Assembly (NCBI GenBank): GCA_000155695.1
Contig: DS990592.1
Coordinates: 1,636,556 to 1,700,555 of the forward strand
Direction: 5' to 3'
Length of the DNA stretch: 64,000 nt
DNA from: Verrucomicrobiia bacterium DG1235
GTDB lineage: Bacteria > Verrucomicrobiota > Verrucomicrobiia > Opitutales > Opitutaceae
Shown: positions 1 through 64,000 of the stretch, piece after piece
How the letters are laid out: each line of letters begins with the position of its first letter
Position numbering within the stretch: position 1 is the first letter of the stretch
Notes under the pieces: model-generated
Seen by the model: only the letters and a program-made list of their open reading frames with translations
Database searches by the model: none
What the model was told of the DNA's origin: nothing
Position numbers and translations under genes: made by a program

Positions 1-91
1 CATAGGAAGTCAGCTGCGGGATGGGGTAAGTCGTTTTCATGGGCACTAGTAACGTTGTTAATAACGAACCCACACGATACCCGAAAAACCG

Positions 92-102
92 TTTTCATTA
101 AA
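92..102. promoter_or_regulatory. Candidate operator TTTTCATTAAA
   Basis: One mismatch from the recurrent TTTACNRTAAA motif, 38 bp upstream of the AraC start codon. An imperfect 14-bp palindrome (CGTTGTTAATAACG, 53-66) lies just upstream. This is one of the weaker members of the set. Confidence 0.35.
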
Positions 103-140
103 TGGTTGTAATGGGAATTCACATGTAGATTTTGGGAATT

Positions 141-989
141 ATGCCGTTTTCGCAAAAGCTACGCCTCGGATCCTGGCTCAAGGCCCCTATTCGCAGCAGT
201 CTCGGTATTATCTCCCTTGCAGGTGCCCTGCAAGACACCAAAGGCATCAACCCCAAGGCCATGCGCACTTTGGGCAACTACGCCTTGATTTTTATACGTT
301 CTGGTCAGGGAACCTACTCAGATGCCCACGGACTGAAACACCCCTTCGCAGCGGGCGACGTCATCCAAGTCTTTCCCGATTTAGCCCACGCCTACGGCCC
401 AGACCACTCCGGACGCTGGGAACAAGCCTACGTCGTTTTTAACGGACCCCAATTCAACCTGCTGCGGCAAGCGGGCATTCTCACCCCAGAGAATCCCATC
501 TGGCAGCTCGGCCCCGTGGAGTACTGGCAGCGACGACTCGAGGAGGTTTTCCCCGAAGCAGCGCCGCAGGGCGACTCCGCCTCAACCCGTACCATGGGAC
601 GCTTCACCAGCTTGATCACCGACATGGCAGCCACCCAAGCCGAGTCCAAGCAATCCCCGCAGCAGGCTTGGCTGGGCGAAAGCATGCGCCTCCTTGCGGA
701 ACCAAGCTCCAAAACCTGGCTCACTCCTCAGGAAGCGGCTCAAAGCGTGGGCCTAAGCTACGAGAACTTTCGCAAGCTCTTCGCCAAACACGTCGGCGAA
801 TCCCCCGCCGCCTTCCAAAAGCGACGCCGCATCGAGCACGCATGCGCCATGATCTACCAAAGCTCCCGCTCCTTCAAGGAACTCGCGGACGAGCATGGAT
901 TCTGCGACGTCTTCCATTTCTCAAAAGTCTTCTCCCAAGTCATGGGCGAATCCCCCTCCGACTACCGCAAACGCGTCAAAGGGCAATAA
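141..989 (+). CDS. AraC family transcriptional regulator
   Basis: Predicted cytoplasmic DNA-binding regulator of 282 aa. The N-terminal half looks like an AraC-type cupin sensor (HPFAAGDVIQVFPDLAHAYG, a double-stranded beta-helix ligand pocket). The C-terminal ~100 residues form the double helix-turn-helix: SVGLSYENFRKLFAKHVGESP is the first HTH and ELADEHGFCDVFHFSKVF the second, ending in the usual GESPSDYRK tail. I chose the ATG at 141 over a TTG nine bases upstream because it gives a normal N-terminus. It is convergent with the GxGYxYP gene, 11 bp away. Neighbouring genes suggest a carbohydrate-derived inducer, but the ligand cannot be read from sequence. A TTTACNRTAAA-like site lies about 40 bp upstream. 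Family call is firm; target genes are not. Confidence 0.9.
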   Translation: MPFSQKLRLGSWLKAPIRSSLGIISLAGALQDTKGINPKAMRTLGNYALIFIRSGQGTYSDAHGLKHPFAAGDVIQVFPDLAHAYGPDHSGRWEQAYVVFNGPQFNLLRQAGILTPENPIWQLGPVEYWQRRLEEVFPEAAPQGDSASTRTMGRFTSLITDMAATQAESKQSPQQAWLGESMRLLAEPSSKTWLTPQEAAQSVGLSYENFRKLFAKHVGESPAAFQKRRRIEHACAMIYQSSRSFKELADEHGFCDVFHFSKVFSQVMGESPSDYRKRVKGQ

Positions 990-1000
990 GAGCCGGCTGG

Positions 1001-3127
1001 TTACTCCGGCTTCCAGTCCTCCGGTCGCGTGTAGTTTTCGAAGGTTGGATCTTCCGCCGCCATCTTCAAGAATACGTCTAACGGAACCACTTCGAAGGCT
1101 GGACCTAATCCGTCAAAAATCGACTTCACTCGCGTGATATCACTCCACTGCCGGACATGTAGGAGTAGGAAGTAGGGCCGCTTCTCATTGATCGCTGCCA
1201 GCTCACGCAAGTCAGCCTGCACCTCCGCTTCTGGGCGCCCCGGAGCCATGTAGTAGTCGTACGACAGCATCGCACGCCCATCCTGATGCGTGAACGTATA
1301 GGCCGGAGCGTACCCATTGATGAAGCCCACCGCCTCCGGCATTTCTTCATAATACACATCGATCACCGACTGAGGCAGATCAGGGTTTCCTTCGACCGAC
1401 GCTCCCTCCGAATAGTCCATGATTTCAAAAACGCTTAGGTCTAGCGTCTCCATATACTCCCGCGACTTCTGCAAGACGGTTGGTAGCTTGTCGCGCGGAA
1501 TGGCCTTCGAGTACATGTAGCCCGGACCAGAAAGCCCGCCGATAAATAGATCGTTCGGAGTGGCCTGATCGTAGAACATCTCAAGCATCGAAGGACCCAT
1601 CCAAAGCCAATTCGGCGTCACTTGCCATGCGTAGGGGATCTCTCCCCTTCCCGGTCTCGTCCATGCCCCGATACCCAATGAATCGGTTTGGACTGCAGCG
1701 ATGTACACCTTCTTCTCAGGCTCGTAGCGAACGCCTTCCTCCACGTTGTGATTATTCTTGAATTCAAAATCTGGAGACAGCGGCACCTGCGTATTGAAGC
1801 TCATGTTCGGTAAAGTGTGCAGGCCCGAGACACGGATCAGATGCGAAGACGCCAGCTTCACGTGGTCGCGCTCCTTGTCCTTCTTGTAGGAATGCCAACC
1901 AAAGCACATCCCCATCTCGTTCATCTCAGAGAGAAGCTTATCGGCGAGCCTATATTCGTCCGCTTCCGCCGGATCATCCGCATCCGTTGAAAGATCCGTG
2001 AAGAAACAGCGATGGTACATGCCAAAATCAGCCACCCCAGGTTTCATGCGGTTGCCATGCTCACCACCCATCCACACAATCGCGTCCTTGTTGCAGCGAT
2101 CCCAATACTGCTCATACGCCCAAGTGTTGATCTCGAAATCGTTCATCCCCTGGAAGCGACCGCGAAAGTCCTCCACCTTGGAAAGTCCAAACTCCTCTAC
2201 CAAGGGAATCAGTTCCTCCGTTACCACAACCGCATCCTCCAAGCCTGCCACCGTGAAGGCGACAATCAGCGACGATCTAACCGCCGGATCCCAAACCACA
2301 TACTTGTCGACCTTACCTTCAAAGGTGCTCAACGCCCGACGCAAGGAGTTCAATTTTTTGAAGGTAAACTGCTTCTTTTCCTGATAATACTCGAGAATCT
2401 CATCCGTGAAACGAAAGTCCCACGTTTCTGGATACACGAAGTACAAAAGCGGCTTCTCTCGATTCACCACCCCTTGCAGGGTGATCAAAGCCGCTTGCTC
2501 GGGCAAAAGGCTATCGATCTCCCAATCGTCCTCCAACTCCATGTAGTAGGAATCCCGATACCCTTCTCGCTTTAGGCGAAAGGTCAGCGGCTGGTCTGCC
2601 GGACGCGTCGGACGCTCGATCGTCCAAGTCAGGATCGTAGCGCTCTCATCCAATGAAATCGTAGAGCGGCTGCTCAACTCCTTCACCCCTTGCGAGGAAT
2701 GGATCGGCAGGGTCTCGTCTAGAACCAGAATCTCGTAGGGCTTCTCCCAGCTAGCCCGTACCTTCCGCTCCCCGCCAATCACGCGTCTCAATCCCATGAA
2801 TACATTGCTGGCAAATACCTTCTGCTTTATCGGGAACGCATTGACAACCCCACCCAGCTCCAAGCCTAAGGTCTCCGCATGGGAGCGTCCTGCCCCCCAC
2901 TGCTCTACCACCTCCAAACGATCCCGTCCCATTGAGACGAATTCCAGCGACACCGTACCATAAAGATCCACGTCGCTACTCTCGTTTTCAATCAGCACCC
3001 ACTTCCCTTGCCAATCCTCGGCGAGTGGTGCCGCCTTTGCCTGCACGGCCAGAAAGCCGGCGACGGCAGAAAGGAAAAAAAAGATGATAACGAGCCTACG
3101 GCGCGAGTTAAATCGAGAGTGCTTCAT
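1001..3127 (-). CDS. GxGYxYP-family putative glycoside hydrolase fused to an N-terminal lipocalin-like domain
   Basis: 708 aa from the ATG at 3127 (a TTG lies two codons upstream). A basic N-terminus plus hydrophobic stretch (RRLVIIFFFLSAVAGFLAV) is a signal peptide. Residues ~35-190 form a beta-rich domain that resembles the separate small protein encoded at 37610-38146. Residues ~195 to the end match the GxGYxYP family, with the signature GGLSGPGYMYS near residue 530 (final Pro replaced by Ser), and are clearly paralogous to the protein at 35964-37604 (shared GLEDA, PGRG-PYAW and YDYY blocks). The family is annotated as putative glycoside hydrolases; no activity can be assigned. Probably exported. 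Divergent from the sugar isomerase operon, with a candidate operator between them. Confidence 0.85.
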   Translation of the reverse strand: MKHSRFNSRRRLVIIFFFLSAVAGFLAVQAKAAPLAEDWQGKWVLIENESSDVDLYGTVSLEFVSMGRDRLEVVEQWGAGRSHAETLGLELGGVVNAFPIKQKVFASNVFMGLRRVIGGERKVRASWEKPYEILVLDETLPIHSSQGVKELSSRSTISLDESATILTWTIERPTRPADQPLTFRLKREGYRDSYYMELEDDWEIDSLLPEQAALITLQGVVNREKPLLYFVYPETWDFRFTDEILEYYQEKKQFTFKKLNSLRRALSTFEGKVDKYVVWDPAVRSSLIVAFTVAGLEDAVVVTEELIPLVEEFGLSKVEDFRGRFQGMNDFEINTWAYEQYWDRCNKDAIVWMGGEHGNRMKPGVADFGMYHRCFFTDLSTDADDPAEADEYRLADKLLSEMNEMGMCFGWHSYKKDKERDHVKLASSHLIRVSGLHTLPNMSFNTQVPLSPDFEFKNNHNVEEGVRYEPEKKVYIAAVQTDSLGIGAWTRPGRGEIPYAWQVTPNWLWMGPSMLEMFYDQATPNDLFIGGLSGPGYMYSKAIPRDKLPTVLQKSREYMETLDLSVFEIMDYSEGASVEGNPDLPQSVIDVYYEEMPEAVGFINGYAPAYTFTHQDGRAMLSYDYYMAPGRPEAEVQADLRELAAINEKRPYFLLLHVRQWSDITRVKSIFDGLGPAFEVVPLDVFLKMAAEDPTFENYTRPEDWKPE

Positions 3128-3221
3128 GATCAAGAGAGTGCGGGTTCGCGCAGCTACAAGCTACGACAGCTAGTCCTCGCAAGAAACCACTCCGTAAGCG
3201 CTCCTGCAATCGCACTCGTGA

Positions 3222-3232
3222 TTTACCGAAAA
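3222..3232. promoter_or_regulatory. Candidate operator TTTACCGAAAA
   Basis: Lies in the 165-bp divergent region between the GxGYxYP gene (minus) and the isomerase operon (plus). One mismatch from TTTACNRTAAA. The identical 11-mer recurs at 49329-49339, in front of another catabolic operon. Confidence 0.45.
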
Positions 3233-3292
3233 GCGAGCGAGACACTGGCTCCAAAAAGGCCTGAGCCCTTATTCTCGCACCTCTAAAGTACC

Positions 3293-4108
3293 ATGGAATT
3301 TTCAATCTTATCAGACGAAATCTCGCTCGATATAGAGGAGGCCCTAAAGCACGGAGCCAAGATGGGCTTTCGCAAATACGAAATCCGCTGCATCGACGAC
3401 TACGAGCACCGTATCCCTTACTTCAACCCGGGCCGCGAAGCGTTCCTGCAAGAGCAGGTCGACAGCGGGGCAATCGAGGTCACAGCCGTCACGCCCGGCG
3501 TCTTCAAAATCGATCTCAGCGATCTTGAGCGTGTCCGCTACGAGATCGACGAAACGCTGCCAAAGTGCTGCGAAATGGCCGTCCGGCTCAAAGCCCCCAC
3601 AGTCATCGTCTTTGGCTTCATGCGGGGCAACGGCTCCCAGCGCTCCGATGCGGTCTCTTATCTTAAAGAAGCCGCCAAAGTCGCCAAGCGCTTCAAACTC
3701 AAGCTGGCGGTGGAAAACGAGCCGGGATCCTTCTGCGACACCGGAGCCGCCACCGCTTCCATCATCGAAGAAATCGCCATGGACCACGTCGGCATCAATT
3801 GGGACCCGGGTAACGCCCTCACCGTAGGCGAAGTTCCCTTCCCTATCGGCTATGAACACGTCCGCCCCTACCTGCAAAACATGCATATCAAGGACACCAT
3901 CCCCATCCCTCCAGACAAGTGGGAAAACCGTCTCGTGGGCGACGGCGGCGTGAACTGGATCGGCCAACTGCAAGCCGTCATCAAAGACAAAGCTCTGCCC
4001 TTCCTCACAATCGAGACCCACGTCTTTCCCGCGCTCGAATCTACCCGAGAAGAACTGCGCCGGTTGAAGATCTACCTCGAAACGATCAAGCAGCTCGACC
4101 AAACTTAG
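3293..4108 (+). CDS. Sugar phosphate isomerase/epimerase-like TIM-barrel protein
   Basis: 271 aa, a typical length for the AP-endonuclease-2 / xylose-isomerase-like TIM-barrel family. Metal-site residues expected of the family are visible: E141 in LAVENEPG, D171 in INWDPGN, H198 in NMHIKD and E241 in TIETH. No signal peptide, so probably cytoplasmic. These enzymes isomerise or epimerise ketoses, keto-acids or inositols; the substrate is not predictable. First gene of a three-gene plus-strand operon (19 bp to the next gene). Divergent from the GxGYxYP gene, with a candidate operator between them. Confidence 0.85.
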   Translation: MEFSILSDEISLDIEEALKHGAKMGFRKYEIRCIDDYEHRIPYFNPGREAFLQEQVDSGAIEVTAVTPGVFKIDLSDLERVRYEIDETLPKCCEMAVRLKAPTVIVFGFMRGNGSQRSDAVSYLKEAAKVAKRFKLKLAVENEPGSFCDTGAATASIIEEIAMDHVGINWDPGNALTVGEVPFPIGYEHVRPYLQNMHIKDTIPIPPDKWENRLVGDGGVNWIGQLQAVIKDKALPFLTIETHVFPALESTREELRRLKIYLETIKQLDQT

Positions 4109-4127
4109 GCGCGCAGTCGCTCCTCAC

Positions 4128-6086
4128 ATGCTTTCCGAACGAAATCGCTTCGCTGCCGCCGCTGCGGCTCTGCTACTTGCTACTTCCCTGGGTGCTGCGG
4201 TCCAGAGTCATTGGATACGAGCCACCGACTCCGCAGGGCTGGACGGCATTCAATCCTCACGATTGAAGTTCGCCGACCTCAATAACGACCTGCGACCCGA
4301 CGCCGTCATCCTGCCCAACGACCGAACATCGCCGCTGCGCCTTTTCCTCAATCAAGCCGCTCCCAATACTTCTTTAGACTTTCGATATATCGAAATTTCG
4401 AATACAGGACTGCCAGCTCTCAGTAAAGCTGACATCATCGTCTTTGCCGATATCGACAACGACGGCACACAAGACGCCATTATCGGCCGTAACCTAGACA
4501 TCTACCAGAGCGACTACAAGCCGCCTGACGAAGAGCCAACCCACAGCTCCTGGCTTCCAGGAAACGGCGATGGAACATTCGGCTCTCCCGTTCGAATCAA
4601 CGACGCCTCCATCGCCACCAGCTGCGCCATCGCAGTCGGCGACGTCAACGAAGACGGCCTGCCCGACCTTTTCATCGGCAATTGGTACGAGCGCTATTTT
4701 TCTGGATACGAGGCCTACGCCAACGACTTGCTGCTTCAGTATGCATCCCCCGACGGCCAGACCGACTTCGTACGCTGGCCCCTTCCCAACGAAACCGTAC
4801 CCACCGACTTTACCACCGACCTCGGGGGACGTCCCACCTACGGCACCGCCTTCGTGCGGCTCGACGACGGACTCCCCATGCTCGTGGAGCTCAACTACGG
4901 CCGGCGCTGGAACCGTCTCTACCAAATGGATACACGCCATCCTCTACGACAGCTTGCAGACTATCCCGCTACACCCTTCATCCCAGGCGAGGCCGACGCC
5001 ATGCCGGCCCACCTCGTACGACACTTGAAAGGCCGCGACATCGCTCCCTCAGCTGGAGTCGACGGCGACTCCATCCGCCACGGCCGCCACCAAAAGTGGC
5101 CCCAAGAATTGGCCAACGACAAGCCACGGTCGATGCGACCTGACGAACCCCCCTTCCGCGCAAACGGAAACACCTTCGACGTAGGGGTTGGCGACATTGA
5201 CAACGACGGCGACTTCGACCTTTTCTTCAGCACCATTTTCCACGCTTGGGCAGGTGACTCCTCAGACCGTTCCCGTTTCCTTATCAACCAATTCGCTCAA
5301 AGCGGAAAAACCACTTTCGAAGAATCCAAGCACCTTTCCGTCGACCGGTTACCGGCTCCTCCCGATCCCGGCGAAAAATGGCAGTACCATCACGTTCGCC
5401 AAAACCAAGGAGACATCTTCGCCGAACTCGCCGACCTCGACCAAGACGGTCGGCTCGATCTGATCCTTTGCTCATCTGACTATCCTGACGAACCGCCCTA
5501 TGAAGAAAGACTACGCATCTTTATCCAACAAACCGACGGCAGTTTCGCCGACCAAACCGCCGAACTCGGTATCGACCACGTCGGAGCCGGCATGCCCTCC
5601 CTCGCAGACGTCGACCTCGACGGAGACCTCGACCTCATCGTCGGCCAAAGTTTCAATCGGCTTACATCCGAAAAACGTCGCGCCGCCGCGCTCGTCAGCG
5701 GAGCCCTCGCGCCGGACAGTCCCGAAGATGCCGCCCCACAAACACGAGCCACCCTCTTCCTCAACCCCGCCGCCGATTATAAGCATTCTCTAACGCTCTC
5801 CTTGAACGGAGACCCCAAGAACAGAGTCAACCGCGATGCCTTAGGTGCCATCGTACGCCTGACAGCCGATCTCGACAACGACCCTGCCACCCCAGACGTC
5901 ACTCAAATGCGACAGCTACTTGGCCCCGGGGGCCACGCAGGTAAGCAGAACCAACTCATCATCCACTTCGGACTCGGCCAAGCCACCCAAGCTACCCGAG
6001 TCGAGATCATCTGGCCTAACCCACAACGACAAAAAACAATCCTGGAAAATTTGCCTGCCGGGCATCACCAAATCCACCAGCCATGA
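4128..6086 (+). CDS. CRTAC1-like secreted FG-GAP/VCBS repeat protein with ASPIC/UnbV C-terminus
   Basis: 652 aa with an alanine-rich signal peptide (FAAAAAALLLATSLGAA). At least six calcium-binding FG-GAP-type motifs are visible: DLNNDLRPD, DIDNDGTQD, DVNEDGLPD, DIDNDGDFD, DLDQDGRLD and DVDLDGDLD. These predict a secreted beta-propeller. The last ~80 residues (LLGPGGHAGKQNQLIIHFGL through VEIIWPNP) match the ASPIC/UnbV domain. Such proteins are common in glycan-degrading Bacteroidota, Planctomycetota and Verrucomicrobiota and are presumed adhesion or binding proteins. The stop overlaps the RidA-like start by 4 bp (ATGA), implying translational coupling. Confidence 0.88.
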   Translation: MLSERNRFAAAAAALLLATSLGAAVQSHWIRATDSAGLDGIQSSRLKFADLNNDLRPDAVILPNDRTSPLRLFLNQAAPNTSLDFRYIEISNTGLPALSKADIIVFADIDNDGTQDAIIGRNLDIYQSDYKPPDEEPTHSSWLPGNGDGTFGSPVRINDASIATSCAIAVGDVNEDGLPDLFIGNWYERYFSGYEAYANDLLLQYASPDGQTDFVRWPLPNETVPTDFTTDLGGRPTYGTAFVRLDDGLPMLVELNYGRRWNRLYQMDTRHPLRQLADYPATPFIPGEADAMPAHLVRHLKGRDIAPSAGVDGDSIRHGRHQKWPQELANDKPRSMRPDEPPFRANGNTFDVGVGDIDNDGDFDLFFSTIFHAWAGDSSDRSRFLINQFAQSGKTTFEESKHLSVDRLPAPPDPGEKWQYHHVRQNQGDIFAELADLDQDGRLDLILCSSDYPDEPPYEERLRIFIQQTDGSFADQTAELGIDHVGAGMPSLADVDLDGDLDLIVGQSFNRLTSEKRRAAALVSGALAPDSPEDAAPQTRATLFLNPAADYKHSLTLSLNGDPKNRVNRDALGAIVRLTADLDNDPATPDVTQMRQLLGPGGHAGKQNQLIIHFGLGQATQATRVEIIWPNPQRQKTILENLPAGHHQIHQP

Positions 6087-6607
6087 AAAAACGCATCTTC
6101 GCTTCCGCCTGCCTCGCTCTCTCTTGCCTAGTCGGCTCTACAAACGGGGCTAGCCCGGAAAGCCGCCTCCAAGCGCTCGACATAACGCTCGCCCAAGGCA
6201 ACGCCCCGGTAGCCAACTACGTGAGCGCTGTGCGTACCGGCAACCTGATCTTCTTGGCCGGACACCTTCCAAAACGCGAGGACGGCTCCTTGGTCACCGG
6301 GAAGCTCGGTCAGGATCTCTCTACAGAAGAAGGCTACACAGCGGCCCGACTCACCGCTATCGCTCTCATCGGAACCCTAAAGAGCGAACTCGGCGAACTA
6401 GGCAAAGTAAAGCGGATCGTCAAGGTGTCTGGCATGGTGAATGCCTCCGCCGACTACACCGAGCATTCGAAAGTGATCAACGGATGCTCGGACTTGATCG
6501 TCGATGTATTCGGAGACCGGGGACGCCATGCCCGCGTCGCCTGCGGATACAGCTCCCTTCCTCTCAATGCCGCCGTCGAGATCGACCTCATCGTCGAAGT
6601 CGAATAA
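6083..6607 (+). CDS. RidA/YjgF-family protein with signal peptide
   Basis: 174 aa. The first ~22 residues (KKRIFASACLALSCLVG) look like a signal peptide, followed by a complete RidA/YjgF fold. The family's C-terminal signature is present (RVACGYSSLPLNAAVEIDLI, with the conserved Arg and Glu). Classical RidA hydrolyses reactive enamine/imine intermediates of PLP enzymes in the cytosol, so an exported member is unusual. Its start overlaps the upstream FG-GAP gene by 4 bp. An exported PLP-fold enzyme is encoded convergently, ending 13 bp away. Function here is unknown; a role other than imine deamination is likely. Confidence 0.85.
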   Translation: MKKRIFASACLALSCLVGSTNGASPESRLQALDITLAQGNAPVANYVSAVRTGNLIFLAGHLPKREDGSLVTGKLGQDLSTEEGYTAARLTAIALIGTLKSELGELGKVKRIVKVSGMVNASADYTEHSKVINGCSDLIVDVFGDRGRHARVACGYSSLPLNAAVEIDLIVEVE

Positions 6608-6620
6608 GACACAGAAAGCT

Positions 6621-7892
6621 CTAAAGACTCGCAACGACCGAGCGTACCGCCTCCGCATACCGGAGCGCATCCGCCTCCTGATGGTACACATGCCAAGAAG
6701 CGCGAACCCCATTGAGGCCTCGCTCCGTCACCACGCGCGTGCGAAACTTATGCTCTTCAGATAAGCCACGGGAGACAGTAAGGCAATCAACTCCAGGCAC
6801 ACGAAAGGTTAAGATCGAACTACGCATCGCGAGGTCTACCGGACTAAGTATTTCAAGACCTTTGACCTCACTCAATCCCTCTAGTACGAGCTGCGCGAGT
6901 GAGGCTCCATGGTCAGCGATCCTTTGGCGGCCAATCTGGTTTTGCAATTCGAAGGCAGTCTGCAGGCCAACCACACTCGCCGCGTTACGCGTACCGTACT
7001 CGTGACGTACAGCGGAATCCACGTACGTGAAGGTCGAAGGCAATTCGTATTCATCATTAGAATACGCTCCTACGTAACTGCAGGTGACCTCGTCGTTCCG
7101 CTCTGCCGCAATGTAAACGAGTCCCGTCTCGATGGGTCCATTCAGCCACTTGTGCCCACTTGTCGCATACGAATCGCAACCGAGTTCCTTTAAGTTAATG
7201 GGAATCATACCGGCGCTCTGAGCTCCATCGACGTGAAACCAAATACCGCGGCGCCTCGCTTCCGCAGCGATGGCCGATATGTCAAATATCAACCCGGTGG
7301 TCGCTGTAATGTGACTCACTTGGATCACCCGCGTTCGCTTGGTCACTTTGTCAAAAAGCCGTTGCAAATTCTCTTCGGAGCTCGCGGAACTGGGCTCGAA
7401 TATCTTCACCTTAACGCCATCGCGTTTCTGGCGATTCATCCAAGCGAAGGAACCGCCTGGGTGTGCGTGCGATTCGAATACAACCTCGTCTCCCTTCTTC
7501 AACGACAGTCCGCTCGATATGACAGAATTGCCCTCGGATGCGTTACGAACGAAGGCAATCTCGTTGGGTTTGACCCCGAAAAACGCAGCAGCTGTCTCGC
7601 GAGTGGGAGCAAATAGATTATGATAGTGCTCCCCAATTTGGGCTTGGGTCTGACTCTGCTCGAACACTCTATCCAGAACCGGCTGGGAGGCAGGACCAAG
7701 ACCGCCCGTGTTGAGATATGTCACGTTGGACCGCAACCGAAAGAGGGAGCGCACTTGGTCCCAGCTTTCCGTATCCCATTTTCCAGAAAGGGCCGAACTC
7801 GCAGCGAAATCGGATTTACCGAGAAGGTTCGATCCCACGATAGCGCCAGCGCCGCTCGCGGCAATTGTCATGATAAACCGTTTCCTGTCCAT
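6621..7892 (-). CDS. Class V aminotransferase-fold PLP enzyme with Tat-like leader
   Basis: 423 aa from the ATG at 7892, chosen because it places MDRKRFIMTIAASGAGAIVG, a Tat-like or Sec leader, at the N-terminus. The body matches isopenicillin-N-epimerase / cysteine-desulfurase-like fold-type-I enzymes: TYLNTGGLGP near the start, WFHVDGAQSAG (the Asp that contacts the PLP ring nitrogen) and SGHKWLNGP with the PLP lysine K248. Members include epimerases, desulfurases and transaminases; the substrate cannot be called. An exported PLP enzyme is uncommon. Divergent from the peptidase S51 gene, with a candidate operator between. Confidence 0.85.
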   Translation of the reverse strand: MDRKRFIMTIAASGAGAIVGSNLLGKSDFAASSALSGKWDTESWDQVRSLFRLRSNVTYLNTGGLGPASQPVLDRVFEQSQTQAQIGEHYHNLFAPTRETAAAFFGVKPNEIAFVRNASEGNSVISSGLSLKKGDEVVFESHAHPGGSFAWMNRQKRDGVKVKIFEPSSASSEENLQRLFDKVTKRTRVIQVSHITATTGLIFDISAIAAEARRRGIWFHVDGAQSAGMIPINLKELGCDSYATSGHKWLNGPIETGLVYIAAERNDEVTCSYVGAYSNDEYELPSTFTYVDSAVRHEYGTRNAASVVGLQTAFELQNQIGRQRIADHGASLAQLVLEGLSEVKGLEILSPVDLAMRSSILTFRVPGVDCLTVSRGLSEEHKFRTRVVTERGLNGVRASWHVYHQEADALRYAEAVRSVVASL

Positions 7893-7951
7893 AGATAACC
7901 CCATCAATGCAAAATGAAACAGGCACCTCCGCAATTGAAAGAAACTTCCGT

Positions 7952-7962
7952 TTTACAGTAAC
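7952..7962. promoter_or_regulatory. Candidate operator TTTACAGTAAC
   Basis: Lies in the divergent region between the PLP enzyme (minus) and peptidase S51 (plus). The 11-mer TTTTACAGTAA (7951-7961) is also found exactly at 29247-29257 and 29475-29485. One mismatch from TTTACNRTAAA. Confidence 0.5.
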
Positions 7963-8063
7963 GCGAAACTTTACCAAGAAGCCCTCGCCTCGAGCCCCAA
8001 TCGCCTCAGAATCTGTCGCGTCATATCGAATCAAATCGGAAACCTCTAGACCGAAGCCAGACT

Positions 8064-8765
8064 ATGTCAAAAAAGCAAATCATCGCCATGGGTGGAGGCG
8101 GGTTCTCGATGGAGCCCGACAACCTACTGCTCGATGCTTACGTCGTGGCCGCTTGCGAAAAAACCCAACCAATCATCGGACTTCTGCCCACTGCGAGCGG
8201 CGACTCGGACTGGCTAATCTCCCGGTTCTACCGCGCCTTCAACACGCTTCCCTGCCATCCCAAGCACATTCCGCTCTTTCATCAGTCAACAGACCTCGCA
8301 GCCGAGGTCGAAGCCTGTGACGCCATTTACGTCACGGGCGGCAATACCCGCAACATGCTTGCCATCTGGAAAGCCAGCGGCATGGACCGTCTCCTACGCG
8401 ATGCTTGGGAGCGGGGTGTCGTACTAGCCGGCCTTAGCGCTGGGGCCATTTGCTGGTTCGAACAAGGACACACCGATTCCACCGGCTGTCTCTCCACCAT
8501 GGACTGCCTCGGTTTCCTACTCGGATCATGCTCCCCCCACTACGACGGAGAAGCACAGCGGCAAGGCTCCTACCATGAGCTACTTAAAAACGGAGCCATC
8601 CGTAGCGGCCTCGCCCTTGACGACGGAGCCGCCGCTCACTACCACGGGACCGAACGGGTAAAAATCGTCACTTCCCGCCCCGATGCCCGAGCCTTCGCAG
8701 TCAGCTTCCAAGATCAAAGCGTTCGCGAAACCGCCCTCCCTACAACTTACCTCGGCAAGGCCTAA
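8064..8765 (+). CDS. Peptidase S51 family (peptidase E/cyanophycinase-like) protein
   Basis: 233 aa with a class I glutamine-amidotransferase-like fold. The nucleophile-elbow motif GLSAGAICWF places the catalytic serine at S125, and SPHYDGEAQRQGSY supplies the conserved histidine H159. No signal peptide. Family members cleave Asp-X dipeptides (PepE) or cyanophycin; the true substrate is unknown. It lies 26 bp upstream of an enolase-superfamily gene resembling dipeptide epimerases, so the pair may process peptides or amino-acid conjugates (inference). Confidence 0.87.
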   Translation: MSKKQIIAMGGGGFSMEPDNLLLDAYVVAACEKTQPIIGLLPTASGDSDWLISRFYRAFNTLPCHPKHIPLFHQSTDLAAEVEACDAIYVTGGNTRNMLAIWKASGMDRLLRDAWERGVVLAGLSAGAICWFEQGHTDSTGCLSTMDCLGFLLGSCSPHYDGEAQRQGSYHELLKNGAIRSGLALDDGAAAHYHGTERVKIVTSRPDARAFAVSFQDQSVRETALPTTYLGKA

Positions 8766-8791
8766 GCAGGGAGAAATCCGCATCCCACCCC

Positions 8792-10228
8792 ATGATTCGC
8801 ATCCTCGAAAAACGTATCCAGTTTTTACCTATCCAAACACGGATGCCTTTTCGCTACGGGATCGCCACCATGACGGATCTCCCCATCGCCTTCGTCTTCC
8901 TCAAGTTTCAGTTCGGCGACGGCATTACGGAAACCCGCTGGGGAATGGCGTCCGACCTACTGCCACCTCGCTGGTTCAAGAAAGATCCTGATCAATCGCC
9001 AGAGTCCGAGATTCAGGAGATGAAGTCTGTTCTGCTGCACGCCATCGAAATAGGGCAAGAGCTCAAAACCGAAACCCCATTTGCCTTTTGGGATCAACTG
9101 TATCGACTGCAACTCGAGTGGGCTGAGCTAAACGGAATCCCCGCCTTGCTCGCCAACTTCGGCACAACCTTTCTCGAGCGGGCATTGATCGACGCCTTCG
9201 CTCGCTTCCACCAAATGCCCCTCTGCGAGCTTATCTATAGTAAAAAGCTCACGCTTGAGCTCGGAACGTTCCACCCCGAGCTCTATGGACTATCACCGGT
9301 TGACCTGCTTCCCAAGAACCCCCTGCCGCGTATCCAAGCGCGGCATACGATTGGTTTCGGCGATCCACTTAACGAGCGAGACATTGTAGCCGATAACCGC
9401 GTAGCCGACTTGCTTCCGCAATCGCTGGAAGCCGCGATCAAACACTACGGGCTCACCCAGTTTAAAGTTAAAATCAACGGCCGGCTCGACGAAGACCTCG
9501 CCCGCCTGCGAGCCCTTGCCAAAATCCTCGAGCGACTCTGCCCACAGGGATACGCCCTGTCGCTCGACGGCAACGAACAATTTTCAAGTTGGCAGCAGTT
9601 CTCTGCCTTTTGGATAAAGGCGCGATCCTACCCCAAACTTTACCCTTTGCTCGAGAACGTCCTCTTCATCGAACAGCCACTTCCCCGCAGTGCCACTCTT
9701 TCGAGCAGCGAGATCGGACAACTCCCCGACGGCAGCGAGACTCCGCCTGTCATCATTGACGAGTCCGACGACGGTCCAGAAACGTTTCGGCGAGCCCTCG
9801 CCTGCGGGTACCGGGGTGTAAGCCACAAGAATTGCAAAGGCGTCTTCAAGGGCATCGCCAACCGTTGCCTCATCGAGCACCGTAACCAAACTTCAGATAC
9901 GCAACTGATGATGAGCGGCGAAGATCTTTGCAACATCGGGCCGATAGCTCTGTTACAAGACCTCACCCTGCAATCCCTACTCGGCAACGCCAGCGTCGAA
10001 CGCAACGGTCACCACTACTTCTATGGCTTGTCCCCCTTTCCGACGGCAGTGCAAACTCTGCTCGCGGATCGACATCCAGAACTCTACCAAAGCAAGGCCG
10101 ACGGCACCGCCTGCCTGCAAATCCATTGCGGTGAAATCCCAACCGCCCACTTGCACAAGCTCCCCTTCGGTACTCGTTTTACGCCCGAAGAGATTTCCGA
10201 GGCTCTCGGTCTGGAAGCCTTAATCTAG
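8792..10228 (+). CDS. Enolase-superfamily (mandelate racemase/muconate lactonizing type) enzyme
   Basis: 478 aa, longer than the usual ~370. The full MLE-subgroup active site is visible: K225 and K227 in FKVKING, metal ligands D259 (SLDGNEQF), E294 (FIEQPLP) and D323 (VIIDESDDG), and the second-face lysine K346 (SHKNCKG). The KxK plus distal Lys arrangement is that of MLE / o-succinylbenzoate synthase / dipeptide-epimerase subgroups rather than the His-Asp dyad of acid-sugar dehydratases. Extra length is spread over the N-terminal capping domain and the C-terminus. Cytoplasmic. Probably co-transcribed with the S51 peptidase. Specificity unknown. Confidence 0.87.
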   Translation: MIRILEKRIQFLPIQTRMPFRYGIATMTDLPIAFVFLKFQFGDGITETRWGMASDLLPPRWFKKDPDQSPESEIQEMKSVLLHAIEIGQELKTETPFAFWDQLYRLQLEWAELNGIPALLANFGTTFLERALIDAFARFHQMPLCELIYSKKLTLELGTFHPELYGLSPVDLLPKNPLPRIQARHTIGFGDPLNERDIVADNRVADLLPQSLEAAIKHYGLTQFKVKINGRLDEDLARLRALAKILERLCPQGYALSLDGNEQFSSWQQFSAFWIKARSYPKLYPLLENVLFIEQPLPRSATLSSSEIGQLPDGSETPPVIIDESDDGPETFRRALACGYRGVSHKNCKGVFKGIANRCLIEHRNQTSDTQLMMSGEDLCNIGPIALLQDLTLQSLLGNASVERNGHHYFYGLSPFPTAVQTLLADRHPELYQSKADGTACLQIHCGEIPTAHLHKLPFGTRFTPEEISEALGLEALI

Positions 10229-10268
10229 TGGAACCGCGAACGCTCGCGAAGCGAAGCCAAATCCAGAC

Positions 10269-10279
10269 TTTATCGTAAA
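10269..10279. promoter_or_regulatory. Candidate operator TTTATCGTAAA
   Basis: One mismatch from TTTACNRTAAA, in the 158-bp gap 108 bp upstream of the 770-aa glycosidase-like gene. It would separate that gene and its downstream neighbour as a new transcription unit. Confidence 0.4.
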
Positions 10280-10386
10280 CTCAAAACCCTCTCGATTCCG
10301 CCTGCCCTCTCTAGTCGGATGGAGGTCCTCGATTTCAAAGCGGGGTCAATTCCAGAAATTAAAACCCAAACGAGGCATACTCAAAA

Positions 10387-12699
10387 ATGACACTTTCCGA
10401 ACTCCTCCAACGCTCTAGCGAGATTAGCTTCATCCATGACACCATCCAGGTGGAAGAAACAGCCGCTGCGCTTATCCAAAAATGCATTCCTGACGCCACC
10501 GTCTTGCAGGATGGGTCCGGAACTAGCCATGGCATCACTGTCGGTGTCCTCTCTCCAGAGGAAGCCAAGAGCCGCAACGTCGATTCGCAAGGCAAAGAGC
10601 AGTGGATGTACATCCGGGCCAACGACAAGACAGGAATTGAGCTCTACGCATCCCACACCTGGTTTATCTACCGGCTCGCCTATCAGCTCATTCACGACTT
10701 CGGCGACCGCTTAGTGAGCGACTTGGAGTCGGGCGAAGTCAGGCAAGCCACCTTCAAAAACCTCCGCACCGCCTACGACTCCCTGCTCAACAACCACGCT
10801 CGCACAGCGAAGGACTTCAATCCCGAAGACCATATTCGCGAGATGGCCCAAATGGGCTTCACCCACGTCGAGGTCAATGGTCTCGCCACCACCTTCCCCG
10901 CCGAAGAAAACGCACCCGGCGAGCTCCTGTATTTGTTCTACACCTACTGCGCCGCGCTCGACCAGTTCGTCTACAGCAAGCTCAACAAGGGCATCTATCC
11001 TTACCACTACCTGCAGGCCAATCTTAACAAGCTCGTCCGCTCCGCTAAGCTCGCCGAAAAATACGGTCTTCGCGCCGGTCTCGTCTGCTTCGAGCCTCGC
11101 TCCGTATCGGACAAACTCCTCGAGCGCTACCCGATGCTTCGTGGAGCTCGCGTCGACCATCCGCTGCGCAGCTTCCGCCCTCGCTACAACCTTTGCACCT
11201 CGCACCCCGTAGTCCTCGATCACTACCAGGAAATGCTGGAGAAAATCATGCGGGCCGCACCAAATATTGACTTCATGTCCATCTGGTCCAACGACAGCGG
11301 AGCGGGCTTCGAATACACCGCCTCCCTCTACGTTGGACGCAATGGCGGCGGCTACGAAATCCGCGAGTGGAAGGGTGAAAACGAAATCGTAGAAGCAGCG
11401 GCCAACAACATTCTCCGTTTCATGAAAACCCTGCGTACCGCGGGCCGAAAGGTGAACCCAGACTTCCGTTGCATCCTCAAGAATGAAGTCTTCTACGCGG
11501 AACAAGATCACCTGCGAGCCAACCTCGAACCCGGGCTCGAGTTCGAGACCAGCACCCTCGACACCAAAGGATTCGAAGGAGGGTATCAACATCCCAAATA
11601 CGAATGGGCAGACGATTTCATGTTCACCGGCCTCTTCAATCAATTCCACGAAAAGGAACGCCGGCACATGGACGCCATCCAGGCCAAAGGCTCCAACGTA
11701 CATATCTACATCAACTCCGGAGCCTTCTGGAATCTCGAGCCGATCAAGGCAGTTCCCTACCCCAAACTCATGTGGGAAAAGCTCCGCGACCTGCGCACCC
11801 AAGGCGTCGAATACGTGGCGAACATGACCGGCACCATTCCCGAGTCTCTAGCATCCTACAACATCAACCAGGAAGTCCTGCGCGCCTTTCAGGCGGATCC
11901 AGACCTGCCATTGGAAACAGTGCTCAAGCGAGCGGCCACCCGTTGGATCGGAGAAGAAGATGCGGATCTGCTCGTACAGGCATGGCTGCTCGTCGACGAA
12001 GCCTATCGCAGCTATCCGCCCCCTGTGAGCGTACTCTCCTTCTGGAGCACTTGGTACCGCATCCTCGTTCGTCCGTTCGTACCGAATTTCGAGGCCCTCA
12101 GCGAAGAAGAGCGCGCCTTCTACGAAGACTTCCATCTCGGCCACGCCAACAACCGCGTGCGTGTCGACTTCCGCCGCGAGGTCAACTTCGACTTCTGTAC
12201 CCCCGAGTACGGAAACAAATGCCGCCACGCCATCAGCGACAACGTCCTCCCGGCCATCGAGCAAGCTATCGAATTGACGCGAAACGCTCGCGACAACGCT
12301 CCCGACGGCTCGCAACGCAAACAGGTTTGGACCACCCTGCTCGAACGCTTCATCCCCATGAAGAACTGGTTCCGCACTCAGCGCAACGTGGCCGCTTGGG
12401 TCGAAGGCGTGCACGGCTACATGGAAGCGACCGACGACAAGGCCAAGGTCGAATACCGCGAATTGACCAAGCTCACCGTGCTCGACGAAAAGGCCAACGC
12501 GGCCGAACTCCTCGAGCACGTTCGTACTGCGACCACCGATTGGATGATTGAATCAGCCGTCGGCGAGACCACTTTCATCTACGGCTCCAACTTAGGGGAA
12601 CTTCTCGAAAAGAAGATCGCCCTCATGGAAGGGCGCGAGGAGGACGAGCCCTTCGTCGATCCCGACTACATGTGGCGGGTGCCCGGTATCAACTGCTAG
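10387..12699 (+). CDS. Putative glycosidase with GH20/GH67-like layout (unrecognised family)
   Basis: 770 aa with no signal peptide. Residues ~1-110 resemble the small alpha/beta domain that precedes the catalytic barrel in GH20, GH67 and GH84 enzymes (GVLSPEEAK, then GIELYASHTWFIYRLAYQLI). A TIM-barrel-like region follows (IREMAQMGFTHVEVNG; YGLRAGLVCFEPR; FMSIWSNDSGAGFE; VHIYINSGAF). The last ~250 residues are helical and Trp/Arg-rich. I do not recognise the exact family; GH67/GH115-type alpha-glucuronidase architecture is the closest I can suggest. The absence of a leader implies action on imported oligosaccharides. A hairpin follows the gene. Confidence 0.55.
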   Translation: MTLSELLQRSSEISFIHDTIQVEETAAALIQKCIPDATVLQDGSGTSHGITVGVLSPEEAKSRNVDSQGKEQWMYIRANDKTGIELYASHTWFIYRLAYQLIHDFGDRLVSDLESGEVRQATFKNLRTAYDSLLNNHARTAKDFNPEDHIREMAQMGFTHVEVNGLATTFPAEENAPGELLYLFYTYCAALDQFVYSKLNKGIYPYHYLQANLNKLVRSAKLAEKYGLRAGLVCFEPRSVSDKLLERYPMLRGARVDHPLRSFRPRYNLCTSHPVVLDHYQEMLEKIMRAAPNIDFMSIWSNDSGAGFEYTASLYVGRNGGGYEIREWKGENEIVEAAANNILRFMKTLRTAGRKVNPDFRCILKNEVFYAEQDHLRANLEPGLEFETSTLDTKGFEGGYQHPKYEWADDFMFTGLFNQFHEKERRHMDAIQAKGSNVHIYINSGAFWNLEPIKAVPYPKLMWEKLRDLRTQGVEYVANMTGTIPESLASYNINQEVLRAFQADPDLPLETVLKRAATRWIGEEDADLLVQAWLLVDEAYRSYPPPVSVLSFWSTWYRILVRPFVPNFEALSEEERAFYEDFHLGHANNRVRVDFRREVNFDFCTPEYGNKCRHAISDNVLPAIEQAIELTRNARDNAPDGSQRKQVWTTLLERFIPMKNWFRTQRNVAAWVEGVHGYMEATDDKAKVEYRELTKLTVLDEKANAAELLEHVRTATTDWMIESAVGETTFIYGSNLGELLEKKIALMEGREEDEPFVDPDYMWRVPGINC

Positions 12700-12721
12700 A
12701 ATTTCAACCAACCAAAACACT

Positions 12722-12755
12722 CCGCCTCTTCTGACCAATCCGAAGGGGCGGTTTC
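12722..12755 (+). terminator. Hairpin, possible attenuator/terminator
   Basis: CCGCCTCTTC (12722-12731) pairs with GAAGGGGCGG (12742-12751) with a single G-U pair and a 10-nt loop, followed by a T-rich TTTCAGTTTCC. It sits between the 770-aa and 804-aa genes, so it may terminate partially and lower expression of the second gene. Confidence 0.5.
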
Positions 12756-12773
12756 AGTTTCCTTCCTCGCGTT

Positions 12774-15188
12774 ATGCTGCAATCCACCAACCTGCTCGAC
12801 ACCCCGGATCTGGATCCTCCAATGGGGGACCTCTTTTCCTTTCGCACCCTTTCGGAGTGCCGCTCCGTCTGGACGAATCCCGCCGAGGGCGAGAAGGACG
12901 CCCCCCTGCAACGCATCATCCACAGTAGAGCCTTTACGCCAACCGGGAAAGCGACCGTCAATCGCATCGGCTACCGAAATGCCCAAGGCTACCACAAGTG
13001 CGGCAGCCACCAAGAGGACGACTGGATCGTCGACCTGCGTATCCTAACTTTGGACACGCCTCAATCCGATTGGAGGGAACTCGAATATTTTCGCAGCTTG
13101 CCGCCGCAAGCGTCTGGGGAAACCAAGTGGATCGATCTAGGAGAATTGACGACCTACGGACTCATCCTGGAAATTCGCCGTTGCGGAATCGACAACTGGT
13201 GGACGCCCTGGAACCTCGCCGCCAACGCCTTCCTGGTGATCGGCCAACTGCACGACCCCATCGCCCCCAGAAACGAGTCGCTTATAGAAGCGTCTCAAAT
13301 CGACCTTTCCGAGCTTCCGGACGGGCTGAGCGCGACTCAAGAAAACGGGCAAGTCCGCTTCAAGTCCGACCACCTAGAAGTTGGCTTCTACACGAGTCGA
13401 ACTGGATTTTCCCATTTCGGATTCGACCAACAGGGTAAGGGTAATACGGATACAAACCTGCTACAAGTCGGCCCCGGATCGTTCCACCAAGGCACCATGC
13501 TCAGTCCGCTCGGCGACATTCCAGTCGCTGATCCTGCCGTTCGCTTTCGCTTCACCGGCACCGTTTCAGTTGTATCCAACAAGATCACCTACCACCTGCA
13601 AAACGAACGCTGCGGCCAAAGCTACACTCTGGAATGGACCGTCCTGCCCGAGAAACTCCGCTTCAAAGTCCTGCGAAACGCCGACCAACCTCTGAGGGCT
13701 TGGCACAGCGCCGCATGGAGGTTCAGCTTCCACGCGCCCGCCGCCGCCAGCCAGATAATCGCTCTGGTAGCTCCTCAGGGACAAAGCGGCAGTTTCCAAA
13801 GCCCAGCCATTCTCCACGCGCCCGCACAGGGCAGTCTCGCCTTGAAGTCCACGGGCATGGCAGGAGCTCGACTCGAAGTCTTCCGCCCTCGCGATCGAAT
13901 CGAACTTGAATTGAAGGTTGGCGAATCTCCCTGCGCTGAAGGGGATTGGCGCATGGAACCGGGAGAATCGGAAGCAAGTTGGACCTTCGATATCACCCGC
14001 CCTTCCTTCGCTCTTTCTTCGCACACACCGGAGCCCGTTCGCGCTGCAATTTCGCAGGCAGGTTTCACCGGCCTCAACTTTCGACCGGACACCTCCACGC
14101 TCAGTAACAACGGAGCGTCCATGCACTGTCCCATTTCAATGGATACATGGGCTTGCCAATGCCTGCGTATGGGCGAATTGATACCCGGTCTTCAGGCCAA
14201 AGAATTGCTTCGCCTTTCCATCGAACGCTGGCTCACGGGCGGCCCCGGCTATGCAGGAGGAAATTTGAAACAAGACGGCGAGCTGCATTCCGGAGAGGAC
14301 GAATACCTAATGACAGGAACGGCCGCTCTGCTGGGACTCGCCGAGTACCTGCACAAAGCGGCCACCGCCCAGTGGATCGACACCTACTCCATGGAAATCG
14401 ATGGAAAGCTGCAGGAAATGAAAGCTCGCGACCTTGACAGCGACGGACTCGTCGAGAGTCCCTACCGCACCGGCGTTTCAGGAACGCGCCAATGGAGCAC
14501 CTGTTGGTACGACGTGATTTCATACGGATGGAAGGACGCCTTCAGCAACGCCCTGCTCTACGAAGCGCTATGCCACCTTTGCGTGGCCCTGCCGGGCACC
14601 GCCCTTTCCCATTGGTCGCAGCCCCTCGAAGACTGGAAGGAGCAAATTTATGTTTCGTATTTCAAGACGTTTTTTAACCAGAAAACTGGATGGCTTGCCG
14701 GTTGGGTCTGTAAAGAAGGCAAGCTTCACGACCACGCCTTCCTCGCCGCAAACGGAGCTGCCGTCGCCGCTGGTCTCATAAATCTGGATACCGCGAGAAC
14801 CGCCATGCAGTCGCTCCTTGCAGAGGCAAAAGCGGTCGGCATGCCCTCCGCCCATCTCGGACTTCCCGGCAACCTCCGCCCGATACCCGACGAGGACCTT
14901 TCCGACATCATCCAAGGATACCCCTTCGGTTACTACCAAAATGGAGGACGTACCCATGCACAAGCCCGCCACTTCCTGCGCGGACTTTACGCTGTCGGTT
15001 TGAACGAGGAGGCCGACAAGCTTCTGTTCGAGCTCAGCCAAGGCCTCGCCGAGGCCGCTGTTTTCGGCGGTTGCAAAAGCGGACTCGACTGGCGCTACTG
15101 GGACGACCGCCCCTGCGGCTACGAGGGCTTGCTCACGGATCAGTTCGGAGTCATCGGGCTCATCCTCGAACGCTATGGAGCCTCATGA
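12774..15188 (+). CDS. Large putative six-hairpin (alpha/alpha-toroid) glycosidase-like protein
   Basis: 804 aa with no signal peptide. The N-terminal ~430 residues are beta-rich, with alternating hydrophobic and charged stretches like a carbohydrate-binding or beta-sandwich domain. Residues ~445-800 look like an (alpha/alpha)6 barrel: repeated helix pairs with GGPGYAGGNLKQDGELHSGE, ARDLDSDGLVESPYRTG, RQWSTCWYDVISYGWKDAF, ANGAAVAAGL and GLDWRYWDD. These conserved acidic and aromatic loops are typical of six-hairpin glycosidases. No family could be assigned. It follows the GH20/67-like gene by 74 bp, so the two probably act on the same intracellular oligosaccharide. Confidence 0.55.
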   Translation: MLQSTNLLDTPDLDPPMGDLFSFRTLSECRSVWTNPAEGEKDAPLQRIIHSRAFTPTGKATVNRIGYRNAQGYHKCGSHQEDDWIVDLRILTLDTPQSDWRELEYFRSLPPQASGETKWIDLGELTTYGLILEIRRCGIDNWWTPWNLAANAFLVIGQLHDPIAPRNESLIEASQIDLSELPDGLSATQENGQVRFKSDHLEVGFYTSRTGFSHFGFDQQGKGNTDTNLLQVGPGSFHQGTMLSPLGDIPVADPAVRFRFTGTVSVVSNKITYHLQNERCGQSYTLEWTVLPEKLRFKVLRNADQPLRAWHSAAWRFSFHAPAAASQIIALVAPQGQSGSFQSPAILHAPAQGSLALKSTGMAGARLEVFRPRDRIELELKVGESPCAEGDWRMEPGESEASWTFDITRPSFALSSHTPEPVRAAISQAGFTGLNFRPDTSTLSNNGASMHCPISMDTWACQCLRMGELIPGLQAKELLRLSIERWLTGGPGYAGGNLKQDGELHSGEDEYLMTGTAALLGLAEYLHKAATAQWIDTYSMEIDGKLQEMKARDLDSDGLVESPYRTGVSGTRQWSTCWYDVISYGWKDAFSNALLYEALCHLCVALPGTALSHWSQPLEDWKEQIYVSYFKTFFNQKTGWLAGWVCKEGKLHDHAFLAANGAAVAAGLINLDTARTAMQSLLAEAKAVGMPSAHLGLPGNLRPIPDEDLSDIIQGYPFGYYQNGGRTHAQARHFLRGLYAVGLNEEADKLLFELSQGLAEAAVFGGCKSGLDWRYWDDRPCGYEGLLTDQFGVIGLILERYGAS

Positions 15189-15790
15189 GCTCCCTTCGCA
15201 CTACAAGCGTCCTCCCTCCTGCCGACTTACAATTTATCGGAGGCGACCTTGACGAAACGAAATGCGCAATCTCTCAATGGGACTGAAACATGGTGACGGA
15301 AAACATTCGCCTGCCACCAGGAAATTCAGAAAAACGTATCCAAAAATCGAGTACTGGATTCGAAAGCTGCGCGACGAGCACCCGCTGCACATAAGCATTT
15401 CCTCCGGAGGTCCGCTCGACTCTAAACAAGGAGTCATCCTCAGCTCTCCTTACTCCGTTTTACGAAAAGATTCCATCACGATGGCCATTCTCTCGATTCA
15501 TCTGTTTGAATATCGATTCCGTACACGCAAATACGGCTTATTTGACAAGGCCCTTGTTCCGACCGCCAATCGATCATATGAGAAACTTGATACGTCTCCT
15601 TCCCCTGATTGTCGTTCTCTACCTCTCTCGCTCCGAGCTCCATCTTCAGTCAGCCGTAGAACTCGACTTTTCCACAGTCCACAATCTGCACCCACCCCAT
15701 TTGGCCTTGTAGACCGATTCCCCTAAGATCCGATCCCGAAACGGCAGTATCGCTACCGGACCCTCCACTATACTCTCAATCTAAAAACAA
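15189..15790. other. 602-bp intergenic gap with possible gene remnant
   Basis: No convincing full-length gene. A 154-codon frame (15262-15726) has basic, low-complexity composition and no family features. A short frame at 15578-15712 begins with a signal-peptide-like sequence (listed separately). TTTTACGAAAA at 15458-15468 is a weak relative of the recurrent operator motif, one base shorter. The promoter of the downstream nucleoside-hydrolase-like operon must lie here. Confidence 0.5.
15578..15712 (+). pseudogene. Orphan signal-peptide ORF (44 codons), possible 5' remnant
   Basis: The frame starts MRNLIRLLPLIVVLYLSRSE, a textbook leader (basic n-region, hydrophobic core), then reads VELDFSTVHNLHPPHLAL and stops. 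The mature part is too short for a known secreted family. It could be the decayed 5' end of an exported hydrolase, a small secreted peptide, or chance. No homology could be checked. Confidence 0.25.
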
Positions 15791-16957
15791 ATGAACCCTT
15801 TGGATAGACGACGCTTCCTCGTGACCTCCACCCTTCTCGGAGCCGGCACGCTGCTTCGCGGCAAACTCTCCGCCAAGCCCTCGCAAACGTCCCAACCATC
15901 GAATCCGAAAATGTCACGCATCCCCCTCATTCACGTCACCGATCTCTACCACACGCCACAGGATCCAGATGACCAACTCGACTTGCTCACCGTCGCGGCC
16001 TTGCCGGAATTCGACCTGAAAGGAGTCATTCTTGACTGCACGCAACGCTTTCTCGAGCCCGCCCCCGCTGGTTGGGACGTGCGCCGCGATCCGGGATACG
16101 TGCTGGTCGCCCAATTGGGGCACATCCTCGGCCGTACCATCCCTTGCGCCCTCGGCCCTCTGGAACCGCTATCCTCGCCCAACGACGACGCCCGCTCGCG
16201 TCCTCTCAGCGAGCAACCTGGGATCGAGTTGCTCCTCGATAACCTCGAGTCGAGCCCGGAACCAGTCCTCATCTCCTCCGTCGGCTCCGCCCGCATCATC
16301 ACCGCCGCCTTTAACCGCGCCCCAGAACTAGTGCGTGAAAAAACGCGTGCCGTGCTCCTAAACGCTGGGGCAACCGCCGGTACCAAGCGCGAATGGAACG
16401 TCGGCCTCGACCCCAACGCCTATATCGGCCTCTGGCGTTCCGGCGTTCGTATCCATTGGTACCCCTGTGCCACCGAACGCAGCGCCTTCAATCGCAAGGA
16501 TCCGCGCGGCACCTACTGGAAAGTCAGCCACGAAACCCTTTTCCACGACATTCCGGACCCCATAAAAGCTTGGATCGCCTACGGGTTCTCCGGATCCGCT
16601 CGCGGCGATTTCATCCACGCCCTGAACGAGCTCGGCAAAGGCGCCGTCTGGGAACACGTGCTCGCCGGAACGCGCAACATGTGGACAACCGCCTCGCTCG
16701 TCATGGCTGCAGGACGCTCGCTCGCGCGAACCTCCGATGGCTGGCGCTTCGTCAACCCTCAATCAACCAAGACGCTGGAAACCCTTCCCTGGAGACTCGA
16801 CTCCATCAACGCCATCGTCAAAGACGATACCACCGTAGATTGGACCCAAACGCCCTCCGAAACACCGTACAAACTGTTCGGCAGACAGGAAGGACTCGTT
16901 TACGGCGAAGCCATGGCGCAAGCCCTCAACGCCCTATTCAGATCGATTTCCGTATGA
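15791..16957 (+). CDS. Nucleoside-hydrolase-like protein with Tat-type leader
   Basis: 388 aa. The leader DRRRFLVTSTLLGAGTLL is Tat-like. The mature protein has an altered nucleoside-hydrolase calcium motif: HVTDLYHTPQDPDDQLDLL (D51, D58, D60-D61), where canonical enzymes have DTDPGxDD. Later blocks (VLISSVGSARIITAAF; VLLNAGA) fit the same fold. Export and linkage to GH43 and a beta-helix protein argue against nucleoside salvage and for a glycan role (inference). Its stop overlaps the GH43 start by 4 bp (ATGA). Related Sde182-type folds occur at 53.9-63.4 kb. Confidence 0.78.
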   Translation: MNPLDRRRFLVTSTLLGAGTLLRGKLSAKPSQTSQPSNPKMSRIPLIHVTDLYHTPQDPDDQLDLLTVAALPEFDLKGVILDCTQRFLEPAPAGWDVRRDPGYVLVAQLGHILGRTIPCALGPLEPLSSPNDDARSRPLSEQPGIELLLDNLESSPEPVLISSVGSARIITAAFNRAPELVREKTRAVLLNAGATAGTKREWNVGLDPNAYIGLWRSGVRIHWYPCATERSAFNRKDPRGTYWKVSHETLFHDIPDPIKAWIAYGFSGSARGDFIHALNELGKGAVWEHVLAGTRNMWTTASLVMAAGRSLARTSDGWRFVNPQSTKTLETLPWRLDSINAIVKDDTTVDWTQTPSETPYKLFGRQEGLVYGEAMAQALNALFRSISV

Positions 16958-17895
16958 GCAATTCGTATACAAATCCGGTCGGCTCCGAGCTCCTCATGGG
17001 CGACCCCTTTGTCCTGCGTGCGGATGGCTACTACTACCTTTTCGGAACCACCGATCCAGACCGAGGCTTCCGCTGCTACCAGTCCGCTAACCTTCGCGAC
17101 TGGCAAGAACTGGGCTTCGCCCTCGAGAGCGGTCCCGACGACTGGGGACAAGCTCCCTTTTGGGCTCCGGAAGTAAAAGCGTATCAGGGCCGCTACTACA
17201 TGACCTATAGCGCCCATGATGAAATAGCAGGCCGCCTTCTCACCGCCATCGCTGTGAGCGATCGACCGGAAGGCTCCTATTGCAATCTTCACGCCCCCTG
17301 GTTCGACGCCGGCTTCTCCGCCATCGACTCACACATTGCCTGCGACCCAGACGGAACCCCATTCCTCCTCTTCAGCCGCAACGGAGTGAAGGATGGCTAC
17401 TCCTACGGCAAAATCTACGGAGCTCCGCTCGCAGCCGATCTATCCGGCCTCAATGAAGAACCGATCCTTCTCCTCCAAGCGGATCAAGACTGGGAGAGGA
17501 TCGCCTGGGAATCCAATCGTTGCAACGAAGGCCCCTTTGTCATCTTCAAAAACGGCGTCTACTACATGACCTACTCCGGCAATCACACCTTCCGTCCTGG
17601 CTACGGAATCGGCTACGCGACTGCCAGCCACCCCATGGGGCCATGGACCAAAGCCGAAGACAACCCCATCGCTGGAACCGATCTCGAAATCGGCTACTCC
17701 GGCGCAGGACACAATTCCATCGTCTCTTCACCCGACGGCAGCGAACGCTTTATCGTCTACCACACCCACGAAAACTCGGACCAGCCGGACAACGAGAAAC
17801 GGACTGTGAACATCGACCGCATCTCCATCGAAAACGGACGCCTCAGCATCCAAGGCCCAACCCGCACGCCTCAGCCGCTACCTTCCGGCGCTTAA
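16954..17895 (+). CDS. Glycoside hydrolase family 43 (five-bladed propeller)
   Basis: 313 aa, starting at the ATG inside the ATGA overlap with the upstream gene; longer in-frame openings upstream are shadows of that gene. GH43 signature residues are in place: general base D17 in MGDPFVLR, pKa modulator D125 in AIDSHIACDPDG, and general acid E192 in CNEGPFVIFK. Repeated blade motifs YYYLFGTTD, YYMTYSAHD and YYMTYSGNH are visible. No leader is obvious, so it is probably intracellular or periplasm-independent. Family activities include beta-xylosidase, alpha-L-arabinofuranosidase and beta-galactosidase; the substrate is not resolved. Arabinan, xylan or galactan side chains are the reasonable candidates. 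Confidence 0.9.
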   Translation: MSNSYTNPVGSELLMGDPFVLRADGYYYLFGTTDPDRGFRCYQSANLRDWQELGFALESGPDDWGQAPFWAPEVKAYQGRYYMTYSAHDEIAGRLLTAIAVSDRPEGSYCNLHAPWFDAGFSAIDSHIACDPDGTPFLLFSRNGVKDGYSYGKIYGAPLAADLSGLNEEPILLLQADQDWERIAWESNRCNEGPFVIFKNGVYYMTYSGNHTFRPGYGIGYATASHPMGPWTKAEDNPIAGTDLEIGYSGAGHNSIVSSPDGSERFIVYHTHENSDQPDNEKRTVNIDRISIENGRLSIQGPTRTPQPLPSGA

Positions 17896-17928
17896 GGCGC
17901 GCATTTCCGAACAATACAATTTGTACCC

Positions 17929-20184
17929 ATGATCGCGCTACATCACTCCTTTCTTCCAAAGTCGCTTGTCGCCAGTATCGCCCTCTCCCTTCTGGCCTGC
18001 GCCAGTCTCGCGACCGAGACTTTCTTCGTCTCTCCTCTGGGAAATGACCAATGGTCAGGCCGCCTGAGCGCCCCAACTGAAGACGGCCAAGACGGTCCCT
18101 TCGCCACCTTGCAGCGAGCCCAAACCGCTACGCGCCAACGAAACGCCGACACCTCTCAGGCTCGTGAAGACATCCGCGTCATTCTCCGTGGCGGCTACTA
18201 TTCTCTGAGCGAAAGCCTTGTATTCACAGAAGCAGACAGCGGAACCGAATATGCCCCGATCGAATGGTCGAACTATCCGGGAGAGACGGTTCTCCTTAGC
18301 GGTGGCGCTGCGCTCACGGGAGCCGAAACGCTGTCAAAGACTCACCCCCTCTACCAGCGTATTCCCTCAACCGCTCGGCCCCATGTCCAAGTTGTCGATC
18401 TTCCGAGCCTGGGAATTAGAAACTTCGGTTCCCTCGCACGCAAAGGTTTCCAAATCCCATTCGCTCCCAGCTCTCTTCAGCTCTATGCCGACGGGCGGCC
18501 CATGACACTCGCCCGTTACCCGAATTCCGATTGGACACGAATCGCCGACGTTCCTAAAGAGAGCGGCGAACCCTTTCATCCAGGACACCACAGCGACCGC
18601 CGCTACGATGATGTTCCGACAGGGCGCCATTTCGGAAAGATAGAATACGACGGGAATCGTCCCGACTCCTGGACCTTTGACCACGACATCTGGGTGCACG
18701 GCTATTGGACTTGGGATTGGGCGGATTCCAGCGAACGTATCTCGAAGATCGATACAAATGCGAAATACCTGACTCTCGCGCCCCCCTATCACCGCTACGG
18801 TATCACCAAAGGCCAGCGCTACTTTTACTACAATATTCCAGAGGAGCTAGACACCCCAGGCGAATGGTACCTGGATCGAACTGACGGGAAACTCTACTAT
18901 TGGCCGCCCTCCAATTCACCTAACGCGTCCCTTCATATCTCTCTGCTAGACCGAGCTCTTATTTCAGTCTCCGGAGCTTCGAACCTCCGCTTCTCGGGAT
19001 TCGACTTCGCCTACTCGCGCTCGGTCGGTATCGAGATCGCGGATTCTCACCATGTAACGCTTTCCGGATGCCACTTTTATGCCCTCTCAGGAACAGCGGT
19101 TACTATCAATGGCGGCAACAACTGCGGCGTCAGCGATAGCCATTTTGAATGGCTCGACGCAGGTTGTCTTAAAATTGACGGAGGCGACCGTACCACCTTG
19201 TCACCAGGTAATCACTACGCGACCAACAACCACTTCCACGATTTTGGCCTAGTCTACCGTACCAACAACCCCGCCATCCACATTTCCGGTGTCGGTCACC
19301 GCGCCGCCCACAACCTCATTCACGACGCTCCCCACATGGCCCTCTTCTTCCGCGGGAATGATCACCTCATCGAATACAACGAGATACACCACATCGCCAA
19401 GGAAACTGGCGACGTGGGCGCCATCTACACCGGACGCGACTACACTTCGCGTGGTACGATAGTTCGATTCAACTACTTGCACGATCTTATCGGTCCCGGT
19501 CTTCATGGCGTACGCGGCGTCTATCTGGACGATTTCACCAGCGGCATCGTCATTTACGGCAACCTCTTCGTTCGTGCCGGTCGCGCTGCTTTCATCGGCG
19601 GAGGGCGCGACAATCTCGTTCAGAACAATGTCTTCATCGACTGCGAACCGTCCGTACAGGTGGACGGACGTGGATTGAGCTGGGCTGTGCATCATTTCGA
19701 TCAAAGCCACTCGAGCTACGCCTCCACTCTGCGCGATCGTATGGCCGAAGCCAACGCAACCCAGGCCCCCTACGCCACTCGCTATCCGAGTCTCGTCACA
19801 CTCTACAACGACGAACCTCGCGTTCCTAAGTATAACAAGATTCAGAACAACCTATCCTTCGGAGGCATTTTCCTCGACCTCTACGACGGTGCAGATACCG
19901 AACTCGTCACTGTATCCGGAAACCTGATCGGCGATCCCATCGCCCTGCGCATGACCGAGGAAAGCGACCAGTCCCCTGATTTTACAACCTATCGCCCCGG
20001 TGCAGCAGAAACACGAAAAGTCCTTTCGGACAACCAGACAGAAAAGACCATCCCTAGAGATGCCTTTTTTCAGGTAAAGGAGGGGCGGCCCGTGATCAAC
20101 TACGAACAGCTTCCCCAAGACAGCGGGTTTATCCCTCTTCCCGTCTCCAAAATGGGACTACAAGCAATAGAGACCTCCCACTGA
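17929..20184 (+). CDS. Right-handed parallel beta-helix protein (putative polysaccharide lyase/glycosidase)
   Basis: 751 aa. The N-terminus has a signal peptide with a possible lipobox (SLLACAS). It opens with the FFVSPLGNDQWSGR... PFATLQRAQ block typical of pectate-lyase-fold proteins such as GH141-like enzymes. Beta-helix rungs occupy ~340-640 (GFDFAYSRSVGIEIADSHHV, GNNCGVSDSHFEW, HNLIHDAPHMALFFRGNDH, GVRGVYLDDFTSG). Third gene of the operon after GH43 (33-bp gap). Likely extracytoplasmic, attacking a pectic or fucosylated polymer; exact activity unknown. Confidence 0.82.
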   Translation: MIALHHSFLPKSLVASIALSLLACASLATETFFVSPLGNDQWSGRLSAPTEDGQDGPFATLQRAQTATRQRNADTSQAREDIRVILRGGYYSLSESLVFTEADSGTEYAPIEWSNYPGETVLLSGGAALTGAETLSKTHPLYQRIPSTARPHVQVVDLPSLGIRNFGSLARKGFQIPFAPSSLQLYADGRPMTLARYPNSDWTRIADVPKESGEPFHPGHHSDRRYDDVPTGRHFGKIEYDGNRPDSWTFDHDIWVHGYWTWDWADSSERISKIDTNAKYLTLAPPYHRYGITKGQRYFYYNIPEELDTPGEWYLDRTDGKLYYWPPSNSPNASLHISLLDRALISVSGASNLRFSGFDFAYSRSVGIEIADSHHVTLSGCHFYALSGTAVTINGGNNCGVSDSHFEWLDAGCLKIDGGDRTTLSPGNHYATNNHFHDFGLVYRTNNPAIHISGVGHRAAHNLIHDAPHMALFFRGNDHLIEYNEIHHIAKETGDVGAIYTGRDYTSRGTIVRFNYLHDLIGPGLHGVRGVYLDDFTSGIVIYGNLFVRAGRAAFIGGGRDNLVQNNVFIDCEPSVQVDGRGLSWAVHHFDQSHSSYASTLRDRMAEANATQAPYATRYPSLVTLYNDEPRVPKYNKIQNNLSFGGIFLDLYDGADTELVTVSGNLIGDPIALRMTEESDQSPDFTTYRPGAAETRKVLSDNQTEKTIPRDAFFQVKEGRPVINYEQLPQDSGFIPLPVSKMGLQAIETSH

Positions 20185-20197
20185 GCAGATAAAAAGC

Positions 20198-20233
20198 GAG
20201 CCCGGGCCAAGCGTGTTACGCCCAACCAGGCTC
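20198..20233. terminator. Imperfect bidirectional hairpin between convergent genes
   Basis: GAGCC (20198-20202) pairs with GGCTC (20229-20233) and nested GGGC with GCCC. An A5 run precedes it, giving T5 on the minus strand. It lies between the beta-helix gene and the convergent propeller gene. Modest strength. Confidence 0.4.
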
Positions 20234-20298
20234 ATATTAACAGCGAACAATTCTGAGTCGCTCTTTCTGAATGCTACAGTGAAGGCTTCGTTCTAAAA

Positions 20299-21399
20299 TC
20301 AAAATTCCAGGGGCTTATTGGTAATAAGCCCGATCCCCCTGCCTTTCTCTCCTACCGCATTGTAGTACATATAAAAGGTTTCGTTAATCGGGTTCCACAC
20401 GATGGCAATCTTGTGAGCGAACTGCGCGTCGAGCCCCTTCGGATGCCCGCCGCTCTTGTAAATCGGCTCTGGGTCGATAGTCCAATGCTCTAAATCTCGC
20501 GAATAGGCCATCATGATATGCGCCCCGCCTTGGCCGACGCCAAAGAAGAACATCGACCAATGATCCTCATCCCGGAAAACCTTCGCGTCCGAGCAGAAAA
20601 CCTGGTGATAGGTCCCCTTCTGGCCATTGCTCAAAACCGGATTTTCCGCGTAGCGCTTCCAGTGATACAGGTCATCCGACGTCGCCAGCCCCATCTGCTC
20701 CAGTTTGCCATTAGCCGCATTATAGAAATTATAGAACAGATCTTCATGCTCCACGAGCCACGGCAAATAGATGCAGTCCTTTTCCCAATCCTGACAGTCT
20801 TCGTCGAATACCGAAAGGATCGGTTCCTCCTTCACGCGCTCCCAGGTCATCCCATCAGCGCTAGCCGCTAGTCCCTGCCCTCCCGGACGCAATTCATAGC
20901 CGCCTTGACGCGGAAAAGCAAGATAGAGCGAGTGATACTTGCCATCTCGCTTCTTCAGCAAACGCGGCGTTTTCAAGTTGTAGTCCTCAAACTGATACGC
21001 TCCGATGACCACGCCTCCGTAGTCGAACTCACCATCGCGCCCGAAACTCATGGCCAACCGGATATTTCGCCAGTGAACCAAGTTCTCGCTATTCGCGATA
21101 AACGACTGGTAACCACGTCCATCGTATCCGAGAAAACTCATATAATAGAGCGGATCTCCAGGAAGTTGAAAAATCGTCGGCACGTCGGTCATGTGAACCC
21201 CTTCCACGCCCTCAATTTCCGGCGATGAGGGAATGACGTGGTCCGGATAGTAGTGCCAGTTACGAAACTTCTCAGACCACCGTTGAGCCTGTTCGATGGA
21301 AATATCGGGAGCGACGTTCTTCATAGGTTCTTCTGCCAAAAGGCTTCCTGCGAGTCCGGCTAGGGAGAGCAAAAAACCTAGCCTCGAGGCGCGTTTCAT
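20299..21399 (-). CDS. Secreted five-bladed beta-propeller glycosidase-like protein (GH43/GH32/GH130-type fold)
   Basis: 366 aa from the ATG at 21399, which gives a clean leader (MKRASRLGFLLSLAGLAGSL). The mature part shows repeated blade strands: PLYYMSFLGYDG, KYHSLYLAFPR, DLFYNFYNAANG, HWSMFFFGVGQ and ETFYMYYNAVG. Other motifs are HMTDVPTIFQL and LKTPRLLKKRDG. This is typical of family 43/32/68/117/130 propellers, but I cannot place the three catalytic carboxylates with certainty. Divergent from a GH42-like gene, with a perfect candidate operator between, so both are probably induced together. Confidence 0.75.
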   Translation of the reverse strand: MKRASRLGFLLSLAGLAGSLLAEEPMKNVAPDISIEQAQRWSEKFRNWHYYPDHVIPSSPEIEGVEGVHMTDVPTIFQLPGDPLYYMSFLGYDGRGYQSFIANSENLVHWRNIRLAMSFGRDGEFDYGGVVIGAYQFEDYNLKTPRLLKKRDGKYHSLYLAFPRQGGYELRPGGQGLAASADGMTWERVKEEPILSVFDEDCQDWEKDCIYLPWLVEHEDLFYNFYNAANGKLEQMGLATSDDLYHWKRYAENPVLSNGQKGTYHQVFCSDAKVFRDEDHWSMFFFGVGQGGAHIMMAYSRDLEHWTIDPEPIYKSGGHPKGLDAQFAHKIAIVWNPINETFYMYYNAVGEKGRGIGLITNKPLEF

Positions 21400-21456
21400 T
21401 GGAGCAGGATGGCCACTGGCGCCCAATCCGAAAACCAAATTCACCGCCCGTTCCAG

Positions 21457-21467
21457 TTTACGGTAAA
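21457..21467. promoter_or_regulatory. Candidate operator TTTACGGTAAA
   Basis: Exact match to TTTACNRTAAA, in the 149-bp divergent region between the propeller hydrolase (minus) and the GH42-like gene (plus). It is placed to control both directions. Confidence 0.55.
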
Positions 21468-21548
21468 AGCTCAGGAACTGAAAACAGCGCTGCCAAGCCC
21501 CGCTAAATCACCATCCTTTTCTACTTTCTCAACCCCTCGTTTAATCCT

Positions 21549-23795
21549 ATGCGATACGCTTCCGATCCCATCCATTTTCCCTCATCAGCTCGAGCGAGCT
21601 CCGTCGAAACCGTCAACGGTCGGCCCACCATTCATATCGACGGAACCCCCTACCCTCCGATGGTCTACTCCCTCACCGACGTCCCCTCGGGAAGGTGGTC
21701 CTGGGAGGAATTGCCGCAACACAACATCGCACGCTTTTGCGAGAAAGGAATCCAGCTCGTGCAGCTGGACATCTCGCTGCAGCACATCTGGAAAGAAGAC
21801 GGAAGCTTCGACCTCTCCCTCGCCCGCCACCAGATCGCCGGCGTCCTTGAAGTCTGCCCCTCCGCCAACGTCATCTTCCGCTTCCACGTGAGAGCCCCTC
21901 TCTGGTGGCTCAAGGCCCACCCAGAAGAATGGGTCGTGTATTCAGATACTGACTACATTGATGAACAGAGCTATGGTCTGCTGCGTATCATTGAGCACGA
22001 CAACAATCCAGTACGCCGCGTCAGCATGGCCTCCCGCCTTTGGAGAGACGAAATCACCATCCAGTTCAAGCGCTTCCTCAAGGAATTTTCCGTAACTCCG
22101 GAAAGCCGTGCCCTAGTTGGTATCCAAGTGGCCAATGGCGTCTACGGCGAATGGCACAACTGGGGATTCTTCGACCACGAGCCGGACGTCAGCGCCCCCA
22201 TGACTGCAGCGTTCCAAGAGTGGCTCAAAGAAAAGTATGGAAACGTCGATACACTGAGAGAAGCTTGGGGAAAGCCTAACGCCGACTTTTCCACAGCACG
22301 AGCTCCAAGCACAGAAGAACGCCGAACCGACGGCATTTTCCGCGATCCCAAGAAACAGGCAGCGGTCGTCGACTTCTACGACTGCATGCACCAAGTCACC
22401 GCGGAAAATATCATTCACTTCGCCGAAACGGTTAAAGAGACTTGGCCGCGCCCCATCATCGTAGGAACCTTCTACGGCTACTACTTTTCCTGCTTCGGAC
22501 GCCATGCGGCGGGCGGACACCTGCAACTCCAGCGAGTCCTCGCCTGCGACGCCATCGACTACCTCAGCGGCCCCCAGGCCTACGAGCCAGAGGCCATCGA
22601 ACTGGGCGACCCCTACCGCTCTCGCAGCCTCATCGATTCGGTTCGCATGCACGGCAAACTCTGGCTCGACGAAATGGATTGCGAACCGAAAAACCCGATT
22701 CTCAAGGACGCCGACTACGAAGAACGCGTCCAACAGAGCGTGGCTGACGTGCGGCGCAATACCGCCTTCTCGCTCACCAAAGGCATGGGCCTCTGGTACT
22801 ACGACTTTAATGTCTCCGGCGTCGACCTCGACAACTACACCCACCCACTTTCCGGCTCTCAAGGCAACTGGGATCACCCCGTGATCCTGCACGAAATCGA
22901 GCGTCTCCGCGAACTGCAAACGGCCTTCGCCAAACGGCCTCACAGCAGCATGGCAGACGTCCTCATGGTCTACGACACGGACAGTTTCTACTACACAGCC
23001 AGCCTTGTGAACAGCGATCCCGTCAGTCCGGCTTTGCTCGACCACCTCACCCTCGCCGCCTTCCGCAGTGGCGTCATCTTCGACACCATCCATCTCGACG
23101 ATCTTCCCAAGGTCGACCTCTCCCGCTACCGCGTCGTCGCCTTCTGCAATACCTTCGCCACGCGCTCCGAAGAACGCGAATGGATCGCCCAAAACGTCGC
23201 CACCGATGGACGCCACCTCCTCTGGTTCTACGCTCCGGGATTCATCGACCAATCTTCTCAAACCGCCTCGTTGCAGCATGTCTCCAAACTTTCAGGGATC
23301 ACCCTCAAGCAAATTTCGCTGGCCCATTCGCCGGAAATCCAACTCGGCGATTCGTTCGAAAGTCAAAGCTCCTACACCCTTAGCGAATCCCCTATCTCTC
23401 CGCTCTTCGCGGCGGAGGATTACGAAGCAGATACTCTGGCCACCTTCAAATCGACCGGTGACACCGCCATTGCCCGTAAAACCAAGCCAAACCACACCAG
23501 CTGGTTCATCAGTCTACCGAGCAAAGAGACCGAGCCCTTCCGCAGTATCCTCCAACACTGCGGGGCCCACAGCTACGGAGAGCCAGACGCCGTTTTCTAC
23601 GGCGGCAGCGGAATGCTGGTCATGCATACGCTCACCGGCGGCCCGCGCGAAATCCGATTGCCCAATCGCGAGCCAGTCCAGCTCGACCTGCCTGCCGGTC
23701 CGGCCACCGTCATTCTCGACAGTGAAACCGGAGAGGTTCTCCTCAACAAATACGGCGTAGACCGCGAAGAACTGATCGAAAACTACTCGAGCTAA
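21549..23795 (+). CDS. GH42-like beta-galactosidase family protein
   Basis: 748 aa with no leader. The N-terminal TIM barrel carries a GH42-like layout: RFCEKGIQLVQLDIS, FRFHVRAPLWWLKAHPEEW, the putative acid/base region GIQVANGVYGEWHNWG (Glu in GEW) and the nucleophile region KLWLDEMDCEP. A middle beta/alpha domain (VLMVYDTDSFYYTASL; YRVVAFCNTFATR; LLWFYAPGF) matches the GH42 trimerisation-type domain, and a small beta domain closes the protein. Family enzymes remove terminal beta-galactose or related sugars. The motif around the acid/base (NGVYGEW rather than the usual xxNEY) suggests a divergent subfamily. Confidence 0.78.
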   Translation: MRYASDPIHFPSSARASSVETVNGRPTIHIDGTPYPPMVYSLTDVPSGRWSWEELPQHNIARFCEKGIQLVQLDISLQHIWKEDGSFDLSLARHQIAGVLEVCPSANVIFRFHVRAPLWWLKAHPEEWVVYSDTDYIDEQSYGLLRIIEHDNNPVRRVSMASRLWRDEITIQFKRFLKEFSVTPESRALVGIQVANGVYGEWHNWGFFDHEPDVSAPMTAAFQEWLKEKYGNVDTLREAWGKPNADFSTARAPSTEERRTDGIFRDPKKQAAVVDFYDCMHQVTAENIIHFAETVKETWPRPIIVGTFYGYYFSCFGRHAAGGHLQLQRVLACDAIDYLSGPQAYEPEAIELGDPYRSRSLIDSVRMHGKLWLDEMDCEPKNPILKDADYEERVQQSVADVRRNTAFSLTKGMGLWYYDFNVSGVDLDNYTHPLSGSQGNWDHPVILHEIERLRELQTAFAKRPHSSMADVLMVYDTDSFYYTASLVNSDPVSPALLDHLTLAAFRSGVIFDTIHLDDLPKVDLSRYRVVAFCNTFATRSEEREWIAQNVATDGRHLLWFYAPGFIDQSSQTASLQHVSKLSGITLKQISLAHSPEIQLGDSFESQSSYTLSESPISPLFAAEDYEADTLATFKSTGDTAIARKTKPNHTSWFISLPSKETEPFRSILQHCGAHSYGEPDAVFYGGSGMLVMHTLTGGPREIRLPNREPVQLDLPAGPATVILDSETGEVLLNKYGVDREELIENYSS

Positions 23796-23819
23796 GGACT
23801 GCTTCTCAAACTTTTAGCC

Positions 23820-25268
23820 TTAGAAATGGCATAGCTCCGGAAACGCTTTTCTCAGATCTAGCGTATCCGAGAGCTGCTCTTGCTTCTGCAAGAGTTCAGC
23901 AAAAAGACTACGGATACTGGACCAATACCTTGGGTCGCCCGCCAAATCCTTGATCTCATCCGGATCGCTCGCTAGGTCGAAAAGGCGTAGCCTTGAAGCT
24001 TCTGGATACAAGATCAGCTTTAGAGAACCCACACGGATCATTCGTTGCTTGTCGGTATAGGCTCCATAAATGTTGCCATGCTTGCCATTCAGAGCTGGAT
24101 CTCCAATGAGCGGAAGCAGGCTTTCAAACTCCAATCCCTCAGGCTTTTCCGCTCCAGCCAGTTCCAAGGTCGTCGCCATGATATCCTGGATGTAGACAGG
24201 CGCCTTTCGTCTCTGTCCTCCAGGCAGACCGGGGCCAAGCACGATCAGCGGCGCCTTCATACTGTGCTCGTACATGTTCTGCTTGCCGAGCAATCCATGA
24301 TGTCCGCAGGCCAAGCCATGGTCAGCAGTAAAGAAGATATAAGTACGATCCCGTCTCCCACTAGCTTCCAAGGCTTTAAGTATGCGACCGATCTGAGCAT
24401 CGAGATGACTGATAACTGCGTAGTACTCGCTCCGATGAACCCGCACCGCATATTCAGTGCGAGGAAAAGGGGCTAAGATTTCGTCACGCAAGCCCTCGCC
24501 ACTTCCCATTTCCTCCCGATACGGATAGATAGGCTGGTAGTTTTCTGGAATGGGAATCGATTCAGCAGAGTACCTATCCACAAACTCCTTCGGAGATTGC
24601 CGCGGATCGTGAGCAGCATTGAACGCCAAATACATAAAAAACGGGCCAGTACGCCCACTGGCCTGCAGCATAAAATCCTCAGCGTCACTAGCGACGACTT
24701 CACTCCAATGCGTCCCTCCACTCCAAAAGCCGCCTTTCGAGCGGTCGTAGGGAGACCAGGGATCCGGCTTCCCTTCTATGGGCCGATGATACCCTTCTGG
24801 ACGTTGATCCGGAAAACTGTCCAAGGGCATCCCCGGACGCACGTGTCTTACATAATCAAATACGTCTTCCGGAGCCACGGAAACATGCCATTTCCCTGTC
24901 AGATAGGTTTCGTAGCCAGCATTCGCCATTCGTTCCGACCAAAGGATCGGACGTGATTCATGCGACTGGCCGAAGGATTTGTGCAAATCCTGAGCATGCC
25001 ATACAGAGCGACCTGTATTGATCATAGTCCGCGAGGCCAAACACACCGCAGGCGTCCAGCTCCCCATATTGTAGGCGTTTGTGAAATAGGTTCCTTCATC
25101 CGCCAAGCGATCGATATTCGGAGTTTGCACCACGGCATTGCCGCTCGCCCCTATCGCTTCGAAACTAAGATCATCGGCGAAAATAAAGAGAATGTCCGAC
25201 TTTTGAGCGACAAGAGAGCAAGCCACAAGCGTTGCCGCGAGCATCACCATTTTTTGGATACACTTCAT
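23820..25268 (-). CDS. Sulfatase (type I, formylglycine-dependent)
   Basis: 482 aa from the ATG at 25268. The leader CIQKMVMLAATLVACSLVAQ contains LVAC, a possible lipobox. The maturation signature is C76-L-A-S-R with T-G six residues later (CLASRTMINTG), so the Cys form needs an anaerobic-type or FGE maturase not seen here. Metal ligands D32-D33 (FADDLS), TGKWHV and FTADHGLACGHHG are present. It is predicted to remove sulfate esters from a polysaccharide at the cell surface or in the periplasm, consistent with a marine substrate. It stands alone between the GH42-like gene and the TonB receptor. Confidence 0.93.
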   Translation of the reverse strand: MKCIQKMVMLAATLVACSLVAQKSDILFIFADDLSFEAIGASGNAVVQTPNIDRLADEGTYFTNAYNMGSWTPAVCLASRTMINTGRSVWHAQDLHKSFGQSHESRPILWSERMANAGYETYLTGKWHVSVAPEDVFDYVRHVRPGMPLDSFPDQRPEGYHRPIEGKPDPWSPYDRSKGGFWSGGTHWSEVVASDAEDFMLQASGRTGPFFMYLAFNAAHDPRQSPKEFVDRYSAESIPIPENYQPIYPYREEMGSGEGLRDEILAPFPRTEYAVRVHRSEYYAVISHLDAQIGRILKALEASGRRDRTYIFFTADHGLACGHHGLLGKQNMYEHSMKAPLIVLGPGLPGGQRRKAPVYIQDIMATTLELAGAEKPEGLEFESLLPLIGDPALNGKHGNIYGAYTDKQRMIRVGSLKLILYPEASRLRLFDLASDPDEIKDLAGDPRYWSSIRSLFAELLQKQEQLSDTLDLRKAFPELCHF

Positions 25269-25613
25269 CAATCTGATTTCGGATACACGTTTAACAGAAA
25301 TGCTCATCTCCGTTTCGCTGCATCACTCACAACGATTTCAATTCCAGCCAAAACGTCGAATACTTTAGTGTATACCGTACCATCCGCGTCTCGTTCGTGT
25401 CGTATACGCAAGCATGCAGCATACGAATTTCCACGAGCCGACGAGGGCGGAAAGTGAATCGGCTGAAAACTATGAGAGAAAGGAAATCGCAATGGCGGCT
25501 AATACGAAGAAGCGAAAAATTGAGAGTCTTGGATAGTGTGAGTGAAGCAAAAAGCCGACTCCCTAGAGGGAAGCCGGCTTTGAAACGAGAAACTGAGTTA
25601 AATTTCTAAGAAC
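25269..25613. other. 345-bp gap: sulfatase leader and TonB-receptor terminator
   Basis: No supported gene. The right end holds the hairpin described at 25549-25581. The left part must contain the sulfatase promoter. I found no good TTTACNRTAAA match here (the closest, TTTAACAGAAA, has more than one mismatch). Confidence 0.6.
25549..25581 (-). terminator. Rho-independent-like terminator of TonB receptor gene
   Basis: AAAGCCG (25551-25557) pairs with CGGCTTT (25575-25581). The inner part, CTCCCTAGAGGGAAG, can pair partly. Read on the minus strand it ends in a T run. It lies 33 bp beyond the receptor stop codon. Confidence 0.7.
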
Positions 25614-28600
25614 TTAGAAATTCAGCGTAGCCGATGCTGAGATCAAACGGCCTTCCTCGATACGGTAGAGGAGACTACCGTCAGGATTAGCTACGAACGG
25701 AATCAAGCCATCATGGTTGGTGAGATCCTTGATGTTGAGCTGAAGGTCGAGGGAACGATCGTCCTTCAGGTCATAGGACGTCCTAAGAAACACATCGGCA
25801 TAGGTTTTCGAGGGAGCATAGAACGGTTTATTTATGTCCAACGCATAGTCTCCCAATTCGTTGATGCCCACTTCGAAGCCAATACCCGTTTTGTCCTGCC
25901 AGCGGAGGCCGCCACCAACGGTCAGCTCACCCAGCCAATCAGGAATGACTCCACTGTCGGACCCGAATTGGTAGCTGGTATTGAAGGCGAAGCGCCATTC
26001 CGCCTGTTCTTTGGCAGGGCTACCGTCTTGCAGCGCCGCGCGTTGGACGGCTTCAACGATGGAAGTCTGCGCACGCTCAGCGAGAGTCTGAGTCGCATTT
26101 TCATCGATGTAAAAGTTCTGGGCGAAGGTGCTATTCACCCAATTATCGAGGACGAACTCTTCAACATAACGCCGCATCTCTGGATAAGTATTATCGGCAA
26201 TCGTTTCTTGCTGACCCGCCGTGAAGAACAGAGACCACTTGCGGGTCGGGTTGTATCCGATTTCGACTTCCATACCCTCGGCCTTAAAGTCCTGCGTTCC
26301 GGTGTCGGAAGAATTACGATTGGTTGTCGCAGCATCGGGGTTGTTCCAGTCAACTTGGAAGCCACTTGAGCCGATCACACCGGCAGGTGGCAGCACCGCT
26401 TGGACATCCGCAACAGTGAAGCCGGCATTGGCAGGATTATTCAATTCGCGAGCCAGACCGAGCAGGATTCCTTCCGAGGCATAAAGGGCGCCTTCTTCGA
26501 AACGATTGTTGACCACAGCAGACTCGAACCAATTGAACCGAGCGGAGAATTTACGGTCGAGTCCATCGATGATGAAACCCATTTCTTCGGTGGTGCCGGC
26601 AGTGGCGCTGACAGTATCGTTGTAGATGGTTACGTTACTGCCCGTTGGCCGGAAGTTGTCAGCTTCACTCTTGTAAACAGAGAGTTCGAAGGGAAGACGA
26701 TCACGGAGGAATGGAGGTGTATGGACCATGATCGAATACGAGGTCGTATCGTCGTCAGCTGTGACCTCGTAAGGCCCTTGAGGCCCGGCTAGATACTCAG
26801 GATCGAGGGTGTCCCTGATGTCTCGACGGGCATTCGCTACCGAGCGACCAGGTCCTGCGGCTGTAGTGGCCTTATCGTTACGCCACGTTCCAGTAAGGAC
26901 CACTGTATTGTCCCAGAGGGAATGTTGACCAATGAACACCTCTGAATCAACCGTGTTTATGCTCTTGCTCGCATGTGACGCGGCGGGCCAGCTGTTGGGT
27001 TGATAGAGTGTGTTGATGACGGAGTCGAAGTTAACGAATTCTCCATCGGTGGGATTCCACCCGGTGAAACTCGCCGAAATGGGCACAATACTCATATTAC
27101 TCCGTTCGCGACCATAGGAAACACCCTGAATTCCAACTCCAGCGAGATCGTTGATGGAGTTGATGTTTAGGAAGTTCGTATCATTTGTGACCGGAAGCGC
27201 GAATATTTGGCCGCTCCTTTGAGTCACCGCGTGGTGGCCAGGAAGGTAGGTATCGATGTCATACGTATCGATAGGATCGGCTCGGGCCGAATAGAGCGAC
27301 TGATTGTAGTGGGTGCTCGAGTCGAGCAGGCCGGTAAGGGTAAACGTGCCCAAGAGTTTGGTCATCCAGCTATCCTCGTCCATGAAGTCGTTGAAGCGGA
27401 TTTCGGCGTAACCTTGGAGTCGGGTAGAGTCACGATCATTGTAGATTCGATTACCACCTGAACCACCACCCATGATCGGACGGCCGAATGTTGGATTAGG
27501 AACCAAAGTCCCTTGGGCCGTGCCATCCGTGGTGGCCAGCATGTATTCGTTCATATCAATGTAGATCGTGCGCTGCTGAACACCTTGGAGGGAGTTGTTG
27601 CCCGCACTTTCGAAGGTCTGTTCGTTGTGGGAGAACTCCAAGCCCAAGCGATTATCGAACCAGTTGCCTTCGAGGCTCGCGGTGTAGTTCTCCCATTCGC
27701 CGGTTTGTTGAGCCGTACCGCCACTGAATAGATTTTCTCGGTAGTCGAAGATGCTGCGATCTGTGATCTGCTTAGAAACAAAGCCATTGCTGAAGAAGGC
27801 GGCCGTGCCGGCGGCAACAGGCGTTCCGTCAGAATAGAAACCAGCGCGACGAATGATATTAGTCTCGTCCCACGCCTTGATTTGCATCCACTGACCCCAA
27901 TTGGAATTATCAATCGGGAAGTTGGAGGGGCGCTGATTTTCGGGGGGGAGATCTTTATCGATGGTGTTTACGAGGTAAGCATGACCACCGAACGTCGCAT
28001 CAGGATTTGAGGGATCTTGATAGAATCGGTAAAGACCAACTGATGCTCCACCGCCACCGACGAGATGAAATACGCTGGAGTTAGCCACACCGGGGAAGAA
28101 ATCGCCGGTGCCGCGGAAGATGGCCGCGCCCTCCGCTGGAGAACTGGAGATGGGCTTACCCAAGTTGATCCAAGGTGTGATGCCATCATTGGGTAGAACG
28201 TAGTCTGGGTTGGAGGAATGGCGCTCGGTAACCTCTGCGCTTCCGCGAGCTGTGAGATTAAACGGAAGTTTTGCAGTTACGGCCGCAAAGACGCGGTCAT
28301 CTTCCAAAAACGCCTGCTTCTGTTCGTAGCCTTTGTCTTCAGTAAGCGCCGCAATACGGATGGCTACATTATCCGTTATCATTTTATTGTAACGCAACGA
28401 GTAGCGAAGGGTGCCGTATTCATCGGTCTCGAAACGAACACGACCACGGTCGCCGTTGAAATCGGCACGAATGGTCGAGGCGTTGATAATACCACCGGGG
28501 CTACCCAGACCGTAGAGGGCCGAGTTGGCACCACGTTGAACTTCAACGCGGTCGGTGTTGAAGGTATCAAATGGAATGTTAGTGAGGAAATAATCACGGG

Positions 28601-29018
28601 TGAGGTCGGCGCTCGCCAACCCACGCACGCGGGTAAGACCGCCACTGGGGTCATCGCGTTGTTGCTCGGGAATCGGGTTGGCGCCTTGAGAACCTGAGTG
28701 ATTACCGCCCAGACCACCGATTTCTGTATTAGGGGTGAAAATTAGAACATCTTCTAGATTACTGGAACCGGTATCACGAAGAAATTCCTTATTCACGACA
28801 GAGATGGAAGAGCCAATATCGCGCATTTCTGTTCGCAATCGAGTCCCGGCAAGTGTGGATGTGGCCCGATAGCCGATGTCGTCGTCGCCAATGACTTCAA
28901 AGGGAGACAGCTCGAAGATCTCTTCGTCATCCGAGGCAGCGTTCTGGGCTTGCAAAGCCGAGATCGCGAAAACGCTGCATATTGGCAGCGACAATCTTAG
29001 TAGTTTCATAAGGCTCAT
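25614..29018 (-). CDS. TonB-dependent outer-membrane receptor
   Basis: 1134 aa from the ATG at 29018 (a second ATG at 29009 is also possible). Signal peptide LLRLSLPICSVFAISALQAQ. The mature N-terminus is acidic and carries FELSPFEVIGDDD followed by GYRATSTLAGTRLRTEMRDI, a TonB-box/plug arrangement common in verrucomicrobial receptors. The plug continues with ISVVNKEFLRDTGSSNLEDV. A long beta-barrel ends in SASATLNF with the terminal aromatic residue. Predicted to import oligosaccharides too large for porins. There is no SusD-like partner. Divergent from Gfo/Idh and LacI genes across a region with several candidate operators, which strongly suggests substrate-controlled expression. Confidence 0.95.
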   Translation of the reverse strand: MSLMKLLRLSLPICSVFAISALQAQNAASDDEEIFELSPFEVIGDDDIGYRATSTLAGTRLRTEMRDIGSSISVVNKEFLRDTGSSNLEDVLIFTPNTEIGGLGGNHSGSQGANPIPEQQRDDPSGGLTRVRGLASADLTRDYFLTNIPFDTFNTDRVEVQRGANSALYGLGSPGGIINASTIRADFNGDRGRVRFETDEYGTLRYSLRYNKMITDNVAIRIAALTEDKGYEQKQAFLEDDRVFAAVTAKLPFNLTARGSAEVTERHSSNPDYVLPNDGITPWINLGKPISSSPAEGAAIFRGTGDFFPGVANSSVFHLVGGGGASVGLYRFYQDPSNPDATFGGHAYLVNTIDKDLPPENQRPSNFPIDNSNWGQWMQIKAWDETNIIRRAGFYSDGTPVAAGTAAFFSNGFVSKQITDRSIFDYRENLFSGGTAQQTGEWENYTASLEGNWFDNRLGLEFSHNEQTFESAGNNSLQGVQQRTIYIDMNEYMLATTDGTAQGTLVPNPTFGRPIMGGGSGGNRIYNDRDSTRLQGYAEIRFNDFMDEDSWMTKLLGTFTLTGLLDSSTHYNQSLYSARADPIDTYDIDTYLPGHHAVTQRSGQIFALPVTNDTNFLNINSINDLAGVGIQGVSYGRERSNMSIVPISASFTGWNPTDGEFVNFDSVINTLYQPNSWPAASHASKSINTVDSEVFIGQHSLWDNTVVLTGTWRNDKATTAAGPGRSVANARRDIRDTLDPEYLAGPQGPYEVTADDDTTSYSIMVHTPPFLRDRLPFELSVYKSEADNFRPTGSNVTIYNDTVSATAGTTEEMGFIIDGLDRKFSARFNWFESAVVNNRFEEGALYASEGILLGLARELNNPANAGFTVADVQAVLPPAGVIGSSGFQVDWNNPDAATTNRNSSDTGTQDFKAEGMEVEIGYNPTRKWSLFFTAGQQETIADNTYPEMRRYVEEFVLDNWVNSTFAQNFYIDENATQTLAERAQTSIVEAVQRAALQDGSPAKEQAEWRFAFNTSYQFGSDSGVIPDWLGELTVGGGLRWQDKTGIGFEVGINELGDYALDINKPFYAPSKTYADVFLRTSYDLKDDRSLDLQLNIKDLTNHDGLIPFVANPDGSLLYRIEEGRLISASATLNF

Positions 29019-29243
29019 ATTTAGAGGTGTTCGATATAGGGGTATTTGTAGGCCACTAAGCAGGTCCGGAAAACGAGTCTGGGAAAACGAAAGAGACATG
29101 TCCAGGCGAGGACAGTGCCCACTCTCTTCGCTGGTCGCGAATTAGATCTCGTCATGTATTGTAGCTCGTTTCCAACGAAACAGGTTGAGTCTGACCTTGG
29201 AAGCGAATCTATCCTACCGATGCATATTCCAGCTACCCATTTG

Positions 29244-29285
29244 CTGTTTTACAGTAATCCGTAAACTGCCAAACTGTAAAACAGT
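29244..29285. promoter_or_regulatory. Paired inverted operator CTGTTTTACAGT / ACTGTAAAACAG
   Basis: CTGTTTTACAGT at 29244-29255 and its exact reverse complement at 29273-29284 are separated by 17 bp; each half is itself a dyad (CTGT-TTT-ACAG). The left copy overlaps a TTTACAGTAAT site at 29248-29258. The arrangement would suit binding of two dimers or DNA looping. Confidence 0.6.
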
Positions 29286-29362
29286 CTCTAAAAAGGATCA
29301 TACCCCTTAAGCTACTTATGTTCTGATACTTACAAATCAGACCACTCAGTCAGACTGTTAAT

Positions 29363-29373
29363 TTTACCATAAA
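29363..29373. promoter_or_regulatory. Candidate operator TTTACCATAAA
   Basis: Exact match to the motif, extended to TTTTA-CCA-TAAAA. The same 11-mer recurs at 39881-39891. Confidence 0.55.
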
Positions 29374-29475
29374 ACTACGCGAAAACTTACCGTTTCACAG
29401 TGCGTCGAGTCCTTGAATCTCTCGTTCTAGAGTTGCACCCGACCTCTACCTAACTCGCTCTCGGCAAGGAAGTGT

Positions 29476-29486
29476 TTTACAGTAAA
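29476..29486. promoter_or_regulatory. Candidate operator TTTACAGTAAA
   Basis: A perfect odd palindrome (TTTAC-A-GTAAA), 74 bp upstream of the GTG start of the oxidoreductase and just ahead of a TATAGT hexamer. Confidence 0.6.
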
Positions 29487-29559
29487 GCAGTCATCCCTTT
29501 CACTATAGTTGCCCTTTTCCTCTAGTGATAGTCTTCTACCCCAACTGACTAAGCAACTT

Positions 29560-30615
29560 GTGAGCGATACAATAAAACCTATCAGGACAGCAATAGTCGG
29601 ATTCGGGCAAAGCGGTGAGCTTTCCCATGCCTACGGAATTCGCGAAAACCCCGAGTTTAAAATATTGGCCGTGTGCGACCTCTCTTTCCAACGTCGCGAA
29701 TATGCCCAAAAGAGCCTCGGCTGCGAAACCTACTCCGACCATCGTGAACTGCTACAAGCTCGGGGCGACATCGACCTCGCTGCGGTCGTAACCCGCTCCG
29801 ACACCCATTGCGTCGTCGCTTGCGAACTGCTCGATGCCGGGATCAACGTACTCGTAACCAAGCCTTGGGCTGTAGGCACGACTGAGGCTGAAGCCATGAT
29901 CAGAGCTCAAGAAAGAAGCGGAAAACGCATCTTCCCATGGGTACCGATGTATTGGTCTCCTGAATACACTAAACTAAAAGAGCTCATCGGAGAGGGCTCA
30001 ATTGGAAAGCCCTTCACTATCAGGCGTTACATCACCCAATTCAGCAAACGGACAGACTGGCAAACGGAACTAAAATACGGTGGCGGTTATCTCAACAATT
30101 GGGGAGCCCACATTGTGCAACCGTTACTCGGACTCGCCGATAGCCCAGTCGCTCACCTTTCCGGACACCTCCAGCAAGTCCTCAACGGGGGCGATGGGGA
30201 CGACAATTTCCTCACCGTCATACAATTCGAGAATGGCATACTCGGAATCGCCGAGTACGCACAAGCCGTCGAAGGCCTCCCCTCGTTCATGATTCAAGGC
30301 ACAAGTGGAACCCTACTATCCGATGGCCAGATCATCACCCTAATTCAAAAAGATCCCGAAAGACCTAAGTCCGAACAGAGAACTCGATATCCGATCATCG
30401 GTAAACGCTTCGGCGACGAAGCCGAAATCTACCACGACGTTGCCCAAGACCTATTGTACGGAGTTCCCTTCCGAGCGACCACCGAGGACTCCTACTACGG
30501 GACTGCAATACTCGATGCCATCCGGAAGTCACATCACACGAAATCCTTCGTATCCAATTTTAAGTTAATCGAAAGGAAGATTGGTACATTGGCCAGAGCA
30601 CTGCCTTTGACATGA
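29560..30615 (+). CDS. Gfo/Idh/MocA family NAD(P)-dependent oxidoreductase
   Basis: 351 aa if translation starts at the GTG at 29560. A TTG at 29509 would add 17 poorly folded residues and overlaps the probable -10 region. The Rossmann motif is AIVGFGQSGELS. The catalytic-lysine motif of the family appears as LVTKPWAVGTTEAEAM (usually EKP). The C-terminal alpha/beta dimer domain includes GGGYLNNWGAH. These enzymes oxidise or reduce sugars and inositols. It lies next to the LacI regulator (122 bp) and opposite the TonB receptor, consistent with action on the imported sugar. Confidence 0.88.
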   Translation: MSDTIKPIRTAIVGFGQSGELSHAYGIRENPEFKILAVCDLSFQRREYAQKSLGCETYSDHRELLQARGDIDLAAVVTRSDTHCVVACELLDAGINVLVTKPWAVGTTEAEAMIRAQERSGKRIFPWVPMYWSPEYTKLKELIGEGSIGKPFTIRRYITQFSKRTDWQTELKYGGGYLNNWGAHIVQPLLGLADSPVAHLSGHLQQVLNGGDGDDNFLTVIQFENGILGIAEYAQAVEGLPSFMIQGTSGTLLSDGQIITLIQKDPERPKSEQRTRYPIIGKRFGDEAEIYHDVAQDLLYGVPFRATTEDSYYGTAILDAIRKSHHTKSFVSNFKLIERKIGTLARALPLT

Positions 30616-30737
30616 TCCAAAGCCCCCTCTAAAGCTCTTCCCTCGCACAAATTTCTTACCCCATTCATCGAGTTGTTTATCCCCAATCTCGACATGGACC
30701 ACAAACGCCAAACCAAACTAGCAACCCCCTTGTCGGT

Positions 30738-31817
30738 ATGAACAAAGTACAACCATCGTGTAAAACCATAGCAAAGGAGGCGGGAGTAAGCCGCATGACC
30801 GTCTCCATGGCCCTACGCGACCACCCCAGAGTAGCCCCAGAAACCCGTGAGCGCATCAAGGAAATCGCGAAGCGACAAGGCTACACCCCTGATCCGAACT
30901 TAACGGAGCTCATGCGCTACCTTCGTAAGCGCGACATCAGCAAGGAAGAACCCGTTATCGCCATTCTCAACCCCAAGCGGGCTCCGCTGAGCAAACTCTG
31001 CAAGGACTCACTACTCATTCGAGAGGGCGTCAAAAAACGCGCCGAAGAACTTGGCTTCAAAACCGAAGACTTTTGGCTGCACGAACCTGGCATGCGACTT
31101 AAGCGCATAGTGCAGATTCTCGAAACCCGTGGTATCCGCGGCATTGTTGTGCTGCCCGTCGAAGACCTGCAAGACGTCTTTTCCTTACCTCAAGAAAATT
31201 TCACCGGCGTAGCCACTTGCGGTGTGGCAGCAAAACTTGGATACAATCAAGTACACCCTCATTTCTACCAGTCCATGCACATGGGTGTATCCACTTTGAT
31301 GAAACAAGGCTTCAAGCGGATCGGATTCTGCATAAGCGCCTCCGAAGACGAACGCTCCAACCACCTCTACCAAAGCTACCTGCTCTGGCATCAAAACAAC
31401 ACTCCCGCCAAAAACAGGGTGCCAATTCTCTCTAGCGACGAAATCACGAAAGACGCGCTCGTCAAGTGGGTTGATAAGGGAAAGCCGGACGTGGTACTCA
31501 GCCCCAATATCGAACATTACAAATGGCTTAAAGAGGCAGGAATCAGGATTCCCGAAGATCTAAGCTTCGCTGCCCTCGCTCCCGCAATGGATCAAACAGA
31601 TGAGATCGCTCAGGTGCGAATCGGATACCGCAAAATCGGGGCTACCGCCGTCGACCTGCTAAAGTCTAAGCTCGCCAACGAGCATGTCGGCCCTCTCCAC
31701 AATCCAGCTGTCACCTTAATCCGCGGCGAATGGGTCGACGGTGAAAGCGTCAAGACACCGAAGTCTCCCACCGAAACATTGGAGGGAAAAGAACTCTCCT
31801 TGCGGGAAGCGGGTTAA
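30738..31817 (+). CDS. LacI family transcriptional regulator
   Basis: 359 aa. The N-terminal HTH is clear (TIAKEAGVSRMTVSMALRDH, residues ~10-29), followed by a hinge helix region (GYTPDPNLTELM) and a periplasmic-binding-protein-like sensor domain. ALAPAMDQTDEIAQVRIGYR is the conserved C-terminal effector-domain stretch. It is the only LacI protein in the window and lies directly downstream of the oxidoreductase, so it is a natural candidate to bind the TTTACNRTAAA sites. However, typical LacI operators have a different half-site order, so this is only an inference. A strong hairpin follows. Confidence 0.93.
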   Translation: MNKVQPSCKTIAKEAGVSRMTVSMALRDHPRVAPETRERIKEIAKRQGYTPDPNLTELMRYLRKRDISKEEPVIAILNPKRAPLSKLCKDSLLIREGVKKRAEELGFKTEDFWLHEPGMRLKRIVQILETRGIRGIVVLPVEDLQDVFSLPQENFTGVATCGVAAKLGYNQVHPHFYQSMHMGVSTLMKQGFKRIGFCISASEDERSNHLYQSYLLWHQNNTPAKNRVPILSSDEITKDALVKWVDKGKPDVVLSPNIEHYKWLKEAGIRIPEDLSFAALAPAMDQTDEIAQVRIGYRKIGATAVDLLKSKLANEHVGPLHNPAVTLIRGEWVDGESVKTPKSPTETLEGKELSLREAG

Positions 31818-31842
31818 GTACGTCTCAGACCATTCGATTTCA

Positions 31843-31884
31843 ACAAAGTAGCCACCTCCCTAGGTAGGGAGGTCGCTACCTTGT
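31843..31884 (+). terminator. Long stem-loop terminator after the LacI gene
   Basis: ACAAAGTAGC and ACCTCCCTA pair with TAGGGAGGT and GCTACCTTGT around a 2-nt centre. The stem is about 20 bp with one mismatch in the outer arm. It lies 26 bp after the stop, between convergent genes, and may work in both directions. Confidence 0.75.
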
Positions 31885-31961
31885 ATTCCCCAACACTCCA
31901 ATGAAATATATCCACAAGGGTTAAAGCCCGTCCTGCCGACCAGAGCCCCCTCGCCTATGGG

Positions 31962-34067
31962 TCAATGTATAGACACCATGGCCCAGAGCAGCAGGATCAC
32001 GCCGCCCACTGCGAGCCAACTGCCGCCAAAACCAATAAAATCCATCCTATCCGGCTTAGCGATTTCCCAACTGCTCCCAGGAAACATCTTCCTGCTTTCT
32101 CGCTCCTTAGGATTCTCCGCAGCGTAGGCGACAGCTCGCTCATCCTCCTCCGGACTTGCTTGCACCGGCGTGTAGATCTTGCCGAAGAAGTAGTCGAGGC
32201 GACGCTTGCTTACCGGCTGAGTGAAGAGCGAGACGACGATGAGAACCAAAAACGGGAAGAATGCATTGAAGAAGAAGCGGGCCGCCACCAACTGAGCCTT
32301 TTTAAATCCAGTGAAATCGACGCCGAACCAGCTCAACACCCAAAGTTCCGACTCGAAGCGGCCTATCCCGATCAGAGGTGAATTCGGATCCTCTGGAACT
32401 TGCCGGGCCACTTTCTCGAAGAAGATCCCCTTCGGCTCGATAAAGACTTCCTTCTCGATGCTATCCCCAACCTTTTCCGCTCGGCCAAGCTCCACGTCCT
32501 CATTTAGAGCGGGTGCCTTGAAGACATGAGAGTACGAATCCGTCTGCACCAAGAAAGCGGGATTCGTGCGCGCCCAATCAAGAGACATGAAAACATTCGG
32601 GATGATAGCGAAAATAGCGAAGCACACGACAACCTCCACCATAACAGCGGTCTTGGTCAGCTTTCGCCAAATAAATCCGAGCCAAATCGGAGCGCCGAAG
32701 ATGGCCGGAATGGAGATGAAGTACTTGAAGAGCTCCAGAAGATTATCGACGTAAACCGCAGCACCAATTCCGCCGAACAAGGTAATTCCGATAACAGTTC
32801 GCCCGACGGTTATATAATGTTTCTCCGTTTTATCAGGACGATAGGGTTGGTAGATATTCTTGATGAACAAAGCCGAGTTCGAGACTGAGAGAGCATCCAA
32901 GGTAGACATGTTTGCCGCCAATATTCCTACCAACATCAAACCAATGGCCCCCGGTGCTAGAAGGTCCCTGCTCATGTGGCCCCAAGCCAAATCCGGATCA
33001 TGCAGCTTACCCGAATAAAGTCCGACCGCGATCAGCCCAGCCAAAATCCAAGAGAGCATCAACAACCGTTTGAAAAACATGCCCCCGATAATACCAAAAC
33101 GAGCTGAGTTCTCATTAGTCGCCGAACCTGCCGTCTGCATGCCCTGAGCGATTGCCACGATAGCTACCAAGTTGGAACACGCCATCGCAGCGATGGTATA
33201 CCACCCGTATTCACTTAAGGAAATCGAGCCGAATAACTCGAACTTGAAAGCGGGCACAGCCGCATGCAGTCCGGAAAAACCACCGAGCTTGGACAGACCC
33301 AACGGAATCAGAATCATCGAAAAAACAACTATCAAAAAGCCTTGGATAACATCCGTAATCGCAGCCGCTCTAAACCCGCCCATCATCGTGTAGACCGCGA
33401 CCACCAACCCATAGGAAAAGTAGAAAGTCAGCGGGTCCGTATAGGAGTAGAAGGAACGCAGCTCGCCGCGAAGGTTCTTCTGATGCAACACCTCGTAACG
33501 TTGCTGCTGTGCCTCGCTACGCTCGTTGATCGTAAAGGCATCAAGCTCGTGGTACTCGTTAAACTCTTCTACCGTCGTGCGCTCCTCCACGGTAAGCACC
33601 TCTGCCGGTTTTGGTGTGATAGCCATCATCGTTTTGCCGGCCACCATATAACCGACGCCGCCCCCCACGAAGGCCATCAGCAAAGTGAAAACCGCATAGC
33701 TGCCGCCTAGGAACGGACTCTTGAAACGCTCTGTGAAATAGTCGCCCAAGGTCGTGAGCCGCACCCGGCGAAAAAACAAAGCCGTAAACCAATAGAACGG
33801 AGTCAGAAAAAGCACCAGAAACTGTATCCACATTCCTCCGACACCCTGACGGTAGGTCTCGCGGGTCACCGCCACCGCCTGGTCCGCATTGGTCGACGCT
33901 CCGAAATTCAAGAAGAATTGGTAGAACTTCCCCAGCGAACGCCCTGCAAGAAAGAACTCGTTCGTGTCGCTATTTCCCTCGCCAGCTTTCTTGCCGAGCC
34001 AAAGGATCACTACAAGGTAAGTGAGCAGGACGAGGATATCGAAAATGTGAAGACCGAGAAATTCCAT
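31962..34067 (-). CDS. Sodium:solute symporter (SSS family)
   Basis: 701 aa, longer than most SSS proteins (~500-600). About a dozen or more hydrophobic helices run from HIFDILVLLTYLVVILWLG to the last segment FIGFGGSWLAVGGVILLLWA. Family blocks are visible: NEFFLAGRSLGKFYQFFLNF near the start, GGFRAAAITDVIQGFLIVVF, and LAANMSTLDALSVSNSALF. An extra hydrophilic insert lies around 160-200 and a long C-terminal extension after ~580. Predicted inner-membrane Na+-driven uptake of a sugar or organic acid. Divergent from a putative glycosidase, with a candidate operator between. Confidence 0.92.
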   Translation of the reverse strand: MEFLGLHIFDILVLLTYLVVILWLGKKAGEGNSDTNEFFLAGRSLGKFYQFFLNFGASTNADQAVAVTRETYRQGVGGMWIQFLVLFLTPFYWFTALFFRRVRLTTLGDYFTERFKSPFLGGSYAVFTLLMAFVGGGVGYMVAGKTMMAITPKPAEVLTVEERTTVEEFNEYHELDAFTINERSEAQQQRYEVLHQKNLRGELRSFYSYTDPLTFYFSYGLVVAVYTMMGGFRAAAITDVIQGFLIVVFSMILIPLGLSKLGGFSGLHAAVPAFKFELFGSISLSEYGWYTIAAMACSNLVAIVAIAQGMQTAGSATNENSARFGIIGGMFFKRLLMLSWILAGLIAVGLYSGKLHDPDLAWGHMSRDLLAPGAIGLMLVGILAANMSTLDALSVSNSALFIKNIYQPYRPDKTEKHYITVGRTVIGITLFGGIGAAVYVDNLLELFKYFISIPAIFGAPIWLGFIWRKLTKTAVMVEVVVCFAIFAIIPNVFMSLDWARTNPAFLVQTDSYSHVFKAPALNEDVELGRAEKVGDSIEKEVFIEPKGIFFEKVARQVPEDPNSPLIGIGRFESELWVLSWFGVDFTGFKKAQLVAARFFFNAFFPFLVLIVVSLFTQPVSKRRLDYFFGKIYTPVQASPEEDERAVAYAAENPKERESRKMFPGSSWEIAKPDRMDFIGFGGSWLAVGGVILLLWAMVSIH

Positions 34068-34189
34068 GGGGTAATAGTTAGCTAGAGTACGTTCGGAACC
34101 ATGCCGTCAACTTTGACTCAACGAGACAGATCACGCAATTTCGCCAGAGTGTCACCAATCCCTACCACGTAAACAACCGATCTAAACGA

Positions 34190-34200
34190 TGTACGGTAAA
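34190..34200. promoter_or_regulatory. Candidate operator TGTACGGTAAA
   Basis: One mismatch from TTTACNRTAAA. It sits in the divergent region between the symporter (minus) and the alpha/alpha-barrel glycosidase (plus). Confidence 0.45.
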
Positions 34201-34261
34201 ATGGTCACCGCGTTGGGATCGCTCGATAGAAACGAGAGTATTCAGCCTCAATTCGCCATCT

Positions 34262-35845
34262 ATGCAAAATCTAACATACGCTAAAACCGGTAAACCGGAA
34301 TTCGACACCCTATTCCCTAAAATTCGTAGCTTCCTGGAAAAAGATACCATGGACATGGTTATCGACGATGAGCCGATCCGCGGCTACCGGTCGCCCGATA
34401 CTCCCGCCGTTTGGATCCGCGACCACAGCGATATAATGAGAGGAGCTCGCTTCTTCGAACAAGACCTGACCTCCGCCGTGACTCACTTCGCCGACACCCA
34501 AGCCCGCAACGGCCGCGTATTCGACTACTTCACCGTACAGCCGGAAAAAGTCCCCTGCGAACGAGAGAATTGGTCAAAGTATGTCCGCGTTCCCGTGGAG
34601 GCCGACGTAGAATACCGCTTCATAAAAGCAGCGTTCCTTGCTTGGCAGGCCACTGGAGACGATAGCTGGATGGCATCCCTAATTCCCTCCATGGAAAAGG
34701 CACTTAACTACGCCTTCACCCACCCTTGGCGCTGGGACCCCGAGCTGCAGCTCGTCAAACGTCCCTACACCATCGACTCCTGGGACTTCGCCTACTCAGC
34801 CGGCAGCCACGACTGGCTGCAGTTCCAAATCGACGAAAACACCTTCTGGGGAATCATGCACGGCGACAACAGCGGCTTCTACGAAGCCTGCCTCATGCTT
34901 GCCAAAATGCTCAACCGACTTGAACAATTCGAAAAGGCTGCCCACTGGACCAGCTTCGCCCACGGGTTGAAAAAACGCATGAACGAAACCTGCTGGAACG
35001 GCTGGTTCTATACTCATTTCGTAAAGAAAACCCCCGTCACGATCGACGGCGTCGACGAAGCGAGCCAGCTCAGTTTCAGCAATCCGATGAATGTAAACCG
35101 CGGAGTAACCAGCCATGAACAAGCCGTGTCATTGCTCAGTGAATACCAGCGACGAAACGCCGACGGAAATGCATTCGCGGAATGGTACTCCATCACACCG
35201 CCCTTCCCCGACGGAATTTTCGGCGAAGAAAAAATAGTGGCCGGCGCCTACTGCAACGGCGGGATAATGCCACTTGTAGGCGGAGAACTCGCTCGTGCCT
35301 ACCTAGAGCACGGCTTCGAGACACAAGGCGTCGAAACGCTAAGAAAATACCATGAGCTCATTTCAAAAAACGACGAAACCTACCTCTGGTACTTCCCAGA
35401 CGGCACCGCGTCCACCATCGACACCAGTACCAGTCCAGACGCAATGCCGACCGACGGCTGGGGGTCCAGCTCCATGCTGCACGGCTTCATCGAAGGCTTG
35501 GTCGGTGTGCAAGATCAAATGACACTGCTGCAAGACGTCGTGCTCTGCCCCCGCTGGTACGCCGCCGGTGTCTCTGAAGCCGAAGCTAGCGTGGGCTACG
35601 AAGTTTCAGGAGCACAGCTCCAGTATGCGTACCAGGAATTTGGCGACAGAATCAAGCTAGCCGTAAAGACAACTCAAAGCCAATGCAAATGTCACCTCCT
35701 CATACCAGAGGGAGCAAACGTGGCGATGGTGCAAGCAGGAAGCCAATCGATCGACTTTCAACAAACAAACGTACAAACGAGCAACTACGTCGACTTCGAT
35801 ATAAGCGTAGCGACTGACACGGACGTCGAGATCCGTTTCAAGTAA
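34262..35845 (+). CDS. (alpha/alpha)6-barrel glycosidase-like protein
   Basis: 527 aa with no leader, probably cytoplasmic. Features typical of MGH1-like/GH63-like toroid enzymes are present: VWIRDHSDIMRGARFFE near residue 55, YRFIKAAFLAWQATGDDSWM, YTIDSWDFAYSAG, FWGIMHGDNSGFYEACLML, ITPPFPDGIFGEEK and TDGWGSSSMLHGFIEGL. A short beta domain ends the chain. The two acidic clusters (RDHSD and the EGL/DGW region) are likely catalytic. Shares a divergent promoter region with the SSS symporter, so it likely cleaves the imported disaccharide or glycoside. Exact family and substrate not resolved. Confidence 0.72.
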   Translation: MQNLTYAKTGKPEFDTLFPKIRSFLEKDTMDMVIDDEPIRGYRSPDTPAVWIRDHSDIMRGARFFEQDLTSAVTHFADTQARNGRVFDYFTVQPEKVPCERENWSKYVRVPVEADVEYRFIKAAFLAWQATGDDSWMASLIPSMEKALNYAFTHPWRWDPELQLVKRPYTIDSWDFAYSAGSHDWLQFQIDENTFWGIMHGDNSGFYEACLMLAKMLNRLEQFEKAAHWTSFAHGLKKRMNETCWNGWFYTHFVKKTPVTIDGVDEASQLSFSNPMNVNRGVTSHEQAVSLLSEYQRRNADGNAFAEWYSITPPFPDGIFGEEKIVAGAYCNGGIMPLVGGELARAYLEHGFETQGVETLRKYHELISKNDETYLWYFPDGTASTIDTSTSPDAMPTDGWGSSSMLHGFIEGLVGVQDQMTLLQDVVLCPRWYAAGVSEAEASVGYEVSGAQLQYAYQEFGDRIKLAVKTTQSQCKCHLLIPEGANVAMVQAGSQSIDFQQTNVQTSNYVDFDISVATDTDVEIRFK

Positions 35846-35888
35846 CACTCGAAGCATCGTGATTTAGCCACGCCCTTAGCTTTGAATC

Positions 35889-35918
35889 AAAAAAAGGCCG
35901 GAGCATCCGCTCCGGCCT
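35889..35918 (-). terminator. Rho-independent terminator for the minus-strand GxGYxYP operon
   Basis: A perfect 10-bp stem (AGGCCGGAGC / GCTCCGGCCT) with an ATCC loop (35895-35918). On the minus strand it is followed by a T run (A run at 35889-35895). It lies 45 bp past the stop of the 546-aa gene. It may also stop transcripts of the convergent plus-strand gene. Confidence 0.9.
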
Positions 35919-35963
35919 ATTCGATGTAGACGCCAACCAAACGCCGCTACCCAATAAAGACAA

Positions 35964-37604
35964 TCAATACCCTTTGAAATGCACCGGGTCACTCGCTTGA
36001 CGAAAGCGCGTTTCATAGGTCTTCTCGCTCGCTGCGAGCTTGAGAAAAACGTCCAAGGGCTTCACCTCCACCGGCCCCTCCAAATTCTCGACGACCTCAA
36101 CCAAACTGTTCACGTCGTTTGATTCGCGCACATGCACCAGCAAGAAATAGGGACGCTTGCTATTAAGGGCGATCAACTCGTTCAGATCGGCCGTAACCTC
36201 CTCGCGAGGACGCTTCGGATCGATGTAATAATCATAGGAAATCATCGGACGCGAGTCCCGCAGGTCTCTGGTGCGAGCCGGACCGTAACCATTAATGAAG
36301 CCTAGCACGTTAGGGAACGCTTCGTAGTAGGCGTCCACGGTTTCCTTAAACAGGTCCGCATTGCCCACGTTTCCATCGGCCGCAGAATTATCCATGATCT
36401 CCATCACATGCTCGTCGAGCACAGCCATCATCTCCTTCGCCTCTTCCATCAACTCATGGAAACGCTCCTTCGGTATATTATTAGGATACATGTACCCAGG
36501 GCCGGACAAGCCGCCGATAAAATAATCGTTCACTGTAGCGGACTCGTGAAAGTATTCTAAGGCCGCCGGCGAAAACTTCGTCCAGTTCATGGTAACCTGC
36601 CAAGCGAACGGTAGCTTCCCGCGCCCCGGTTTCGTCCACACACCGATTCCAATGCTATCCGACTGCACAAAGGAAATATACACCTTCTCCTCGGCGACCA
36701 GCCTCTCATCGAGGGCGACGTGATGATTATTAGTAAACTTAAATCCAGGCGTGAACTCAAATTGGCAATTATAAGAAAGATTAGGTAGGTTGTGCAGGCC
36801 TTCCATCTTCAGCCCATAGGTCGACAGTAACATTGTGGACTGCTCCTCCGTGTCTTTGCCATAGGGATGCCAACCAAAGACAATTGATCCTGGATTCAGG
36901 TCCTCCAGTAGTTGTCGATTAAGTACAAGCTCGTCCGCCTCTTCAGGATCAGCCGAAAGGTCGTGGAAAAACATGCGCTCGCGAATGCCCCAATCCGCCA
37001 TCGCCGGCATCATGACCCGACCGCGATGGCCGCCCATGAGCATGATCTTATCGCGGTTGCAGCGAGCCCAATACCGATCAATCGCGTCACTGTAGATTTC
37101 TGCATCGGACTGTCCGGAATAGCGACCGCGCAAATCGTCGATCTGCTTAAGCCCGTGTTTTCGCGCCAACGAAATCAAATCTTCGCTCACCACAATCGCG
37201 TCCTCAAGACCGGCAATTGTGAAAGCGACATTCAAGGAAGCGCCGACTTCCGTATCCCAAACGACATATCCCTTCGCAGCGGATTTGAAGCGCTTGAGAG
37301 CGGCATTCGCATTCGAGATCTCGGAAAATGCTATGTCATGCTTACGCTTATAGAAGTCGTAGAGCGGCTCGGTGATTTCCCACTGGAAATCATGCGGATG
37401 GATAATGTAGAGCCTAGCCTCGTCACGATTCGCAAGGCCCTGCAAACTGACAAGCATCGCCTTCTCCGGCAATCCGCTCGCGACCTTCCAATCCAAATCA
37501 AAACGCATAACCCAAGCCTTTTTCGCAGGAGCAGCCGAAGCGCTAAACAGAAGCGCCCCAAAAGAAACGCTGCAGAGTAATAGAATTTTAAATACGCGAT
37601 TCAT
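35964..37604 (-). CDS. GxGYxYP-family putative glycoside hydrolase (stand-alone)
   Basis: 546 aa with a signal peptide (VFKILLLCSVSFGALLFSAS). It carries the full family signature GGLSGPGYMYPNNIP near residue 370, plus GLEDAIVVSEDLI, GWHPYGKD, NNHHVALDE, DSIGIGVWTKPGRGKLPFAW and MISYDYYIDPKR. It aligns throughout with residues ~195-708 of the protein at 1001-3127. It lacks the N-terminal lipocalin-like domain, which is encoded by the separate upstream gene 5 bp away. Probably exported; activity unproven for the family. Confidence 0.87.
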   Translation of the reverse strand: MNRVFKILLLCSVSFGALLFSASAAPAKKAWVMRFDLDWKVASGLPEKAMLVSLQGLANRDEARLYIIHPHDFQWEITEPLYDFYKRKHDIAFSEISNANAALKRFKSAAKGYVVWDTEVGASLNVAFTIAGLEDAIVVSEDLISLARKHGLKQIDDLRGRYSGQSDAEIYSDAIDRYWARCNRDKIMLMGGHRGRVMMPAMADWGIRERMFFHDLSADPEEADELVLNRQLLEDLNPGSIVFGWHPYGKDTEEQSTMLLSTYGLKMEGLHNLPNLSYNCQFEFTPGFKFTNNHHVALDERLVAEEKVYISFVQSDSIGIGVWTKPGRGKLPFAWQVTMNWTKFSPAALEYFHESATVNDYFIGGLSGPGYMYPNNIPKERFHELMEEAKEMMAVLDEHVMEIMDNSAADGNVGNADLFKETVDAYYEAFPNVLGFINGYGPARTRDLRDSRPMISYDYYIDPKRPREEVTADLNELIALNSKRPYFLLVHVRESNDVNSLVEVVENLEGPVEVKPLDVFLKLAASEKTYETRFRQASDPVHFKGY

Positions 37605-37609
37605 GGAAA

Positions 37610-38146
37610 TTAGGGGCGTGATGTATCGTCGCTAGCGAGTTTGCGGAAGCGATAGACAAGCGGGTTATTGCGGGTGGAGTGCAGTTCGATCAGGGTAAGC
37701 GTTTCGCCCCCTTCGCCGACTCGGTATTCACTATAGATTCTAATTGTCGCCGTCCCTTGAGAAACTTCGACCGGCACCTCCGCCTCCACACGAAGCGTCG
37801 ACCCTTCGTCAATCCAATTGGCGCTGACAGGCGTCACGCTTTGCTTGGGCGCATAGACAGCCATGTGACGTTGATCCACCCGAAAGTAGTTCTCGATCTC
37901 CACCGGGCCTTCCGTGTCGAAAACATTAGATTCGAGAACCCTACTGGAACGCCAACGCATATCGTGAGCGATTTCGATTTTCGAGCCGTCCTGAGAAATC
38001 ACGAGATCCATCGCCGTCCAACCATCAAGCGCGGAACTGCGTTCCTTATCGAGACGCCAGCGGCCAGAAAAATCCGGATTGGAAGCGAAAGCCGCTATTG
38101 GGAATAGAAAGGCCAGCACTAGGGATTTAAGAATAATCATTTTCAT
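37610..38146 (-). CDS. Secreted small lipocalin-like domain protein
   Basis: 178 aa with a clear leader (MIILKSLVLAFLFPIAAFA) and a beta-rich mature part beginning NPDFSGRWRLDKERSS. It resembles residues ~35-190 of the fused GxGYxYP protein. Both have a G(R/K)W start, a V.A.W strand, P...SQG, an LT strand, and an end in NPLVYRFRK / QPLTFRLKR. Its gene lies 5 bp upstream of the stand-alone GxGYxYP gene in the same operon, so the two proteins probably form one functional unit. A FGGxW-type lipocalin/calycin fold is a reasonable guess; no ligand can be named. Confidence 0.75.
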   Translation of the reverse strand: MKMIILKSLVLAFLFPIAAFASNPDFSGRWRLDKERSSALDGWTAMDLVISQDGSKIEIAHDMRWRSSRVLESNVFDTEGPVEIENYFRVDQRHMAVYAPKQSVTPVSANWIDEGSTLRVEAEVPVEVSQGTATIRIYSEYRVGEGGETLTLIELHSTRNNPLVYRFRKLASDDTSRP

Positions 38147-38202
38147 GGAGTAGAATTAAGAACCTTTGCCCAATCGAGCTATCAGATCTATCCAAATAGC
38201 GC

Positions 38203-38213
38203 TTTACTATAAA
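38203..38213. promoter_or_regulatory. Candidate operator TTTACTATAAA
   Basis: Exact match to TTTACNRTAAA, in the 140-bp divergent region between the lipocalin-like/GxGYxYP operon and the amidohydrolase pair. Confidence 0.55.
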
Positions 38214-38286
38214 AAGATGAGAGTTCGCTCCCGAGCAATCGCTTACCCAAGCTTCGACTTAACCTCAAATAGATCACACTCTCTCC

Positions 38287-39054
38287 ATGCGAATCATCGA
38301 CATCCACGCCCATCCCATCTTCTTCGGAAGTGGAAAAAGCAGACCGGAAGTGGATCAACTCGTTCGCTACTCCCGCTCGCTTGGCATTGAAAAAATGGTC
38401 TGCCTCGGCGACGTGCTAGTTCACGGCCCATCCCCGACGGCGAAACAGCTTCGCTCCATCAATGACCAAACGCGCCAGCTCCTAACCTGGCATCCGGATT
38501 TCTTCATTGGCTTCTGCTATCTGAATCCAACCTTAGGCGAGAAACCAATTCGCTCCGAGCTGGATCGCTGCGTCGAAGCGGGATTTCGCGGCATAAAACT
38601 CGAGATCGCGAACAACGCTCGCGATCCAGTAATGAGACCGCTCATGAAAGCAGCGGAGCAGAGCAGCCTGCCAGTCCTTCAACATACTTGGGACACGCTC
38701 AACAAACCGATGCGTAAAACCCACAGCGACCCGAAAGACACTTGCCTGCTCGCAAAACGATTTCCCAGCGTAACAGTCATCATGGCCCACCTCTACGGAT
38801 TCGGCATCCGCGGCATTCTCGAAGCGCAAGACCTGCCCAATCTCTACATCGACACATCCAGCTGCTTGCCCTTCGCCGGACTCCTCGAATACGCCGTCGA
38901 AAAGCTAGGTCCTGAGCGCATTCTCTACGGCTCCGACATTCCCATACGAGAACTGGGGCAATGCATCGGACGCGTCACCGGCGCCGACATCGACGAAGAC
39001 GCCAAAAAGCGAATCCTGTATTCGAATTCCAATACTCTGCTCAACCTCGACTAG
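38287..39054 (+). CDS. Amidohydrolase family (amidohydro_2) metal-dependent hydrolase
   Basis: 255 aa TIM-barrel hydrolase with no leader. Metal-site residues are present: the HxH pair in DIHAHPIFFG (residues ~4-10), a conserved His in VLQHTWDT, and the C-terminal Asp in ILYGSDIPI. IDTSSC precedes the last block. Family members include lactonases, decarboxylases and sugar-acid hydrolases; a sugar-lactone role would suit the context but is inference. Paired with a second, degenerate homologue 4 bp downstream. Confidence 0.87.
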   Translation: MRIIDIHAHPIFFGSGKSRPEVDQLVRYSRSLGIEKMVCLGDVLVHGPSPTAKQLRSINDQTRQLLTWHPDFFIGFCYLNPTLGEKPIRSELDRCVEAGFRGIKLEIANNARDPVMRPLMKAAEQSSLPVLQHTWDTLNKPMRKTHSDPKDTCLLAKRFPSVTVIMAHLYGFGIRGILEAQDLPNLYIDTSSCLPFAGLLEYAVEKLGPERILYGSDIPIRELGQCIGRVTGADIDEDAKKRILYSNSNTLLNLD

Positions 39055-39058
39055 CGTC

Positions 39059-39817
39059 ATGACCTTCATCGATACCAACGTCTCCTACGGTCACTGGCCT
39101 TTCGCTCGCCAGCCTAAACGAAGCGTAAAACAGCTCGAATCCCATCTACAGAAACACGGCATCCAACAAGCCCTTGTTTCCCATCTCGAAACCCTCTTCG
39201 TCCCCGACCCGAATCCCACAAACCGCGAACTCATCCACGCCTGTAAACGCTACGAGAACCTCATCCCCGTTCCCGTCATAAACCTAGCAATGCCGGACTG
39301 GCTCCGAAATCTCGAAGCCTACCGCAACCTAACAAATATAAAGGCAGTCAAGCTGTATCCAAATTTCCATAACTTTTCTCTAAACTCCACTCGGTGCCGA
39401 GAACTCACCCAGTATTTATCAGAATCCGGCATTCGCCTCATCATCAATATACGCATGGTGGACGAACGCCACCAATACCACGGACTGAAAATCAAAGGAG
39501 TATCCACTAAACAACTCCTTACCTACGCCAATCGATTCCCCGATTTCAAATTCCTCTGCACCGGACTCTTTCGCCCCGAAATCCTCGAGCTAGCAGAAAA
39601 GTGCCCGAATCTCCTCACTGACCTATCCTTCGCCGACTGGCACGACCTGATCAACGGCTTGCTCGAAACCGTCTCTCCCGACCGTCTCTTCTTCGGCTCG
39701 CATACTCCCCTCATGGTCACCAAGGCCAACACCTATAAACTGGAAGTCGCCGACATCCCTAAGGCCACGAAAAGAAAAATCGCCAGCGGAAACGCAAAGG
39801 CATTTTTCAGGCTGTAA
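39059..39817 (+). CDS. Amidohydrolase-like protein lacking canonical metal ligands
   Basis: 252 aa, same fold family as the preceding gene: FIDTNVSYGHWPF at the start, VKLYPNFHNF in the middle, and LFFGSHTPL at the end. The HxH metal pair is replaced by TNV, and the C-terminal GSD aspartate by GSH. It may therefore be catalytically inactive, use a different metal site, or act as a partner subunit. The 4-bp gap implies co-translation with the active paralogue. No leader. Confidence 0.78.
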   Translation: MTFIDTNVSYGHWPFARQPKRSVKQLESHLQKHGIQQALVSHLETLFVPDPNPTNRELIHACKRYENLIPVPVINLAMPDWLRNLEAYRNLTNIKAVKLYPNFHNFSLNSTRCRELTQYLSESGIRLIINIRMVDERHQYHGLKIKGVSTKQLLTYANRFPDFKFLCTGLFRPEILELAEKCPNLLTDLSFADWHDLINGLLETVSPDRLFFGSHTPLMVTKANTYKLEVADIPKATKRKIASGNAKAFFRL

Positions 39818-39878
39818 GCCCAAGGTGGGGCGTGTTTGTCACGCGATATTCCCAATTCCGGAATCTCCACAATCACCC

Positions 39879-39893
39879 GGTTTACCATAAACC
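39879..39893. promoter_or_regulatory. 15-bp palindromic operator GGTTTACCATAAACC
   Basis: The best palindrome of the recurrent set (GGTTTA-CCA-TAAACC, 6+3+6 perfect arms), 63 bp upstream of the symporter ATG. It probably controls the symporter-heparinase-aminotransferase-isomerase operon. Confidence 0.65.
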
Positions 39894-39955
39894 GCCTGCT
39901 GGATCATCGTTCGGGCTCGCATAAGGCTTACTCTAGTCTGCCTCCAAAGCCGACT

Positions 39956-41827
39956 ATGCCTGAACTCCATTACCTCAACTCGCTCGACTACGCAATTCTG
40001 GGGGGATACATGGCCATGATCCTCGCGATCGGCTTCTACGTCGCTCGCTTCAACAAGAAGACAGCCGACTACTTCAAAGGCGGCGGACACATCCCGTGGA
40101 AACTCTCCGCAATCTCGCTTTTTATCTCTGGTTTCTCCGCCTTCATGTTCGTCGGAGCCTCTGGCATCACCTATAAAAACGGCGGTGGGGCGATACTTCT
40201 CTTTAGCTTCGCCCTACCGGCCTACCTCTTGGGCTACTTCGTTTTCGGAGTCCTTTGGCGGCGCACACGCCTCGACACTCCGCTCCAATTTCTCACGCGA
40301 CGCTTCTCGCAGGAGACCACCTATTTCTATACCCTACTAGCGGTTGTGCCCAATACCCTCGTGCTCGGGATCATGGTCTACACCTTGTGCATTTTCACGT
40401 CCACAGCCCTCGGCATCAGCGAACAGGTATTCAATCTCGGCCTCTTCACCTTAAACGGATTCGAACTCTCCATCCTCGTCACTGGCGGAGTCATTGTCAT
40501 CTACACCACTCTCGGCGGACTCTGGGCTGTCATGGTTACCGATGGTATTCAGTTTCTCATCGTCCTACTCGTCACGCTTATCATCACGCCTTTGTCCTAC
40601 GCTTATCTTGGCGACGGCAATATTATCGACGGATTGAAGCGACTGGCCACCGAATCGCCAGAGGGTTACTTCGATATTGCCCTCGACGGAAAGCCCCTCC
40701 TCTTCTGGCCAACCTGGTTCGTGTACATAATTTTCGGATACAACGTAAATTGGCATATCGCTCAGCGCTACTACAGTGTAGCGGATGAACGCGACACTAA
40801 GAAAATGGCACTCTGGTGCGGAGGTCTTTCCTTCATTCTTCCGATGCTTTGGATTCTGCCAATCTTCGCTACGCCCATCCTTTTCCCAGATATAGCAGAG
40901 CTTTGGCCGAGTCTCTCTCAGCCGGAAGAAGCCTCCTTCGTCACACTCGCTCTCGCAGTGCTCCCGCACGGCATGCTTGGTCTTCTCACAGCCGCCATTT
41001 TCGCGGCTACCATGAGCTCGACCGATACCCTCTTCAATTGGCTCGGTGCAGTGCTCACCAAAGATGTCTACGTCCCCATAGCGAAGTCGATAACCGGCAA
41101 GCCTCCGGAAGAGAAAGTCCAGCTCTGGGTCGGAAAAGGGTCAGTAGCTCTTCTCGGAATCATATCCATCTTCATCGCCTTCAACATCAAGCGATTCGGA
41201 GGAGCCTTCGACGTCTACATGAAAGCGGAATCACTCTACAAGATTACGCTTTTCATCCCGGTCTTCTTCGGACTTCTCTACACAAAAACGCCTTGGTGGT
41301 CCGCTATCGTTTCCGTAACGGCTGGAGTGATCGGCGTTTTGATCGTTGGCATCGCCGCTTCCATTCAAACTGAAGAGTCAATTACCGCCATGAACATCCT
41401 CTTCGCTGACATCTACGTCACATGGCTTGGCTTTGATCTAACTCGCTACGAGCTCAACGCATTTGTCGGCATATTCGTCAGTGGAACCGTTTTCCTTGCC
41501 ACAAGCTTCTTCAACCAACGCGAAGGCGCGTTTAAAGAACGTATCGAATCTTTCGAGACAGATCTGAAAACGCCTGCCCTCTCCCACCCCGATACGAAAA
41601 TCGGCCCCGAAGGCCTCATCGCCTACCGACTCATGGGGTACCTCGCCATCGGGATCGGAGTAATCCTTTTCATCGTAACCATACCGACTCTAGATCGCAG
41701 CGGATGGCTCAACTCAGTCGCTGGACTCCTATCAGTTGTCATTGGCATTTCCGTAGTCAAAGCCGTTCGCAGCTACGAACGTCGGCACCACATACCTCCC
41801 TTAGCATCCAACCACAAATCATCATGA
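39956..41827 (+). CDS. Sodium:solute symporter (SSS family, SGLT-like)
   Basis: 623 aa from the ATG at 39956, preferred over upstream in-frame options because the protein then starts at MPELHYLNSLDYAILGGYM, directly before the first helix. SSS blocks: ADYFKGGGHIPWKLSAISLF, TTLGGLWAVMVTDGIQFLI, FAATMSSTDTLFNWLGAV. About 14 hydrophobic helices. Inner-membrane Na+-coupled uptake of a sugar, uronate or amino-acid-like product. Its stop overlaps the heparinase-like gene by 4 bp (ATGA), tying transport to depolymerisation. Confidence 0.92.
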   Translation: MPELHYLNSLDYAILGGYMAMILAIGFYVARFNKKTADYFKGGGHIPWKLSAISLFISGFSAFMFVGASGITYKNGGGAILLFSFALPAYLLGYFVFGVLWRRTRLDTPLQFLTRRFSQETTYFYTLLAVVPNTLVLGIMVYTLCIFTSTALGISEQVFNLGLFTLNGFELSILVTGGVIVIYTTLGGLWAVMVTDGIQFLIVLLVTLIITPLSYAYLGDGNIIDGLKRLATESPEGYFDIALDGKPLLFWPTWFVYIIFGYNVNWHIAQRYYSVADERDTKKMALWCGGLSFILPMLWILPIFATPILFPDIAELWPSLSQPEEASFVTLALAVLPHGMLGLLTAAIFAATMSSTDTLFNWLGAVLTKDVYVPIAKSITGKPPEEKVQLWVGKGSVALLGIISIFIAFNIKRFGGAFDVYMKAESLYKITLFIPVFFGLLYTKTPWWSAIVSVTAGVIGVLIVGIAASIQTEESITAMNILFADIYVTWLGFDLTRYELNAFVGIFVSGTVFLATSFFNQREGAFKERIESFETDLKTPALSHPDTKIGPEGLIAYRLMGYLAIGIGVILFIVTIPTLDRSGWLNSVAGLLSVVIGISVVKAVRSYERRHHIPPLASNHKSS

Positions 41828-43821
41828 CACGACGCGAATTACTCCGTATCGCCGGATCAAGTCTCTTGTTGGGCAGTCTCCCCTCAACCTTCAAAGGAGC
41901 CACGCTCGACACGACCTCCTCAAGCCAAAGCCGCTTGTTTTTCAACCTCGATGAAGTCGACCAAATACGAGCCAACGCTAAAACAGTCCTCCTCGCCCCA
42001 ACCTATAAAGAGTGGTCGGAAATCGATCCGAACTCACTGAATACAGCCCTCAACAAATTCGACAAATCAGGCGATATCGTGCGCGATTTCGCTGCAGCCA
42101 TCGAACTCCTAACCAAGCTTTCGCTCGTTCAAATCATTGACCCAAGTTCCGAGAGAAAAACCGCTCTTATCTCCGGAATCAAAAGACTGATTTCAATCGA
42201 AAAATGGGACTACTTCCTCGACGGGGACAAGCCCATCGGCATCCAGCGGGCTTCGATCGCCACCGTTCGCCTCCTCTTCGCACGGGAAGTTCTATACGGC
42301 GAGATCGCACCAGATTTAGATCGGTCCATACTAAAAGCAGTCGCCGAAAAAGGATGCCTGCCTTGTTACAGAACAGTCTACGGTATGGATCATCCGGATA
42401 CAGTTATTGGCTGGAAGTTCGACGATCGCCACGCTGGTTTCTACGATATATCGATGGAACGCTGGCCCATGATCCTCGGCGACAACAATCTAAGGTCCGC
42501 TCCTTGCAGCGCTCTCGGTATCGGAGCCATCGCGCTTCAAGGGCACGACCCGAGAGCAGATGAGTGGCTTGAAACCGCCATCTCCAGCTCTAGACACGTT
42601 CTGCGAACCTTCTCTCCCGATGGCAGCTATTTCGAAGGCCTCAGCTATTCTGGATACACTCTAAGGACCGCCCTGAACTTCTTCGACGCCCACGCCCGAA
42701 ACGGAGGAAAAATCGACTGGGTCAAAGAAGCCAACTTCGACGGAATGATAGATTTCATCGTTACCATGCAAGCGGGCAGAAACGCGGACGGCACGCCAGA
42801 CATAGTCAATTTCAGCGACGCACGCTCAAGCGTATATCCCTGCGTACCAGCTTGGATTGGAAAACATACCGCGAATCCACTCGCTCAATACACAGCGGAG
42901 AATCTCTGCCTTCCAAAGCATTTCCTGGACTTCCTCTGGTACGAGCCGAGCAAACCGTCCGTAGCCCCACTCGTTTCACTCGAAAACGTTCGCAACGATC
43001 TCGACTGGGTACTCTGCCGCAGCGGCTGGGAAGCAAACGATGCGGTCCTCGCATTCCGTAGCGGCGGCCCATGCAACCATGAACACGCGGATAGAAATCA
43101 CATCACCTATAAGGTCTTTGGCGAACGCCTCCTAACAGATCTATTTGGAGCCGCCTACGACAAGCGGTCGCCAGGATGGGCGATGAGACATACTCAAGCT
43201 CACAACTCCGTACTCGTGAACGGCCTCGGGCACCACTACCACGATGGAGCGGAAGGCACCAACGACAGCAAAGCCTACGCAGTTATAACCCAATTCGAGG
43301 ATCATGGTGACACGGTCTGGTGGACCAGTGACGCAACTGCCGCCTATTTGATAGACAACGATCATATTTCGAAGGTGCTACGAACTGTGATATTCGCCAA
43401 GCCAGACGTCATTGTAGTCATAGATCAAGTACGCTTGCACTTCGGACCTCAAGCAATGAACGCACGCTTCTATCCGGACAATCGCGACGGAGAAGCTAAA
43501 CTGAGCGCAAACGGAAACACATTTGAAATCAAACGTCCTTACGCAAGTTTACACGGGAACGTCACTTCTCGTGGAAGCATCTCAATTGCGAAACAGAAAT
43601 TAGATGTCCCACTCGAAACGGGAGATTTTCCGTGCGTCGAAATTACGTCGCCACCCGCTTTCAACCACGAAGTTGTCACTCTCCTGAGAGCGACTCCAAC
43701 GAATAAAAAAGCACGAGACATCCAAGTGACTCCTACCGACAACGGCTGGCTAGCAAGTGGGAAAAACCTACAACTGAAAATTGATACGCGGAGAATAGTC
43801 CCTGTCATCACCCTTATTTGA
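41824..43821 (+). CDS. Heparinase II/III-like polysaccharide lyase family protein
   Basis: 665 aa, starting in the ATGA overlap with the symporter; this start gives a Tat-like leader (TRRELLRIAGSSLLLGSLPS). The N-terminal alpha/alpha barrel includes YFEGLSYSGYTLRTALNFFD. The central beta-sandwich carries the heparinase II/III signature GGPCNHEHADRNHITYKVFG, followed by HTQAHNSVLVNG. These families (PL12, PL15, PL17, PL21) eliminate uronic-acid glycosidic bonds in heparin, alginate or related polymers. Together with the rest of the operon it points to a uronate-containing substrate. The specific PL family is undetermined. Confidence 0.85.
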   Translation: MTRRELLRIAGSSLLLGSLPSTFKGATLDTTSSSQSRLFFNLDEVDQIRANAKTVLLAPTYKEWSEIDPNSLNTALNKFDKSGDIVRDFAAAIELLTKLSLVQIIDPSSERKTALISGIKRLISIEKWDYFLDGDKPIGIQRASIATVRLLFAREVLYGEIAPDLDRSILKAVAEKGCLPCYRTVYGMDHPDTVIGWKFDDRHAGFYDISMERWPMILGDNNLRSAPCSALGIGAIALQGHDPRADEWLETAISSSRHVLRTFSPDGSYFEGLSYSGYTLRTALNFFDAHARNGGKIDWVKEANFDGMIDFIVTMQAGRNADGTPDIVNFSDARSSVYPCVPAWIGKHTANPLAQYTAENLCLPKHFLDFLWYEPSKPSVAPLVSLENVRNDLDWVLCRSGWEANDAVLAFRSGGPCNHEHADRNHITYKVFGERLLTDLFGAAYDKRSPGWAMRHTQAHNSVLVNGLGHHYHDGAEGTNDSKAYAVITQFEDHGDTVWWTSDATAAYLIDNDHISKVLRTVIFAKPDVIVVIDQVRLHFGPQAMNARFYPDNRDGEAKLSANGNTFEIKRPYASLHGNVTSRGSISIAKQKLDVPLETGDFPCVEITSPPAFNHEVVTLLRATPTNKKARDIQVTPTDNGWLASGKNLQLKIDTRRIVPVITLI

Positions 43822-43831
43822 AAACTCAACC

Positions 43832-45058
43832 ATGACGCACCCAATTGATATATCCGGTATGTCGCCAACCCACGCCGCTCACTACCAACGTGCCTTAAAA
43901 CGCATCCCATGGGCCACGCAAACCCACGCTAAACGCTACGACAACGAAACAGTCCCGTCTCGACCGCCTTTTATAAAAAAAGCAAAGGGGTGCCGCATTT
44001 GGGATTTGGACGACAAAGAATACATCGACTTCAAAGCCTCTCTTGGCCCGGTAATACTGGGTCATCAGTATCCAGAAGTCGAAGACGCCGTTAAAAAGCA
44101 AATGGAAAACGGGGTCCTCTTTGGCATGGCAAGCCCCCTAGAGATCGAAGCAGCGGAAGCTATCCTCGAGACGCTGGGCTGGGCAGACAAGATTCGCTAT
44201 ATGAAAACCGGAGCCGACGTATGCGCCTGCTGCCTTCGGCTTGCTCGAAGTAAAACAGGCCGCGACCACTTCCTAACCAGCGGATACCACGGATACCATG
44301 ACTGGTTCGCCCTCGAATGGCCAAATAATGGAGTTCCATCGGTCCTCGAAGGCTTCTCTCACACTATCAAATACGGAGACCTACAAGCCATTGATGAAAC
44401 CTTCGACAGACACGGAAAGAACCTCGCCGCTGCAATAGTCTCCCCAGTCGAGTGGCATCACGAACCATCCAAGCCGTTTATCGAGAAACTTCGTGCCAAA
44501 TGCGACGAATACGGCACTGTGCTCATATTCGACGAAATCCTCACCGGATTCCGCCTCGCAAAAGGAGGAGCTCGAGAGTTTTTCGGCGTCGAACCGGACC
44601 TCGCTGCCTACGCAAAGGGTATGGCAAACGGATATCCGCTTTCCGCATACGCAGGAAAATCTGAGTTTATGGATACGCTCGACCAAACAATCATCACCAC
44701 CACATACGCCGGTGAAACCCTTTCGCTCGCAGCTTCCAAAGCAGTCATGGACGTTTTAAACCGCGAACCAGTTATTGAACACTTGTTCAGGCTGGGGCAA
44801 AAACTAAGAGACGGGTTCGACTCCCTCTTCTCCGAGCATAGCTTTCCAGCCAAGACAGTCGGGCTAGCCCCTGCCGTCACGATACGATTCGAGGGCACAG
44901 AAACCCAGCAAAGCGCTCAACGCGTCAAGCTTTTCGAACAACTCTATCGACGCGGAATTTTCGCCAATAAGGAATGGTTCATCACCTACTCACATCAAGA
45001 GGCAGATATAGACGAAACCTTGGACAAAATGCAGGAATCGATTCGATCCATCAACTAA
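43832..45058 (+). CDS. Class III aminotransferase (glutamate-1-semialdehyde aminomutase-like)
   Basis: 408 aa, fold-type-I PLP enzyme. PLP lysine K262 lies in LAAYAKGMANGYPLSAYAG, and the ring-nitrogen aspartate in LIFDEILTGFRLAKGG. KAKGCRIWDLDDKEYIDFK and SGYHGYHDWF are further family blocks. Similar to GSA aminomutases and to uncharacterised catabolic transaminases. Its place in a carbohydrate operon (10 bp after the lyase, 23 bp before a sugar isomerase) argues against tetrapyrrole synthesis and for amino-sugar or amino-acid conversion (inference). Confidence 0.88.
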   Translation: MTHPIDISGMSPTHAAHYQRALKRIPWATQTHAKRYDNETVPSRPPFIKKAKGCRIWDLDDKEYIDFKASLGPVILGHQYPEVEDAVKKQMENGVLFGMASPLEIEAAEAILETLGWADKIRYMKTGADVCACCLRLARSKTGRDHFLTSGYHGYHDWFALEWPNNGVPSVLEGFSHTIKYGDLQAIDETFDRHGKNLAAAIVSPVEWHHEPSKPFIEKLRAKCDEYGTVLIFDEILTGFRLAKGGAREFFGVEPDLAAYAKGMANGYPLSAYAGKSEFMDTLDQTIITTTYAGETLSLAASKAVMDVLNREPVIEHLFRLGQKLRDGFDSLFSEHSFPAKTVGLAPAVTIRFEGTETQQSAQRVKLFEQLYRRGIFANKEWFITYSHQEADIDETLDKMQESIRSIN

Positions 45059-45081
45059 CTCCGACAACCGAATCCCTCAAA

Positions 45082-45672
45082 ATGAAACGCTCCCAAATCA
45101 ACAGGGCTTTGACCGATGCCCGATCTTGCTTCGAAATAAACGGTTGGCACCTTCCTCCCAATCCGAAATGGGACGTTTGCGACTTCGGTCGCAACCGTTT
45201 CGAAAATGAAGGGCTCGTTCTCCTCAATCTGGCGGAAGAGCCGGAATACTGCGAAAAGCTTATGTACGCTAGACGCAATCAAGTTACCCTTGCCCATACG
45301 CATCGTCTAAAAAAGGAGGACATCATTTGTCGCGCAGGCGAACTCGAAATCCAACTTTGGAAAGGAAAACCGCACGACTCAAAAGTATCGTCATTTCAAC
45401 TACAGGTAAACGGCGATCTTAAGATCTTCCAGTCCGGCCAAGTCCTTACCCTAAATGCCGGTGAACGCATTACACTAATCCCAGGAATTTACCACTCCTT
45501 CTGGCCACGGTCAGAGGAATGCGTGATCGGCGAAGTTTCAACCGCTAACGACGACCTGAACGACAATCTTTTCGCGGAATCGGACATAGCCCGATTTCCA
45601 TCGATAGAAGAAGACGAACCGCCACTTGCCCGCCTGATATCCGAACGCGACCAGAGCCAACCCGCCGATTAA
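45082..45672 (+). CDS. D-lyxose/D-mannose isomerase-like cupin
   Basis: 196 aa from the ATG at 45082 (KRSQINRALTDA start is typical of the family). A single cupin with the expected metal ligands: H72 and H74 in LAHTHRLKKEDI, E79, and H138 in PGIYHSFWP. Members isomerise D-lyxose to D-xylulose and D-mannose to D-fructose with a divalent metal. Cytoplasmic. Last gene of the symporter operon; an inverted repeat follows. Confidence 0.88.
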   Translation: MKRSQINRALTDARSCFEINGWHLPPNPKWDVCDFGRNRFENEGLVLLNLAEEPEYCEKLMYARRNQVTLAHTHRLKKEDIICRAGELEIQLWKGKPHDSKVSSFQLQVNGDLKIFQSGQVLTLNAGERITLIPGIYHSFWPRSEECVIGEVSTANDDLNDNLFAESDIARFPSIEEDEPPLARLISERDQSQPAD

Positions 45673-45673
45673 C

Positions 45674-45704
45674 GCTGCATCCAACAAGCGGCTTTCGTTG
45701 CAGC
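45674..45704. terminator. Inverted repeat between convergent operons
   Basis: GCTGCA (45674-45679) and TGCAGC (45699-45704) flank a 19-nt loop that can pair further (AAC/GTT). No T tract is present. It lies in the 34-bp gap between the isomerase and serine dehydratase stop codons. Confidence 0.35.
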
Positions 45705-45706
45705 TG

Positions 45707-47125
45707 CTAGCATTCAGGACTGGAAACAGGGATATTCACAGCCAGACCTCCCCGAGATGTTTCTTTGTACTTCTTGTTCATGTCTTTGGCGGTGCTCCAC
45801 ATGGTCTTGATCACGTCATCGAGCCGAACCTTTGCAAAACCGGGATCGCTCTCCATAGCGATATTCGCCGCCGTTATTGCCTTTATCGCCCCCATCGAGT
45901 TTCGCTCGATACACGGAACCTGAACCAAGCCTCCAATGGGATCGCAAGTCAGCCCCAGATGATGCTCCATGGCGATTTCAGCGGCCATCAAAACTTGTTC
46001 CGGACTTCCCCCCCGACTTTCCACAAGACCGGCCGCCGCCATCGCCGAAGATACGCCGATCTCAGCCTGACACCCGCCCATAGCCGCTGAAATAGTAGCA
46101 TTCAGCTTAAACAACATCCCAATTTCACCCGCCACCAGAAGAAAATCGACGATCTGCTTCTCGCTTAGACCTTCGAAACAATAGCCATACATCAACACCG
46201 CAGGAACCACTCCCGCCGCTCCGTTTGTTGGCGACGTCACCACACGCCCAAAAGATGCATTCTCCTCGCTCGTCGCGAGAGCGAAACAAGTAATCCACTT
46301 GTTGATACAGTTAAACCCCCGATCGCCCTTTTGGATACACTGCAACCACTCATCCTGCGTTTGATAAGTTTTGTTCTTTAACAAAGTCCGATTCAGATCC
46401 CTAGCCCGACGCATTACACCCAATCCTCCCGGCAAGGGACCTGATTGCTGAACACCTCTTAAAATGCAGCCAACCATCTCGCTCCAGATCTGCAGCGCCA
46501 TTTCCCTTGTATCCAATTCACTTCGCCAAGCCAACTCATTATAATCCACCAGGCGCGAAACAGAACAGCCGAGTATTCGGCAATGGGACTCGATTGATGA
46601 CGCCTGTTCGCATGGAAAACGGGGCGTCACAAGATCCCTCGTGATTTGCTTGTCGCTACCGACTAATACGAAGCCCCCTCCTACTGAAAAATACTCTTCA
46701 AACTGCGGCTCTCCCGATTCAAGCGTCGCCTCAAACCTCATCCCATTCGGATGCTGCGCCAGGCTTTTCCCCCGCTTCAGTACGATGTCTTTATCGTAGA
46801 AAAAGCTTATCTCGCGCTCACCCTTCAGCCTTATTTTCCCTTCCTCCTTTATCCTTTCGATATACGAAGGAATAAGCCGTGCCTCAATTTTTGTATAATC
46901 CTCTCCACTCAATCCTAGAGCTACCGCCACATTCGATCCATGACCGATCCCGGTCAGAGCAAGCGAACCAAACAATAAAACTCTCACCCTCGTTACCGAG
47001 TTCAAGAGGCCTCGCTCATCCAACAAATCCGAAAATAGCTGCGCCGCTTTCCAAGGACCCATCGTATGCGAACTCGAAGGTCCTATTCCTATCTTGATGA
47101 TATCGAATACGCTAACAACTTCCAT
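45707..47125 (-). CDS. sdaA: L-serine ammonia-lyase (iron-sulfur, single chain)
   Basis: 472 aa. I chose the ATG at 47125 because a GAGG lies about 8 bases upstream; other starts (47134, 47140) are possible. The family motif [14 protein letters not shown] is near the start. The alpha-domain cluster region [17 protein letters not shown] and [18 protein letters not shown] provides the 4Fe-4S cysteines. It converts L-serine to pyruvate and ammonia. In this operon with a DapA-like aldolase it may instead deaminate a product of the amino-sugar/uronate route (inference). Single-polypeptide form, usual length ~455. Confidence 0.92.
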
Positions 47126-47154
47126 ATCCAGCATCCTCAAAGCTCAAGTCCTAC

Positions 47155-48219
47155 CTAACACAACCAACGGTCCAAGTTTTCCTTAACGAAATAATCGTCA
47201 TTGAGACCTGGATACGATTTACAAATCCGATCAATTTCCTCCATCTGCCCCGGAGACAAGTCCTCCTCTGGATTCAAGGTCCAACGCCCCTCAAGCAAAC
47301 CTTGTCGACGCAAGATCTCATGTATCCCTGGAATACAACCCGCGAAGCCGTTCGCCACGTCGAAGATCGCCGCGTTCGCATCAGTGAGTTGATGCGCACG
47401 GGTGAGCAGAGCACCCGAGAGGGTTTCCCCTTTCAACGCCTTGATCGACTCAAGGTCCTTGGCGGCTTGATGCGTCCAAACCGCCCACTGCCCCAACAAT
47501 CCACCTCGGATTTGCATAGGCGCGGCATCCTCCGCGAAGCGGAAACGACTGGCGAGATCGACCAATATATTATCGTCGTTTCCCGTATAGAGGGCGATTT
47601 CCTTTCCTCGACCAGAGTCAAACACAGCCCTGATAACATTCAACGTTTCGTAGCGATTAAAAGGAGCCATTTTGATACCGACGAGATTTTCGATCTCGGC
47701 CGCCTTTCTCCAAAATGCATAGTCAAGTCGTACGCCCCCTACTGAAGGCTGTAAGTAAAACCCAATTACTGGAATTACCTCTGATACCACTCGCAAATGA
47801 TCCACTAGCTTATCATTAGATTCGCCCTTCATGGCAGCCAAACTCACCAATCCCATGTGATAGCCAAGGCCAGCGGCTAACTCAGCCTCAGCCACCGCTT
47901 GAGCCGTTCGCCCCGCGATTCCCCCTACTTTGACAAACAGCTTCGTATCGCCTTCGCCGTAAGCATTCATCGCTTCGGCAGCTAGTTCCAACACAGGCTG
48001 GTACAAATCAAATTGCGGCTCTCTGATTTCAAACTGCGTCGTATGCACACCGACTGCAATGCCTCCAGCTCCTGACTCGCAATAATAGCGTGTCAAAGCA
48101 ACTTGCCTTCGCTCATCAAGCTTGCGTGAGCAGTTTAGGGCCAAGGGATGTGCGGGGATCGCAACCCCCTCCATCAACCGATCGTAAACGGCACGCTGAA
48201 GTGTCATGCTAGAACTCAT
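47155..48219 (-). CDS. DapA/NanA-superfamily aldolase-like protein
   Basis: 354 aa, longer than the usual ~300. Schiff-base lysine K183 in LVGIKMAPFNRYE and the partner tyrosine Y155 in PVIGFYLQPS are in place, and GAGGIAVGVHTTQF is the N-terminal loop. The superfamily covers dihydrodipicolinate synthases, N-acetylneuraminate lyases and keto-deoxy-sugar-acid aldolases/dehydratases. Context favours a sugar-acid role. Lies 12 bp after the epimerase and 29 bp before serine dehydratase. Confidence 0.87.
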   Translation of the reverse strand: MSSSMTLQRAVYDRLMEGVAIPAHPLALNCSRKLDERRQVALTRYYCESGAGGIAVGVHTTQFEIREPQFDLYQPVLELAAEAMNAYGEGDTKLFVKVGGIAGRTAQAVAEAELAAGLGYHMGLVSLAAMKGESNDKLVDHLRVVSEVIPVIGFYLQPSVGGVRLDYAFWRKAAEIENLVGIKMAPFNRYETLNVIRAVFDSGRGKEIALYTGNDDNILVDLASRFRFAEDAAPMQIRGGLLGQWAVWTHQAAKDLESIKALKGETLSGALLTRAHQLTDANAAIFDVANGFAGCIPGIHEILRRQGLLEGRWTLNPEEDLSPGQMEEIDRICKSYPGLNDDYFVKENLDRWLC

Positions 48220-48231
48220 GTATTCAAATTG

Positions 48232-49278
48232 TCAGAATTTACCATCGCGGCTTTCGAAGCCCGTCGGCTTTCCGTAAGTTTTTCCTCCATCGCCCAACCA
48301 AGCAGCGGTCCAGTCAATCATCGTATCGACATCGACCGCAGGTTCGCCAAAAAGACGATGCGACCTACCGGCATTGTTCAGCCAAGCCGTCTCGTTCTCC
48401 TCTCCCTCGAAACGCACTTCACAGCTAAATCTCCGACCGAACTCCTTCGCGATTTCTCGCACGCTCAATATCTCAGGTCCAGTGATATTCAAGGGAACCG
48501 CTGGCGATTGAGCCAAAACCAAGGCCTGCACGATTTGGGAGAGGGCATCGTTTTGCCAAATCACATTCACGAAACCGGTCGACACATCAACCACCTCACC
48601 CGCCAAAACCTTGCTGCCGATATCCACCAGCACACCATAGCGAAACTCCACCGAGTAGTTGAGACGGATCAATACGACCGGAGTCTCGTACCGCGACGAG
48701 GCCTCCTGAAAACGACGTTCGCGCTCCAAGCAGGAGTTAGCGTATTCGCCGATTGGATTCGTAGGAGACCCTTCGTGCGAGCCCCCGCAAGCAGGAGTGA
48801 CAAATGAATACACGCACCCCGTGGAGAAGGCCACGATGAGGGCGTTTCGGTAACGAGCAGCAAGACGTTCGGCGAGTACTACGTTGGTTTCACGCAAGAC
48901 ATCCGGGGTTTCCGACGTACCGAATTTCGCACCCACCAAATAGAAAACTGTGTTCGCTTCAGGCAGCCCTTGCACAAACGCCTCATCTCTGAGATCCCCC
49001 GAAACGGTTTTGACTCCCCGATCTTCGTATTCACTTTTCGACTTCAAGTTCCCAAAGCGTGAAACCGCGAATACCCGATTCGATTGCTCGAGCTCGTCAA
49101 GCGCTGTTCGCAGCATCAAGCAAAGGTGCAGTCCCATCTTCCCACCAGCGCCCAAAACCACGATGTCGCCCTCGAGGTTTCTCAGAGTATCGCATACCGC
49201 CTCGCTCGGTCGCGAGAGAAACCAGTCGATCTCGGAACGGGAAACAGGCAACTGATGTTTTGCTTCGGAACGCGCCAT
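48232..49278 (-). CDS. NAD(P)-dependent epimerase/dehydratase (extended SDR)
   Basis: 348 aa Rossmann-fold protein. The nucleotide-binding motif is IVVLGAGGKMGLHL, followed by VSGDLRDEAFVQGL, VFYLVGAKFG and FSTGCVYSF. The expected YxxxK appears as GEYANSCLERE, where the lysine position is occupied by Cys/Leu-Glu, so the catalytic set may be atypical. First gene of a three-gene minus-strand operon; a candidate operator lies upstream. Substrate unknown, probably a sugar or sugar acid. Confidence 0.82.
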   Translation of the reverse strand: MARSEAKHQLPVSRSEIDWFLSRPSEAVCDTLRNLEGDIVVLGAGGKMGLHLCLMLRTALDELEQSNRVFAVSRFGNLKSKSEYEDRGVKTVSGDLRDEAFVQGLPEANTVFYLVGAKFGTSETPDVLRETNVVLAERLAARYRNALIVAFSTGCVYSFVTPACGGSHEGSPTNPIGEYANSCLERERRFQEASSRYETPVVLIRLNYSVEFRYGVLVDIGSKVLAGEVVDVSTGFVNVIWQNDALSQIVQALVLAQSPAVPLNITGPEILSVREIAKEFGRRFSCEVRFEGEENETAWLNNAGRSHRLFGEPAVDVDTMIDWTAAWLGDGGKTYGKPTGFESRDGKF

Positions 49279-49328
49279 ACCTCTTCATTTTCGGATTTAG
49301 ATTCCTTCCCTCGCAACAGTCCCTGCGG

Positions 49329-49339
49329 TTTACCGAAAA
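49329..49339. promoter_or_regulatory. Candidate operator TTTACCGAAAA
   Basis: Lies in the 78-bp gap ahead of the epimerase-aldolase-dehydratase operon. Identical to the site at 3222-3232; one mismatch from TTTACNRTAAA. Confidence 0.45.
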
Positions 49340-49356
49340 ACAGTCCAACCTACAAA

Positions 49357-50136
49357 CTAGCCGTGAATCCAACGCCGCAAGGTCTCCGCATCCCGATAGA
49401 AATTTTCGACCGAATGATCCCTCACGTGCTCGATGCTGATCCAACGATCGGTACCATCTGAACGCAGGACCTCCAAAAACTCTCCCCAATCCGCCTCGCC
49501 CTCTTCCAAAAGCAAGGAGTGCGGCCATCCGGCCTTCGAAAAATGGTTGCAATGCACATTTCCAATCTTGTCCAAGAGGCGCTTCAAACCCTCCAGACGA
49601 TAGGCTTGCTCGACGCACAAGTAAGGCTGCCAAAAAGTGAAAAGGTTCGGATGACCGACCGCTTCCAGCAGCTTCGCCGTCGCCTCGTTCGAATCGGTCA
49701 AAGTGCTATCGTGAAACTCGAAGCCCACTTTAATTCCACGGTGCATCGCTTGATCGGATACATACAAACACCGCTCCACGATCGCTTGTCGCATCGCGTC
49801 AGAAGTGGCCTCGGATCCCAAGCGGCCCGCCCAGACGCGAATCCACGGGGCCCCGAGTTCGTTGGCTGTATCGAGGACCGCGTTCCAGGACGGCTCGCTC
49901 TCCCTACTATGCGACAAGCAATCGTCAAAGCGGTAATAGGAACCGTAGGCAGACACCTCCAATCCAGCATCCTCAGTTAGGCGGCGAACTTCACGGGCCC
50001 GCGAAAGGTTGCCATGCGGTACGTGAACATCGCCGCCCCATTCGATCCCCTCGAGCTTTGCCTCACTCACGAGCTTCACTATATCCTCAGCACTCCTATC
50101 CCTAAACGTAATCGAAACGAAACCTGTCTTCATCAT
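49357..50136 (-). CDS. Sugar phosphate isomerase/epimerase-like TIM-barrel protein
   Basis: 259 aa (starts at the first of two adjacent ATGs, 50136/50133). AP-endonuclease-2-like fold: FVSITFRDRSAEDIVKLV at the start, IEWGGDVHVPHGN, KVGFEFHDSTLTDSN (metal-binding Glu), NLFTFWQPYL, and ISIEHVRDH at the end. Distinct from the homologue at 3293. Cytoplasmic. Divergent from another TIM-barrel gene, with a candidate operator between. Confidence 0.83.
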   Translation of the reverse strand: MMKTGFVSITFRDRSAEDIVKLVSEAKLEGIEWGGDVHVPHGNLSRAREVRRLTEDAGLEVSAYGSYYRFDDCLSHSRESEPSWNAVLDTANELGAPWIRVWAGRLGSEATSDAMRQAIVERCLYVSDQAMHRGIKVGFEFHDSTLTDSNEATAKLLEAVGHPNLFTFWQPYLCVEQAYRLEGLKRLLDKIGNVHCNHFSKAGWPHSLLLEEGEADWGEFLEVLRSDGTDRWISIEHVRDHSVENFYRDAETLRRWIHG

Positions 50137-50180
50137 TGCACAACAATAGCTAGGGAACGCAGCAGCAAGCGGCCAGAAAC

Positions 50181-50191
50181 CTTACGATAAA
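50181..50191. promoter_or_regulatory. Candidate operator CTTACGATAAA
   Basis: One mismatch from TTTACNRTAAA, in the 111-bp divergent region between the two TIM-barrel isomerase-like genes. Confidence 0.4.
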
Positions 50192-50247
50192 CCAGAGGCA
50201 GCAACGACACCCTCCAAACGCCATTCCATAGTTCCCGAAGCCGTCAC

Positions 50248-51126
50248 ATGACTATCCCAAATACAAACGACAAAACTGCAAACTCGCCCCGCCTTGTATC
50301 CTTCCTGAACGCGGGCACCTTACGCGATCTCCCAAAGAACAGCGCCCTGCAAGGAGTGTCTCTGGATGGACGGTACCAAGCAATCCAGGCAGCAGGCTTC
50401 ACTGGTGTGCAAGACGGGGACGCCGAGGCCTGCCAACAATTGGGACTCAATCGAGCCGGCAGCGGCCGCATAAACGTGCCCTCAGAAGTCGAGCCTCTCG
50501 TCGAGTCTCATTTATCACAAGGGTTCGTTGCGTCTACCCTGCACGTCGGCTGGGGTACTGAAGACGATTCCGAGGTCGACAAACTCCTCAACCAAATCAA
50601 CCGCATCTCTAGGAACTACCGTTACCCACTCTACATCGAGACCCACCGAGCCACTATCACACAAGACAGCTGGAGAACTGTCCAGATGACGAAACGTTTT
50701 CCTGACATTCGCTTCAATGGAGACTTCTCCCATTGGTACACAGGACACGAAATGGTCTACGGCGACTGGAACGCAAAGCTCGAATTCATCAAGCCAGTGC
50801 TCGATCGCGTTCGCTTCCTGCACGGACGAATTGCCACGCCAGGAGCGATACAGGCTCCTTTATCACCGAATCCGCAATCCGAATACATTGCCCATTTCAG
50901 ACAAATCTGGCAATGTTGCTTCACAGGTTTTCTCGCAAGCGCCACAACAGGAGACTATCTAATCTTCGCCCCCGAGCTTTTACCGCCTTCAATCTACTAC
51001 GCGCAAACCCACCTAGAACCGTCCGGTGCTCCCCAAGAAAGTTCGGATCGCTGGCAAGACGCACTCTTTCTCAAACAGATCGCCGAAGAGGAGTTCGCAA
51101 ACGCACGAGCTAACCGCACCCACTAG
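50248..51126 (+). CDS. TIM-barrel sugar isomerase-like protein
   Basis: 292 aa with no leader. It shows the barrel pattern of sugar phosphate isomerase/epimerases: AIQAAGFTGVQDGDAEACQQ, STLHVGWGTEDD, PLYIETHRATITQD (metal Glu/His), IRFNGDFSHWYTGHE and VRFLHGRIATPGAIQAPLS. More divergent than the other two barrel proteins in the window. It marks the right end of the catabolic block; beyond it the sequence becomes AT-rich and gene-poor. Confidence 0.75.
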   Translation: MTIPNTNDKTANSPRLVSFLNAGTLRDLPKNSALQGVSLDGRYQAIQAAGFTGVQDGDAEACQQLGLNRAGSGRINVPSEVEPLVESHLSQGFVASTLHVGWGTEDDSEVDKLLNQINRISRNYRYPLYIETHRATITQDSWRTVQMTKRFPDIRFNGDFSHWYTGHEMVYGDWNAKLEFIKPVLDRVRFLHGRIATPGAIQAPLSPNPQSEYIAHFRQIWQCCFTGFLASATTGDYLIFAPELLPPSIYYAQTHLEPSGAPQESSDRWQDALFLKQIAEEEFANARANRTH

Positions 51127-51713
51127 TCGATTCAGGCAGAGCCATGCTCACGACCTTTGCATATCGCCCGAAATCATATTCCAGCTCACCAGTAAGGACA
51201 ACTGACCCGAATTCGAGTATACTATTTCGCAACTAACCGAGCAACTGCGTAACGATACAGAGTCATGGCCTGAAGGACGGATGTTATAATTTGTGGTGCG
51301 TAGGAGTAAAATCTGACTTTCGAATGAACTTGAAAATCAAGAGCCTGAAACAATCTGCGTAAACCGTTGGCAAATCGACGCCAAAAAGTATCAACTAAGT
51401 CTAACCGTCCGCACTTGCTTCCTACTATAGATCTACAGTTTCATTCGTTGAATAAAAATGACCTAGAATCTCTAAGCTGTTTTCAAAATAGATCTTGCAC
51501 AGTGACGGCAAGGAGCTGGCCCCAAAACAACAAAAAACACTATAAGATCGCTGTTCCCTAGGCTTAAAAGACGACCCCAGAAAAAGACCAATCAACGTCA
51601 AAGCGAGATCCGCGAACACTACGTCAGAAAAACTGTAAGCGAACCTAAATAAGACCCCCGAATTCGGTCCCGCCCATCAAGGTCAACGACGATTTCTAGC
51701 GGGCTAGCTTTTT

Positions 51714-51791
51714 TACACCTGCCGACACCTACTCTAATTCTAAATTGTTGCCTATCAACAACCTGTTCGAATCTCGGATCTCCCACCATTT
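51714..51791 (+). repeat. Left 78-bp direct repeat with tRNA-3'-end-like core (att-like)
   Basis: Begins with TACACCTGCCGACACCT and ends with a 22-bp core (51770-51791) that reads AATCTCGGATCTCCCACCA then TTT. The 3' part, preceded by TTCG, looks like the T-loop, T-stem 3' strand, acceptor 3' strand and CCA of a tRNA gene, but no 5' part of a tRNA is present. The right copy is at 53572-53649. By hand count 56 of 78 positions agree and the last 22 are identical. Confidence 0.7.
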
Positions 51792-51962
51792 AAGTCACTC
51801 ACTGATAGTAACTTAAATACCATAAAACGGCAATCCTGTTTTCATTCGAAACAACGAAAACAACACCGATCAACACCTCTTTTTTTCGATGTCCGGATCT
51901 TTTAGATCCTAACTCGCTCGAAGAAGCAAAAGTACTCAAGACCGGATAATAAACAAGAGCTC

Positions 51963-51981
51963 TACACAACCAGGTTGTGTA
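51963..51981. promoter_or_regulatory. Perfect 19-bp palindrome before abiEi (probable autoregulatory operator)
   Basis: TACACAACCAGGTTGTGTA has two perfect 9-bp arms around a central A and ends 35 bp before the preferred ATG at 52017. AbiEi antitoxins are known to repress their own promoter through inverted repeats, and the protein here has the expected N-terminal winged helix. It sits just downstream of a GATAATAA stretch that could be the -10 element. Confidence 0.75.
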
Positions 51982-52016
51982 CTTTGAAGTTTACAAAACG
52001 TTGGCTATCGCAACTA

Positions 52017-52640
52017 ATGGCCGACACTTTGCAAACAACCCCAAAAAAAACAGAACAACTCGCAGAAGAGTTCAAAACCACCTCGACCCTCACAAGCTCG
52101 GAGCTACAGGAACTTGGCTACTCGCGGACCGTCATAAGCAAAGCCATCCAGCTCGGACACATCGAGCGACTATCTAGAGGACTCTACACCTCTAGGCACG
52201 CGCCCATTTCAGAGCACACCTCACTCGTCCAAGTCGCCAAACAAACTCCGAATGCTCGTATTTGCCTCCTCTCAGCTCTAAAATTCCACGAACTCACATC
52301 CCAAAATCCACACGAAGTTTGGATCGCAATAGACCGAAAAGCCAGAAAACCCTCCTACAAGAGCCCCCCCACTCAAGTGGTTCGCTTTTCCGGTCAAGCC
52401 TACGAGACAGGCATCGAAATTCATTCCATCGAGGGAACTGAAGTAGCCATCTACTCAGTCTCAAAGACCGTGGTCGATCTCTTCCGTTATCGAAACACTA
52501 TCGGCATCGACGTAGCAATAGAAGCTCTCAAGGAAGGCTGGAAAGAGCGGCGCTTTACAATCGCCGAGATAAACAAGATCGCCAAAAGCTGCAATGCGGC
52601 AACCACTCTCTCGCCCTACCTAGAAACCGTACTCGGATGA
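52017..52640 (+). CDS. abiEi: AbiEi-type antitoxin (type IV toxin-antitoxin)
   Basis: 207 aa from the ATG at 52017; a TTG at 51975 is possible but would overlap the palindromic operator. The N-terminal winged HTH spans ~10-60 (TSSELQELGYSRTVISKAIQ, then HIERLSRGLYTSR). The C-terminal AbiEi domain includes ICLLSALKFHELTSQNPHEV and VYSVSKTVVDLFRYR-like VAIYSVSKTVVDLF. AbiE systems give phage abortive infection; the antitoxin counters the toxin without stable complex formation and represses the operon. It overlaps abiEii by 4 bp (ATGA). Confidence 0.92.
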   Translation: MADTLQTTPKKTEQLAEEFKTTSTLTSSELQELGYSRTVISKAIQLGHIERLSRGLYTSRHAPISEHTSLVQVAKQTPNARICLLSALKFHELTSQNPHEVWIAIDRKARKPSYKSPPTQVVRFSGQAYETGIEIHSIEGTEVAIYSVSKTVVDLFRYRNTIGIDVAIEALKEGWKERRFTIAEINKIAKSCNAATTLSPYLETVLG

Positions 52641-53503
52641 CCAAAAGCAATCTTGCAGCCTCCGTTCGCCAACGCCTCCTAAACAAGTCTAAAGAGAATA
52701 GGGAGGCCTTCGATTTCGTCCTGTCTCGCTACGCAATTGAGCGATTCCTCTATCGCCTAAGCCTCAGCCAGCACTCGAACACCTTCGTACTGAAAGGAGC
52801 CATTCTATTCTATTTCTGGAACCATGAAATGCACCGCCCGACCCGCGATATCGACTTTCTCGGTTCTGGCACAGCAGACTGCGAAATACTCGAACGAATC
52901 ATAACGGAGATAGTAACCACGCCCGCATGCGAAGACGGACTTACCTTCAACACCTCCACCATCAAGGCGGCGCCAATACGCGAAGAAGCGTTTTATGACG
53001 GCATCAGAGCAAAACTGATCGCAAAGCTCGGTACCGTTAGAATCCCGATGCAAATCGATATAGGATTCGGCGACGCCGTTACACCCGCTCCGGAAACGAA
53101 ACACATTCAAAGTCTGATCACCGAGCTACCCGGACCGGAAGTCAACGCCTACCCGATGTATTCAGTAATAGCGGAAAAGCTCGAAGCCATGGTCGTGCTT
53201 GGAGAGCAAAACAGCCGCATGAAGGATTTCTTCGATATCCATTTTCTCCTTACGAAAGAAGAACTCAACGCCAACTCCATACGAGAAGCCGTAGTCGCTA
53301 CCTTCAAACGCAGACGAACCGACTTGCCGCTAACCACTCCGCCTTCGCTCTTAGTCGAATTCGCCGTTCTCAAACAAATGCAATGGAAAGCGTTTTTAAG
53401 AAGAAACAATCTCGAATCAACCAACGAAGACTTCTCAAAGATACTTGAGGAAATCAGAGAACATTTGCCGATAAACTGGATTTCTTTGGGCAAGGAGAGC
53501 TAA
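52637..53503 (+). CDS. abiEii: AbiEii-type nucleotidyltransferase toxin
   Basis: 288 aa, member of the AbiEii/AbiGii (MenT-like) nucleotidyltransferase fold. Conserved features: K53-G-A in FVLKGAILF, the metal-binding pair D71 and D73 in TRDIDFLG, K181 in AEKLEAMV, and the R194/D197/D200 block RMKDFFDIHFL. All catalytic residues appear intact, so the toxin is probably functional. Related toxins transfer nucleotides to tRNA acceptor ends or GTP-dependent targets. Translationally coupled to the antitoxin. Confidence 0.92.
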   Translation: MTKSNLAASVRQRLLNKSKENREAFDFVLSRYAIERFLYRLSLSQHSNTFVLKGAILFYFWNHEMHRPTRDIDFLGSGTADCEILERIITEIVTTPACEDGLTFNTSTIKAAPIREEAFYDGIRAKLIAKLGTVRIPMQIDIGFGDAVTPAPETKHIQSLITELPGPEVNAYPMYSVIAEKLEAMVVLGEQNSRMKDFFDIHFLLTKEELNANSIREAVVATFKRRRTDLPLTTPPSLLVEFAVLKQMQWKAFLRRNNLESTNEDFSKILEEIREHLPINWISLGKES

Positions 53504-53571
53504 TTTCCGAATGCCAGCCTTGGACACCACTAATACTGGCTTTTCTCACTCATTAACCCAAAAGGTTGAAT

Positions 53572-53649
53572 GACACCTACTGACACCTGTTGTGATTTTA
53601 AGCCGCTGATAATCAACACCTCACCCTAATCTCGGATCTCCCACCATTT
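53572..53649 (+). repeat. Right 78-bp direct repeat with tRNA-3'-end-like core (att-like)
   Basis: Starts GACACCTACTGACACCT; the core at 53628-53649 is identical over 22 bp to the left copy. Both copies contain two ACACCT units spaced 10 bp apart, like arm-type recombinase sites. Immediately followed by a classical terminator, as expected at the natural 3' end of a tRNA gene. The two cores are 1,858 bp apart and enclose the AbiE pair. Confidence 0.7.
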
Positions 53650-53651
53650 TT

Positions 53652-53683
53652 ACCGAAGCAATAAAAGCCTTCGGTTTTTTTTT
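53652..53683 (+). terminator. Rho-independent terminator following tRNA-like core
   Basis: ACCGAAG (53652-53658) pairs with CTTCGGT (53669-53675), followed by a run of nine T (53675-53683). It is only a few bases after the CCA of the right core. Confidence 0.88.
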
Positions 53684-53810
53684 GTGCCCAAACACCAAAA
53701 ACGACTCCAGAGATTCGAAGCGAGGACTCGCCGAGATTGACGAAGCGTAGCGAAGATGAGCAATGCATAGCATTGGGACTGGGTCCTGACGAACAAAGCG
53801 TGCAACCAAC

Positions 53811-53849
53811 CTAGGATCTCCAATCATTTATTCGCGAAACGAATAAATG
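53811..53849. repeat. Degenerate third core copy plus hairpin
   Basis: CTAGGATCTCCAATCATTT (53811-53829) resembles the CTCGGATCTCCCACCATTT core. It runs into a perfect 10-bp stem, CATTTATTCG / CGAATAAATG (53825-53834, 53840-53849), with a 5-nt loop. All three core-like copies are thus followed directly by a hairpin. The hairpin may also stop transcription of the minus-strand operon ending at 53918. Confidence 0.45.
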
Positions 53850-53917
53850 CCACGCCGTATCGAAGAGAAGCCGGGCAAAATCCGTTCCCACGGCAAGTGT
53901 AACCCACAAACCGCAGC

Positions 53918-56386
53918 TTAGCCGCTATCCCTGCTCGGTGGAACCTCGAGAACCATGCGACGATACGAAGTAAGTTTTGGATTCCCGTCATCGCTGACTT
54001 CCAAAATAACGTGGATAGATTTCCCAGCAGACTCCTTCGGGATCTCAAGAGTCGCTATCGAAGAGGTACTTTGACGAAACGCCATATCTCCTTTGAACGA
54101 ACTAGGCTCTTTGTAGACCTGCCACAAAAAACTCAGTTGGTCCCCGTCCGGATCGCTTGAACCGATGGCGCTGAGCTCGATTTCAGAACCTGCGACAACA
54201 GAGGCCTCCAATATTTGACGCGTTGTATCGCCGCTTAGGACTGCTACCGGGAAGTGATTCGCGTCCGCGTAGTCTGGCGTAACACTCCAATCCATACGGG
54301 CTTCAAGGTGATTGAAGATAGACTGTTGCCAGCGTTTGATCGACTCAATGCCTTCTTCGGTGTCGCTGATCATTTCGTATGGATCGTAAATCGTTTCGTC
54401 CACCCCGCTCCGGATCACTATATCCATAGTACGGATACCAGGCTTCTTGTCCCAAGAGAAGCGACCACCCCACCCCCCTTGATCGATCTCGTTCGGATCG
54501 TTCAAACCTCGAGAAACCAAATGCATAAACGCGGGCGAATCTCCTTCTGTCGCCCAGCGGCGGTCCCGGTACTTCGGGCCCAAGGGGCCGTGACTCTGCA
54601 CGTGCTCCGCCACCCATTCGTCGCTAGGAGCCCAGCCATAAATGGATTTTGTGCGGATATAGATCAGCTCAGGAAAGGTCTTCGCCATCCACGCTCCTGT
54701 GTCGCATTGACCTAGGATGTCGTAGATGCGGATCTTGTGGATGAATCGCGCGAATTCCTCGGGCGAACGCGTGTGGTGAACCTTCCAGATCGCTTGGGCA
54801 ATCGTATTGGTTCCACCCCAAGCGTTGATCCAAACCGGTCGAGGATCGTCCTTGTCCACCACTGAAATGATCAGCTCCGAACCCTCGGAATCCATACCTT
54901 CCCCTACCCCCTTGAGCAAGGCCTCTTTTTGTCCGGTTGCGAGAATTGACCGCAAGGTGTCCGCGCTTGGATACCCATCGGCGTGCGTCCTCAGATTCGG
55001 AAGGCACTCCTCGTAGGCCTCAACGATGGAAAGCGAAAGGTCCTTCGGACGAAAGTAGTCATCCAACCAAGCGTATCCGATTATAAAGCCTTCAAGCTCG
55101 AACTCGTTCGCCGCCACCAGCAGATGCACCATCGACTGCTCGTCGTCTGGATCCTCTCCACCGATATCGGTGGTCACAACCAAACGCTGCTTCTTCGCTT
55201 GTAGGTGCACATCTAATAGTTCTGTACCTGAAGTGTCGATACGCATTCCTTTTTTCCAATAGCGAGATTCGCTGAATTCGATGCTCCCTACCTCGTCTGA
55301 TATCGGAAGAACGAAGTTGCCGGCCGCGTCGGTACGCGTCAGTCGATCCGAATCCGACCAACTCACTTCGACCCCAGCAACCGGCAGAAGCGTCGCGCTG
55401 TCGCGAACCATGCCACGAACCTCTCCAGCACGGATGCTCGAAAAAGGTGCCGCCAAGCGGTCCTCGATGAAACGGCTGATCTCTTTGTGCCCTGCCTTGT
55501 CATGAAATCCAAATACCGCTACCGAGTCTGTTCCCGTAAGAGAGCGATTATCGTTAGGCCAAGCGCCAACCCGACCGTAGCTGACCACGACCATGTTCTC
55601 CTTTTGCACGTATGACTCGCCGCCGATGCCCTCCTGCAAGTTCTTCGCCCCTATGTAAAAAATCTGATCGTCCCTGGGGTCCGTATCCAGAAAATAGATA
55701 AACGGCGAAAAGCATTCCGTAAGGCTGCACAATTGTCCGTTTTCAGTACCGTCCTTGAAGTACCATTTGTCTACGTCCGGGCCTTCCATCTCTCCCCCGA
55801 TGGGTCCTTCGAACAGGAAGGCATAGGTATCGTCCGCCCTTATTACCTCGATCGCGATATGGCTCGGAAAGAAATGATATTCGAGCTCATAGGTTTCGTT
55901 GGCGGATCTCATCCGCAAATGCGCCCCCTGCAGCACGCCCTGGACATCGAACGCGAGGTCCTCCCCATTGGCGTCAACCCAACGTGTCGAAGAACCGCTC
56001 GACCGCTGAGGATGGTCGAAGTTGCCGTTTCCAAAGTTCGGCCAACCACGATACTCGTGCTTGCCCGTTCCGCGCGGCGAAAGGTTATAGCCCTTATCCG
56101 CATCGTTTCCGATCCAGTCGTTGCCCACATGATCGAAGGCGCTACTAAAACCGGTCTTGCCATCCGTCTCGCCCGTTTCGAAGTACCAGGTCCCATTCCC
56201 GGCCGCGACCTTCCAACACCAATTGTCGAAATGCATGACGCGAGTTACAACAACCTCATCGGGGAAAGGCGAATACGGCGAACCAGAAACAGGTTCTTCC
56301 GCGTGAGAAGGGAATGTTATTTGAGCAAACGCGAGACAGACAATGGCTCGAATCGCACCAAGTATCATAGTCAATTTTCTATTCAT
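53918..56386 (-). CDS. Sde182/DUF1593-type protein with N-terminal lyase-associated beta-sandwich
   Basis: 822 aa with a leader (AIRAIVCLAFAQITFPSHA). Residues ~30-290 form a beta-sandwich also found inside the PL10 protein of the same operon. Residues ~315-390 form a carboxypeptidase-regulatory-like beta domain (GEVRGMVRDSATLLPVAGVE). Residues ~400-690 are the Sde182 nucleoside-hydrolase-like domain with TTDIGGEDPDDEQSMVHLL and VGEGMDSEGSELI. The C-terminus is Ig/PKD-like ([18 protein letters not shown]). Sde182 was described as a cellulose-binding protein; the fold carries a divergent calcium motif and no proven activity. Last gene of the operon, 14 bp after its paralogue. The four-domain layout is unusual. 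Confidence 0.85.
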   Translation of the reverse strand: MNRKLTMILGAIRAIVCLAFAQITFPSHAEEPVSGSPYSPFPDEVVVTRVMHFDNWCWKVAAGNGTWYFETGETDGKTGFSSAFDHVGNDWIGNDADKGYNLSPRGTGKHEYRGWPNFGNGNFDHPQRSSGSSTRWVDANGEDLAFDVQGVLQGAHLRMRSANETYELEYHFFPSHIAIEVIRADDTYAFLFEGPIGGEMEGPDVDKWYFKDGTENGQLCSLTECFSPFIYFLDTDPRDDQIFYIGAKNLQEGIGGESYVQKENMVVVSYGRVGAWPNDNRSLTGTDSVAVFGFHDKAGHKEISRFIEDRLAAPFSSIRAGEVRGMVRDSATLLPVAGVEVSWSDSDRLTRTDAAGNFVLPISDEVGSIEFSESRYWKKGMRIDTSGTELLDVHLQAKKQRLVVTTDIGGEDPDDEQSMVHLLVAANEFELEGFIIGYAWLDDYFRPKDLSLSIVEAYEECLPNLRTHADGYPSADTLRSILATGQKEALLKGVGEGMDSEGSELIISVVDKDDPRPVWINAWGGTNTIAQAIWKVHHTRSPEEFARFIHKIRIYDILGQCDTGAWMAKTFPELIYIRTKSIYGWAPSDEWVAEHVQSHGPLGPKYRDRRWATEGDSPAFMHLVSRGLNDPNEIDQGGWGGRFSWDKKPGIRTMDIVIRSGVDETIYDPYEMISDTEEGIESIKRWQQSIFNHLEARMDWSVTPDYADANHFPVAVLSGDTTRQILEASVVAGSEIELSAIGSSDPDGDQLSFLWQVYKEPSSFKGDMAFRQSTSSIATLEIPKESAGKSIHVILEVSDDGNPKLTSYRRMVLEVPPSRDSG

Positions 56387-56400
56387 GCTACAAGTATCGG

Positions 56401-57816
56401 CTATTCGGTTACATCTACGATCACGCGTTGATAGCGAGTGAGCGCTGGTGAGCCTTTATCGGTTACGGCGACAATGATATGCAGGTCGCCGGTTCGAAGA
56501 ACGCGTTGGGTGGGAACTTCGAGCAACGCTTCGGCCTGGTCTCGATTGCGGATCACAACTGGGTCCGCCGTTCTGGCGCTCGATGCGGTGAAAGCGCCTG
56601 CTTCCAAGTATGCGAACCAATGATACGTAAGTTCGTCACCATCCGGATCGCTGCTACCTGCTGCGCTCAGCTTAACCTCATCTCCAACCTTCGCCACAAG
56701 CCGATTCGGATGAGCCAGCTTCACGACTGGAGGGTGGTTCGCCTCTTCGTAGGACTTAATGGTCCAATCCATACGAGCGACAAAATCGTTTTGGTAGGCC
56801 TCGCGCCAACGCCAGATGGTCGCGTGGTTGCTCGTATGCCAGTTTCCATCGTATCCTAGCACCTCGTCCCGCGCATCGCTCCAAAACGGACGTGTTTCCG
56901 GCTGAATGAACTGTTTCTCCCAACGGGGTGTATAAAGTTCGTAGCGACCGCCCCAACTGCCCCAATTCGGTCGATCCGGATTACTGAGCCCGTTGTCGAT
57001 CAAAATCATGAAGCTCGGTGAATCACCCTCCATTAAGTAGTCCATATGCGGATACTCGGCTCCGAGCGGCCCCTTGCTTCGAATATGCTCATCCAGCCAG
57101 GGATTGTCGACGATCTCAAAATTTGCCCCTGTGAATCGCGCATGAAACTTATCACCGCTGATTCCGCTCCAAGTCGCAAAGTGGTACGCCCCGCCCGCAT
57201 GCATGCCAGGACTCGCGATGTAGAAAAGATTGGGAAAGGTCTCGCGTAGCCACGGACCGCTATTGTCCTGATCCGATATCGTGTAGACGTGCAGTTTCGC
57301 GACAAAGGCCTCGAGCTCCCAATCGGTACGGTTCTGCTTCACCTTCCAAAGCGCTTGCGCCAATACGTTCGGCCCTCCCCAGACCGTCACCCAAACCGGA
57401 CGCGGATCGTCTCGGTCAACCACTTCGATCAACAGCTCCGAGCCCGACGAATCCATCCCCTCGCCCACCGCGTTCATGCCGTAGTCAGGCCGCCCTTCGC
57501 GGACGAGCGACAGGAGATGCTCCGCAGTCGGATAGCCCGTTTCGTGCTTCTCCAAATTGTCCCGCACCTTTCCATACGCTTCGAGAATCTCCCGTAGGCG
57601 CCAGGCCGCTGTCTCGTCCTGCTGATGTATTGAAGTCGTGGCGACAAGTCCCTCTACATCCCACTGGTTCGAATACGTGAGAAAACGAACCAATGACATC
57701 GCATCGTCAGGCTCGTTTTCGATATCGGTCAACACGAACACGCGAGGTTTTTGGTCAGCCTGTATCGAACAGATAGGAACTAGGAAGGCGAAAAGAAGTA
57801 GCGTTAAGATTTTCAT
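56401..57816 (-). CDS. Sde182/DUF1593-type nucleoside-hydrolase-like protein
   Basis: 471 aa, leader [19 protein letters not shown]. The metal-site-like motif is [18 protein letters not shown] (D31, D37-D38), where the first Asp of canonical DTDxxxDD is absent. Further family blocks: [46 protein letters not shown] and [12 protein letters not shown]. The C-terminal ~100 residues form the Sde182 Ig-like domain ([17 protein letters not shown]). Exported. Sits 61 bp after the PL10 gene. Closest in the window to the protein at 61991-63412. Confidence 0.88.
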
Positions 57817-57877
57817 GAGAGCAATGGGATTGAGGTCGTTTAGGTTGAAATTGTTTAAACTAAGCGAACGGATCTAC

Positions 57878-60616
57878 CTACCGTTGAATTCGGTCCTTCC
57901 ACTCAGGGTATTCGTGTTCGATTAACTTCACCGGCCAATCGCCGTGATAGCCGTAGCCACTGCGACGTTCATAGCCGATCTCCGAAAAGTCGTAGCGAAA
58001 GACAGAATCACGATCCAGATAGAGAGGTCGATTGGTCTCCAATTCATAGAAGCGCGCCCAAAGACCCACGCCTTGCGGATCCTCGACCAACCATCTCTCT
58101 GTTCGTCCATCGCCACGGCGAACCGACTCAAGGCGGACGCCTTTCATCTCGACTGCCTTTAGCCAAGCAACCGCACCTTCGATCGCCTCTACGACTTCCG
58201 CCGACGGATCTTCGAGTGACATCAAATACCGAACAACGCCAACCGACTCCTCGCCTGAAAGCGAAGGCGGCTCATACGCCCGAGCCCAAGCCGGTTCTAA
58301 AGTCTTCTCGTGATGCTGAGCACACCAGCCGGTAAGCTTACCATTTTGTCTGATTTGGGATTTCGAAATACATTCAAGCCCAAGCTCCAAGGCTACACGG
58401 GCCCGTTCCCTTCGCGACTCGTTAACAAAGCCGTAGGTATCATCTCCAGAAACAACGTCCTTAAGCAGCTCCATCACGCGCATCATGGCACCATCGTTAT
58501 ATGTGATTCGCGAATAGTACTTGTCGCCACGAAGCGGCCAAAACTGCGGCCACCCTCCTGTCTTATATTGAGCTGCAAACAAATAGTCCAAACCGCGATT
58601 GAAAGATTCGATGTATGCCCCTTCTCCCGTTGCATCTGCCACCTTCGCAATAAACTCCATCGGCACAGTTGTCGCATCGTTATCCAAGCTATTCGCCCGG
58701 CCGCTACCCGGTTGAGGAATATCGCCGATAGTGAGCGGAGGACGAGCAAGGTCAGTGCTCTTGGGCCAACCGCCTTGGGGCGATTGATACTGTATCACCG
58801 AATCAGCGATCGCTCGAGCCTCGTCTGAAGCAAACCAGCTATCATCGTTTTTCAGTAGATTCTTACTCCACAGTCTCCGGCCCTTCACCCCCGGGGTAAA
58901 CGGCTTCTCGAGGTACGCCTCGATCAAAGCTGTCATTTCATTATGGTTACGAAATGCAGGAGCGAAACCGATCACGCATACGTGCTCGTTACCGCTCATA
59001 CCAAAGGTCTTGTATCCACGATCTCGGCCCGTACGCCCAAAGCTGTACAGATCCATATTGTGCATCCCGTTCGGGCGAATTTGGCGATGGTTCTCGTTGG
59101 GTGCATCGTCTTCTGGTGTCTTCGCTAGAAACAAGAAGTTCGCCGCCTTGGGGTCACCGAGGTAGAACCACTCAGGCGCTATATCCAAAAACTCTCCGCT
59201 TGGGATGCGCTTCTTCCCATCGGCGGTAACGAAGTAGTCCGCTTCATCCGCCTGCCCACCAACAACGGTCTCAAGCAGGAAGCAATAATCCCCCTCGGAC
59301 TTGAGAACCTTTACCGCGATTCTGTCCGCAAGAAAGTGATACTGAAACGTGAATGTTTCGTTACTCGATTCAAGAATAACGACATCGCCCTCCGTCACGC
59401 CGTCAACGATCCTAGTGGTAGATCCACTATCGCGGCCTGCGTGTCCAAAGTTCTCTACACTGTTGGGGAAGCCTCGAAAATCTCCATTGGGCCCGGGAGG
59501 CATATAAGAAGCGATCCAATCGTTTCCTTCGCTATCGATAAGACTCTTGATTCCGGAAACCCCATTGTCCTTTTCAAAATAGGCCGTCGCGTTCGCCATT
59601 TCGATCTTGTAGCAGCCAACGCCACCCCACTCGACCTCGCTCAGCTTGACGCGAGCATTGGACTCAGGCACGGGGGTCAACTTCAAGTGGTCGAGATTGG
59701 CCAAGCCCTCAGGTCTAGTCGCTTCGAAGCGAATCACATTCTCTCCAGCTACCAAAATAACAGACTGATACATCTCCCTGTAGGTCCAATGGGTCCAATG
59801 TTCGGTGGGAGTAAACTTAAGTGAGGAATCGACAACTTCTCCATTTACCGAAACCTCGGCTGGACGCGTATCCGGTTTACCATGCACGTATCGAGCATGG
59901 AGCCTGTACTCACCCGCATCCGCGACATTGAATCTCACCTCTACATGACTGCCCACATGGTTATCCGTATCCACATAACCCTCACCTGTGAATCCGGCAT
60001 GTGGACCATCGTGTTCTGCGATGAAGTTCCAACAGCTGTGATGGTCGATCTTCCCTTCGTGCAGGCCGTCCTCGGCTTCCATTACCTGAATACGCGGCAA
60101 TTCCCCTTCCCCGACTTCGCGCAATTCAGCCACCTTGATATAGTCTGTATTGCCAAGCCCCCCTTCGTTCAGCGCCACCAAGCGTATCAGATTTCTCCCC
60201 TGCTCCAGATCGACCACGACCGAATCCCGATTAAACGCGGGCAAGGCCTTGTTCTGTGGCAATTCCAACACAGGCCCCTCTTTTCCGTTTATCCAGAGCT
60301 GCCCCGGTCGTGGATCTGGCTTTATATGGGTGTACCGAACCGTAACCTTATGCGGTCCCGCCCACAATGCGTCGTAGGCGACTTCAATAAAACTCCCGAC
60401 CTCGTTGGGGGTATCGACAACTCCACTACCGGAGAAAGTAGAATGCGGCTCGTCCGTCAGCATAACGTTGTGCCAACAGCTATGCTTATCCACCCAGCCA
60501 GTAAACTCACCGGACTCGGCTTCAACTATAATCGTTTCAGCTGCAAACGAGTCGACGAGCATGGCACAGGGCAATGCTATTGCTGCAATCAGTTTTTCTC
60601 TGAGATGGGATGGCAT
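57878..60616 (-). CDS. Pectate lyase family 10 with two CBM35-like modules and a beta-sandwich
   Basis: 912 aa from the ATG at 60616, with a leader (REKLIAAIALPCAMLVDSFA). Two CBM6/35-like modules follow (IIVEAESGEFTGWVDKHSCW and IQVMEAEDGLHEGKIDHHSC). Residues ~325-590 are the beta-sandwich shared with the 822-aa protein. The C-terminal ~310 residues are PL10: QYQSPQGGWPKSTDLARP, TYNDGAMMRVMELL, GWCAQHHEKTLEPAWARAYE and PSLSGEESVGVVRYLMSL. PL10 cleaves polygalacturonate by calcium-dependent beta-elimination. This gives the operon a pectin-like target. Very large for the family because of added binding modules. Confidence 0.92.
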   Translation of the reverse strand: MPSHLREKLIAAIALPCAMLVDSFAAETIIVEAESGEFTGWVDKHSCWHNVMLTDEPHSTFSGSGVVDTPNEVGSFIEVAYDALWAGPHKVTVRYTHIKPDPRPGQLWINGKEGPVLELPQNKALPAFNRDSVVVDLEQGRNLIRLVALNEGGLGNTDYIKVAELREVGEGELPRIQVMEAEDGLHEGKIDHHSCWNFIAEHDGPHAGFTGEGYVDTDNHVGSHVEVRFNVADAGEYRLHARYVHGKPDTRPAEVSVNGEVVDSSLKFTPTEHWTHWTYREMYQSVILVAGENVIRFEATRPEGLANLDHLKLTPVPESNARVKLSEVEWGGVGCYKIEMANATAYFEKDNGVSGIKSLIDSEGNDWIASYMPPGPNGDFRGFPNSVENFGHAGRDSGSTTRIVDGVTEGDVVILESSNETFTFQYHFLADRIAVKVLKSEGDYCFLLETVVGGQADEADYFVTADGKKRIPSGEFLDIAPEWFYLGDPKAANFLFLAKTPEDDAPNENHRQIRPNGMHNMDLYSFGRTGRDRGYKTFGMSGNEHVCVIGFAPAFRNHNEMTALIEAYLEKPFTPGVKGRRLWSKNLLKNDDSWFASDEARAIADSVIQYQSPQGGWPKSTDLARPPLTIGDIPQPGSGRANSLDNDATTVPMEFIAKVADATGEGAYIESFNRGLDYLFAAQYKTGGWPQFWPLRGDKYYSRITYNDGAMMRVMELLKDVVSGDDTYGFVNESRRERARVALELGLECISKSQIRQNGKLTGWCAQHHEKTLEPAWARAYEPPSLSGEESVGVVRYLMSLEDPSAEVVEAIEGAVAWLKAVEMKGVRLESVRRGDGRTERWLVEDPQGVGLWARFYELETNRPLYLDRDSVFRYDFSEIGYERRSGYGYHGDWPVKLIEHEYPEWKDRIQR

Positions 60617-60642
60617 GTCTTTGGTGGGGTATAACTTCAACA

Positions 60643-61980
60643 CTAATTCGTGTAAGCGTTTCGACACCGTTCAAGGCGTGTTGCGAAATCGAGCATGAAG
60701 GCTCCTCGCCACTGGTTTACCGTTTTGGTTCCGTGGTGCTGCCCATCCGCGACTGCGGGCGACGGATCATCTGTCCACCAATTCGGCCAACGCTCATCGG
60801 GAGCGAGCGCCACCGCAGGAGAAGGCAAAACCGCAGTAATCTGCCCTTCCCTGCCGTCTAGCGAAGGATCGTTGCCAACGATTTCGTAAGAGAAGGTTTT
60901 AGGAGTCTTAGGGCAAAAACGAAAACGCACCGTGCCATCTCCAGGCACATGTCCGACCAGCATCTGATTCTCGACCTTCATATGCAGCGCCGGCGTCTTC
61001 GGAACATCCGGACCGAGTGGCAGCTCCAGCTCCATGATCGCGCAAAACTCGATCTCGTCAGCCGCCGTCGTCACGCGCTCGAAACGTGTATACGGTCGCG
61101 TCCAGGCGCGAACGAAACGGCCGCCCCAGCCACCTTGATACGGCTTGTCCGGATCGCCCCGCAAGAGCCACGCCACCGTGGGCGTGTCGCCCATCTTTAC
61201 TTCCTTGCGTACTTGGTCGTGGAAGGAAATGCCGCCAGCGAAAAAGTCTCCCAAAGCCCCATGCCCAGCCGCATTCGCTTCCGCAAACTGGTGGGTGCTC
61301 AAATCACCCTTCTGTTCGCCACCGACAAACCAGCCACGATAAGTGGAGTTCGACTCGATCATGAAAAGCTCCGGGTGTTCGCGCGCAATGTAGTGATAAG
61401 CGTCAGGGCTCCACTTCTTGTTCGGGCCACCTATGTAGTGGACTTTCAACTTCGGCAATATTTCGGGTGCGTCGTGTAGGGCTTGGGCCACATCTTCCAA
61501 TCCACCCCAGACCAGAATATGGAGCGGACGTGAATCCTCTCGTCGTGCGCATGCGACGATCCAGTCCGACCCTTCTGTCGAATCACGATACCCAACATAA
61601 GGAGCCACATCCGTTTCGCCTTGCTTGGTGATCACTCGCAGCTCGTCCGCGGTCGGATAGCGCTCCGACCAAGTTCGCAGATTTGGATAATCCGCCTCGT
61701 AGTGGTCGATCACTGACAGAATGTCCGCCTTTCTTCCTGGACCATAGGGCGATGAAATGAGTCCCTCGATCTCCAGCTCGTCCGCATAAAGTAGGAGATG
61801 CACCATTGACTGAAAGTCGTCAAAATCCGTGCCCCCGATATCAGTGGATACAATGACACGGTGGCGCATTTCTTTCATAGTTGTAGCAATCCTCGCGTCC
61901 CCTAAAACAGGATACACAAGAACCAGACCCAAAGCAGCAACGAGAGAATATACCACTCCAACTGACTTCCGTTTCGACAT
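60643..61980 (-). CDS. Divergent Sde182/DUF1593-type protein
   Basis: 445 aa from the ATG at 61980 (the TTG just before it is unlikely). Leader VGVVYSLVAALGLVLVYPVL. Motif VSTDIGGTDFDDFQSMVHLL (D47, D52, D54-D55), then LHILVWGGLEDVAQALHDA, GGWGGRFVRAW and a shorter C-terminal region without the clear Ig-like SSDPDGD block. It is the most divergent of the four paralogues. Sits 10 bp after one paralogue and 26 bp before PL10. Confidence 0.83.
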   Translation of the reverse strand: MSKRKSVGVVYSLVAALGLVLVYPVLGDARIATTMKEMRHRVIVSTDIGGTDFDDFQSMVHLLLYADELEIEGLISSPYGPGRKADILSVIDHYEADYPNLRTWSERYPTADELRVITKQGETDVAPYVGYRDSTEGSDWIVACARREDSRPLHILVWGGLEDVAQALHDAPEILPKLKVHYIGGPNKKWSPDAYHYIAREHPELFMIESNSTYRGWFVGGEQKGDLSTHQFAEANAAGHGALGDFFAGGISFHDQVRKEVKMGDTPTVAWLLRGDPDKPYQGGWGGRFVRAWTRPYTRFERVTTAADEIEFCAIMELELPLGPDVPKTPALHMKVENQMLVGHVPGDGTVRFRFCPKTPKTFSYEIVGNDPSLDGREGQITAVLPSPAVALAPDERWPNWWTDDPSPAVADGQHHGTKTVNQWRGAFMLDFATRLERCRNAYTN

Positions 61981-61990
61981 CAAAACGAAC

Positions 61991-63412
61991 CTACGGTTGC
62001 ACCGTCACGACCACTCTCGCGTATCGGGAAAGCGCAGGCGTCCCTTTGTCGCTTAACTTCAAAATAATATGCATCGTCTCTTCCTTCTCGACCTTCGGCG
62101 CCGTGTAGTTCACGCGATCGAAGTTCTCTGCTCCATTGTGGGGCACAAAGGTCTTGTACGTTCCCGCTTCCGGGTAGTGAAACCAGAGGAAGCTAATACT
62201 GTCACCGTCAGGATCGCTGCTACCGTAAGCGTCCAGCGAGAACCCTTGGCCTGACTTGACCGTAATCTCGTTCGGGTGATTCAGATGCACGACCGGTGGA
62301 TGATTCGCCTCCTCGTAACTCATCGTACTCCAGTCCATGCGAGCCGCAAAGTCGTTCTGAAAATCCTCGCGCCAGCGCCAGAGAGTGACTGCGTTTCCAC
62401 TGTAACTCTCTTCGCTCTTTTCTACAGCACGCTTGAATTCACTTTTCCGATACGGGGTGTATATGTCGGATGTATCCGTCCAAATAGGACGCGTTTCGGG
62501 TTCCGGAACGACAACCGAACCTCCATCTACAAAATCGTTCACGTCGGGAATGCTCAACTCGTAGCGACCACCCCAACTGCCCCAGTTGGGTTTCTCCAAA
62601 TTATTCAATCCGTTCGGAATCAACCCAAGGAAGGCCGGCGTGTCGCCTTCGAAGCCCCAAGAAGTGTCCGGATAACGAGCACCGAGCGGACCGTGTCCTT
62701 GTTGGATGTTTTCCTCTAGCCACGGGTTGCTAACGTATGAGTTGTCGGCGCCTTCGTGATTGTTGTTGATCGCGATCCACGTCGATTTTCCATAGTCGTC
62801 AGTGGGCGTGACAATGTAGAACAGGTTAGGAAACTCTTTGCGCATCCACATGGCGCTGTCGTCTTGATCCGAAATCGTATAGACGCGCAGCTTGGAGATG
62901 AGTTTGTCGGCCTCCTTCTTCGATCTCGTCTTGTCGATCTTGTAGAGAGCCTGAGCGAGCACGTTCGGCCCACCCCATACGGAAATCCAAAGCGGACGCT
63001 CATCGTCGCGCTCTAACACTTCGATGATCCAGTCCGAACCTTCCGTATCCATTCCTTCACCAACACCTTCCATGCCGTACTTCGGAATTCCCTCCTTTAC
63101 CGTCTTACGGAGTGCTTTCGCAGTCGGGTAGCCATCCTCATGTTTCAACAAATTCGGCTGAACCTTTTCGTAGGCGGATAGAATGCCTTCGATAAAGTCC
63201 GGTCGAATTCGATCTTGATGCCAGCACGAGGTCGTCGCCACGATGCCTTCGATATCGATTTGATTCGCGTACAAGAGCAAGCGAACCAGCGATTGCTCGT
63301 CGTCAGGATCGGCCCCCATGTCGGTGAGCACGATCATGCGGTGTCGCGCTTCCTGGTCGCCAAACACCACGGTCGAAAGGAAAAGGAACGGAATAATCAG
63401 AAGGATTTTCAT
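61991..63412 (-). CDS. Sde182/DUF1593-type nucleoside-hydrolase-like protein
   Basis: 473 aa from the ATG at 63412, which gives leader KILLIIPFLFLSTVVFG. LTDMGADPDDEQSLVRLLL is the metal-site-like motif; [36 protein letters not shown] and [11 protein letters not shown] follow. The C-terminal Ig-like domain carries [17 protein letters not shown]. Exported. Lies 47 bp after the ABC permease gene, so transport and extracellular proteins appear co-transcribed. Confidence 0.88.
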   Translation of the reverse strand: MKILLIIPFLFLSTVVFGDQEARHRMIVLTDMGADPDDEQSLVRLLLYANQIDIEGIVATTSCWHQDRIRPDFIEGILSAYEKVQPNLLKHEDGYPTAKALRKTVKEGIPKYGMEGVGEGMDTEGSDWIIEVLERDDERPLWISVWGGPNVLAQALYKIDKTRSKKEADKLISKLRVYTISDQDDSAMWMRKEFPNLFYIVTPTDDYGKSTWIAINNNHEGADNSYVSNPWLEENIQQGHGPLGARYPDTSWGFEGDTPAFLGLIPNGLNNLEKPNWGSWGGRYELSIPDVNDFVDGGSVVVPEPETRPIWTDTSDIYTPYRKSEFKRAVEKSEESYSGNAVTLWRWREDFQNDFAARMDWSTMSYEEANHPPVVHLNHPNEITVKSGQGFSLDAYGSSDPDGDSISFLWFHYPEAGTYKTFVPHNGAENFDRVNYTAPKVEKEETMHIILKLSDKGTPALSRYARVVVTVQP

Positions 63413-63459
63413 GGTACTTTGTAAGGTTGATGTTGAATAGTTGGACTTGTTGAGGCGGC

Positions 63460-64000
63460 TCACTCCTCTCGCTCGCTAGAGTTCATTTTGTCGATCGCTA
63501 CCGCGAGCAGAATGACGCCACCCTTGATCACCTGCTGCCAAAACGGCGATACGTTCATCAGGAAAAGCCCATTGTTCAGCACCCCGATGATCAAGCACCC
63601 GAGCACCGTGCCCATCACGGTTCCACGCCCACCAGAAAGCGATGTTCCGCCAATCACCACCGCCGCAATCGAATCGAGTTCGTAGCCGAGTCCCGCGTTG
63701 GGTTGGGCAGAGTCGAGGCGAGAGGTTACGATCAAACCAGCCACGCCCGCTAAACCGCCAGCAAGGGTATAGACGGCAATCTTGATTCGATTTACGCGAA
63801 GCCCGGTCAAGCGAGCAGCCCGCTCATTGCCTCCGACCGCGTAAAGATACCGCCCAAAACGCGCCTTCTTCGTCACCCCCACAAACACCGCCGCCAGCAC
63901 GAGCATGATCCACACCGGCATCGGCACTCCGAGAAAAGCTCCCGTTCCCAACTTCCCAAAAGTCTCGCCCAGTCCGGTGACCGGAAACCCACCCGTCCAC
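63460..64000 (-). CDS. Sugar ABC transporter permease, RbsC-like (partial, runs off right edge)
   Basis: The reading frame stays open to the window end, so the true start is outside; an internal TTG at 63951 is not the start. The visible C-terminal ~180 residues match BPD_transp_2 permeases: FGRYLYAVGGNERAARLTGL (the cytoplasmic loop that contacts the ATPase), VYTLAGGLAGVAGLIVTSRL, GYELDSIAAVVIGGTSLSGG, and final helices ending in VILLAVAIDKMNSS. Predicted inner-membrane import of a monosaccharide. ATPase and binding-protein genes should lie further right. Confidence 0.93.
   Translation of the reverse strand, partial: WTGGFPVTGLGETFGKLGTGAFLGVPMPVWIMLVLAAVFVGVTKKARFGRYLYAVGGNERAARLTGLRVNRIKIAVYTLAGGLAGVAGLIVTSRLDSAQPNAGLGYELDSIAAVVIGGTSLSGGRGTVMGTVLGCLIIGVLNNGLFLMNVSPFWQQVIKGGVILLAVAIDKMNSSEREE

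Follow-up and report, generated by a model that had tools for sequence, protein, structure and literature searches.

The AbiE toxin-antitoxin islet studied here, from the marine Pelagicoccus genome (5.78 Mb) of Verrucomicrobiia bacterium DG1235, is very probably a decayed, integrase-less and tandemly accreted CIME-like element inserted at tRNA-Val(GAC). This reading is built on the tRNA origin of the repeated core, two arms, an arm spacing shared across species, varied cargo, a native-type outer flank and the lack of a recombinase in the islet. By anatomy the islet is a CIME, since attL and attR flank it, an assignment made from anatomy and not from recombination, and its ICE/IME ancestry is no more than putative. 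All positions refer to the window, the stretch of 64,000 nucleotides that was analysed.

The direct repeats and the tRNA gene

The islet is bounded by a direct repeat at positions 51715-51791 and 53573-53649, 1858 bp apart from start to start. The initial annotation had put the repeat at 78 bp; it is real, but measures 77 nt and is 73% identical overall, while its last 22 nt (AATCTCGGATCTCCCACCATTT) are, as had been stated, repeated exactly (51770-51791, the left core or core 2, and 53628-53649, the right core or core 3, both on the + strand). When searching the window for CTCGGATCTCCCACCATTT with up to 3 mismatches, 3 matches appeared against 0.01 expected, the third (3 mismatches) at 53811-53829. 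Genome-wide, three exact copies of the 17-nt core TCTCGGATCTCCCACCA are present, all on the + strand; allowing up to 2 mismatches adds none, and a reversed control pattern gave 0 matches. The copy that is not one of the two cores forms the 3' terminus of an intact tRNA-Val(GAC) gene (C6:1595506-1595582), which lies on the same strand, 92.7 kb upstream of the left core and 41 kb to the left of where the window begins. The 22 nt of both cores equal the 3' end of this tRNA including CCA, and for the left core the match to the gene extends to 27 nt. The direct repeats thus reproduce the end of a tRNA gene that is present intact in the same orientation, which is the mark of integration at a tRNA 3' end.

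The suggested resemblance of the core to a T-arm/acceptor end with CCA was therefore correct, the intact tRNA expected elsewhere in the genome exists, and the junctions could be located precisely at the cores. A common repeat with no link to a tRNA, which would have spoken against the idea, is ruled out, TCTCGGATCTCCCACCA being present only three times and tRNA-derived. The earlier remark that there is no intact tRNA holds for the window only, because tRNA-Val(GAC) lies outside it; ARAGORN detected no tRNA in the window and an Rfam scan gave 0 families at the gathering score.

The AbiE operon

Among ORFs of at least 80 aa, and leaving aside overlapping minus-strand ORFs, abiEi and abiEii are the only genes in the 1.86-kb islet, and Pfam and PADLOC bear out the identities first given to them. 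The antitoxin gene abiEi (52017-52640, + strand; PF17194 2.1e-8, PF13338 9.2e-6, PADLOC AbiEi 2e-74) overlaps by 4 bp with abiEii (52637-53503, + strand; PF08843 1.1e-48, PADLOC AbiEii 6e-99), a stop-free open frame encoding a nucleotidyltransferase toxin of 288 aa that matches the solved AbiGII chain 9hlo_B (9e-26). Both proteins score above the curated Pfam cut-offs and their genes are adjacent, as defines an AbiE pair. For abiEi the ATG at 52017 is the preferred start; the longest ORF begins with a TTG at 51975, within the near-perfect palindrome TACACAACCAGGTTGTGTA (51963-51981, + strand) upstream of the gene. This palindrome is a candidate operator for autorepression, the role that it would have by analogy with other AbiE systems. 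Inside the islet there is no match to PF00589 or PF00239, in line with the integrase-less layout first described, and the two AbiE genes leave no conjugation or mobilisation module there.

The GC content of the operon is 49.3% compared with 53.8-54.6% in the surroundings. From the alignments AbiE looks like captured cargo, because its homologues in other genera match the operon and not the arms, and on the same ground AbiE as part of the arm sequence was rejected. With a threshold of E 1e-10, an AbiEii homologue was found in two of eight Pelagicoccus genomes, the second match (45%, partial) lying on another contig; a plasmid search gave two 4% matches and a phage search 15 records, with every AbiEii match below 60% identity. 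The pair is probably an ordinary type IV toxin-antitoxin or abortive-infection system, which would defend the host and penalise loss of the islet.

Arms and their spacing

The attR-type right arm of the islet (53573-53627, + strand) starts with an ACACCT-N4-ACACCT pair (53573-53588) 58 bp before the core start, and is closest to the right arm of the Opitutaceae MAG OX638348.1 (74% over 58 bp). The islet has two ends, since the left core is followed by an attL-type left arm (51792-51917, + strand); this arm consists of an imperfect hairpin (51792-51814), a ACACCGATCAACACCT pair (51863-51878) 90 bp after the core start, the palindrome GGATCTTTTAGATCC (51895-51909) and AACTCGC. Together with its core, the left arm is 87% identical over 142 bp to Pelagicoccus sp. 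SDUM812002 and 81-82% over 112-114 bp to the DNA at the intact tRNA in the same genome. Both islet arms hold paired ACACC(T) units with a 10-bp period. In front of the left core lies the attR-type right arm of the upstream neighbour element (51715-51769, + strand), its ACACCT-N4-ACACCT pair (51715-51730) likewise 58 bp before the core start (CTCGG), and over 58 bp it shares 72-76% identity with a pair of right arms in Pelagicoccus sp. SDUM812002. The similarity seen initially upstream of both repeat copies, paired ACACCT units included, is that of an attachment-site arm ending at the ACACCT pair. Cores 2 and 3 as the ends of a recent local duplication were rejected, the two right arms being 64% identical to each other and each nearer to an arm of another genome.

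The exact 58-bp spacing is seen in right arms at seven sites, spread over five genomes of which one belongs to another genus, and the cargo beside them differs; six of these arms precede an intact core and one a degenerate core. The left-arm pair stands 90-91 bp after the core at three sites. Both ACACCT hexamers are unchanged in all seven right arms while the spacer has drifted, a count to be read with the caveat that the MAG site was discovered, and the other right arms listed, by means of this very motif. In the 20 bp outside the pair identity falls to 10-45%, except for the two G144 copies (65%). A pattern search of genome contigs gave six matches; on inspection of the sequence, three from other phyla were judged to be chance hits, and the remaining three were used. 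The arm-pair scan covered 990 kb, for which mononucleotide shuffles predict about five matches (up to 1 mismatch), and it is therefore the position of the motif and not its count that carries weight. The efflux unit of G144 is without the left-arm pair, and the second core of G127 is without a right arm.

The outer flank and the tandem array

On the outer side of the islet, at 53650-53689 (+ strand), a native-type tRNA-Val 3' flank was identified with a terminator (ACCGAAGC..GCCTTCGGT, a T run and GTGCCC); the terminator noticed after the right core thus proved to resemble the native tRNA-Val flank of relatives. In the flank test the DNA after core 3 scored z 5.2-9.8 against six reference flanks, compared with z -1.2 to 0.3, no match, for the DNA after core 2 against native-type flanks, so that the outer flank corresponds to the native tRNA flank of an unoccupied site. 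The DNA following a gene-less unit beside the tRNA is also native-flank-like (z 1.7-8.9), and the host genome therefore holds two native-type flank copies, a complication for any history of the array. Further out, at 53811-53884 (+ strand), a degenerate fourth core (53811-53829) and the bases after it align over 74 bp, at 88% identity, with the tRNA-Val 3' end and flank of Pelagicoccus sp. SDUM812002; the sequence after this core was also considered as a dispersed repeat, which was rejected with one other match in eight Pelagicoccus regions.

Reading away from the tRNA, the array consists of a 125-bp unit without genes, some 92 kb of variable segment, the islet with AbiE, the native-type flank and lastly the degenerate core. 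Positions 1-51714 of the window are the right part of the 92.7-kb segment that runs from the intact tRNA-Val to core 2, in which the 18 of 68 predicted genes scanned with Pfam are metabolic, regulatory or unassigned.

Empty sites and other cargo

In three other genomes (G019, G089 and G127) the tRNA is directly followed by a flank like that after the right core here. The second core of G089 lies 101 bp further along and that of G127 84.8 kb away, which leaves G019, with its single core, as the one plain site among the three. A site with one core, as was to be sought in relatives, exists with its native flank at the tRNA in G019, but the islet's own empty site was not seen because none of the relatives compared has the exact locus without AbiE. 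Other cargo between like repeats, also anticipated, was found in other species in front of similar right arms, namely an efflux operon of the RND type (7.6 kb), a 22.6-kb cluster of chaperone/stress type and a segment of 47.6 kb; for the G150 island 21 of 22 genes were scanned with Pfam. The distal core carries the host's own tRNA variant in G000, G144, G150 and MAG OX638348.1 (TCGAGCCTCGG in both G144 copies, ATCTGCCATC in the MAG), whereas in G110 and G127 it departs from the host tRNA two bases ahead of CTCGG (A for G).

Search for a recombinase

The tRNA-Val segments of five genomes were searched for a tyrosine recombinase, and none turned up. None of the host's 12 PF00589 matches, examined with ~1.5 kb of flank each, qualified as a helper with ACACCT arms; the flanks contain only two weak arm-pair matches with 2 mismatches (L047 and L049), and no tRNA was found there. 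Five of the 12 were classified with NCBIfam, as one XerD, one XerC-like protein below the cut-off and three integron integrases. A serine recombinase was considered and rejected, PF00239 having 0 matches in G000, G144 and G127 and one each in G150 and G110, on other contigs. In MAG OX638348.1 a decayed integrase-like N-terminal piece, a putative trace of an ancestral integrase, follows a similar left arm at tRNA-Val, and a related piece lies beside tRNA-Thr in G048; when 252 family genomes were searched with the 24-aa integrase peptide, two had matches, the MAG itself (G232, by position) and G048 (E 0.009).

Origin of the islet

We propose that a small element inserted into the 3' end of tRNA-Val(GAC), presumably by the chemistry of a tyrosine recombinase, which would either have been lost through decay or never have been carried. 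The cores would be copies of the tRNA 3' end made on integration, and the paired ACACC(T) units of 10-bp period, at their fixed distances, may be the arm sites of the recombinase. The ends of the islet are intact (core and left arm, abiEi-abiEii, right arm and core), and it would be one unit of a tandem array at tRNA-Val formed by successive integrations into att sites. Tandem accretion at a tRNA site had been among the first suggestions and is supported by the arms, the flank test and the varied cargo in other species. Any movement of the islet would require a matching recombinase to be supplied, either in trans or, by a new neighbouring element, in cis.

It is unlikely that the islet is instead a minimal cassette, the other possibility raised at first, which a recombinase from another locus would mobilise in trans to this day. 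Such a cassette would agree with the two complete ends, the core identical to the host tRNA, the unchanged hexamers of the motif-selected right arms and the arm-bearing segments of four Pelagicoccus genomes in which no tyrosine recombinase is detectable, but the host's 12 PF00589 matches include no helper with matching arms, and the conservation of the arms may predate integration. Similarly doubtful is a broader view in which Pelagicoccus and relatives share a recombinase-less element family at tRNA-Val with conserved arms, ranging from gene-less units of ~125 bp through the 1.9-kb AbiE cassette to segments of tens of kb, all moved in trans by a recombinase possibly outside the two standard families.

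Had the tRNA 3' end and its flank been duplicated locally in tandem, AbiE could have landed between the copies by chance. Such duplication is a likely source of short flank duplications such as the cargo-free 101-bp tandem copy of core and flank in G089 and the 203-204-bp copies in G150, and the armless second core of G127, 84.8 kb away with a native-like flank, also fits it. For the islet it is largely refuted and very improbable, since the left arm is not tRNA flank, as the scores after core 2 indicate, and other species show the arms again, at the same fixed distances but next to unrelated cargo. Least probable of all, with hardly any chance, is a phage satellite or prophage remnant in place of a conjugative or generic island remnant: AbiE is an anti-phage type of cargo and tRNA 3' ends are common prophage sites, but the islet is without phage genes, so are the 18 of 68 genes scanned in the neighbouring segment, and the exact right-arm-plus-core pattern had 0 matches in viral contigs. 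The decayed CIME-like element remains the preferred reading.

Comparison with known systems

The AbiE pair shares with type IV AbiEi/AbiEii systems the adjacent overlapping genes, the upstream palindrome and both proteins, and is an ordinary member of them. Within the same family, but in another genus, G029 has a tRNA-Val island in which this core occurs again, 24.4 kb away from the tRNA; the island differs in having its own integrase, at the right end, and no ACACCT pair near either core, and is for these reasons an independent user of the same site. Tycheposons, as outlined in PMC10872708, are tRNA-anchored elements of 4-200 kb with variable cargo, recognised by a tyrosine recombinase. Anchor and variable cargo are shared here, and the size range takes in the neighbouring segments, but no tyrosine recombinase was found.

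Closest are the streptococcal CIMEs, which according to the accounts in PMC5704250 and PMC7563491 keep their att sites, have lost the recombination and transfer genes and accrete in tandem at the 3' end of a target gene, with sizes of 1.2-13 kb for the classical, cargo-bearing CIMEs and of 130-220 bp for gene-less microCIMEs. Retained att sites and tandem accretion are common to both, and the sizes resemble those of the 1.86-kb islet and the 101-204-bp units. The islet differs in its phylum, in the 10-bp-period ACACCT arms at fixed spacing and in that no ICE/IME relative was found at its site. The order of decay differs as well: the most decayed units of S. salivarius are described as farthest from the target gene, whereas here the gene-less unit is nearest to it. 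The array offers a multi-species example from Verrucomicrobiota of a tRNA hotspot collecting elements without a recombinase, with an islet that could hardly be smaller and still bear cargo (two arms and a single toxin-antitoxin operon) and a predicted arm motif by which the missing recombinase may be sought, ACACCT-N4-ACACCT, 58 bp before and ~90 bp after a core. As a kind the element is known, and in the literature searched its phylum and arm geometry appear new.

The direct repeats and their source

The initial annotation had placed abiEi and abiEii between two direct repeats, and these were found at 51715-51791 and 53573-53649, 1858 bp apart, with 73% identity over 77 nt and the terminal 22 nt exact (core 2, 51770-51791, and core 3, 53628-53649). 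In the window, three matches to the 19-nt core were found with up to 3 mismatches, against 0.01 expected, and a whole-genome search (5,775,745 bases, 6 contigs) using a 17-nt core and up to 2 mismatches gave three matches, every one exact and on a single strand. The window corresponds to C6:1636556-1700555 of this genome, a member of the genus Pelagicoccus (Verrucomicrobiota). The intact tRNA anticipated as source was identified as tRNA-Val(GAC) at C6:1595506-1595582, outside the window on the same strand, 92.7 kb upstream of the islet, its 3' end being the third copy of the core. The anticodon stem of this tRNA is CTTGC/GCAAG as compared to CTACC/GGTAG in the seven other Pelagicoccus genomes, with compensated changes; the Opitutaceae metagenome-assembled genome OX638348.1, of another genus, shows the same form as here.

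Core 2 is followed by a left arm of ~125 bp consisting of an imperfect hairpin, the pair ACACCGATCAACACCT, the palindrome GGATCTTTTAGATCC and AACTCGC. Together, core 2 and this arm show 87% identity over 142 bp to the second core of Pelagicoccus sp. SDUM812002 (G144); for the 3' end and flank of the genome's own intact tRNA the value is 81-82% over 112-114 bp. The right arm, which starts with ACACCTACTGACACCT, lies directly before core 3, and abiEi and abiEii occupy the space between both arms. A further palindrome precedes abiEi and is a candidate site for autorepression. Among solved structures, AbiGII chain 9hlo_B is a relative of the AbiEii toxin (9e-26). To the right of the array two adjacent PF07632 Sde182-type nucleoside-hydrolase-like proteins are encoded (53918-57816).

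Position and divergence of the arms

A scan for ACACCT-N4-ACACCT with at most 1 mismatch and no positional condition, covering 990,453 bases (the surroundings of tRNA-Val in eight Pelagicoccus genomes, plus two stretches of MAG OX638348.1), gave ten matches, all on the tRNA strand. The pair is situated exactly 58 bp before an intact core in six cases, 58 bp before a degenerate core in one (G144) and 90-91 bp after a core in the remaining three. It is the position and not the count that serves as evidence, since mononucleotide shuffles alone predict ~5 matches. The Pelagicoccus sites were also recovered by similarity with no need of the motif; MAG OX638348.1 was discovered by a pattern requiring it, with 26 spacings allowed.

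Aligned without gaps over 58 bp the right arms are 52-86% identical, while over the 20 bp outside the pair identity is 10-45%, except that the two copies in G144 agree at 65%. MAG OX638348.1 supplies the closest match to the islet's right arm (74%), and G144 the closest ones to the arm that precedes core 2 (72-76%); between themselves these two window arms are 64% alike. As each is nearer to another genome than to its neighbour they look like the ends of two different elements, and the same values speak against a recent duplication as their origin.

Flanks of the cores

In three Pelagicoccus genomes (G019, G089 and G127) the tRNA is directly followed by a terminator, ACCGAAGG..CCTTCGGT or CCTTCGGA, and then T-rich DNA. 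The 60 bp after each core in the window's genome were compared, with 200 shuffles each, to six reference flanks. In G019, G127, G089 and G150 the flank used adjoins an intact tRNA; in G110 and again in G150 it adjoins a core that has a right arm. The z values were 5.2 to 9.8 after core 3, -1.2 to 0.3 after core 2 and -0.9 to 0.3 after the intact tRNA. Core 3 thus has an outer flank of native type, matching the prediction of integration, and neither core 2 nor the tRNA is followed by native flank. The fourth, degenerate core (53811-53829) gave 0.1 to 1.5 and the gene-less unit beside the tRNA 1.7 to 8.9; this second native-like copy near the tRNA shows that the flank itself was duplicated. Flank duplications were also found in G089 (a 101-bp copy) and in G150 (203-204-bp copies, 95% identical).

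The tRNA-Val site in related genomes

On the left side of the tRNA six genes (-7.5 to -1.8 kb), the adjoining one of which we take to be recN-like, are kept at similar distance in four to seven of the seven other Pelagicoccus regions. To the right, within the 75-200 kb compared per genome, no gene run holds a constant place before +140.6 kb, a point that corresponds to +14.7 kb in G089 and +33.8 kb in G063. Exceptions are five corrinoid methyltransferase-type cluster genes (57-83% identity), common to the segment of Pelagicoccus mobilis KCTC 13126 (G110) at a different distance, and two genes common to G144 (+103.0 and +113.8 kb). In G019 a gene which we assume to be upp-like follows the tRNA at a distance of 0.2 kb; in G150 it is at +27.8 kb, past an island (84% identity). 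Compared in this way, the tRNA-Val site is a hotspot.

A right arm with core is present in four of the eight Pelagicoccus genomes: the window's genome (two), G144, G110 and G150. Other cargo between like repeats, for which a search had been suggested, is indeed found: in G144 it is 7.6 kb with efflux genes of RND type, in G110 a segment of 47.6 kb, and in G150 a 22.6-kb island (L136, L137, C6:205001-240000) in which 21 of 22 predicted genes were scanned, giving a chaperonin, DnaJ, M50 protease, PEP-utilising enzyme, desaturase, SufBD and others. The G150 set of stress-type genes recalls, as we understand them, transmissible stress-tolerance islands. Two cases depart from the pattern: the efflux unit of G144 is without the left-arm pair, and the second core of G127, 84.8 kb from the tRNA, is without a right arm. 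The tRNA-Val array of G144 continues with a gene-less left-arm unit (L084:9223-9360), a partial left-arm unit at C71:797300 and a right arm, degenerate core and left-arm hairpin at C71:811654.

Search for a recombinase

The window's genome has 12 PF00589 matches. None of them falls between the tRNA and core 3; XerD, ~111 kb beyond core 3, comes nearest. The tRNA-Val segments of G144, G110 and G127 gave no PF00589 match either. A profile built from ten of the genome's own recombinases was used to search the segments of G000 (the window's genome), G144, G110, G150 and G127 in all six frames; it gave nothing better than E 0.8 and recovered the G029 control at 4.1e-21. In G029, of another genus, a 24.4-kb island with an integrase occupies the same tRNA-Val (L100/L171, C62:3368-27732), with no ACACCT pair near either core. 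Three separate integron integrases (L044, L045, L046; C6:1106758, 4882337, 4207379) were identified in the window's genome with NCBIfam TIGR02249 above cut-off.

In MAG OX638348.1 a left-arm-like stretch (GACACCTTTGCTAACCT) comes after the tRNA-Val, then a frame that stops short and which by resemblance we take to be integrase-like, and then genes presumed to be IS3-like; the integrase-like reading is also backed by G048, where such a piece next to tRNA-Thr is better preserved (E 0.009). The matching right arm and core are 3.5 Mb away by coordinate, or, should the chromosome be circular, ~1.3 Mb downstream. An AbiEii-family fragment (PF08843, 2.3e-11) precedes this right arm (L168/L170, G151 C1, near 4,039 kb) and is not significantly similar to the AbiEii of the window (E 0.12); AbiEii-family sequence before a right arm is seen in two cases, the islet and this MAG.

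Origin of the AbiE cargo

AbiEii homologues (E 1e-10) were found in 40 of 252 family genomes and in two of the eight Pelagicoccus, the second being a 45% partial match on another contig. The nearest are in G078 (80%), G232 (82% and 67%, two pieces) and G057 (71% and 72%, two pieces). The DNA match to the islet starts ~30 bp before the abiEi ATG in all three and extends through the abiEii stop in G078 and G232, ending ~90 bp before it in G057. Beside these AbiE genes no islet arms were found, except one 2-mismatch match on the other strand at the G057 locus. As the match covers the operon but not the arms, AbiE looks to have been picked up by the element as cargo.

Comparison with known systems

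The islet is best read as a decayed site-specific element, which would have integrated at the 3' end of tRNA-Val, as part of a tandem series of integrations, and decayed. A CIME is an element stripped of its integration and transfer genes with attL and attR kept, arising by integration, decay and further tandem integration, according to PMC5704250; classical CIMEs are given as 1.2-13 kb with cargo, and gene-less microCIMEs as 130-220 bp, in PMC7563491. In anatomy these descriptions fit both the 1.86-kb islet and the short units of the window's genome. There are two points of difference: ICE/IME descent, a CIME trait, is only putative for the islet, and the gene-less unit is the one closest to the tRNA here, while decay in S. 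salivarius is greatest in the units farthest from the target (PMC7563491). Tycheposons are tRNA-anchored like the islet but carry a tyrosine recombinase (PMC10872708), and integrase-less cassette arrays and other hitchers are treated generally in PMC11389934. By title and abstract, with subscription papers mostly outside the scope, the literature searched gave no treatment of such elements for Pelagicoccus, Verrucomicrobia tRNA sites or the microCIME topic. AbiE, integrative, tRNA and attL co-occur in existing papers, so that the presence of AbiE on integrative elements has precedent; the kind of element is known, and the islet is a new, well-delimited case of it in another phylum.
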